Shown here in pieces: positions 1 through 26,260 of a stretch of DNA of 26,260 nucleotides (position 1 is its first letter; every line of letters begins with the position of its first letter). The translations under genes were made by a program, and so were the position numbers. Source of the stretch: a virus; IMG/VR virus record IMGVR_UViG_3300048591_001280, positions 1 through 26,260 of that record. One strand, 5' to 3'. The notes under the pieces were generated by a model. The model did no database searches. It was not told the DNA's origin and was given only the letters and a program-made list of their open reading frames with translations.

Positions 1-81
1 CAAGGCCTCCTTTCCCACAGACTCCGGAAATTGACAGTCCCGTGTCCTACTTTTCCGCGTTTTAGCGCTTGTTTCTATAGA

Positions 82-105
82 ACGGAAGTCCCCAGGTACT
101 TCCGT
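82..105. repeat. 8-bp inverted repeat, possible terminator of the minus-strand operon
   Basis: ACGGAAGT (82-89) and ACTTCCGT (98-105) are perfect inverted repeats separated by 8 bp. They lie 11 bp beyond the stop of the 116-529 gene, so on the minus strand they could form a hairpin ending that transcript. The downstream bases (TTCTATAG) are only weakly U-rich, so termination is uncertain. The right arm is part of a GGTAC-N4-GTACC box at 95-108, so the site may instead be an operator. Confidence 0.45.
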
Positions 106-115
106 ACCCACCTGC

Positions 116-529
116 CTAACGATCCCCTCCCAAGCTTTCGGCCGGCGCAATCAATTCCCTGCCCGCCAGATCCCCTTCCATCATCCGCACCCGTGCGAAG
201 CGCGGCCCGCCGCTGACATTCGGCGGATCCAGCTGCACCACGTGGATCCGGACGCCCGCCTTCACCCGCACAATCCGCCCGGCCAGCACCAGGTTCCCGT
301 AAGCATCGGATACCTGGCCACGTTCCGGCCAGGTCAGGCCGCGCCGCGCTTCCAGGCTGTGGTAGATCGCCAGCACCCGCATCGCGTCCGCATCCGCAGC
401 CAGTTCGCAGCGGGCCGCGGCGCCGCACTGCAGGGTGGGCAGGCTGGCGGTACCGGCTTCTCGGCTGACAACGGCGGCCAGAACCACCGCACCAGCAACG
501 GCCAAAAGCATGAATGTGCGTGCGTACAC
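116..529 (-). CDS. Hypothetical exported or membrane-anchored protein (137 aa)
   Basis: I do not recognise this family. The N-terminus (MYARTFMLLAVAGAVVLAAV) has a basic start and a hydrophobic stretch of about 16 residues, so a signal peptide or membrane anchor is likely. The rest is soluble, with two cysteines near residues 34 and 41. The GTG start at 529 is chosen because AGGAGG sits about seven bases upstream on the minus strand. It is the last gene of a three-gene minus-strand operon and is followed by an inverted repeat that may end transcription. Its opposite direction to the early genes is typical of lysogeny or accessory genes in temperate phages, but no function can be assigned. Confidence 0.65.
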   Translation of the reverse strand: MYARTFMLLAVAGAVVLAAVVSREAGTASLPTLQCGAAARCELAADADAMRVLAIYHSLEARRGLTWPERGQVSDAYGNLVLAGRIVRVKAGVRIHVVQLDPPNVSGGPRFARVRMMEGDLAGRELIAPAESLGGDR

Positions 530-588
530 GGTTCGCCTCCTATGGAATAAGTGGGCGAACGGCGGGAAAATTCGCAGGGAAAATGCAG

Positions 589-1083
589 CTACGGCGCCAA
601 TTTTTCAAACTTGATAGCGTCGTCAAACAGGGCAAAGCGGACGATCCGGGCGATCACATCGTCTACCGAAACAACCGGTTTGCCGAAATCTTCAGGCCGC
701 GAAACCACTGCCATTAGCAGCGAACCGTCAGACGGGATCTGCTGGGGCGAAACCGCAGGAATGAAGCGCAGCGAAATGTCCTGCTGCCAATCGTCACCTT
801 CTTCGATTCGTTTCCTGATCTGCTCAGACACCTGCACGGCCGGCGCGTATGGTTCGAAAGCCAGCACGATCCGATGGATCTCTTCGCCGTGTTCCACCAC
901 GGTGACTGTTCGCGAATCTCCCTCGCCCGTCAGCGTTACGATGCGCGCCCATGCTCCCTTCTTCGCGGCACCGTACCGCTCGAAGCTGACCGCCATTCCA
1001 CGAACCAGTTCCTGGAAGAACCTGCTCATGCCCTCCTCGCGGGCGTTCAGCGCTGCGATCCTTTCATCCAGCCAATCGCTCAT
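589..1083 (-). CDS. Hypothetical protein (164 aa), minus-strand operon
   Basis: Unrecognised soluble protein. The ATG at 1083 overlaps the stop of the upstream gene (ATGA), so translation is probably coupled; a longer reading would begin at 1161 but would run through the upstream gene. The N-terminal 40 residues (MSDWLDERIAALNAREEG) look like an amphipathic helix. The middle is beta-rich with many charged residues, and the C-terminus carries a helical segment (DDVIARIVRFALFDDA). No catalytic motif or membrane segment is visible. About 60 bp separate it from the exported protein downstream. Confidence 0.7.
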   Translation of the reverse strand: MSDWLDERIAALNAREEGMSRFFQELVRGMAVSFERYGAAKKGAWARIVTLTGEGDSRTVTVVEHGEEIHRIVLAFEPYAPAVQVSEQIRKRIEEGDDWQQDISLRFIPAVSPQQIPSDGSLLMAVVSRPEDFGKPVVSVDDVIARIVRFALFDDAIKFEKLAP

Positions 1084-1406
1084 CGCTTCCCTTCCCCGCC
1101 AAGGAACTCTTCGTCGCCCGGTTTCGGCGGCAGGCCCTGGGCTTGGCGCTTCTTGGCCCACATTGCACGTGCGGCTTTCGCAGCGATCGCTTTCCGTTCT
1201 TCCGGGCTGAGGGCTGCAGCCCGGGCGGCGCCGCCCGCAAGGCCGCCCAGGACCTGAGCGCCCTCCACGAACGCGGGCTTCCCGCTGGCGCGTAATCTCT
1301 CCGCTCGGCGAAGGCCGCCTTGTCGGCCGGTTTCCGCCAGGTCGGGGCCCTTCTGTGCGCGCAGTTTTCCCAGAGCGACGGCGGCCCGGTTTTTGCGCGG
1401 CTTCAT
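1080..1406 (-). CDS. Small basic Ala-rich protein with EER-AAKAA-W motif (108 aa)
   Basis: Very basic, alanine-rich protein. The C-terminal half contains LSPEERKAIAAKAARAMWAKK, a pattern (Gly-Gly, basic, SPEER, AAKAA-W-KK) seen in many small phage and bacterial proteins of unknown function. The 6582-6824 protein in this window has the same layout (GGKARVARQSAAERSASARN followed by an Ala-rich stretch and RWQN). The charge suggests nucleic-acid binding, but this is inference. It is the first gene of the minus-strand operon and starts 142 bp from the divergent + strand gene at 1549, so its promoter must lie in the shared control region. Confidence 0.7.
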   Translation of the reverse strand: MKPRKNRAAVALGKLRAQKGPDLAETGRQGGLRRAERLRASGKPAFVEGAQVLGGLAGGAARAAALSPEERKAIAAKAARAMWAKKRQAQGLPPKPGDEEFLGGEGKR

Positions 1407-1442
1407 GCCGTCAGTTTATAGCAGCGGTGCCACAAGTTTCTC

Positions 1443-1472
1443 GGTACCGACGTCACATGGTACTTTCGTGTC
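1443..1472. promoter_or_regulatory. Tandem GGTAC-N4-GT boxes (putative operator)
   Basis: Two copies of a dyad-like 14-mer lie 16 bp apart in the divergent control region: GGTACCGACGTCAC (1443-1456) and GGTACTTTCGTGTC (1459-1472). Related boxes occur in other intergenic stretches at 95, 5720 and 6520. TCGGTACCGA (1441-1450) is also a perfect 10-bp palindrome. The recurrence outside genes suggests the binding site of one phage regulator; the protein is unknown. Confidence 0.5.
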
Positions 1473-1481
1473 GTTATCTGC

Positions 1482-1509
1482 TTGACAGTAGCAACGGTGC
1501 TGCTACTAT
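1482..1509 (+). promoter_or_regulatory. Strong sigma-70 promoter overlapped by a perfect 7-bp palindrome
   Basis: TTGACA (1482-1487) and TACTAT (1504-1509) are separated by 16 bp, the best-matching promoter in the window. AGTAGCA (1487-1493) and TGCTACT (1501-1507) form a perfect inverted repeat with a 7-bp spacer that fills the gap between the two hexamers, so a dimeric repressor bound there would block polymerase. A related half-site (TAGCAGCGGTGC, about 1420-1431) lies near the start of the minus-strand operon. It drives the early + strand operon beginning at 1549. Confidence 0.7.
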
Positions 1510-1548
1510 GGAGACACGAGGCCCACGGGCTTCGGAAAGGAACCAAAC

Positions 1549-1752
1549 ATGGCGACGGTACTGACGATGCCTTCGAAGACCCAGCACGAAACGCTTGGCG
1601 CGGTACGGACGTACCGGCGGCGGACCCGCGTGATCGACGGCAGGGTGTGGGAAATCGTGGAGCGGGTGGACGGCCCGCACGGGGGCACGCCAGCACCGTT
1701 CGGCCAACGGATCCCAGCGCCCTCGAGCGCGGATGTCCGGGCGGTTGCCTAA
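1549..1752 (+). CDS. Small early protein (67 aa), unknown
   Basis: First gene after the strong promoter at 1482-1509, with about 35 bases of leader and AAAGGAACC as ribosome-binding site. The protein is basic in its first half (YRRRTRVIDGRVWEIVERVD) and proline-rich near the end. I do not recognise it. Its place as the first leftmost + strand gene under a palindromic operator would suit an early regulator, but no clear helix-turn-helix is visible. Confidence 0.65.
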   Translation: MATVLTMPSKTQHETLGAVRTYRRRTRVIDGRVWEIVERVDGPHGGTPAPFGQRIPAPSSADVRAVA

Positions 1753-1814
1753 CCCGCCCGGTTTTTCCCGATGACAGACAGGGCCGGCGCTGCCAGGCCC
1801 GGAAAGGATTGCGA

Positions 1815-2513
1815 ATGAGTGACCAGCAGAAACGCGAAATCCTGCGGCCGCTGATGAACGTGCCCCACGTTCTCAGCCTGAAGTTCGCCACGCCCCGCGA
1901 GGTGGAGGGCCGCTATGGCAACCAGATGATGTTCACGGTGGAGCACGAAGGCGCGGAAAAACTGATCTTCCTGGACCCGGTGACCGCCAAGCGGATCACG
2001 GATCAGGGCATCGGCGCGGGCGAAGAGTTTGTCCTGACGCGCCAGGAACTGACGCAGGGGCGGAAGAAGGGCATCCAGTGGGTGATTGAACGGGAATCGG
2101 CGGAAGAGCCGCGACAGCAGGGAGGCAGCCCTGCCGCCGCGGAAGCCGCCGCCACGCCACACGGGCGCATAGCAGACAGCCGGTCGAACGGAAGTCAGTC
2201 TAGCACGCCCGCTGCGAAGCGGCCGCAGGTGGTGACGATGCCCGCGGCGGCGACGCACGGGCCGGAAGCGGCGCCCGCAATTCCCAGCCCTTCGCCGATG
2301 CAAATGGCTGGGCAAATGATGGGCGCGTGCCTGATCGCCGCCATCGACGCCCTGGCGATCGCGCATGAATACGCGCTGCAACGCGGGCTGAAGCTGCAGT
2401 GGAACGAGGAAGACGTGCGCGCCACGGGCGCCAGCCTGTTCATCCAGCATCATCGCGACGCCGGGTTTGCCGGCCGTCCGCAACAGTCAGCCGCGGCCGG
2501 GGGTGCCCGATGA
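1815..2513 (+). CDS. Hypothetical early DNA-metabolism protein (232 aa)
   Basis: The ATG at 1815 has GGAAAGGA seven bases upstream; the open frame extends further 5' but without support. Residues 1-95 form a compact, beta-rich domain (for example MMFTVEHEGAEKLIFLDP and GEEFVLTRQE), which could be an OB-like fold, but that is a guess from pattern alone. A low-complexity Ala/Pro/Ser linker follows (about 100-155). The C-terminus has a helical segment (MQMAGQMMGACLIAAIDALAIAHEYA) and WNEEDVRATGASLFIQ. It is coupled by ATGA to the Cas4/AddB-like nuclease gene, so a role with that nuclease in handling DNA ends or single strands is plausible. Confidence 0.7.
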   Translation: MSDQQKREILRPLMNVPHVLSLKFATPREVEGRYGNQMMFTVEHEGAEKLIFLDPVTAKRITDQGIGAGEEFVLTRQELTQGRKKGIQWVIERESAEEPRQQGGSPAAAEAAATPHGRIADSRSNGSQSSTPAAKRPQVVTMPAAATHGPEAAPAIPSPSPMQMAGQMMGACLIAAIDALAIAHEYALQRGLKLQWNEEDVRATGASLFIQHHRDAGFAGRPQQSAAAGGAR

Positions 2514-3343
2514 CCGCCACCAAGCCGCGATCGAAGAAACCCACTGTGGCTGTGATTGAGCAGGCACCGGAAGCGGTGGCCGAGGTTCTATCGCTTAGCC
2601 AGCTTTACACCTTCATGGATTGCCCGGCGCGCTGGATGTTCGCGAAGCTGCGCGGCCTGCCGGATGCACCCAACTCGAACCTGGCCAAAGGCAGCGCGGT
2701 CCACGAAGCGCTGCTGCGATCGATGGCCGAAAAGGTCATCACGGAACACGATATGCCGATCGATGAAGTGCTGGAAGTCTACCGCGCCGCCTGGGATGGC
2801 CAGGCCGAGCAGGTGGAGTTCGCGCCGGATGAGAATCCGGAGGCGATCCGCGACGATGGCGCCCGCCTGGTAGAACACTACATGCGTGAAGCCGCCCCGA
2901 AGATCCAGCCCGCCGCGGTGGAAGTGTACGTACGCGGCGAAATCGGCGGCGTGAAGGTGCAGGGGCACGTCGACCTGCTGTGCGACGACGGCACGATCCG
3001 CGATATCAAGACGGCGAAGCGATCGCCTTCGGAAATCAGCGGGCACAACATGCTGCAGCTAACCACCTACGAAATGCTGACGCCCGGCGCCAGCGGCCGG
3101 GTGGTGGTAGACACGCTGGTGGCGAATAAGACGCCGAAGCTGGTCCAGATCGAGCACACGATCACACCGCAGGACCGCCTGGCGCCCGAGCGAATCTACC
3201 CGATCGCCCAGGCCACCATGCGGGCCGGATATTACATGCCCAACCGCACTTCGAACCTTTGCAGCCGCAAGAACTGCGCCCACTGGCGCGCTTGCGAGGC
3301 GGAGTTCGGCGGATGCGTGAAGGGCAGCGAGGAGGGCGCATAG
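2510..3343 (+). CDS. PD-(D/E)XK nuclease of the Cas4/AddB (RecB-like) type with Fe-S cysteines
   Basis: A 277-aa nuclease. Motifs in order: LSLSQLYTFMDCPARW (C38), GSAVHEALL (H65), GHVDLLCDDGTIRDIKTAK (D155, D165, K167), the Q-x3-Y motif MLQLTTYE (Q183, Y187), and a C-terminal cluster CSRKNCAHWRAC (C251, C256, C262). C38 plus the three C-terminal cysteines match the 4Fe-4S clasp of Cas4 and AddB. The family cuts single-stranded or end DNA; in phages it serves recombination or replication. The start overlaps the upstream stop (ATGA). There are no cas genes nearby, so it is a phage recombination nuclease rather than part of a CRISPR system. Confidence 0.85.
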   Translation: MTATKPRSKKPTVAVIEQAPEAVAEVLSLSQLYTFMDCPARWMFAKLRGLPDAPNSNLAKGSAVHEALLRSMAEKVITEHDMPIDEVLEVYRAAWDGQAEQVEFAPDENPEAIRDDGARLVEHYMREAAPKIQPAAVEVYVRGEIGGVKVQGHVDLLCDDGTIRDIKTAKRSPSEISGHNMLQLTTYEMLTPGASGRVVVDTLVANKTPKLVQIEHTITPQDRLAPERIYPIAQATMRAGYYMPNRTSNLCSRKNCAHWRACEAEFGGCVKGSEEGA

Positions 3344-3715
3344 ATGGCCTTCCCCGCATTGGTCTACGAATTCCCCGCGGCCGCGCCCTTGCGTGCGGCC
3401 CGGGACCGCCGCCGGCGGCAGTCACGGCGCGGCGAAACCACACCCGCGGGCCATGCGCTGACGCCGCGGCAACGGGAAGTGTGCGACCTGGTCAGCGCGG
3501 CCTGGGCGAACAAGGAAATCGCGGTGGCCCTGGGGCTTAGCGAGCAGACGGTGAAGAACTACCTGCGCGGCGCGTTCGAAAAGCTTGGGGTGACGACGCG
3601 GCTGGAACTGATGCGCTACTGGCTGCAGCACGGCCGCGAACACGGCGCCGCCAGCACGGAAGTAACCGGCGCCGCCAGCACCGCAACAACCGGCGTGGAA
3701 AGGCGGGCCGCATGA
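3344..3715 (+). CDS. LuxR/GerE-type helix-turn-helix regulator (123 aa)
   Basis: Residues 39-97 form a LuxR-type DNA-binding domain: LTPRQREVCDLVSAAW, then NKEIAVALGLSEQTVKNYLR and GAFEKLGVTTRLELMRY. There is no receiver or ligand-binding domain, only a basic N-terminal tail (about 35 residues) and an Ala/Thr-rich C-terminus with a repeated GAAST segment. It starts immediately after the nuclease stop (TAG-ATG) and overlaps the next gene by ATGA, so it is expressed with the early operon. Free-standing LuxR domains in phages usually act as transcription regulators; its target sites may be among the intergenic boxes described here (inference). Confidence 0.85.
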   Translation: MAFPALVYEFPAAAPLRAARDRRRRQSRRGETTPAGHALTPRQREVCDLVSAAWANKEIAVALGLSEQTVKNYLRGAFEKLGVTTRLELMRYWLQHGREHGAASTEVTGAASTATTGVERRAA

Positions 3716-3954
3716 ATCGGTCAGACCTTTCGCTGGATGTCATCCAGTCCGCCCATTCCTGCATGGGCTTCATCGACGCCGAACTGCACGATCTTCCGGA
3801 ATGCGAGCGCGCGCACCTGGTGGAGATCCTCGAGTCTTTCATCGCAGCGCGCCGGGATCATCCCACGCCGCGCTACACGGCGCAGCAGGAACACGGCAGC
3901 CGCCAGACCAGGCTGCTGCTGATGCGGATCCAGAAACGGGGGCGCGTATGCTGA
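3712..3954 (+). CDS. Hypothetical protein (80 aa)
   Basis: Small, mostly helical soluble protein, not recognised. It overlaps the LuxR-type gene by ATGA at its start and the next gene by seven bases (ATGCTGA) at its end, which supports its being real and translationally coupled. The sequence has acidic first and basic second halves and no metal-binding or catalytic motif. Confidence 0.65.
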   Translation: MNRSDLSLDVIQSAHSCMGFIDAELHDLPECERAHLVEILESFIAARRDHPTPRYTAQQEHGSRQTRLLLMRIQKRGRVC

Positions 3955-4211
3955 CCGAAACCGGCCATCACGAATTGGGGCGCAACGTGGCACACACGCG
4001 GCCCGTGGCGCGCCCGCTGCCGCCTTGCCTGGTGATTGCCCTGCTGTCCCTATCCTTCGCGCTGGTGGCGATTTGTGCCCTGCTGCTGCTGATCCTGGCC
4101 TGGGAGACGATTGGCTGGGTGCGGTACCGGCTGACCGTGGAAGCGATCGCCTGCGCCTTCGCCGGCGCCCTGACCCTGTACAACCTGGCCGAAGGGAGGG
4201 CACGGCGATGA
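3948..4211 (+). CDS. Small two-TM membrane protein (87 aa)
   Basis: The start at 3948 overlaps the upstream stop by seven bases. Residues 28-58 (LVIALLSLSFALVAICALLLLILAW) form a strong membrane helix, and residues 66-85 (LTVEAIACAFAGALTLYNLA) form a second, weaker one. Size and topology resemble holins, but the gene lies in the early operon with no lysis enzyme beside it, so superinfection exclusion or another membrane role is equally possible. It ends in ATGA overlap with the next gene. Confidence 0.65.
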   Translation: MLTETGHHELGRNVAHTRPVARPLPPCLVIALLSLSFALVAICALLLLILAWETIGWVRYRLTVEAIACAFAGALTLYNLAEGRARR

Positions 4212-4582
4212 ACCACGGGTGGCACGTTTGCCCGCGCTGCGGCCGCACGATGGACGAGGCCTGCGCGCCGTGGCAGCTGCCGAAGCGGCTGGATCGCGCG
4301 GCGTACGATCCGGCCTGCTTCTTCGCGGAGATCCAGGAACGCGCGGTGGCCGGCCGCGCGCGCCTGGCGCAGCTGGCAGCGATCGCGCCCGGGCGGCGAA
4401 CGGATACGGAAAGCGCCGAGCTGGTGGCCGGGCTGATCCGGATAGAACGCCGGCGCAACTACCAGCGGGATTGGCACCGGGCCCAGCGCGCGGCCGCCGT
4501 CCGAACCAAGGGCCGCATTCTGGCGATGCCGGCGCGGCCGATCACAAAGGGGGTGCTGGATGGCCTGGCAAAGGTGGGGTGA
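4208..4582 (+). CDS. Zinc-ribbon-like hypothetical protein (124 aa)
   Basis: The N-terminus contains CPRCGRTMDEAC (C8, C11, C19), a likely half of a zinc ribbon. The rest is a basic helical protein (IERRRNYQRDWHRAQRAAAV). It starts in ATGA overlap with the membrane protein gene. Arg-rich, metal-binding proteins of this size in phage early operons often touch nucleic acids, but no family is recognised. Confidence 0.65.
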   Translation: MNHGWHVCPRCGRTMDEACAPWQLPKRLDRAAYDPACFFAEIQERAVAGRARLAQLAAIAPGRRTDTESAELVAGLIRIERRRNYQRDWHRAQRAAAVRTKGRILAMPARPITKGVLDGLAKVG

Positions 4583-4742
4583 ACGGGATCCGCAATTCAC
4601 CGAAGCGTTCCTGCGGATCCACGCGGGCCGCCCGGCCTTCGATCCGCCAACCTGGCGCGACGCCGTCGCGACCGTCTGCGGCGTTCTGGCCGGGATCGCG
4701 AAGCTGGCGCTGCTGATCGCGGCGATCCGCGCGCTGGTCTAA
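4560..4742 (+). CDS. Small single-TM protein (60 aa)
   Basis: Last gene of the early operon; it overlaps the previous gene by 23 bases and has AAAGGGGG upstream of its ATG. Residues 38-58 (TVCGVLAGIAKLALLIAAIRAL) form one membrane helix, with a soluble N-terminus. The function is unknown. Overlap length and small size make it less certain than its neighbours, but it ends just before a strong terminator, as expected of a final operon gene. Confidence 0.5.
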   Translation: MAWQRWGERDPQFTEAFLRIHAGRPAFDPPTWRDAVATVCGVLAGIAKLALLIAAIRALV

Positions 4743-4774
4743 CCCGGCGCGTACTGTCAGACAAGGAAAACCAG

Positions 4775-4803
4775 GGGCCGTCCGGCAACGGGCGGCCCTT
4801 TTT
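4775..4803 (+). terminator. Intrinsic terminator of the early operon
   Basis: GGGCCGTCCG (4775-4784) pairs with CGGGCGGCCC (4789-4798) through ten pairs, one of them G-U, closed by a GCAA tetraloop and followed by TTTTT (4799-4803). An A-rich run precedes it. This is a textbook Rho-independent terminator 33 bases after the last early gene. Confidence 0.9.
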
Positions 4804-4846
4804 GTGCGTGCCCGCCCGTCGATTGCCGGGTGCGTGGCGCCATGCC

Positions 4847-4960
4847 CTTTTGCGAACTGCCCGGAACGCCAAAAGTGCAAATGGGAGTTCGGCCCGTAAG
4901 TGATTGAAAACACGTGAAACGGGGCGTGTGAACTGCCCACTGTGATTACACTGGGCAGTT
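4847..4960. repeat. Inverted-repeat cluster upstream of the integrase (possible attachment or operator site)
   Basis: Arms at 4931-4943 and 4948-4960 form a 13-bp inverted repeat with one mismatch and a 4-bp centre (GATT); the outer nine bases (AACTGCCCA/TGGGCAGTT) are perfect. The octamer AACTGCCC occurs three times: 4855-4862, 4931-4938 and inverted at 4953-4960. CTTTTG (4847-4852) and CAAAAG (4870-4875) form another inverted repeat. The 13-bp dyad ends 15 bases before the recombinase start codon. Phage att sites and integrase autoregulatory operators both look like this; the sequence alone cannot tell which. Confidence 0.55.
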
Positions 4961-4975
4961 GGGAAGGATCGCAGT

Positions 4976-5680
4976 GTGGCATTGAAAACAAAAGACTTAG
5001 CGGCGATGAGCAAGGACGATCTGCTGGCCCTGGTGGGTGCCCTGGCGGGCCAGTTGGGTTCCGCTGACGCTTCGCATGGCGCGGGGTCCCCTAGTGTTCC
5101 GCCCGCCCGCGGACGCCGAAATTCGCCGGGCCGTGTCCAGTTCCTGACGGCCGAGGAACTGACGGCGCTATTCGCGGCGGTCCACGCGGCGGGCAGCGAG
5201 CGCGATATGGCGCTGTTCGAAGTGGCGTACCATCGCGGCCTGCGGGCCAGCGAAGTGGGCCTGCTGAAGATCGGGCATCTGCGCCTGGCGCAGCGGCGGC
5301 TGTACGTTACCCGGCTGAAGAAATCGAAAAGCGGCGAATATCCGCTGACGGAACGCGAGGTGAAGGCGCTGCGCGCCTGGATGCGCAAGCGCGGCCAGGT
5401 GGCGGGCCCGCTATTTCTTTCGCGCAACCGGAAGCCTATCAGCCGCCGGCGCCTGGACCAGCTGATGAAGCACTACGGCGCCGCCGCGGGGCTGCCCGAC
5501 GCGAAGCGCCACTTCCATTGCCTGCGGCACACCTGCGCGACGCAGCTGGTGGAGCGCGAGGTGGATATTCTGCTGGTGGCCGATCACCTGGGCCACTGCG
5601 ACATCCGGAACACGCAGGTCTACGCCAAGGTGAGCGATCGCAGGCGGCAGCAACTGGCCGAACGTCTGCAGGATTTCTGA
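4976..5680 (+). CDS. Minimal tyrosine recombinase/integrase (234 aa)
   Basis: The catalytic domain is complete: R90 (GLRASEV), a beta-hairpin lysine near K118, H181-x2-R184-H185 (HCLRH), H207 (LGHCD) and the nucleophile Y216 (TQVYAKV). It cuts and rejoins DNA at specific sites through a 3'-phosphotyrosine intermediate. It is short for the family: only about 55 residues, partly disordered, precede the catalytic domain, so the usual SAM-like core-binding domain seems to be missing. The GTG start has GGAAGGA seven bases upstream. It lies alone between a terminator and tandem repeats, with a large inverted repeat just upstream. Phage integration is the likely role; dimer resolution is the alternative. 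Confidence 0.88.
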   Translation: MALKTKDLAAMSKDDLLALVGALAGQLGSADASHGAGSPSVPPARGRRNSPGRVQFLTAEELTALFAAVHAAGSERDMALFEVAYHRGLRASEVGLLKIGHLRLAQRRLYVTRLKKSKSGEYPLTEREVKALRAWMRKRGQVAGPLFLSRNRKPISRRRLDQLMKHYGAAAGLPDAKRHFHCLRHTCATQLVEREVDILLVADHLGHCDIRNTQVYAKVSDRRRQQLAERLQDF

Positions 5681-5685
5681 TCCGG

Positions 5686-5707
5686 CAGGGGCAAAGCAGG
5701 GGCGAAG
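5686..5707. repeat. Tandem 11-bp direct repeat after the integrase gene
   Basis: CAGGGGCAAAG (5686-5696) is followed directly by CAGGGGCGAAG (5697-5707), one mismatch apart, six bases after the integrase stop. Short tandem repeats next to an integrase can be arm-type binding sites, but two copies are weak evidence. Confidence 0.4.
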
Positions 5708-5719
5708 CGGCAGTGTTCC

Positions 5720-5764
5720 GGTACGTTCGTCATATTTCGCGCCGCATGCGAAGCGTTCCATAAT
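5720..5764 (+). promoter_or_regulatory. Promoter region of the 5776 gene: GGTAC box, TGCGAAGCG box and -10
   Basis: GGTACGTTCGTCAT (5720-5733) matches the intergenic GGTAC-N4-GT box. TGCGAAGCG (5747-5755) is followed by a -10-like CATAAT (5759-5764), 12 bases before the ATG at 5776, so the transcript would have almost no leader. The -35 (TTCGCG, 5736-5741) is poor, which suggests help from an activator. The same TGCGAAGCG plus -10 layout is seen before the 13477 gene. Confidence 0.45.
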
Positions 5765-5775
5765 GCGGTAGCGAT

Positions 5776-6327
5776 ATGAGTACGCGAGTCGTACGGATCC
5801 CGCGAAGTGCTACCACGCGGACCGCAAGTGGCTATGCCAAGCTGCTCACACACGTAGAACCGACTGCTAGAACCGGATTCGATTTTCAGGGGACGCTGAT
5901 CCCGACAGGTGCGTTAGTGATGGAGGACGATTTATGGCCGACGCCGGCCCATCCGCGGCCCGCGCTGTTGTTGGAGCACGTGGGCCATCCCAAGCCCTCC
6001 CGCGGACACAACCGTAACGACCAGGGCGACGTGTGGGTGCTATGGCGCTACCGGCCGGGCGCCGGCGCGTGGGAAGAGATGGCGAGGTGCTGCATGGTGG
6101 GTGATTCCTGGGCCATGCACCTGGCGCCCTTGGCGGCGGCCGCGCTGGCCGAGGCCCGCGGACCGCAGCCGCTGATCGATACGGCCGCCGTGCAGGACCG
6201 GATCGCCCGGTTCCTGGATACCGAGCTACGCGGACTGAATCCCCAGCAAACCGAATGCGTCCTGGCCGCGGTCCACGATCAGCTGGCATCCCGAATCTGC
6301 GGCGCCTTTGTGCAGCGGGCTGCGTAG
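5776..6327 (+). CDS. Hypothetical protein (183 aa)
   Basis: Unrecognised. The start at 5776 has no Shine-Dalgarno match and lies about five bases downstream of the expected transcription start, so translation may be close to leaderless. Residues 60-110 are rich in Trp, His, Arg and Gly (PSRGHNRNDQGDVWVLWRY), and the C-terminal half is helical (QDRIARFLDTELRGLNPQQ). No membrane segment or catalytic motif is visible. It stands alone between the integrase and the iteron region and is probably under its own promoter. Confidence 0.65.
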   Translation: MSTRVVRIPRSATTRTASGYAKLLTHVEPTARTGFDFQGTLIPTGALVMEDDLWPTPAHPRPALLLEHVGHPKPSRGHNRNDQGDVWVLWRYRPGAGAWEEMARCCMVGDSWAMHLAPLAAAALAEARGPQPLIDTAAVQDRIARFLDTELRGLNPQQTECVLAAVHDQLASRICGAFVQRAA

Positions 6328-6364
6328 CGTCCGCCGGCCTTGTGGGCGGGTGGGCGTTCTTCGA

Positions 6365-6534
6365 AGAAAGGTACATACACACTTACTGTTGAACAACGGA
6401 TATTCCTTCTTCTCCAGATATAAGGAGCGCCCGCCCAAATAGGAACACTGGGGTGATGGAGAATGCGCCACTGGGGTGTGGGGATTCCTGCGGGATACCA
6501 ACACTGGAGTGTGGGTATCGGTACTTTCGTAACC
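6365..6534. other. Candidate replication origin: AT-rich stretch plus iterons
   Basis: This 254-bp intergenic gap (6328-6581) starts with an AT-rich stretch (about 6370-6422, near 37% GC by hand count, against roughly two thirds GC around it). Three copies of a palindromic decamer follow: CACTGGGGTG (6446-6455), CACTGGGGTG (6469-6478) and CACTGGAGTG (6502-6511), offset by 23 and 33 bp. A GGTAC box (6520-6533) comes next. Further copies lie at 7130, 7785 and 7839, before and inside the replication gene. An unwinding element beside iterons is the standard layout of an iteron-type origin. Confidence 0.55.
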
Positions 6535-6543
6535 ACGCAAGAC

Positions 6544-6571
6544 TTGCGCTTCGATATTCGCTTCGCATATT
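6544..6571 (+). promoter_or_regulatory. Weak promoter candidate with a 12-13-bp tandem repeat
   Basis: TTGCGC (6544-6549) and CATATT (6566-6571) are separated by 16 bp. The segment between them holds near-repeats CGCTTCGATATTC and CGCTTCGCATATTC, the latter including TGCGAAGCG on the minus strand (6559-6567). The expected transcription start falls on the AGGAG of the next gene, so either the leader is extremely short or this is an operator rather than the promoter. Confidence 0.35.
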
Positions 6572-6581
6572 CTCAGGAGCA

Positions 6582-6824
6582 ATGGCGAAATCGAAGCAGC
6601 CGCCCGCAAAGGCGCTGAGCGAGAATCCGGCGCAGCTTTCCGCAGCCCGGGCTCTGCGCCAGGGCAACAGCCCGGCGGCGACATCGGCCGCGAAGCTGCT
6701 AGGCTCGCGCGGCGGCAAAGCCCGCGTCGCTCGCCAATCCGCCGCCGAAAGATCCGCCAGCGCCCGCAACGCCGCCCAGGTTCGCTGGCAAAACGCCCAC
6801 CAGCGGGAGGCCTCCCGCGGATGA
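6582..6824 (+). CDS. Small basic Ala-rich protein with AER-RW motif (80 aa)
   Basis: The ATG at 6582 is chosen for AGGAG three bases upstream; a longer frame from 6453 would translate the iterons. The protein is basic and Ala/Ser-rich: GSRGGKARVARQSAAERSAS, then ARNAAQVRWQNAHQ. This is the same layout as the 1080-1406 protein. It lies directly after the candidate origin, so DNA binding there is an appealing but untested idea. Confidence 0.6.
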   Translation: MAKSKQPPAKALSENPAQLSAARALRQGNSPAATSAAKLLGSRGGKARVARQSAAERSASARNAAQVRWQNAHQREASRG

Positions 6825-7159
6825 CAACCCTTCCCCTCCCCAACACGGCCGCCTGCTCGGCCCAAAAAGTTGACCGTAGTATGTATTATCGGCGCTTGAT
6901 AACAGCGCCAACGGTGACGGTAGGGGTTCGATCGGGTTTCTTCGCGGGGCGCTCGCTTCCGCCCTCATATTCAAAGTTTCGGGATTGGCTTGGGCCGCCA
7001 GGCGGGTGCGAAGGGGCGTTGTCCCCGGTGCACTCGGCTGCGCGCGTTCCTGCTATCGACCACGCGCAGCCTTGTGCCAAGGTTGCGTGAACCTTCCTTA
7101 TTTTCCCGCACCTTGGCCTTCTTTGTTCCCACTGAAGTGAAACAAACGAGGTCAGCCCA
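6825..7159. other. 335-bp gap upstream of the replication gene
   Basis: No convincing gene is seen; an open frame at 6821-7090 has no family features. The gap holds a perfect inverted repeat GGCGCT (6891-6896)/AGCGCC (6904-6909) with a 7-base centre in an AT-richer patch, and an iteron-like CACTGAAGTG (7130-7139) about 20 bases before the replication gene start. It is probably the promoter and operator region of that gene, though I cannot pick a clear -35/-10 pair. Confidence 0.4.
7130..7139. promoter_or_regulatory. Iteron-like site before the replication gene
   Basis: CACTGAAGTG has the CACT-N2-AGTG dyad of the iterons at 6446-6511 and 7785-7848. It lies about 20 bases upstream of the GTG at 7160, just ahead of the ribosome-binding site (GAGG). 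Binding of the initiator here would repress its own gene, as many initiators do. Confidence 0.45.
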
Positions 7160-8572
7160 GTGTCAGCAGCCGCATACGCCGCGCCCGCCGCCAGGCGCCA
7201 GCCACGATCCGAAGGACAAGCCCAGGCTCCCATGCCCGCGTGGGTCCAGCGCGGGGGCTGGACGCCCGTGCCCAACAGCTTCTTTACGCACGTGATGCGT
7301 GCGTGCAGCCAGTTTGAACAGGCCATCCTGTCGCTGATTTTGTTCCGGACCGCGGGCGACGCCCAGGGCGGCCGGCCGGAATGGGTGCAACTGTCTGAGC
7401 AGCAACTGGCACGGTTCCTGGATGGCCATCCGAACGGGATCAGCAAGGCGATCGGGCGCCTCGAGGAGATGGGCGCGATCGAATCGCGCAAGGTGGGCCG
7501 GGCCAAGCAGTACCGGGCTATCGTCGAGGCGTGGGACAAGCTGACGCCGCGGAAGCCGCGCAAGGTGGAACCGAAGCGCGTGGAAGAGCCGGAGGAGGAC
7601 GCCGGCGCCGAACTGCGCGATGAGGAAGCGGTGGCCGCGCTGAAGATGGCCGCGGCGCCGAAGGAAGTCCTGGTTATCCTGCCCGGCCAGAAGAAGCCGC
7701 GGCCGCTGGCGGAAACGTGTCCCGGCGGCGCCAACTGCGAGCTAGTCCGGCGGTACGCAGCGAAAGAAGAGCGAACGACCACCACACCCGAGTGTGGGGA
7801 TTCTGGCGAAATAGCGAATACAGGGCGAACGACCACCACACTGGAGTGGCGGAATGCTTCGCCTGCTGTTCCCTCTGATGCCGCTGCCGATCGAAACCCG
7901 CCGCCCACGCTGCTGGATCCGGAATTCAGCGCGTTCTACGACCTGATCGATTCCCTGCTCTCCACGCGTCTGCTGCAGCCGCCGCCCCTGGCGATCCTGG
8001 AAACCCAGTTCGAACGCCTGAAGGCGCACGATGTCCCGCTGGACTACGTGGAAGCGCGGGTGAAGCTGCGGATCAACGCCTTCCGTAGCTACGGGCTGCT
8101 GGAGCACGTGGTTACGGACTGCATCAAGGCGGTGGACGCCGCGCGTGCGAACGATCAACGCGCCACGAACCGGGGTGGCGGGGCGGCGCCGGATGCCGCG
8201 GCCATCTACAAGCACCTACACGCCTGTGCGGACACGCTGAAACTGCAGCCGCTGGATGCGGGCTATGAGGACGTGCGCGAACTGGTGCTGCAGGCCGCCG
8301 AAGACGCGCCGCGCCACGCCGCGGACCTGGTGCACCTGGAACTGCACCTGGCAAACGCAGAGGCGATGATGCGCAACCTGGCCGAGGACGCGCTAAGTCC
8401 GGAAGAGCGTTCGGCGATCGAAGGCGATGTGGAGCGGCAGGTACGTCCGTACCGGGACCGGATGAGCCACGAACAGTTTTCCAGCCTGCGCGCGGAGATC
8501 TACCTGCGCCGGCTGTTTGAGCATGCGCGTTTGCCGCGACTCAGCCTCTTCTATGCGGAGGGCGCGGCCTGA
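7160..8572 (+). CDS. Phage replication initiator, lambda-O-like layout with winged-helix N-terminus (470 aa)
   Basis: Residues about 30-125 are a winged-helix domain of the phage replication-protein type: WTPVPNSFFTHVM, LSEQQLARFLDGHPNGISKAIGRLEEMGAI and a wing ending YRAIVEAW. A charged linker follows (130-240), then a helical C-terminal domain (about 250-470; DPEFSAFYDLIDSLL). The linker coding sequence holds two iterons and repeats the peptide RTTTT 18 codons apart. In lambda O the origin iterons also lie in the gene between the DNA-binding and helicase-recruiting domains. The GTG start has GAGG upstream. No replicative helicase or loader is recognised nearby, so host helicase is probably recruited. 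Confidence 0.72.
   Translation: MSAAAYAAPAARRQPRSEGQAQAPMPAWVQRGGWTPVPNSFFTHVMRACSQFEQAILSLILFRTAGDAQGGRPEWVQLSEQQLARFLDGHPNGISKAIGRLEEMGAIESRKVGRAKQYRAIVEAWDKLTPRKPRKVEPKRVEEPEEDAGAELRDEEAVAALKMAAAPKEVLVILPGQKKPRPLAETCPGGANCELVRRYAAKEERTTTTPECGDSGEIANTGRTTTTLEWRNASPAVPSDAAADRNPPPTLLDPEFSAFYDLIDSLLSTRLLQPPPLAILETQFERLKAHDVPLDYVEARVKLRINAFRSYGLLEHVVTDCIKAVDAARANDQRATNRGGGAAPDAAAIYKHLHACADTLKLQPLDAGYEDVRELVLQAAEDAPRHAADLVHLELHLANAEAMMRNLAEDALSPEERSAIEGDVERQVRPYRDRMSHEQFSSLRAEIYLRRLFEHARLPRLSLFYAEGAA
7771..7850. repeat. Intragenic iterons inside the replication gene
   Basis: A 17-bp direct repeat (GCGAACGACCACCACAC) occurs at 7771-7787 and 7825-7841, exactly 54 bp apart. Each copy leads into the palindromic decamer: CACCCGAGTG (7785-7794, part of the perfect dyad CCACAC-N4-GTGTGG at 7783-7798) and CACTGGAGTG (7839-7848). 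They match the decamers upstream of the gene and were not found elsewhere in the window by eye. Confidence 0.65.
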
Positions 8573-8661
8573 TGACGGCGCTGCTGGTGATCGGGTGTGG
8601 TGTGGGTTTGGCCGCAGCCTGGGCGGTGGCGCTTGGGCTGGCCTGGCGTGACATGAACTAG
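8572..8661 (+). CDS. 29-aa single-TM peptide
   Basis: A TGATG junction with the replication gene starts a very short frame: MTALLVIGCGVGLAAAWAV, then ALGLAWRDMN. It is almost entirely one membrane helix. The coupled start and a clean hydrophobic profile favour a real small membrane peptide, but it is short enough to be chance. Confidence 0.4.
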   Translation: MTALLVIGCGVGLAAAWAVALGLAWRDMN

Positions 8662-8715
8662 CGCCCGCGCCGTGTGCGGGCCAGGGCCGGAAGGCGGAAA
8701 GGAGGGGTGGAACGT

Positions 8716-8901
8716 ATGGAACGCGCCGCGGCGCAAGCAACGGATCCGAAGAGTAGCCTGGCATCCTTGCCCAGCCCGCGGCGCGCGTCCTGGGACGCAG
8801 GAACGCGCTGGATGATCGCGCGGAAGGCAGCCAGAGAGAGAAGCCGGAAACGGCGGAAGTTGACGGAAAAGCGAAAGGGAGGGCAAGGCAGTGCTCGATG
8901 A
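8716..8901 (+). CDS. Small highly basic protein (61 aa)
   Basis: The ATG at 8716 has GGAAAGGAGG ten bases upstream; a GTG at 8707 is too close to it. The second half is a dense Arg/Lys stretch (MIARKAARERSRKRRKLTEK). Such proteins bind nucleic acid and can be excisionase-like or accessory factors, but no winged-helix pattern is visible. It overlaps the next gene by 11 bases. Confidence 0.5.
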   Translation: MERAAAQATDPKSSLASLPSPRRASWDAGTRWMIARKAARERSRKRRKLTEKRKGGQGSAR

Positions 8902-9313
8902 TCGCGAAGTGTTCGAACTGATGGAAACCGCGGCGGCCGCGGGCTTGGTGCTGGACCGGATGGACGCCAGCTTGTTTGATTTCGTGGCGGAAGCGCAGGC
9001 CGCGGGGATCGTTTCGCACCGGCCGGTGCCGGAGTTCACGGCAGCGGAGGCGGAACGGCTGCGGGAATGGATGCGCGGCTGCGCGACGATCGCCCGCCAT
9101 GCGGACGATCCGGAATGGCTATCCGGCCAGGTGATTGTGCGGATGTGCGAGGGGCGCCGGGCGATGGATCGCCGGGACCACGCGGAAGCGATGCTGCGCA
9201 CGCGGCAGGCGGAGTTCGCCATCGGCGTGCTGGCAAAGCTACTGGCGCGGCTGGATGAACACGCGGGGGCGGATCCGGACGGCGCGCTGGACCAGATCGA
9301 GAGGTGGCGGTGA
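8891..9313 (+). CDS. Hypothetical helical protein (140 aa)
   Basis: GTG start with GGGAGGG about eight bases upstream, inside the end of the previous gene. The protein is acidic and almost all helical (for example EFTAAEAERLREWMRGC and QAEFAIGVLAKLLARLDEHA). No known family. It is coupled to the next gene by TGATG at 9311-9315. It is part of a run of unknown genes between the replication protein and the methyltransferase that probably serve early or middle functions. Confidence 0.7.
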   Translation: MLDDREVFELMETAAAAGLVLDRMDASLFDFVAEAQAAGIVSHRPVPEFTAAEAERLREWMRGCATIARHADDPEWLSGQVIVRMCEGRRAMDRRDHAEAMLRTRQAEFAIGVLAKLLARLDEHAGADPDGALDQIERWR

Positions 9314-9546
9314 TGTCACGGATCCAGGCGGTGATTACGATCACGGCGGCATCGGCCGGGGCGGAGGATGTCGACGTCAGCGTGCAGTTCGATCCGCCAG
9401 CAGACCGGCGCCAGCCCACGGTGGTGCACCAGGTTGCCGCGGCGGCCCTGGACGCAATCTTCGCCGCGGCGAAGGAAAGCAGCGTGGCGGATGTGCAGAC
9501 GGTGAAGGGCGATGCGAAGCCGGGGGTGAAGCATGCTGCTGGATAA
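9313..9546 (+). CDS. Hypothetical protein (77 aa)
   Basis: The ATG at 9313 overlaps the upstream TGA; a GTG nine bases earlier is possible. The first half is beta-like (IQAVITITAAS and DVDVSVQFDPP), the second helical. No recognised motif. Its 3' end overlaps the next gene by 14 bases. Confidence 0.6.
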   Translation: MSRIQAVITITAASAGAEDVDVSVQFDPPADRRQPTVVHQVAAAALDAIFAAAKESSVADVQTVKGDAKPGVKHAAG

Positions 9547-9760
9547 CGGACACGCGGATCCGCAGACGCCGCAGGAATGGCAGGAAGTGGCGGACCTGGC
9601 GAACTTCTACCTGGCGCTGCAGGCCAGCGCGGCATACGGCCTGGTGGAGCACACGTTCGAAGTGAACGAAGAACGGTGTCTGGCGCTGCTGCACCAGGCG
9701 CAGGAGCGCGGCTACGCGCCGTGCCCGCCGGAGGAAGTGCTGAAGAAGGTGCTGGGATGA
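9533..9760 (+). CDS. Hypothetical protein (75 aa)
   Basis: Small acidic helical protein (WQEVADLANFYLALQASAAY and EERCLALLHQAQERG). Unrecognised. It overlaps both neighbours (14 bases upstream, ATGA downstream), which supports it as part of the operon. Confidence 0.65.
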   Translation: MLLDNGHADPQTPQEWQEVADLANFYLALQASAAYGLVEHTFEVNEERCLALLHQAQERGYAPCPPEEVLKKVLG

Positions 9761-10344
9761 GTCCGCAGGCCGATGGCGTGCTGCGCGGGGCGCTGGCGCG
9801 GTGCGATCGCGAGATCGCGGAGATCCGGACGCGCGCGGGCGTGGTGGCGGGCCTGGCGCCGGCGTGGCTGGTGACGTTGGGCATTGAAGATTGGGAATCG
9901 GAGCGGCGCGCGATTCTGCGCGAGGCCGATCCCGCACGGTGGCCGTATACCTGGCGCTGGAAAACCCGCCTTCCAGAGCGCCAGGGCTGGCCCTGCCGCG
10001 TGACTGTGCGCGGCAGCATGAACAGCGCGCTGGTGGCGTTTCCGGATGGTTTCGAAGCAGTGACCAGCCGGAACGCGCTACGGCGGCGCACGGTATACCC
10101 ACCAACGGCGATGGGGCTACCGCAAGGGGCGGCAGGGTGGCCTGGCCGGGGAGCTACGGGGAATCCGGCCCTTGTACCCACTGACGGGGGCGCCTGGCTA
10201 GCGCAGGCGCAGAAAAGGCCAAGCGTGGCGCCGCCGCCTTCGTGCCCACCGGGGCACGCGGGCCAAGCCCAACTGGACAGCGGGATCGTCAGGCCCGCTG
10301 TCCACAAACCCGCACCGGTGGCTGTTCTGGCCGCCGGTGCCTAA
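9757..10344 (+). CDS. Hypothetical protein with N-terminal helical/beta domain and disordered tail (195 aa)
   Basis: The start is coupled by ATGA. Residues 1-105 look folded: a helical half (DREIAEIRTRAGVVAGLAPAW) and a beta segment VTVRGSMNSALVAFPDG followed by SRNALRR, a pattern I associate with small phage proteins of unknown role. From about residue 110 the sequence is Pro/Gly/Ala-rich and probably disordered, and the base composition there is less codon-like. The true protein may be shorter or frameshifted in the tail, although no earlier stop is present. Confidence 0.6.
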   Translation: MSPQADGVLRGALARCDREIAEIRTRAGVVAGLAPAWLVTLGIEDWESERRAILREADPARWPYTWRWKTRLPERQGWPCRVTVRGSMNSALVAFPDGFEAVTSRNALRRRTVYPPTAMGLPQGAAGWPGRGATGNPALVPTDGGAWLAQAQKRPSVAPPPSCPPGHAGQAQLDSGIVRPAVHKPAPVAVLAAGA

Positions 10345-10362
10345 CCCACAAAGGAGATCCCC

Positions 10363-10572
10363 ATGCGAGAGGCAGCTCGCAGGTTTTCCGCCGAGGACGA
10401 AGTACGGATCCTGGCGCGTTACATTCACTTCCGCCGGCAGTTGGACCTGCCGCGCATCTACAACCATCCGCGGCGGCCGCAGTTCTACCGCGTGGGCGAG
10501 CGCTGGTACAGGCTGGGCCAGCTGGCGTATCTGGTCGCCGAGCTTGAAGCCGGCAGAAAGGCGGCGGCGTGA
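10363..10572 (+). CDS. Hypothetical protein (69 aa)
   Basis: Strong AAAGGAGAT ribosome-binding site eight bases before the ATG. Basic and aromatic (ILARYIHFRRQLDLPRIYNH and FYRVGERWYRLGQLAYLVAE). It is unrecognised; the charge and aromatic residues would suit nucleic-acid contact. The next gene's GTG overlaps its stop. Confidence 0.65.
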   Translation: MREAARRFSAEDEVRILARYIHFRRQLDLPRIYNHPRRPQFYRVGERWYRLGQLAYLVAELEAGRKAAA

Positions 10573-10790
10573 TCGGCGGATGGTTCGAAGACGATCCCTT
10601 CGATGAACGGGTTTGCCGGGTGTGCGGCTGCGATGACATGCACGCGTGCGTCAGCGATGCTGGCGTGGCCTGCCACTGGGTGGAGGATGACCTGTGCAGC
10701 GCATGCGCGGACGCTGGCCACAGCGGCCTGGTGCAGGTTTACAGCGAGGCGCAGGCCTCCGCGTATTTGCGGGCCCGGGAGGTGCGCTGA
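10569..10790 (+). CDS. Cysteine-rich zinc-binding small protein (73 aa)
   Basis: Seven cysteines in a tight pattern: C16, C19, C21, C27, C35, C43 and C46 (CRVCGC, AC, ACHWVEDDLCSAC). This pattern with the WVE-DLCS core recurs in small proteins of phages of high-GC bacteria, usually annotated only as zinc-finger-like. Likely one or two zinc sites; function unknown. GTG start overlaps the previous stop, and the gene ends in TGATG with the J-domain gene. Confidence 0.7.
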   Translation: MIGGWFEDDPFDERVCRVCGCDDMHACVSDAGVACHWVEDDLCSACADAGHSGLVQVYSEAQASAYLRAREVR

Positions 10791-11425
10791 TGGCGCTGAA
10801 CGCGCGGTTTGTGCCGATTGTCAGCTGGCCTGGCGCCGGGACGCCGCCGGCGCGGCGGGAGCGGTCGCGGTTCAAGTCAACCTACGCGAAGACGCTGGCG
10901 CTGCTTGAGCGGGAACTGGGGCGGATCCAGGCGAGCCACGTCCTGATCCAGGCGTGGTTTCGGGCGGACCAGATCCGGAACGATGGCTGGCCGTACGCGC
11001 GGGCGACGCCGCGGGATGTGGGCGTGATCCTGACCTTCACGCGGGGCGGCCAGGTGGTATCGATGCCGTGCGATCGCTTCGACAGCTTCGATGACAACCT
11101 GCGGGCGATCGGGCTTTCGCTGGAAGCGCTGCGGATGGTGGATCGCTACGGGGTGACGCGCAACGGGGAGCAATACCGGGGCTTCACTTCCCTGCCCTCG
11201 GCGGCGCCGGCGGCCGAGGACCTGGAAAGCGATCTGGAACTGCTCGCGCGCCTTAGCGGGCTGACGGAAGGCGAACTGCGCCGGCAATTCGATGCGTTGC
11301 GCACGGCCTACACGGTGGCTGCGCGGAAGACGCATCCGGACCATGGTGGATCCAACGAATCGTTTGGCCGGGCGCACCGGGCGTACAAGCGGGTGGCCAA
11401 GGCGTGCCACGGGAGGGACGTATAG
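10790..11425 (+). CDS. J-domain (DnaJ-like) protein (211 aa)
   Basis: The C-terminal 55 residues form a J domain: helix II (LRRQFDALRTAYTVAARKTH), the invariant HPD (H182-P183-D184) and helix III (SFGRAHRAYKRVAK). J domains stimulate the ATPase of Hsp70/DnaK. The N-terminal 150 residues are not DnaJ-like: a basic helical start, a central beta segment (VGVILTFTRGGQVVSMPCD) and a short acidic linker. No Gly/Phe or zinc region is present, so this is a type III J protein with a phage-specific adaptor. The TGATG overlap with the zinc protein gene implies co-translation. In lambda, DnaJ acts on the O-P-helicase complex at the origin; a phage-encoded J protein could serve the same step here. Confidence 0.85.
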   Translation: MALNARFVPIVSWPGAGTPPARRERSRFKSTYAKTLALLERELGRIQASHVLIQAWFRADQIRNDGWPYARATPRDVGVILTFTRGGQVVSMPCDRFDSFDDNLRAIGLSLEALRMVDRYGVTRNGEQYRGFTSLPSAAPAAEDLESDLELLARLSGLTEGELRRQFDALRTAYTVAARKTHPDHGGSNESFGRAHRAYKRVAKACHGRDV

Positions 11426-11427
11426 CG

Positions 11428-11784
11428 ATGGCGGCGTGCAGCGTGCCGATTGAGGAGTTTTCGCTGGAGCGCGACCGGTACGGCGCCTGTGTGGGCGTGT
11501 GTCCGAACGGCGCGGTGTGGCTGGCCTGTTTTTCGTGGGACGCGGATGACGGCGTGGGCGCGGAGGGTCCGGTGGTGGCGCATCCGGACCGCGCGCAGGC
11601 GATCTGCGGCGGCGTGCGCGCGCTGCTGGAAAGCCTGGACGCGGCGGACCCGTTGCGGCGTAATCCGGCCGTGACGGGCGTGGCGCGGCAGCGGATGACA
11701 AAGATCCGCGTGTGGGCTGAGGAACTGCGGGCAAAGCACCGGCCGGTGGCCGTGGCGGTGCCGTTGTTTGGGGAGGGCGCATGA
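11428..11784 (+). CDS. Hypothetical protein (118 aa)
   Basis: The ATG at 11428 is chosen for GGGAGGGA ten bases upstream, although a GTG at 11404 is in frame. Cysteines cluster near the start (AACSV, GACVGVCPNG, LACF). The C-terminus is helical and basic. Not recognised. It overlaps the methyltransferase gene by ATGA, so the two are made together; an accessory role to that enzyme is possible but unsupported. Confidence 0.6.
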   Translation: MAACSVPIEEFSLERDRYGACVGVCPNGAVWLACFSWDADDGVGAEGPVVAHPDRAQAICGGVRALLESLDAADPLRRNPAVTGVARQRMTKIRVWAEELRAKHRPVAVAVPLFGEGA

Positions 11785-12713
11785 TCCACGTGGGCAACGC
11801 GCTGCGGCATCTGCGGCGCTTGGATAGCGAAAGCGTGCATTGCGTGGTGACCAGCCCGCCGTATTGGGGGCTGCGCGATTACGGCGTGCGCGGGCAGATC
11901 GGGCTGGAACGGACACCCAGCGCTTACGTGGCCCGCCTGGTCGCGGTCTTCCGCGAGGTACATCGGGTTCTGCGCGCGGACGGAACTTTGTGGCTAAACC
12001 TGGGCGACACCTACGCGAGCGGCGGACGGTCCGAGTACGATCCGGATCCGAAACTTCCCGAGCGTGGAGGCAGGCATCGCAAGCGATCGACGGCGGAAGG
12101 CAGCCTCAAACCCAAAGACCTTGTGGGTATCCCGTGGCTGGTCGCATTCGCGCTGCGCGCCGATGGGTGGTGGCTGCGGCAGGACCTGGTCTGGGCGAAG
12201 ACGAATTCGATGCCCGAAAGCGTGCGGGATCGCTGCACGCGATCCCACGAGTACTTGTTTCTTCTGAGCAAGAGCGCCCGTTACTACTACGATGCGGACG
12301 CGATTGCGGAACCGGTGGCAGCGGACACGGCTGCACGTTACGAACGTGGGCGGGGGAACGCGCACAAGTATGCGGACGGCGGGCCAGGCGGGCAGACGAT
12401 TCGGCAGTCCTACCAGCGGATGCAGCCAGCGACCGCAATTCGCCTGGTACGGAACCGCCGATCCGTGTGGCGCCTGGCGACGGAACCGAACAGGCTGGCG
12501 CATTTCGCAGCGTTCCCGCAGGCGCTGGTTCGGCCCTGCATCCTGGCCGGGTGCCCGCCCGGCGGCGTGGTGCTGGATCCGTTTGCGGGCGCCGGGACGG
12601 TGTGGCTGGTGGCGCAAGAATTGGGGCGTCAGTTCGTGGGGATCGAACTGAATCCGGAGTACGCGCGGATCGCGCGGCAGCGCGTAGAAACCGCGCGGGA
12701 AAGGGCAGCATGA
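11781..12713 (+). CDS. Beta-class DNA methyltransferase, SPPY type (310 aa)
   Basis: The catalytic motif IV is TSPPYWGLRDYG (S25-P26-P27-Y28) near the N-terminus, and the SAM-binding motif I, DPFAGAGT, is near residue 268, followed by GIELNPEY. That order (IV before I) marks the beta class of the N4/N6 methylase family, which transfers methyl from SAM to exocyclic amines of cytosine or adenine. SPPY is commoner in m4C enzymes but also occurs in m6A ones. A disordered insert with many basic residues (about 75-100) may belong to target recognition. No restriction enzyme gene adjoins, so this is a solitary phage methylase. Confidence 0.9.
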   Translation: MIHVGNALRHLRRLDSESVHCVVTSPPYWGLRDYGVRGQIGLERTPSAYVARLVAVFREVHRVLRADGTLWLNLGDTYASGGRSEYDPDPKLPERGGRHRKRSTAEGSLKPKDLVGIPWLVAFALRADGWWLRQDLVWAKTNSMPESVRDRCTRSHEYLFLLSKSARYYYDADAIAEPVAADTAARYERGRGNAHKYADGGPGGQTIRQSYQRMQPATAIRLVRNRRSVWRLATEPNRLAHFAAFPQALVRPCILAGCPPGGVVLDPFAGAGTVWLVAQELGRQFVGIELNPEYARIARQRVETARERAA

Positions 12714-12871
12714 GCGAGATGCTTTGGGAATGGGCGCTGCTGGCACTGTACGGGTTCGCGGCGGTGCAGCTGGGCAGGGCGTGGCAGGCGCGGCGCGCGC
12801 AGAAGATGGAACGGCGAGCGTTGCAGAAGGCAGCGCAGACCTGGGGCCGGGCGGAAGGGCGACGGGGCTGA
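12710..12871 (+). CDS. Small single-TM protein (53 aa)
   Basis: ATGA overlap with the methyltransferase. The N-terminus is one membrane helix (EWALLALYGFAAVQLGRAW), followed by a basic cytoplasmic tail (RRAQKMERRALQKAA). Function unknown. The size fits small phage membrane proteins. Confidence 0.55.
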   Translation: MSEMLWEWALLALYGFAAVQLGRAWQARRAQKMERRALQKAAQTWGRAEGRRG

Positions 12872-12875
12872 AGGG

Positions 12876-13331
12876 ATGCCGATTCGGCCGCAGTTGCGCA
12901 AGTTCTACCGCGGGGTCGCGTGGCGCGCCACACGGGCGCGTATCCTGGCGCGGGCGAAGGACTGCTGCGAACGCTGCGGGAAGCCGAACGGAAAGAACCT
13001 GTGGGTGCTGCGCGATGGCACGGGCCGCTGGTGCCTGGGCAACCCGATGCGGGCTGGTTGGTACGACGGTACCGGCAAGGCGGTGGCCCGGCCCACGGCG
13101 CAGGAACAGAAGGGCGCGCGGTTCATCCGCGTGGTGCTGACGATCGCGCACCTGAACCACCTGGCCGGCGATGATCGGGACGAAAACCTGCAGGCGCTGT
13201 GTCAGCGGTGTCACCTGGCGCATGACCAGGCTTGGCACGCCGCCCAGGCGCGGCGGACGCGCGCAGCGCGGGCCGGGCAGGGCTGGCTGATCGATGCGGC
13301 GCTGCCGGCGTCGATTGAGGATGTGGCGTAG
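12876..13331 (+). CDS. HNH endonuclease (151 aa)
   Basis: HNH features: C31-x2-C34 (CERCGK) and, at the core, AHLNHLAGDD (H92, H95), N104 (DENLQALC) and C109-x2-C112-H113 (CQRCH). The two CxxC pairs form the structural zinc site, and the His/Asn/His residues bind the catalytic metal. An insert of about 45 residues separates the first CxxC from the HNH core. Phage HNH proteins assist DNA packaging, act as homing enzymes or cut recombination intermediates. This one ends the early/middle operon, far from the terminase, and is short for a homing enzyme. GAAGGG precedes the ATG. Confidence 0.85.
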   Translation: MPIRPQLRKFYRGVAWRATRARILARAKDCCERCGKPNGKNLWVLRDGTGRWCLGNPMRAGWYDGTGKAVARPTAQEQKGARFIRVVLTIAHLNHLAGDDRDENLQALCQRCHLAHDQAWHAAQARRTRAARAGQGWLIDAALPASIEDVA

Positions 13332-13342
13332 GGCGCGAAGGT

Positions 13343-13371
13343 TTGCAATGCGAAGCGAAACCCGCTAGATT
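13343..13371 (+). promoter_or_regulatory. Sigma-70-like promoter after the HNH gene
   Basis: TTGCAA (13343-13348) and TAGATT (13366-13371) are separated by exactly 17 bp. The expected start is near 13378, only about 20 bases before an intrinsic terminator and with no open frame between, so it would produce a short RNA. The spacer contains TGCGAAGCG (13349-13357), a box also seen upstream of 5776 and 13477. Confidence 0.5.
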
Positions 13372-13377
13372 TGGGGC

Positions 13378-13444
13378 AACCTTACACTTGCAACATTCCC
13401 CAACGGGCAGGAATTCACGAGACTGCCTGTTGGGGTTCTTTTTT
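13378..13444 (+). ncRNA. Candidate small RNA of about 65 nt
   Basis: Promoter (13343-13371) and terminator (13398-13444) enclose no gene. The predicted transcript is a roughly 20-nt single-stranded 5' end plus a 13-bp hairpin and a U tail, the classic shape of a bacterial small RNA. It may equally be a truncated leader controlling the 13477 gene, or the promoter may be chance. The size is inferred. Confidence 0.35.
13398..13444 (+). terminator. Intrinsic terminator after the HNH operon
   Basis: CCCCAACGGGCAG (13398-13410) pairs with CTGCCTGTTGGGG (13423-13435) along 13 pairs, one of them G-U, with a 12-base loop and TTCTTTTTT (13436-13444). Upstream TTGGGG (13371-13376) could compete for the CCCCAA of the stem in read-through RNA, so antitermination is possible but unproven. 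Confidence 0.9.
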
Positions 13445-13451
13445 GCGCGCG

Positions 13452-13469
13452 TGCGAAGCGTCGTAGAAT
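13452..13469 (+). promoter_or_regulatory. Promoter of the 13477 gene (leaderless layout)
   Basis: TGCGAAGCG (13452-13460) is followed by TAGAAT (13464-13469), seven bases before the ATG at 13477. Transcription should start at or next to the A of the start codon, giving a leaderless mRNA; no Shine-Dalgarno is present. The -35 position falls in the terminator T-tract (TTGCGC, 13443-13448, spacing 15). Confidence 0.5.
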
Positions 13470-13476
13470 TGGGGCG

Positions 13477-14397
13477 ATGCGACGGCTGACGCAGAGGATC
13501 TCGTGGCGCGGGGTTGGGGTGTGGTTTTTGCAGGTCGCTACCGGTACGCTCTTGGCCGCCCTGTTCCTTTACTTCACCAGTGCGAGGGCGGCGGATTGGT
13601 TCGCTGCGATCGCTGCGATCGCCAGCGCTTGGGCGGCATTCCTGGCGTGGCGGACGTCGGAGCGTGGAGCGGCCTCGGCTGAGCAAAGCCTGGATGCCGC
13701 CCGAACAAGCGCAGAGGCCACGCTGCGCAGCGCAGAAGCGGCCGCAGACGCGGTTAAGCTGCAAGCCCTGCTGGAAGCCCGCGAGCACAAGCGCTACATG
13801 CTTGCATTGGAGCCACGCCTTGAATACCGGTGTACGACGGAATGGTCAGATTCCAGCGGCAGGAACGACGTAGTTTTCGTGGCGGACTTGCGCGGCCCGG
13901 AGGACGCGTGCCTGCATTCAGCGAAGTGGCGCGCGTGGGCAGCGCCGCTACCAGGGGGGCAGCCAGCGCCAGTCGCACATGGCCGATTTGAGGAATGCTC
14001 CGGCGGACCGTGGCAACGGCGTAAACCGAAACGACTCAACCTGGGGACGATTCTCGATAAAGCGTTTGCCGTTCGGTCGACGCGGCCTTACCGGCCTGAT
14101 GTGCCCACGGCGGTGTGCATTGAGATCCTGATGCGGATCCAGTTCCACGAAGACGCGCCGGAGTTCGATCGAGCGCTGTACCTGATCTGCCGCAGAGAGG
14201 GCGAATCGTGGTACCTCGGCTTCTTTGACAAGACCAAGGTTGTCGACGCGCTGTTGGAGACCAGCTTCCAACAGTTCGGCAGGATGGCTGAGCCGCACGA
14301 AGACGGCCTTAGCAACTTGATCGGCGTGCTCGGCGGAAAGGGCTATGGAATCATCCAGGACGCTGAAGATTCACGCCGCCCGGACGCCGCGCAGTAG
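13477..14397 (+). CDS. Two-TM protein with coiled coil and C-terminal soluble domain (306 aa), possible moron
   Basis: Residues 13-34 and 40-58 are two membrane helices (VWFLQVATGTLLAALFLYF and DWFAAIAAIASAWAAFLAW). A coiled coil follows (65-108; AEQSLDAARTSAEATLRSAE). The rest is a soluble, beta-rich domain of about 190 residues with no motif I recognise. The gene has its own promoter directly after a terminator, probably leaderless, and its codons look less biased than those of its neighbours. It ends 27 bases inside the convergent repressor gene. A single-gene unit between operons with a membrane anchor is typical of lysogeny-expressed morons such as superinfection exclusion or defence genes; this is inference. 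Confidence 0.75.
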   Translation: MRRLTQRISWRGVGVWFLQVATGTLLAALFLYFTSARAADWFAAIAAIASAWAAFLAWRTSERGAASAEQSLDAARTSAEATLRSAEAAADAVKLQALLEAREHKRYMLALEPRLEYRCTTEWSDSSGRNDVVFVADLRGPEDACLHSAKWRAWAAPLPGGQPAPVAHGRFEECSGGPWQRRKPKRLNLGTILDKAFAVRSTRPYRPDVPTAVCIEILMRIQFHEDAPEFDRALYLICRREGESWYLGFFDKTKVVDALLETSFQQFGRMAEPHEDGLSNLIGVLGGKGYGIIQDAEDSRRPDAAQ

Positions 14398-14826
14398 CGC
14401 GTATTCATCCTCCAGAATCCGTTCGATGGACGTGGCGCACAGGCCGAAGCGGGCGGCCAGGTGCGTGGTGCCGGCGCCGCGGGCGTGGAGGGTCTGGATG
14501 CACTGGCCCAGGCGGTGGGGTTCATGGGGCGCCAGGGGCGTGTGGCAGATGGCGCAGCGTTCGATGACGGCGGCGCCGCCCACCAGGTACAGATCGTGGG
14601 CGTGGTGGGGATCGTGCTCCACGCCCAGCAGATAATCGGGCGTGACGGCGAAGTGCTCGCAGAGGCGAAGCAGGGTGGTCAGCAGCACGTCGGGGCTGAA
14701 ACCCGATTCCAGCGTATGCAGGGTGGAACCGGCGATGCCTGTTTCACGCGACAACGCGCGCAGGGACAGGTGGTGCAGGTGCCGGAGGGCTACCATCCGG
14801 CGGGGAAGAATGGACTTCAGGTGCAT
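14371..14826 (-). CDS. XRE-family repressor-like protein with extra zinc/HTH half (151 aa)
   Basis: Residues 12-68 form a Cro/CI-type helix-turn-helix: MVALRHLHHLSLRALSRETG, then GSTLHTLESG and CEHFAVTPDYLLG. Residues 91-109 contain C-x2-C ... C (CAICHTPL, QC), a likely partial zinc site, and residues 112-138 (ARGAGTTHLAARFGLCATSIERIL) resemble a second helix-turn-helix. The ATG at 14826 is used; a TTG five codons upstream is possible. It is the only minus-strand gene in the right part and diverges from the sigma factor gene, with palindromes between, as expected of a lysogeny repressor. There is no LexA-like peptidase domain, so induction would not be by self-cleavage. Confidence 0.82.
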   Translation of the reverse strand: MHLKSILPRRMVALRHLHHLSLRALSRETGIAGSTLHTLESGFSPDVLLTTLLRLCEHFAVTPDYLLGVEHDPHHAHDLYLVGGAAVIERCAICHTPLAPHEPHRLGQCIQTLHARGAGTTHLAARFGLCATSIERILEDEYALLRGVRAA

Positions 14827-14875
14827 AGGCGGTCGCAACAAACTTCGTGTGCCGTCTCATGTTCGGTAAGGCGGA

Positions 14876-14913
14876 GCGCCGTTCGGCGCGGGATATCAGA
14901 GACGCGGATCCGC
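14876..14913. promoter_or_regulatory. Palindromes in the repressor/sigma-factor divergent region
   Basis: GCGCCG (14876-14881) and CGGCGC (14884-14889) make a perfect 14-bp palindrome with a TT centre; GCGGATCCGC (14904-14913) is a second perfect 10-bp one. Both lie in the 128-bp gap between the divergent repressor (start 14826) and sigma factor (start 14955) genes. They are natural candidates for repressor operators, although high GC makes short palindromes common. Confidence 0.4.
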
Positions 14914-14954
14914 AATCCTGCGCAAGTACTCTGTGCTTGGGATTGGGCATCAGC

Positions 14955-15578
14955 ATGACTCTAAGTGTACGTGGATCAGTGACCTGCGCCAAGAAACCGG
15001 AAGTGTTGCAGGAACGCGATGCGGTGGTGATGGCGCATCTGGACCTGGTGAAGCCGCTGGCGGCGGCGCTGGCGCGGCGGCTGCCGCCCTGCTTCGATGC
15101 GGACGATCTGGCGCAGGCGGGCATGGTGGCGCTGATTGAGGCGGCCGGGAAGGCCGCGGCTTTGGAGGGCGATCACCGGCGGCTGTATTTGAAGTGCCGG
15201 ATCCGCGGGGCGATGCTGGACGCTGTGAAGCGCGGCGCGTACCGCGAGGCAACGCACGAAGCGCTGCTGCCGGAAGTGGATGCGGTGGCGACGGAGGCCT
15301 CGCCGGAAGCGCTGGCCGCGGACGCGGAACTGGCCGCCATGGTGACGGCCGCGCGGGCGAAGCTAACAGCGCGGCAGCAGCAGGTGATCCGGCACCGGTT
15401 CCATGGCGAACTGACGCAGCGGGAAACGGGGCTGCAGCTGGGCGGGATCCGGCAGCCATCGGTGATGCAGCACGAACGGCGGGCGCTGGAACGGCTGCGG
15501 CAGCAGGTGGTGCAGATGCCGCGGCGGGCGCCGGCGGAACCGCACCGGGGGCCGTTGCGGGCGCCGCTGGCGGCGTAG
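14955..15578 (+). CDS. Sigma-70 family factor, FliA-like, regions 2 and 4 (207 aa)
   Basis: Region 2 spans residues 22-95: VVMAHLDLVKPLAAALARRL, DADDLAQAGMVALIEAA and the FliA/WhiG-like RIRGAMLDAVKR. Region 4 spans 122-185: AKLTARQQQVIRHRFHGELT followed by QRETGLQLGGIRQPSVMQHE. Region 3 is absent. Such factors direct host RNA polymerase to a special promoter set. It heads the rightward late region, divergent from the repressor, so it is probably the late-gene switch (inference). The ATG at 14955 is chosen as the best start; its ribosome-binding site is poor (GGGATTGGG). Confidence 0.85.
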   Translation: MTLSVRGSVTCAKKPEVLQERDAVVMAHLDLVKPLAAALARRLPPCFDADDLAQAGMVALIEAAGKAAALEGDHRRLYLKCRIRGAMLDAVKRGAYREATHEALLPEVDAVATEASPEALAADAELAAMVTAARAKLTARQQQVIRHRFHGELTQRETGLQLGGIRQPSVMQHERRALERLRQQVVQMPRRAPAEPHRGPLRAPLAA

Positions 15579-15881
15579 GGGCTGCATGGTGGCTGCCTAT
15601 CAACGGCGGCCGCCGCGTCGATTGCGGGCCAGGTAGCGGTGCCAGGCCAACGCGAAGGGATGCGGTGAACGATGGGCGGGTCTTTTGCGGTTCGATTCGC
15701 ACCGTCCGCGCCGCAACCTTCGCGCAGCCTGTTCCTGGCATGGCCCGAAAGGAGAGCGATCGGTGACGGATTGATGGGACGGGCGATTCCGCTGGCAGTG
15801 CCGGCAGACCCGCTGGCAGCGCTGGAAAATGTGCAGGCTGGGGTTAAGTTCCGGGCATGCGGCCGGTAGACTCGATCAGCA
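15579..15881. other. 303-bp stretch without a clear gene
   Basis: Only short open frames occur here: 15672-15869 (65 aa, no family features) and a strong AAAGGAGA (15748-15755) followed by GTG at 15763, whose frame stops after three codons. The stretch may hold a decayed gene or a late promoter for the downstream genes; I cannot identify either. Confidence 0.35.
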
Positions 15882-16352
15882 TTGTGCCCCTTTGCGGGCG
15901 GCGCCATCCGTGGAAAGCGCCGGACGGGCTCGAAGGCCGTCCAAAAACCGCCGCCAGGCGGCACCGTAGAACGCGGTGAACCCGACTCCCGGTTACCGAT
16001 CCAGCCCGAAGTGCATCCAGCGATCGCGATCGACGCGGCAAAGGGCCGTGTGCCCATCAAGGATCACGCGGGCGAAACGCTGGAATGGGTGCCGATCGCC
16101 AAAGCACGGGCACTGATCGCGGCGGGGACGGTGGAGATCCTGGGAACGCGCCGGAAGATCCGGGCGCTGCGCTTCCGGCAGGCCGAACCGGTGATGGAAC
16201 GGCGCTTCTTTCCCGTGCGCAAGGCAGGCTTCGGCGCGCCACACCGGCGCGAAACGCAGCAGAACCCGCGGGGCTGCTGGCACCTTGAGTATCTGCGCGA
16301 TTCCACGCGCAGCATCTTTTCGAAAGTTTTGGACGATTGCCGGGCAGCGTAG
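15882..16352 (+). CDS. Hypothetical protein, start uncertain (up to 156 aa)
   Basis: Residues from about 44 on look properly folded: VHPAIAIDAAKGRVPIKDHA, then a helical segment (PIAKARALIAAGTVEILG) and a basic C-terminal half. The first 40 residues from the TTG at 15882 are low-complexity and have no ribosome-binding site; GTG at 16010 (114 aa) is the likelier start, though it also lacks a clear site. Unrecognised. The next gene begins inside its 3' end, 16 bases before the stop, which supports coupled translation. Confidence 0.5.
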   Translation: MCPFAGGAIRGKRRTGSKAVQKPPPGGTVERGEPDSRLPIQPEVHPAIAIDAAKGRVPIKDHAGETLEWVPIAKARALIAAGTVEILGTRRKIRALRFRQAEPVMERRFFPVRKAGFGAPHRRETQQNPRGCWHLEYLRDSTRSIFSKVLDDCRAA

Positions 16353-16627
16353 ATGCGGCGCAACTGCCGGATGGCGGACCCTCGCCGTTCGCGGTCTGCG
16401 TGGCGGACGAAGCGGCCGCGCTGCTTGCGCGGTGTTGCGCGGGAATGCCGGTTCGACACCGGCAGTTGCTGGCCTGGCGCTACCGGGACGCGCTGACCTT
16501 TGGCGCGATCGCGGGGCGCTGGGGCGTGACGGAAGTGGCGGTACACCGGATGCACGGCAGGCTGCTGGTGACGTTGCGGGCACGGCTGGCGGAACTGCGG
16601 GTGACGCGGCTGGATGAGGTGATCTAG
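16337..16627 (+). CDS. Sigma region-4-like helix-turn-helix protein (96 aa)
   Basis: Residues 26-85 resemble sigma-70 region 4: LLARCCAGMPVRHRQLLAWR, then ALTFGAIAGRWGVTEVAVHR and MHGRLLVTLRARL. No region 2 is present, so it cannot act alone as a sigma factor. Free-standing region-4 proteins in phages can be co-activators or small DNA-binding regulators. The TTG start lies inside the preceding gene without a clear ribosome-binding site, so the first residues are uncertain. It follows the complete sigma factor by two genes. Confidence 0.65.
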   Translation: MPGSVDAAQLPDGGPSPFAVCVADEAAALLARCCAGMPVRHRQLLAWRYRDALTFGAIAGRWGVTEVAVHRMHGRLLVTLRARLAELRVTRLDEVI

Positions 16628-16628
16628 G

Positions 16629-17951
16629 GTGGCTGGCATTCGAAATCAGGATTACGCGCTGGTGGGGATCGCGACGCTGCGGCCGCATCCGGCGAACCCA
16701 CGGCGCGGCGACGTGGGCGCGATCGCGCGCAGCGTGCAGGCGAACGGCTTCTACGGCGCCGTCGTGGCACAGCAGGGCACGGGCTACATTCTGGCGGGAA
16801 ACCACCGCTGGGAAGCGGCGCGGCGCGAAGGCCTGGCGCAGGTTCCGGTGCTGTGGGTGGAGTGTACGGACGAAGAAGCGCGGCGGATCCTGCTGGCGGA
16901 CAACCGCACGAACGACGTGGCGGGCTACGACGAAGAAAAGCTGGCGAAGCTGCTGGACGAACTGCGGGCCGGCGACGGCCTGGACGGCACGGGCTGGACG
17001 CCGGAGGCGTTCGACGCATTGGTTGCGGGGCTGGGTGATGCGGTGCTGGGCGGAAGCGGAAGCCTTACGAACGGCGACCAGAGTGGTACGGCAGTTGCTG
17101 GGGGGGGGACACATCCAGAGGAGACCGAAGATGCCCTCTCTGCGGTGGACCGGGCCGAGGAATTGCAGCAGAAGTGGCGGACTGAGCCTGGGCAGCTATG
17201 GCTGGTTCCGAGCGCGACACTCCCAGGCAGGGAGCATCGAATCCTCTGTGGCGACTCGACACGAGCGGAAGAAATTTCCCGGCTGCTGAACGGAAGCCAG
17301 CCGGTGCTGATGGCCACGGATCCGCCTTATGGCGTGAAGTACGACTCCAGCTGGCGCGCCGAGTACTCCTCTGGCGAGTACAGCGTTGGCGCAATCGCAA
17401 ACGACGATCGCGCGGATTGGACGGAGGTCTGGGAGCGTTGGGCCGCACCGGTGCTTTATGTGTGGCACGGCGGGCTGCACGCGGACGTTGTCTCGGCCAG
17501 CCTGAAGGCGGCGGGCTACGAAATCCGCAGCCAGATCATCTGGAACAAGGCCGTAATGGTTTTCGGCCGCGGCGCCTACCACTGGAAGCATGAGCCGTGC
17601 TGGTACGCCGTCAAGAAGGGCCGCAACGCGAACTGGCAAGGCGACCGCAAGCAGACCACAGTTTGGGACTGCGGAAACGGTAGCGGGGCCGGGCGCACCG
17701 GGGATGCGGCCGATGACTTTCACGCGGCACACATCAGCCAGAAACCGGTTGAGCTATTCCGCAGACCAATTTTGAACCACACCGAACGAGGCGACGTCGT
17801 GGCGGAGCCGTTCTCGGGATCCGGATCGCAACTGGTGGCCGCCGAGCAGCTTGGGCGCATTTGCCTCGCGATGGAGTTGGAGCCAAAGTTCGTGGCGGTG
17901 GCGTTGGAGCGGTTGGCGGCGCTTGGTTGCGAGCCGCGGCTGGCCGATTGA
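16629..17951 (+). CDS. ParB-domain/DNA methyltransferase fusion, DPPY type (440 aa)
   Basis: Residues 8-95 form a ParB/Srx-like domain (LRPHPANPRRGDVGAIARSV, AGNHRWEAARREG, ADNRTND). After a linker, residues 205-430 form a DNA methylase: CGDS (207-210), ATDPPYGVKYDS with D231-P-P-Y234, and SAM motif EPFSGSGS (393-400). DPPY indicates N6-adenine methylation. This ParB-methylase fusion is common in phages just before the terminase. A run of nine G (17100-17108) sits in the linker between the domains; a one-base slip would leave the ParB part and abolish the methylase. The GTG start directly follows the previous gene. The EPF for usual DPF in motif I is a minor variation. Confidence 0.9.
   Translation: MAGIRNQDYALVGIATLRPHPANPRRGDVGAIARSVQANGFYGAVVAQQGTGYILAGNHRWEAARREGLAQVPVLWVECTDEEARRILLADNRTNDVAGYDEEKLAKLLDELRAGDGLDGTGWTPEAFDALVAGLGDAVLGGSGSLTNGDQSGTAVAGGGTHPEETEDALSAVDRAEELQQKWRTEPGQLWLVPSATLPGREHRILCGDSTRAEEISRLLNGSQPVLMATDPPYGVKYDSSWRAEYSSGEYSVGAIANDDRADWTEVWERWAAPVLYVWHGGLHADVVSASLKAAGYEIRSQIIWNKAVMVFGRGAYHWKHEPCWYAVKKGRNANWQGDRKQTTVWDCGNGSGAGRTGDAADDFHAAHISQKPVELFRRPILNHTERGDVVAEPFSGSGSQLVAAEQLGRICLAMELEPKFVAVALERLAALGCEPRLAD
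17100..17108 (+). repeat. G9 homopolymer in the ParB-methyltransferase gene
   Basis: Nine consecutive G read as three Gly codons (A-V-A-G-G-G-T) in the interdomain linker at residues 158-160. It is the longest G run I see in the window; the others reach six. In-frame here, so the full protein is encoded. Confidence 0.85.
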
Positions 17952-17970
17952 AGGCAGAGGAGGGTGACGC

Positions 17971-18285
17971 ATGCAGAACAACCAGGACCTCCCCGTGGAC
18001 CAGGCGGGGCTGCCGGTGATTGAACCGGGGCAGACGGCGCGGCAGAATGCGACGGCGGTCAGCGCGCAGCTGGTGCCGGAAGGCGCGGGATCGAACCGCG
18101 TGGCGCGGTTTCTGTGTACCGTGCCGTGCTTCATCCGCTTCGGTCTTGACCCTACGGCCACGGTGGACGATCTGCCGCTGGTGGCGAACGTGCCGGAGTA
18201 CTTCGTGGTGCCGGCGGGGCACAAGGTGGCGGTGCTGCGGGGTGGCGGTACGGACGGCATTTTGTACGTGACGGTAGCGCAATGA
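17971..18285 (+). CDS. Hypothetical small beta-rich protein, possibly virion-related (104 aa)
   Basis: Strong GAGGAGGG ribosome-binding site and ATG. The protein has an N-terminal polar tail (MQNNQDLPVDQAG) and a compact beta-rich domain (ARFLCTVPCFIRFGLDPTAT and EYFVVPAGHKVAVLRGGG). The pattern resembles small phage proteins near head genes that decorate the virion, but no family is identified. It overlaps the carboxypeptidase-like gene by ATGA, so the two are produced together. Confidence 0.65.
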   Translation: MQNNQDLPVDQAGLPVIEPGQTARQNATAVSAQLVPEGAGSNRVARFLCTVPCFIRFGLDPTATVDDLPLVANVPEYFVVPAGHKVAVLRGGGTDGILYVTVAQ

Positions 18286-19571
18286 TCTATCCGATGGCGC
18301 TGGCGGGCCGCGGTCCGCAGGGCGCGGGGGCGTGGGTGCTGGACCCGGTGCCGCCGCCGCCCGTGGAACCGGAACCGGAAGAACCCGAACCGCCGGTGGA
18401 ACCGCCGGCGTATGCCGCGGTGGTGCTGGATTTTGACACCGGGGGCGTGGTGCGCGGGGTGAACGCAGACGCGGTACACGCGCAGGCGTCCACCACGAAG
18501 CTGATGACGGCGCTGCTGGCCTACGAATACTGCCCAACGCTGCTGGACACCGTAACGATTTCGGCGGCGGCCGAAGCCACGCTGGGATCGCAGGCCTGGC
18601 TGTACGCAGGCGAAGTCTACACGCTGAACCAGCTGCTGCTGGCGCTGATGCTGCCCAGCGGCAACGATGCGGCGCACGCGATCGCGGAGCATATCGGGCA
18701 AAGGTACCTGGGGGGCACCAGCGCGGCCGATGGGTACGCGCGGTTCGTGGCGCGAATGAACACGCGGGCGGCCGAACTGGGCATGGCGGCCACGGTTTAC
18801 ACGGAACCCCACGGGGGGACGGCGGACCTGGCGCATGTGACCAGTGCGCGCGACCTGGCGGTGCTGTGCCGGGCTGCCATGCAGCAGTCTGTGCTGCTGC
18901 AGATCGCGGCAACGCTGGAAGTGGGCGCGCTGCCGGTGGCGGGGGGCACAGCGCGGAAGCGCTGGACGAACAACACGCGTTTTGTGGGACGGTACCCGGG
19001 CACGATGGCCGGCAAGCGGGGATGGAACCCAGCCGCGCTGCACGGGCTGGCCGCTTTACACCAGCGGGGCAGCCAAACGCTGGTGGCCGCGGTGCTGCAC
19101 AGCGCGGACGCGGAAGCGGATGCGGCGGCGGAACTGGATGCGGCCTACGGCTCGCTGAGCACGCCCGTGGGTGCCCTGGCGGGGCGTGCGGCGGCGCACC
19201 ACGTGACGTGGGCGGGCCAATGGTACACCTCCGCTTACAATCCGGGCCTGTACCGCGACGGCTACGGCATGTATTGCGCCACGGCTTCGGCGCTGAACAG
19301 CGCAAGCTACAGCTGGTGGGGAACCGGCCTGCGGATGGTGGGTCCGGTGGGGCCCAGCTTCGGGCGTATGGACGTATCGGTGGACGGCGGCGCGGTGACG
19401 ATGGTGGAGCAATACAGCGCGGCGGCGGCGAAGGGCGCGGTGCTGCACGAAATCACGGGCCTGGCCGATGGGCCGCATAGCCTGCTGGTGCAGGGACGCG
19501 CGGATAAGCACGCGGCCAGCACCGGGCTGTATCACCTGGCGCTGGACGAGTTCGAGACAGTGCGGGGCTAG
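18282..19571 (+). CDS. Serine D-Ala-D-Ala carboxypeptidase-like (S11) protein with C-terminal beta-sandwich (429 aa)
   Basis: A 20-residue start and a Pro/Glu hinge (21-42) precede a penicillin-binding-protein-5-like domain (44-300): STTK (71-74), SGN (126-128), and at the position of the third motif KRG (245-247) where KTG is usual. These enzymes remove the last D-Ala from peptidoglycan stem peptides. Residues 340-429 resemble a ligand-binding beta-sandwich (WWGTGLRMVGPVGPSFGRMD and GLADGPHSLLVQG). There is no signal peptide. In a phage late operon next to the terminase, it could be a virion-associated wall enzyme or a lysis enzyme. The altered KTG means it may bind the wall rather than cut it. 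Confidence 0.8.
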   Translation: MIYPMALAGRGPQGAGAWVLDPVPPPPVEPEPEEPEPPVEPPAYAAVVLDFDTGGVVRGVNADAVHAQASTTKLMTALLAYEYCPTLLDTVTISAAAEATLGSQAWLYAGEVYTLNQLLLALMLPSGNDAAHAIAEHIGQRYLGGTSAADGYARFVARMNTRAAELGMAATVYTEPHGGTADLAHVTSARDLAVLCRAAMQQSVLLQIAATLEVGALPVAGGTARKRWTNNTRFVGRYPGTMAGKRGWNPAALHGLAALHQRGSQTLVAAVLHSADAEADAAAELDAAYGSLSTPVGALAGRAAAHHVTWAGQWYTSAYNPGLYRDGYGMYCATASALNSASYSWWGTGLRMVGPVGPSFGRMDVSVDGGAVTMVEQYSAAAAKGAVLHEITGLADGPHSLLVQGRADKHAASTGLYHLALDEFETVRG

Positions 19572-19609
19572 GTTGCGGCGGGGCGTGATGGCCCGCGATT
19601 CGGACGAAT

Positions 19610-20260
19610 GTGGAGATCTGGGAGCGGCGGCCGGGGGAAAGCGCGCGGGCGTATGCGGCGTTCTGCGTTTACCGGGACCTGGGCCCGGGGCGATCGCTGA
19701 ACCTGGCGTACGGCGAGTGGCGGCGGGCGCAGGGCTGCGCGGGCGATGCGGCGAAGGCGGCGGGCTATTGGGCCGAATGGTCCAGCGGATTCGAGTGGGT
19801 AGCGCGGGCGGAAGCGTACGACGGCCACCTGGAAGCACTGAAGCGGGCGGCGCGCGAGGACGCGCTGCGGCGGCTGGAAGAACGGCGCCTGGACTTCGAA
19901 CTGCGCAACCAGGAACGGCTGGAAGCGCGGGTGGAGAAGGCCGAACTGATTCTGGACAAGGCAGACCGGGCGCCGATTACGGACCTGACGCAGGACAAAA
20001 CCGAACCGGACGCGGCGGGCAAGATCCAGACGATCCGGGTGAAGGTGAAGGGCATCAGCTTCGCGGGCTACGCGCGGCTGATGAAGGCGATCGATGACGC
20101 GGCGCGGCAGGCGATTGTGGGCGTACGGCCTGGGGCGGATGCGGGCGCGGATGAACCCGCGGCGGGCCCGGGCATGCGCGGGGAGTTTGTGTGGGTAAAG
20201 CCGCCAGACCCGGATGCACCGGTTCCGGAAGCGCCGGCGGACGATGCCGGCGGGAAGTAG
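19610..20260 (+). CDS. Terminase small subunit (216 aa)
   Basis: Begins with the pattern WERRPGESARAYAAFCVYRD, typical of small terminases of this group, followed by a helix-turn-helix-like part (RSLNLAYGEWRRAQG) that would recognise the packaging site. A long coiled coil (about 75-125; LEALKRAAREDALRRLEERR) probably drives ring assembly, and the C-terminus is Pro/Asp/Glu-rich and disordered. It delivers phage DNA to the large subunit. The GTG start at 19610 is used. It overlaps the large subunit gene by 70 bases. Confidence 0.8.
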   Translation: MEIWERRPGESARAYAAFCVYRDLGPGRSLNLAYGEWRRAQGCAGDAAKAAGYWAEWSSGFEWVARAEAYDGHLEALKRAAREDALRRLEERRLDFELRNQERLEARVEKAELILDKADRAPITDLTQDKTEPDAAGKIQTIRVKVKGISFAGYARLMKAIDDAARQAIVGVRPGADAGADEPAAGPGMRGEFVWVKPPDPDAPVPEAPADDAGGK

Positions 20261-21582
20261 CCTACGATCCGCTGGCCAGCCAGGCGCGGTTCCACTTGCT
20301 GGAAGGGCGCTTTCGCGGCTTCAGCGGTCCGGTGGGTTCAGGCAAGACGGCGGCCTTCGTGCAGCAGGCGCTACGCTTGGCGTACACGAACGGCGGATGC
20401 CTGGGGCTGATCGGCGCGGCCACCTACCGGATGCTGGCGGACGTGACGCGGCGGGCGTTTCTGGAAGTGCTCGAGGGAAACGCGATTCCGCACAGCTTCG
20501 AAAAGGCCGCGAACAGCGTGCGGCTGCATGAGCCGGGCGCGGAGATCATCTTTCGCAGTTTGGACCAACCGGAACGCCTGGTGGGCACGAACCTGGCGTG
20601 GTTCGGGTGCGATGAACTTACCTACAGCAAGGAAGACGCGTGGCGCCGCCTGGAAGCGCGGTTGCGCGAACCGAAGGCGCGGGAGCTGTGCGGGTTCGCG
20701 GTGTGGACGCCCAAGGGCTTCGATTGGGTCTACAACCGCTTCGTGGGTCCGGAACGGGTGACCGGATACCAGGCAATTTTCGCGAAGCCGGGCGAGAACC
20801 GCTGGCTGCCGGCGGACTTCTACGAACGGCTGAAGGCCAGCTACGACGAACGGTTCTTTCGCCAGGAGGCGCTGGGCGAATACCTGCCACAGTTTGTGGG
20901 CCAGGTTTACTACACGTTCGACCGCATGCACAGCGTTCGGGCCGTGGACTTCGACCCGGCGTGGCCGCTGTGCTGGGCTTTGGACTTCAACATTGACCCG
21001 ATGTGCAGCGTGCTGGCCCAGGTGAAGGACGTAACCACGCGGGCGGAGGCGCTGGCGGGGCGGCGGGTGACCGAAATCCACGTGCTGGATGAGCTGGTGC
21101 TGCCGGACTGCCGCACGGAACAGGCGTGCCGGGCGATGTGGCAACGGATTGAGAAGTTGCGGCTATGCGAGCGCGGCCTGCAGTCGATTCAGGTGTACGG
21201 CGATGCCAGCGGCGCGGCGCGGCGCACCAGTTCGCTGAAAAGCGACTGGCAGATTGTGAAGGAATTCCTGCGGCGGGAAACGCCGCTGCAGGCGCAGTTC
21301 CGGATTCCGGCGGCGAACCCGCCGGTGCGCGAACGGGCGGTGGAAGTCTGCAGCGCGCTGCAGGCCGCGGACGGGCGGCGGCGGCTGTTCGTGGACCCGC
21401 GATGCAGGGAACTGATCCTGGACTTCGAACAGGTGTTCTGGAAGCGCGACGCGGCCGGCAACGCGCTGGGGGACATCAGCAAGGCGGACCCGAAACGCAC
21501 GCACGTTAGCGATGCCTTGGGCTACCTGGTGTGGCGGGAACGCGCGAAGGCAGCCGGGCCGCAGGCGGATGTGATTTTCTAG
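20191..21582 (+). CDS. Terminase large subunit (463 aa)
   Basis: ATPase half: Walker A GPVGSGKT (46-53) and Walker B-like LAWFGCDE with D141-E142. Nuclease half: LDFNID with D265, YGDAS with D338 and HVSDALG with D441, the three acidic residues of the RNase H-like headful/cos nuclease. It pumps DNA into the prohead and cuts it. The only in-frame start upstream of the conserved part is GTG at 20191, with GGGGAG about eight bases before it, giving a 70-base overlap with the small subunit gene and about 24 residues of poorly conserved N-terminus. Confidence 0.92.
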   Translation: MGKAARPGCTGSGSAGGRCRREVAYDPLASQARFHLLEGRFRGFSGPVGSGKTAAFVQQALRLAYTNGGCLGLIGAATYRMLADVTRRAFLEVLEGNAIPHSFEKAANSVRLHEPGAEIIFRSLDQPERLVGTNLAWFGCDELTYSKEDAWRRLEARLREPKARELCGFAVWTPKGFDWVYNRFVGPERVTGYQAIFAKPGENRWLPADFYERLKASYDERFFRQEALGEYLPQFVGQVYYTFDRMHSVRAVDFDPAWPLCWALDFNIDPMCSVLAQVKDVTTRAEALAGRRVTEIHVLDELVLPDCRTEQACRAMWQRIEKLRLCERGLQSIQVYGDASGAARRTSSLKSDWQIVKEFLRRETPLQAQFRIPAANPPVRERAVEVCSALQAADGRRRLFVDPRCRELILDFEQVFWKRDAAGNALGDISKADPKRTHVSDALGYLVWRERAKAAGPQADVIF

Positions 21583-21612
21583 CGCGGGTGTGATGGCGCG
21601 CGGGGCGGGTGA

Positions 21613-22311
21613 ATGGCAGCACAGGTTGTTTCGCTGGCAGGGCCGGCATTACGGCGGATGGAAGCAGAAGCGAAGCCGGGCCTGATCCCGGCGCGGCTAT
21701 CGCTGGTGCGGCGGCCGGGGGAAACCCAACGCGCCCTGGCGGCGGCGAAGGGGCTGCCGGTACCGGGCGCCTACCAATGGCACCGCGGCGAACTGATGGC
21801 GATGGCGCGGCCGCGCTGCACCAGCTGCTGGGGAACGGGCGCCAGGCCAACCTGGGGCAACCAGGTGCGGCCCTGCAAATGCGTTTATCAGCACATCTTC
21901 CGGGCCTGCCTGCGGGAATACGAACAGTGCCGCGAGGGCGCCACGAAGTGGCAGGTGACCTACGAAGGGTGGGTGGATAGCGATGGCCGCAGCACCAGCC
22001 AGTACGGCCTGCCGCGCGAAGAATTCGCCTGCGATTTCGAACTGATCGCGAAGCGCGCACTGACGCCGCGACAGCACCGGATCTTCCAGCTGCACGTGCG
22101 GCAAGGCGCGGACAGTACGTTGTGCACCACGCGGCTGCGGCTGGACCGGGGCACGTTTTATCACGAGCTGTACCGGTTGCAGGAAACCCTGGGCTGGGCG
22201 TTCGCAGAACTGAAGCCGTATCCGCTGTTTCCCACGTCGGATTACTTCCGCAGCCGGGGCATGAAGTTGCAGGTGCAAGGGGAAAAGAATCCATGGCCGT
22301 GGGCCGCATAG
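21613..22311 (+). CDS. HTH protein with CxxCxG zinc motif (232 aa)
   Basis: Residues 69-92 contain CTSCWGTGARP ... CKC, a DnaJ-type CxxCxG half-motif plus a second Cys pair, so a zinc site is likely. Residues about 145-205 resemble sigma region 4: LIAKRALTPRQHRIFQLHVR, then LCTTRLRLDRGTFYHELYRL. The last part (LFPTSDYFRSRGMKLQ) is basic. It sits between terminase and portal, where phages often carry a late transcription regulator or a packaging helper. It is probably the third region-4-like protein of this window, after 14955 and 16337. No known family is assigned. Confidence 0.7.
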   Translation: MAAQVVSLAGPALRRMEAEAKPGLIPARLSLVRRPGETQRALAAAKGLPVPGAYQWHRGELMAMARPRCTSCWGTGARPTWGNQVRPCKCVYQHIFRACLREYEQCREGATKWQVTYEGWVDSDGRSTSQYGLPREEFACDFELIAKRALTPRQHRIFQLHVRQGADSTLCTTRLRLDRGTFYHELYRLQETLGWAFAELKPYPLFPTSDYFRSRGMKLQVQGEKNPWPWAA

Positions 22312-22592
22312 GAAGGCGCAACGCGCTGATGGAGATCAACGATCTGGCACAGGTGGTGGCGGGCCACACTGTCCGGATTGCGCACACAGAAGAAGCGGTG
22401 AAGGCCTGCCCGCTGAATGCGCACGGCGAGGCCCTGGCCGGGCATACGGTGGCCCTGCAGAACCTGGGGCAACGGATGGAAGCGCAGGAAAAGACCCTGA
22501 CGGGGATGCGGAACTGGCTGATCGGCGTGCTGGCCAGCAGCGTGGGCACGCTGGCGGTGCTGCTGTGGCAGACGCTGCAGCACGGGAAGTAG
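22293..22592 (+). CDS. XhlA-like coiled-coil protein with C-terminal TM (99 aa)
   Basis: The ATG at 22293 has AAGGGGA upstream and overlaps the previous gene; ATG at 22329 is an alternative. Residues 13-72 are helical and heptad-like (LNAHGEALAGHTVALQNLGQ), and residues 74-95 are a membrane helix (WLIGVLASSVGTLAVLLWQT). That topology matches phage XhlA-type lysis proteins, which act with a holin. Its place between terminase and portal is unusual for a lysis gene, so it may instead be a head or ejection-related membrane protein. Confidence 0.65.
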   Translation: MAVGRIGRRNALMEINDLAQVVAGHTVRIAHTEEAVKACPLNAHGEALAGHTVALQNLGQRMEAQEKTLTGMRNWLIGVLASSVGTLAVLLWQTLQHGK

Positions 22593-22598
22593 GCGGCA

Positions 22599-24104
22599 AT
22601 GGCGATCACGGTAAAGCAGCTTTCGGAAAAGCATCCGGATTGGGCGGAGCTGCGCGATTTCTGGGCGCAGATGGAGCTGCTGTATCGCGGCGGGAAGGCA
22701 ATTGTCGACAACGCGGCGCAGTTCCTGGATCGGCGGCCGGCGGAGGCACAGCGGGTGTATGACGCGCGCTGCGCCGGGGCCACCTACCAGAACATTCTGG
22801 GCGCGGCGCTGGGCTGGTACGAATCGAAGCTGTTCAGCGCGGAGCCGCAGTTTTACGCGCGGCGCGGCGATGCGGCGGTGCAGGATGAGTTCCTGCAGGG
22901 GTTCCTGAAAAACTGCGATCGCTGCGGCAAGGCGTTCGTGCGGGCGATGGCCGAATGGTTCAGCCTGGCGGTGCGCGATGGCAGCGCTTACGTGCTGCTG
23001 GACCTGCCCAGCACACCGCTGGCGCAAACCTTTCGCGCGCAGAAGATGATGGGCGCGCTGGACCCGTACGTAGTGACCTTCACGGCCGACCAGGTGACGA
23101 ACTGGGAAACGGACGCACAGGGGAACTTCGAGTGGATTGTCATCAGCACCAGCTTCTGGCGCGGCGGCTTCGGGACGAAGCGGCAGCAGATGCGGCGCTG
23201 GCACTACTTTGACCGCACGGATTACCGGATTTTTGAGGCCACGGCGGACGCGGCGGGCGGCGACGATGCCCGGATGGCCACCGAAGTGGGCGCGGGCCGC
23301 CACGCGCTTGCTGACCAGGCGCGGGTGCCGATCCATCGCATCGCGGTGCCGTTCCACCTGTGGCTGGGCTACCGGGTGTATCCGCAGGTGCGCGACCACT
23401 TCAACGCGGACAACGGCCTGAAGTGGGCGCTGTTGATGGCGAACCTGGCCGTGCCGGTGGTCACGGGCGATTTCGCGGAAGACCCAAAGATCAGCGAAAC
23501 GGGCTACATCAAGCTGGAAGCGAACGGTACGTTCGGATGGTCTGAACCCAGCGGCAGCAGCTTTCAGCACGCGGCGGCGCGGGTGGCCAGTTTGCGCGAG
23601 GAAATCTACCGGCAGATGTACCTGCAGGCGCAGGGACGTGATTCGAGCGCGCAGGCATCGGCGAACAGCGGCTACAGCAAGGAAATGGACATGGCGCCCA
23701 GCCGGGACGTGCTGAACGGCTACGGCGAACTGCTGCGCGGTGCGGCGGGCGGCATTCTGGCGGACGCCCTGGCGATTCGCGGCAGGAAGGACGTGGAAGT
23801 CAGCATCCAGGGCCTGCACTTCGAAGAAGGCGACGAACTGCAGGAGATCGGGACGGCCCAGGCGGCGCTGGAGCTGGAAGTGCCCAGCGAAACGTTCGAA
23901 AGGGCGGTGCTGAAACGGACGGCGCGGCAGTATGTGGGCAAGGCGGACCCGGACACGCTGGCGGCGATTGACAAGGAAATCGACGCGGCGCCAACGCGGG
24001 CCGCGCGGCAGGAAGCGCAACGCCAACAGCGGGCGGCGCAGTTCCGCGATCGCCTGGCGGAACAACTTGAAAACGGCGGCGCCACGGACGCCGCGGAGGA
24101 GTAG
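22599..24104 (+). CDS. Portal protein (501 aa)
   Basis: Length and layout fit a phage portal: an N-terminal helical part (AVYDARCAGATYQNILGAAL), a central clip/stem region (for example YVVTFTADQVTNWETDAQGN and VPIHRIAVPFHLWLGYRVYP), a long helix region with SANSGYSKEMD and LLRGAAGGILADALA, and a charged C-terminal coiled coil. The portal is a ring of twelve at one capsid vertex through which DNA enters and leaves. It is followed directly by the scaffold and coat genes in the usual phage order. The assignment rests on pattern and position; no single diagnostic motif exists. Confidence 0.82.
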   Translation: MAITVKQLSEKHPDWAELRDFWAQMELLYRGGKAIVDNAAQFLDRRPAEAQRVYDARCAGATYQNILGAALGWYESKLFSAEPQFYARRGDAAVQDEFLQGFLKNCDRCGKAFVRAMAEWFSLAVRDGSAYVLLDLPSTPLAQTFRAQKMMGALDPYVVTFTADQVTNWETDAQGNFEWIVISTSFWRGGFGTKRQQMRRWHYFDRTDYRIFEATADAAGGDDARMATEVGAGRHALADQARVPIHRIAVPFHLWLGYRVYPQVRDHFNADNGLKWALLMANLAVPVVTGDFAEDPKISETGYIKLEANGTFGWSEPSGSSFQHAAARVASLREEIYRQMYLQAQGRDSSAQASANSGYSKEMDMAPSRDVLNGYGELLRGAAGGILADALAIRGRKDVEVSIQGLHFEEGDELQEIGTAQAALELEVPSETFERAVLKRTARQYVGKADPDTLAAIDKEIDAAPTRAARQEAQRQQRAAQFRDRLAEQLENGGATDAAEE

Positions 24105-24107
24105 CGA

Positions 24108-24791
24108 ATGTTCATCAAGCCATGGGAACGCGCGCTGCGCGATAGCGAACCGCAGGCGGGCGGCGGCGGATTCGACACGGCGAAGTTCCGTAGCGAACTG
24201 CTGGCCGATGTAACCAACATCATGAAGGCGCAGTTCGGCGAGCTGGCGAAGACGATCAAGCCGGCGGACCTGAAACCGGAGCCGAAGCCGGAACCGAAGC
24301 CGGAACCGGCGCCCGCGGGTGACGGCAAAGATAAGCCGGCTGACCCGGCGCTGGCGTCGCTGCAGGGCCAGGTGCGGGAAATGCAGGCGAAGCTGGAGGC
24401 CAGCGAAAAGGCGCGGCAGGATGCGGTGAAGGCGGCCGAAGAACGCGAGCGCACTTCGGCGATCCGGGCCAAGCTGGGCGACTTCCAGTTTGCCAGCGAC
24501 GCGGCGCGCGAAAGTGCCCTGCGGATCTTCGGCGGCGATGTGGTGCGGGGCGAGGACGGCAACCTGTACGGTCCGGATAAGACGACGCCCTTTGACCAAT
24601 ACATCGGCAAGGCGCTGGACGAGACGCACGATTACCTGCTGAAGCCCAAGGATGTGGGCGGCAGCGGCGCGATGAACCCGGGCCAGAAGCGGCAGCCGCC
24701 GGTGGACTTGAACGACATCAAGCCGGGGATGAAGCCGGAGGACCGGGCGCGGGTTCTGGCGGAAATCGAACGGCTGGGCAGCGCGGCCTGA
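24108..24791 (+). CDS. Scaffold-like head assembly protein (227 aa)
   Basis: Acidic-basic, helical protein with a central KPEPKPEPKPEPAP hinge (about 54-67) followed by a coiled coil (ASLQGQVREMQAKLEASEKA) and a C-terminal basic tail. Such low-complexity, highly charged helical proteins between portal and coat are scaffolds that shape the prohead and are then removed. No protease motif is seen. It starts three bases after the portal stop. Position and composition are the evidence. Confidence 0.72.
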   Translation: MFIKPWERALRDSEPQAGGGGFDTAKFRSELLADVTNIMKAQFGELAKTIKPADLKPEPKPEPKPEPAPAGDGKDKPADPALASLQGQVREMQAKLEASEKARQDAVKAAEERERTSAIRAKLGDFQFASDAARESALRIFGGDVVRGEDGNLYGPDKTTPFDQYIGKALDETHDYLLKPKDVGGSGAMNPGQKRQPPVDLNDIKPGMKPEDRARVLAEIERLGSAA

Positions 24792-24813
24792 CGGCGGCGG
24801 GCTGAAACGGCTT

Positions 24814-24871
24814 CCGGACACCGGCTACCGGCTTCCGGCAATTAGCGGGCGCGGGCCGCTTGCGGCGCGCC
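24814..24871 (+). repeat. CCGG heptad repeat and hairpin in the coat gene leader
   Basis: Four CCGG tetramers start exactly seven bases apart (24814, 24821, 24828, 24835). A strong stem follows: GGCGCG (24848-24853) pairs with CGCGCC (24866-24871), with an inner GCCGC-TT-GCGGC (24855-24866). This is the 108-bp gap before the coat gene; it could affect mRNA stability or processing. Confidence 0.45.
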
Positions 24872-24899
24872 TGTGGAAACAAACAGGGGGAATGGAAAG

Positions 24900-25811
24900 A
24901 TGCCTACGATTACTTCGGCCAACCTGGCCAACGCGATTGTGAAGCTGGTGGCCGCGGACGCGCTGCCGGCATTGATGGCGAACCTGGTGATGGGCAACCT
25001 GGTGAACCGCGATTTTGAGCCTGTGCTGGCGAACAGCGGCGATACGGTGAACGTACCGATTCCGCCGGTGATGACGGCGAACAACATCGCCGAGGGCGGC
25101 AGCGTCACTACGCAGAACCCGAACGCCGGGAACGCGCAGATTGTGCTGGACACGCACGTGGAAGCCAGCTTCCAGATTCCGGACGTAACAAAGGTGCTGG
25201 CGGTGCCGGACCTGATGCAGCTGTACATGGGGCCCGCGATCGCGGCGATCGCCGAGAAGATTGAGGGCGATCTGCTGGGGCTGTACGCGCAGTTCACCAC
25301 CAACACGCCGGTGGGCACCGGCGGCACGGCGATCACCGAAGCGGTGATTGACAACGCGGAGACCGCTTTGTTCAACGCGAAAACGCCGGCGAACCTGCCG
25401 AAGTACCTGGTGGTGGACCCGTCGACCTATGGCACCATGCGCCAGCTGACGCGCTTCAGCGAGTTCAACAGCGCGGGCGAGGCGGGCGTGAAGGCGCTGG
25501 TGGAAGGGATGATCGGGCGGATCAAGGACTTCTACGTGTTCCGCAGCCAGCTGGTGAAGAAGACCGGCGCGGCGCCAACCACCACCAACAACATCGGCTT
25601 CTCGCGCGACGCCATCGGCCTGGTGATGCGCCGGCTGCCGCGGCCGCTGCCCGGAACGGGCGCCATCGCCGAATACGCCGAAGCCGGCAACTTCGGCATG
25701 CGGGTGCTGATGTCCTATCAGCCGGATACCCTGGCCCAGCAGTTCACCGTGGACGTGCTGTACGGCAAGGGTGTCCTGCGCAACGCCTTCGGCGTCCAGG
25801 TGCGCAGCTAA
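24900..25811 (+). CDS. Major capsid protein, P22 coat (gp5) type (303 aa)
   Basis: ATG at 24900 with GGGGGAATGG upstream. N-terminal pattern MPTITSANLANAIVKLVAAD, then NLVNRDFEPVLANSGDTVNV and a region rich in Asn/Gly/Thr (NNIAEGGSVTTQNPNAGNAQ), match the P22-type coat family. The middle is helical (MGPAIAAIAEKIEGDLLGLY), and the C-terminal half (YLVVDPSTYGTM ... GFSRDAIGLVMRRL) is the expected HK97-fold body. It forms the icosahedral shell. It is shorter than P22 gp5 (430 aa), which is common for relatives lacking the insertion domain. Flanked on both sides by strong RNA hairpins. Confidence 0.88.
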   Translation: MPTITSANLANAIVKLVAADALPALMANLVMGNLVNRDFEPVLANSGDTVNVPIPPVMTANNIAEGGSVTTQNPNAGNAQIVLDTHVEASFQIPDVTKVLAVPDLMQLYMGPAIAAIAEKIEGDLLGLYAQFTTNTPVGTGGTAITEAVIDNAETALFNAKTPANLPKYLVVDPSTYGTMRQLTRFSEFNSAGEAGVKALVEGMIGRIKDFYVFRSQLVKKTGAAPTTTNNIGFSRDAIGLVMRRLPRPLPGTGAIAEYAEAGNFGMRVLMSYQPDTLAQQFTVDVLYGKGVLRNAFGVQVRS

Positions 25812-25844
25812 CGGGCGGCACAGACAGACGGAACATGCAGAAAC

Positions 25845-25882
25845 GGCGGGCTGCGCCATCTGGATTGACGGCGCGGCCCGCC
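25845..25882 (+). repeat. 13-bp hairpin after the coat gene
   Basis: GGCGGGCTGCGCC (25845-25857) pairs with GGCGCGGCCCGCC (25870-25882) along 13 pairs (one G-U) with a 12-base loop. No T-run follows, so it is not a standard terminator; it may protect the 3' end of the coat mRNA or reduce downstream expression. It lies 20 bases before the start of the next gene. Confidence 0.6.
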
Positions 25883-25902
25883 ACCAGGAAAGGAACGAAG
25901 CA

Positions 25903-26235
25903 GTGAGCAGCTTCAACATGCAGAAGTTCTGGGGGGCGGTGAGGGCGGAGCGCGAACGGATTGCGGAGCCGTTTGTGTTCGTGTGTTCGATCGCCGATGA
26001 AGTCAGCGGCGCGAAGGGCGGCGCGGTGTGCCAGGTTTCGCGGGAAGACGCGGCCATTCTGCTGGTGAAGAAAACGCACCGGCTGGCCACGGATGACGAA
26101 GTGAAGGAATACCGGGCGGCCGAGGATGCGCTGCGCGAAGAGTATAAGGCGCTGGAACTGCAGCGGCGCACCCTGGCGGTGCTGACGCCGAACCCGGGCG
26201 GGCCGGTGGAAGCGAAGCCGCGGCCGCAGAAGTAG
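25903..26235 (+). CDS. Hypothetical head-region protein (110 aa)
   Basis: GTG at 25903 with AGGAAAGGAA about seven bases upstream. Small helical protein (FWGAVRAERERIAEPFVFVC and EEYKALELQRRTLAVLT), with an internal segment CQVSREDAAILLVKKTHRLA. Unrecognised; its place just after the coat gene suggests a head-completion or decoration role. It is complete, ending 25 bases before the window edge. Confidence 0.7.
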   Translation: MSSFNMQKFWGAVRAERERIAEPFVFVCSIADEVSGAKGGAVCQVSREDAAILLVKKTHRLATDDEVKEYRAAEDALREEYKALELQRRTLAVLTPNPGGPVEAKPRPQK

Positions 26236-26260
26236 AGTTTTTGGGATCCCGTTGCCGTTG

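Follow-up and report, generated by a model that had tools for sequence, protein, structure and literature searches.

Replication origins that lie inside the gene for their own initiator are known from few models, and operator clusters are likewise established. The origin of phage lambda is located within the O gene, where inverted repeats bind O dimers and an AT-rich region adjoins them (PMC5043065). The origin of pSK41-type plasmids occupies a central position in rep, and replication does not require the part of the protein encoded there (PMC5703833). Here, we analyzed a 26.3-kb virus record from IMG/VR with a GC content of 67% (hereafter, the window), together with its relatives. Inverted repeats occur both in the linker-coding stretch of its replication gene, rep, and in a cluster upstream of the gene; in each phage, the two locations share a single site type, which changes in step between phages. 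The coordinates of the features are given in Table 1.

Table 1. Features of rep and its surroundings in the window, with the support for each
Feature	Position	Strand	Support or remark
Tyrosine recombinase (integrase), preceding the triad both here and in relatives	4976-5680	+	PF00589, 2.4e-37
Conserved ORF of unknown function immediately before the triad	5776-6327	+	Shared with G004 and G006
Most AT-rich 60-mer of the window, beside the triad	6364-6423	.	65% AT (mean, 33%); melting element or promoter
Upstream triad site 1	6443-6458	.	Leave-one-out matrix
Upstream triad site 2, +23 bp	6466-6481	.	Leave-one-out matrix; G004 and G005 share this spacing
Upstream triad site 3, +33 bp, core of a 26-bp near-palindrome	6499-6514	.	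+33 in G004, +34 in G005
80-aa basic ORF downstream of the triad	6582-6824	+	No Pfam match
Dif-like attP candidate between the triad and rep	6868-6897	+	Degenerate match to the G025 and G247 prophage junctions
CACTGAAGTG preceding rep, unlikely to be a site	7130-7139	.	Leave-one-out matrix does not recover it
rep, O-like replication initiator, 470 aa	7160-8572	+	phrog_186 match, O-like PHROGs in homologues, hhalign, AlphaFold
Predicted disordered linker holding the in-gene sites, codons 202-251	7763-7912	+	pLDDT <50 over 202-251
Exact 17-bp direct repeat including the left arms of both in-gene sites	7771-7841	+	7771-7787 and 7825-7841
In-gene site 1, CCACACCCGAGTGTGG	7782-7797	.	Leave-one-out rank 1; best non-triad match of the triad-trained matrix
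In-gene site 2, CCACACTGGAGTGGCG, 54 bp after site 1	7836-7851	.	Leave-one-out rank 1; second best with the triad-trained matrix
Cro/CI-type HTH protein, main rival binder	14371-14841	-	PF13443, 2.3e-9; no site copy nearby

Profile comparisons supported the rep product as an O-like initiator whose DNA-binding domain is remotely related to that of lambda O. Residues 30-137 matched phrog_186, a DnaD-like helicase loader (2e-5), and the Rep homologues matched O-like initiator PHROGs (best, 2e-5). Comparison of a profile of five Rep homologues with six lambda O-type proteins in hhalign gave a probability of 91 and an E value of 1.1e-6, with the match confined to the winged helix (residues 30-125). 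Neither Pfam's own O model nor RepA_N matched Rep at an E value of 0.1. The preliminary description of this locus had called its sequence unrelated to that of lambda; this holds for the sites but not for the protein, given the kinship of the DNA-binding domain. The AlphaFold model of Rep, built on a five-sequence alignment (mean pLDDT, 64.5), comprised a predicted winged helix (about 39-127), a predicted disordered segment (202-251), and a helical C-terminal domain (254-456). In a Foldseek search of the PDB, this model retrieved generic winged helices alone, none at E <0.001, with weak listings among them of what we take to be a RepA N-terminal domain and a Rep-DNA structure. Against viral structure models, replication and HTH proteins were matched with poor global superposition. 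No helicase or helicase loader was recognized 3' of rep with Pfam among the small downstream ORFs.

The exact 17-bp sequence GCGAACGACCACCACAC is present at 7771-7787 and 7825-7841. The two copies are 54 bp, or 18 codons, apart and in frame within the 470-aa ORF, as described previously. Their reported placement between the DNA-binding N-terminus and the C-terminus also agreed with the model, in which the repeats (codons 204-231) fall inside the predicted disordered residues 202-251. Considered by themselves, the linker sites of the window do not stand out as palindromes (P of about 0.8 in a synonymous shuffle), and the case for them therefore rests on their repetition and on the relatives. 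The linker is 40% AT, and a strongly AT-rich block is absent from it.

The palindromic decamer CACTNNAGTG occurs exactly at 6502, 7130, and 7839 only in the whole window, and about 0.3% of simulated windows contained three exact copies by chance. Copies with one mismatch were found at 6446, 6469, and 7785, along with scattered ones at 426, 19836, and 23279. As for occurrence at chance frequency, the window-wide count at one mismatch (9 versus 5.6 expected, reached in 12% of shuffles) was not significant, whereas six such sites within 1.41 kb were seen in 0 of 300 simulated windows. A leave-one-out matrix search that included the flanks placed 6446, 6469, 6502, 7785, and 7839 above all other positions in 26 kb. 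The four palindromes initially listed upstream were thereby reduced to three, with one mismatch each at 6446 and 6469, as at the in-gene 7785; position 7130, which 239 positions outscored, was not recovered and was dropped. The sites reach about 16-26 bp, an example being GATACCaACACTggAGTGTgGGTATC at 6502.

The remaining upstream copies had been regarded as extras, a view that was not borne out: they form a phased cluster that is conserved in four phages and lies beside AT-rich DNA. The upstream clusters are intergenic and, in the window, downstream of the integrase gene. The 60-mers adjoining the clusters rank in the top 0.1-0.8% for AT content in G004 and G005, and two AT-rich direct repeats directly precede the cluster in G006. 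The origin need not be solely in-gene, because the conserved upstream cluster adjoins the most AT-rich DNA of the window. This cluster resembles an operator cluster as much as an origin, and it may be a melting site or a promoter that Rep autoregulates. Scans detected no sigma-70 promoters or terminators in 6300-7200 and no DnaA boxes (TTWTNCACA) in the window, and Rfam and tRNA scans gave no matches. A change in GC skew near 8.4 kb, considered as origin evidence, did not recur at the rep genes of G004 and G005 and was set aside.

Direct sequence searches found no close Rep relatives among viral contigs or GenBank phages, and relatives were reached via the terminase and then searched with Rep. 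Further searches with the G005 and G247 queries added no new rep relatives, and the C-terminal half of the Rep profile gave weak matches across the class that were regarded as low-specificity. Palindromes were present in the linkers of 6/6 Rep proteins examined, and the homologous genes without repeats that the preliminary description had envisaged did not occur. The Rep of G002 (58% identical) has CCCACACTNNAGTGTGG twice in its linker, 66 bp apart, and the same locus was also found in a Bryobacterales MAG contig (JALOKO010000025.1, G025). One linker copy each was found in G004 (35% identical; CCACAGTGGACTGTGG), in the G247 prophage (34% identical; CCACAGTGGACAGTGG), and in G006, whose Rep is distant (ACTGCCGAACTCGGCAGT). 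G005, with a Rep that is 24% identical, has a different palindrome, TAGCGGGTCTGCAGACCCGGTA, with two linker copies 46 bp apart. No palindrome in the rep genes of G002, G004, G247, G005, and G006 is stronger than the one in the linker. G006 also has two tandem rep-like ORFs on the minus strand (L084:1453-1887 and 260-1648), of which the longer contains the linker and the site.

Clusters of the same palindrome lie upstream in 4/4 phages with a sequenced interval from integrase to rep, as triads with spacings of 23+33, 23+33, and 23+34 bp in three of them and as four sites in the fourth. When a matrix derived from the window and G002 was run over 12 kb around the G004 rep, the top four matches were the linker site and an intergenic triad (L144:4875/4898/4931), spaced 23+33 bp as in the window (6443/6466/6499). 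The 47.9-kb G005 contig contains exactly five copies of TAGCGGGTCTGCAGACCCGGTA (0, 0, 0, 2, and 3 mismatches; next best, 7), namely, an upstream triad at 13513, 13536, and 13570 (23+34 bp) and two in rep. In G006, an upstream group of four copies of the site CTGCC..GGCAG directly follows the homologue of ORF 5776-6327, and a fifth copy is in rep. The site type is thus phage-specific, with CCACACT in the window and CCACAGT, CGGGTCTG, or CTGCCGA elsewhere.

As a cross-check, a matrix was trained for each phage on the upstream cluster alone and run over the whole contig (26-67 kb), of which rep makes up about 2-5%. The rep-linker sites were the best matches outside the cluster in all four contigs, ranking first and second in the window, first in G004, and first and second in G005; in G006, the best non-training matches were the fourth cluster member, followed by the rep site. 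No convincing triads were found in G007, G009, G017, G018, G023, or G001, in which no rep homologue was found either. The missing cluster in G025 and G247 is uninformative because these prophage contigs end before the integrase side. The near relative G001 has, in the intergenic stretch that follows its tape-measure gene (L147:3530), the sequence GATCCCCACACTGCGGTGTGGGGATT, which resembles the site and is possibly a terminator hairpin.

From these sequence comparisons and the analogy with lambda O, we infer, with somewhat more confidence than doubt, that Rep binds both clusters and that the linker is part of the origin. The winged helix of Rep would bind, probably as a dimer, the phage-specific inverted repeat (CCACACTNNAGTGTGG in the window), with two copies in the linker-coding stretch of rep and three in the AT-rich intergenic cluster downstream of the integrase. 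Like lambda O, Rep would assemble an initiation complex inside its own gene, on the linker copies, and binding at the upstream cluster would melt the adjoining AT-rich DNA or allow Rep to control an early promoter. Since the linker accepts nearly any peptide, the gene could carry these sites, and they could change along with Rep specificity.

Co-variation by itself cannot identify the binder, because divergence of the repressor among the relatives runs alongside that of Rep (identities to the window in G002, G004, and G005 of 58, 35, and 24% for Rep and 78, 42, and 40% for the repressor). The sites could instead be operators of a phage regulator, either the Cro/CI-type HTH protein or the LuxR-type HTH protein (3344-3715), with a three-site operator by an early promoter and the rep sites serving to stop replication during lysogeny. 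A set of three palindromes spaced by 23 and 33 bp beside AT-rich, promoter-like DNA is indeed like phage operator clusters such as lambda OR, and the HTH protein is encoded in all relatives with rep (78% identity in G002; 39-46% in G004, G005, G247, and G006). Cro/CI-type repressors usually control their own promoter, yet neither the window nor four relatives have a copy of the site close to the HTH gene. The LuxR-type gene was located in G004 and G005, and none was found in G006. Two observations favor Rep. Sites within the rep gene itself are what all the phages share, and similarity of the sites tracks Rep identity better than repressor identity: the repressors of G004 and G005 are about equally distant from that of the window (42% and 40%), yet the sites are similar in G004 and unrelated in G005, where Rep identity is 35% and 24%, respectively. 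These arguments are indirect, and we consider control by a regulator, the main rival, rather unlikely.

Within the preferred explanation, Rep could bind both site sets with the origin at the AT-rich upstream cluster, the linker sites serving to titrate Rep or to pair the clusters and so limit initiation. The conserved triad spacing is in keeping with this variant, as are the AT-rich DNA by the clusters in the window, G004, and G005 and the AT-rich repeats in G006. However, AT-richness fits a promoter too, in-gene sites occur in every homologue, and the known origins of lambda and pSK41 are in-gene (PMC5043065, PMC5703833). We assign the variant a low probability, which forms part of that given to Rep binding and is not additional to it.

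The two linker copies of G005 are identical over about 27 bp, with identity ending near the palindrome edges. Their 46-bp spacing places them in different reading frames, which indicates conservation of DNA and not of peptide. In two pairwise comparisons, synonymous codons were conserved in 14/16 cases within the sites versus 285/519 elsewhere (Fisher P of 0.01). A TxECGD-like peptide does recur in the linkers of the window, G002, and G004, and the repeats might accordingly be a peptide feature (e.g., a conserved T-x-E-C-G-D motif) with the DNA palindrome as a by-product. This reading is highly improbable in view of the conserved synonymous sites and the two frames of G005, the presence of the same DNA in non-coding clusters, and the differing peptides of G005 and G006. 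Still less credible is a host dispersed element (REP or Rickettsia-type) that landed by chance in the linker: such palindromic elements are known in other bacteria and disordered linkers tolerate in-frame insertions, but among the class and order genomes searched, which do not include the window's own host, copies were few (two of CACACTNNAGTGTG in the 4.2 Mb of the Bryobacterales genome G025, each within rep; the 16-mer in 1/299 class genomes; the 26-mer with <=3 mismatches in 1/100 order genomes; the G005 palindrome in 2/299 class genomes, one copy each), and the 36 stretches matched in a 17-mer scan of 257 Gb were not above chance.

The arrangement of the element bears on where the two site sets would lie after integration. 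The G025 and G247 prophages begin, by a host HAD-hydrolase gene and shortly before rep, with AGTTGACATAATATNTNTTATCGG, a sequence that we read as dif-like; these junctions are at L143:7767-7790 and L180:9548-9571 in two Bryobacterales genomes, and a similar sequence occurs once each in 12/41 genomes of the host order. Window positions 6868-6897 are likely attP because they hold a degenerate copy of this junction sequence, and the dif site of the host may be where these phages integrate. In the integrated state, the integrase and the upstream cluster would be at the opposite end from rep. In G005, a repressor/cro-like pair and a second integrase-like ORF, recognized from translations only, lie between the upstream cluster and rep (L205:15083-17387), as if another element had inserted there.

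Several neighboring genes were also noted. The HTH repressor gene is divergent from a gene for a protein with sigma-70 regions 2 and 4 (14371-15578 for the pair), and the pair is kept in G002/G025, G004, G005, G006, and G247. The LuxR-type gene encodes a short LuxR/GerE-type HTH protein and lies upstream of the integrase. A ParB N-terminal domain fused to an N6/N4 DNA methyltransferase is encoded at 16629-17951, and a second methyltransferase at 11781-12713. The product of 10784-11425 has a C-terminal J-domain-like stretch (PF00226; E value of 0.011, under Pfam's cut-off); lambda replication uses DnaJ.

More broadly, the locus may represent a two-part replication control in temperate Acidobacteriota phages, in which the DNA code of the initiator was replaced at least twice (CCACACT, CGGGTCTG, CTGCCGA) and both site sets were rewritten, a proposal for which we see the chances as evenly balanced. 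If true, it would provide natural matched initiator-site pairs. The site sequence is fully replaced, in coding and non-coding copies together, and the layout is kept in diverged relatives. We found no description of a conserved two-part layout with repeated wholesale site replacement in open-licence papers and no experimental work on Acidobacteriota phage replication in the open-licence literature. The relatives form a natural series for studying the joint change in specificity of an initiator and its sites and why the sites stay in the gene. They also raise the question of whether disordered linkers are favored because they can carry regulatory DNA, and they offer candidate replicons for Acidobacteriota.

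Compared with the described systems, the lambda-like initiator-origin unit of the preliminary description gained support from the O-like winged helix and from sites in the linker of every homologue examined, with differences in architecture. Rep and lambda O have related winged-helix N-terminal domains, and in both cases inverted-repeat sites lie in the initiator gene between the DNA-binding and C-terminal parts; the C-terminal domain was not matched. Lambda has four iterons at about 20-24 bp, whereas one or two sites are found here, 46-66 bp apart if two. The AT-rich block beside the in-gene iterons of lambda is absent from the linker here and adjoins the upstream cluster instead. This additional phased cluster and the unrelated site sequence further set the locus apart from lambda, and no counterpart of a lambda P-type loader was recognized with Pfam among the small downstream ORFs. 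The linker sites resemble the pSK41/RepA_N arrangement in that the origin there is central in rep; the review description of that system includes no upstream cluster of the same site, which is present here, and the RepA_N Pfam match is absent here. Like the upstream cluster, clusters of the lambda OR type have three palindromes, about two to three helical turns apart, next to AT-rich DNA. Unlike in those clusters, no sites lie near the repressor gene here, and in every relative they are found inside rep.
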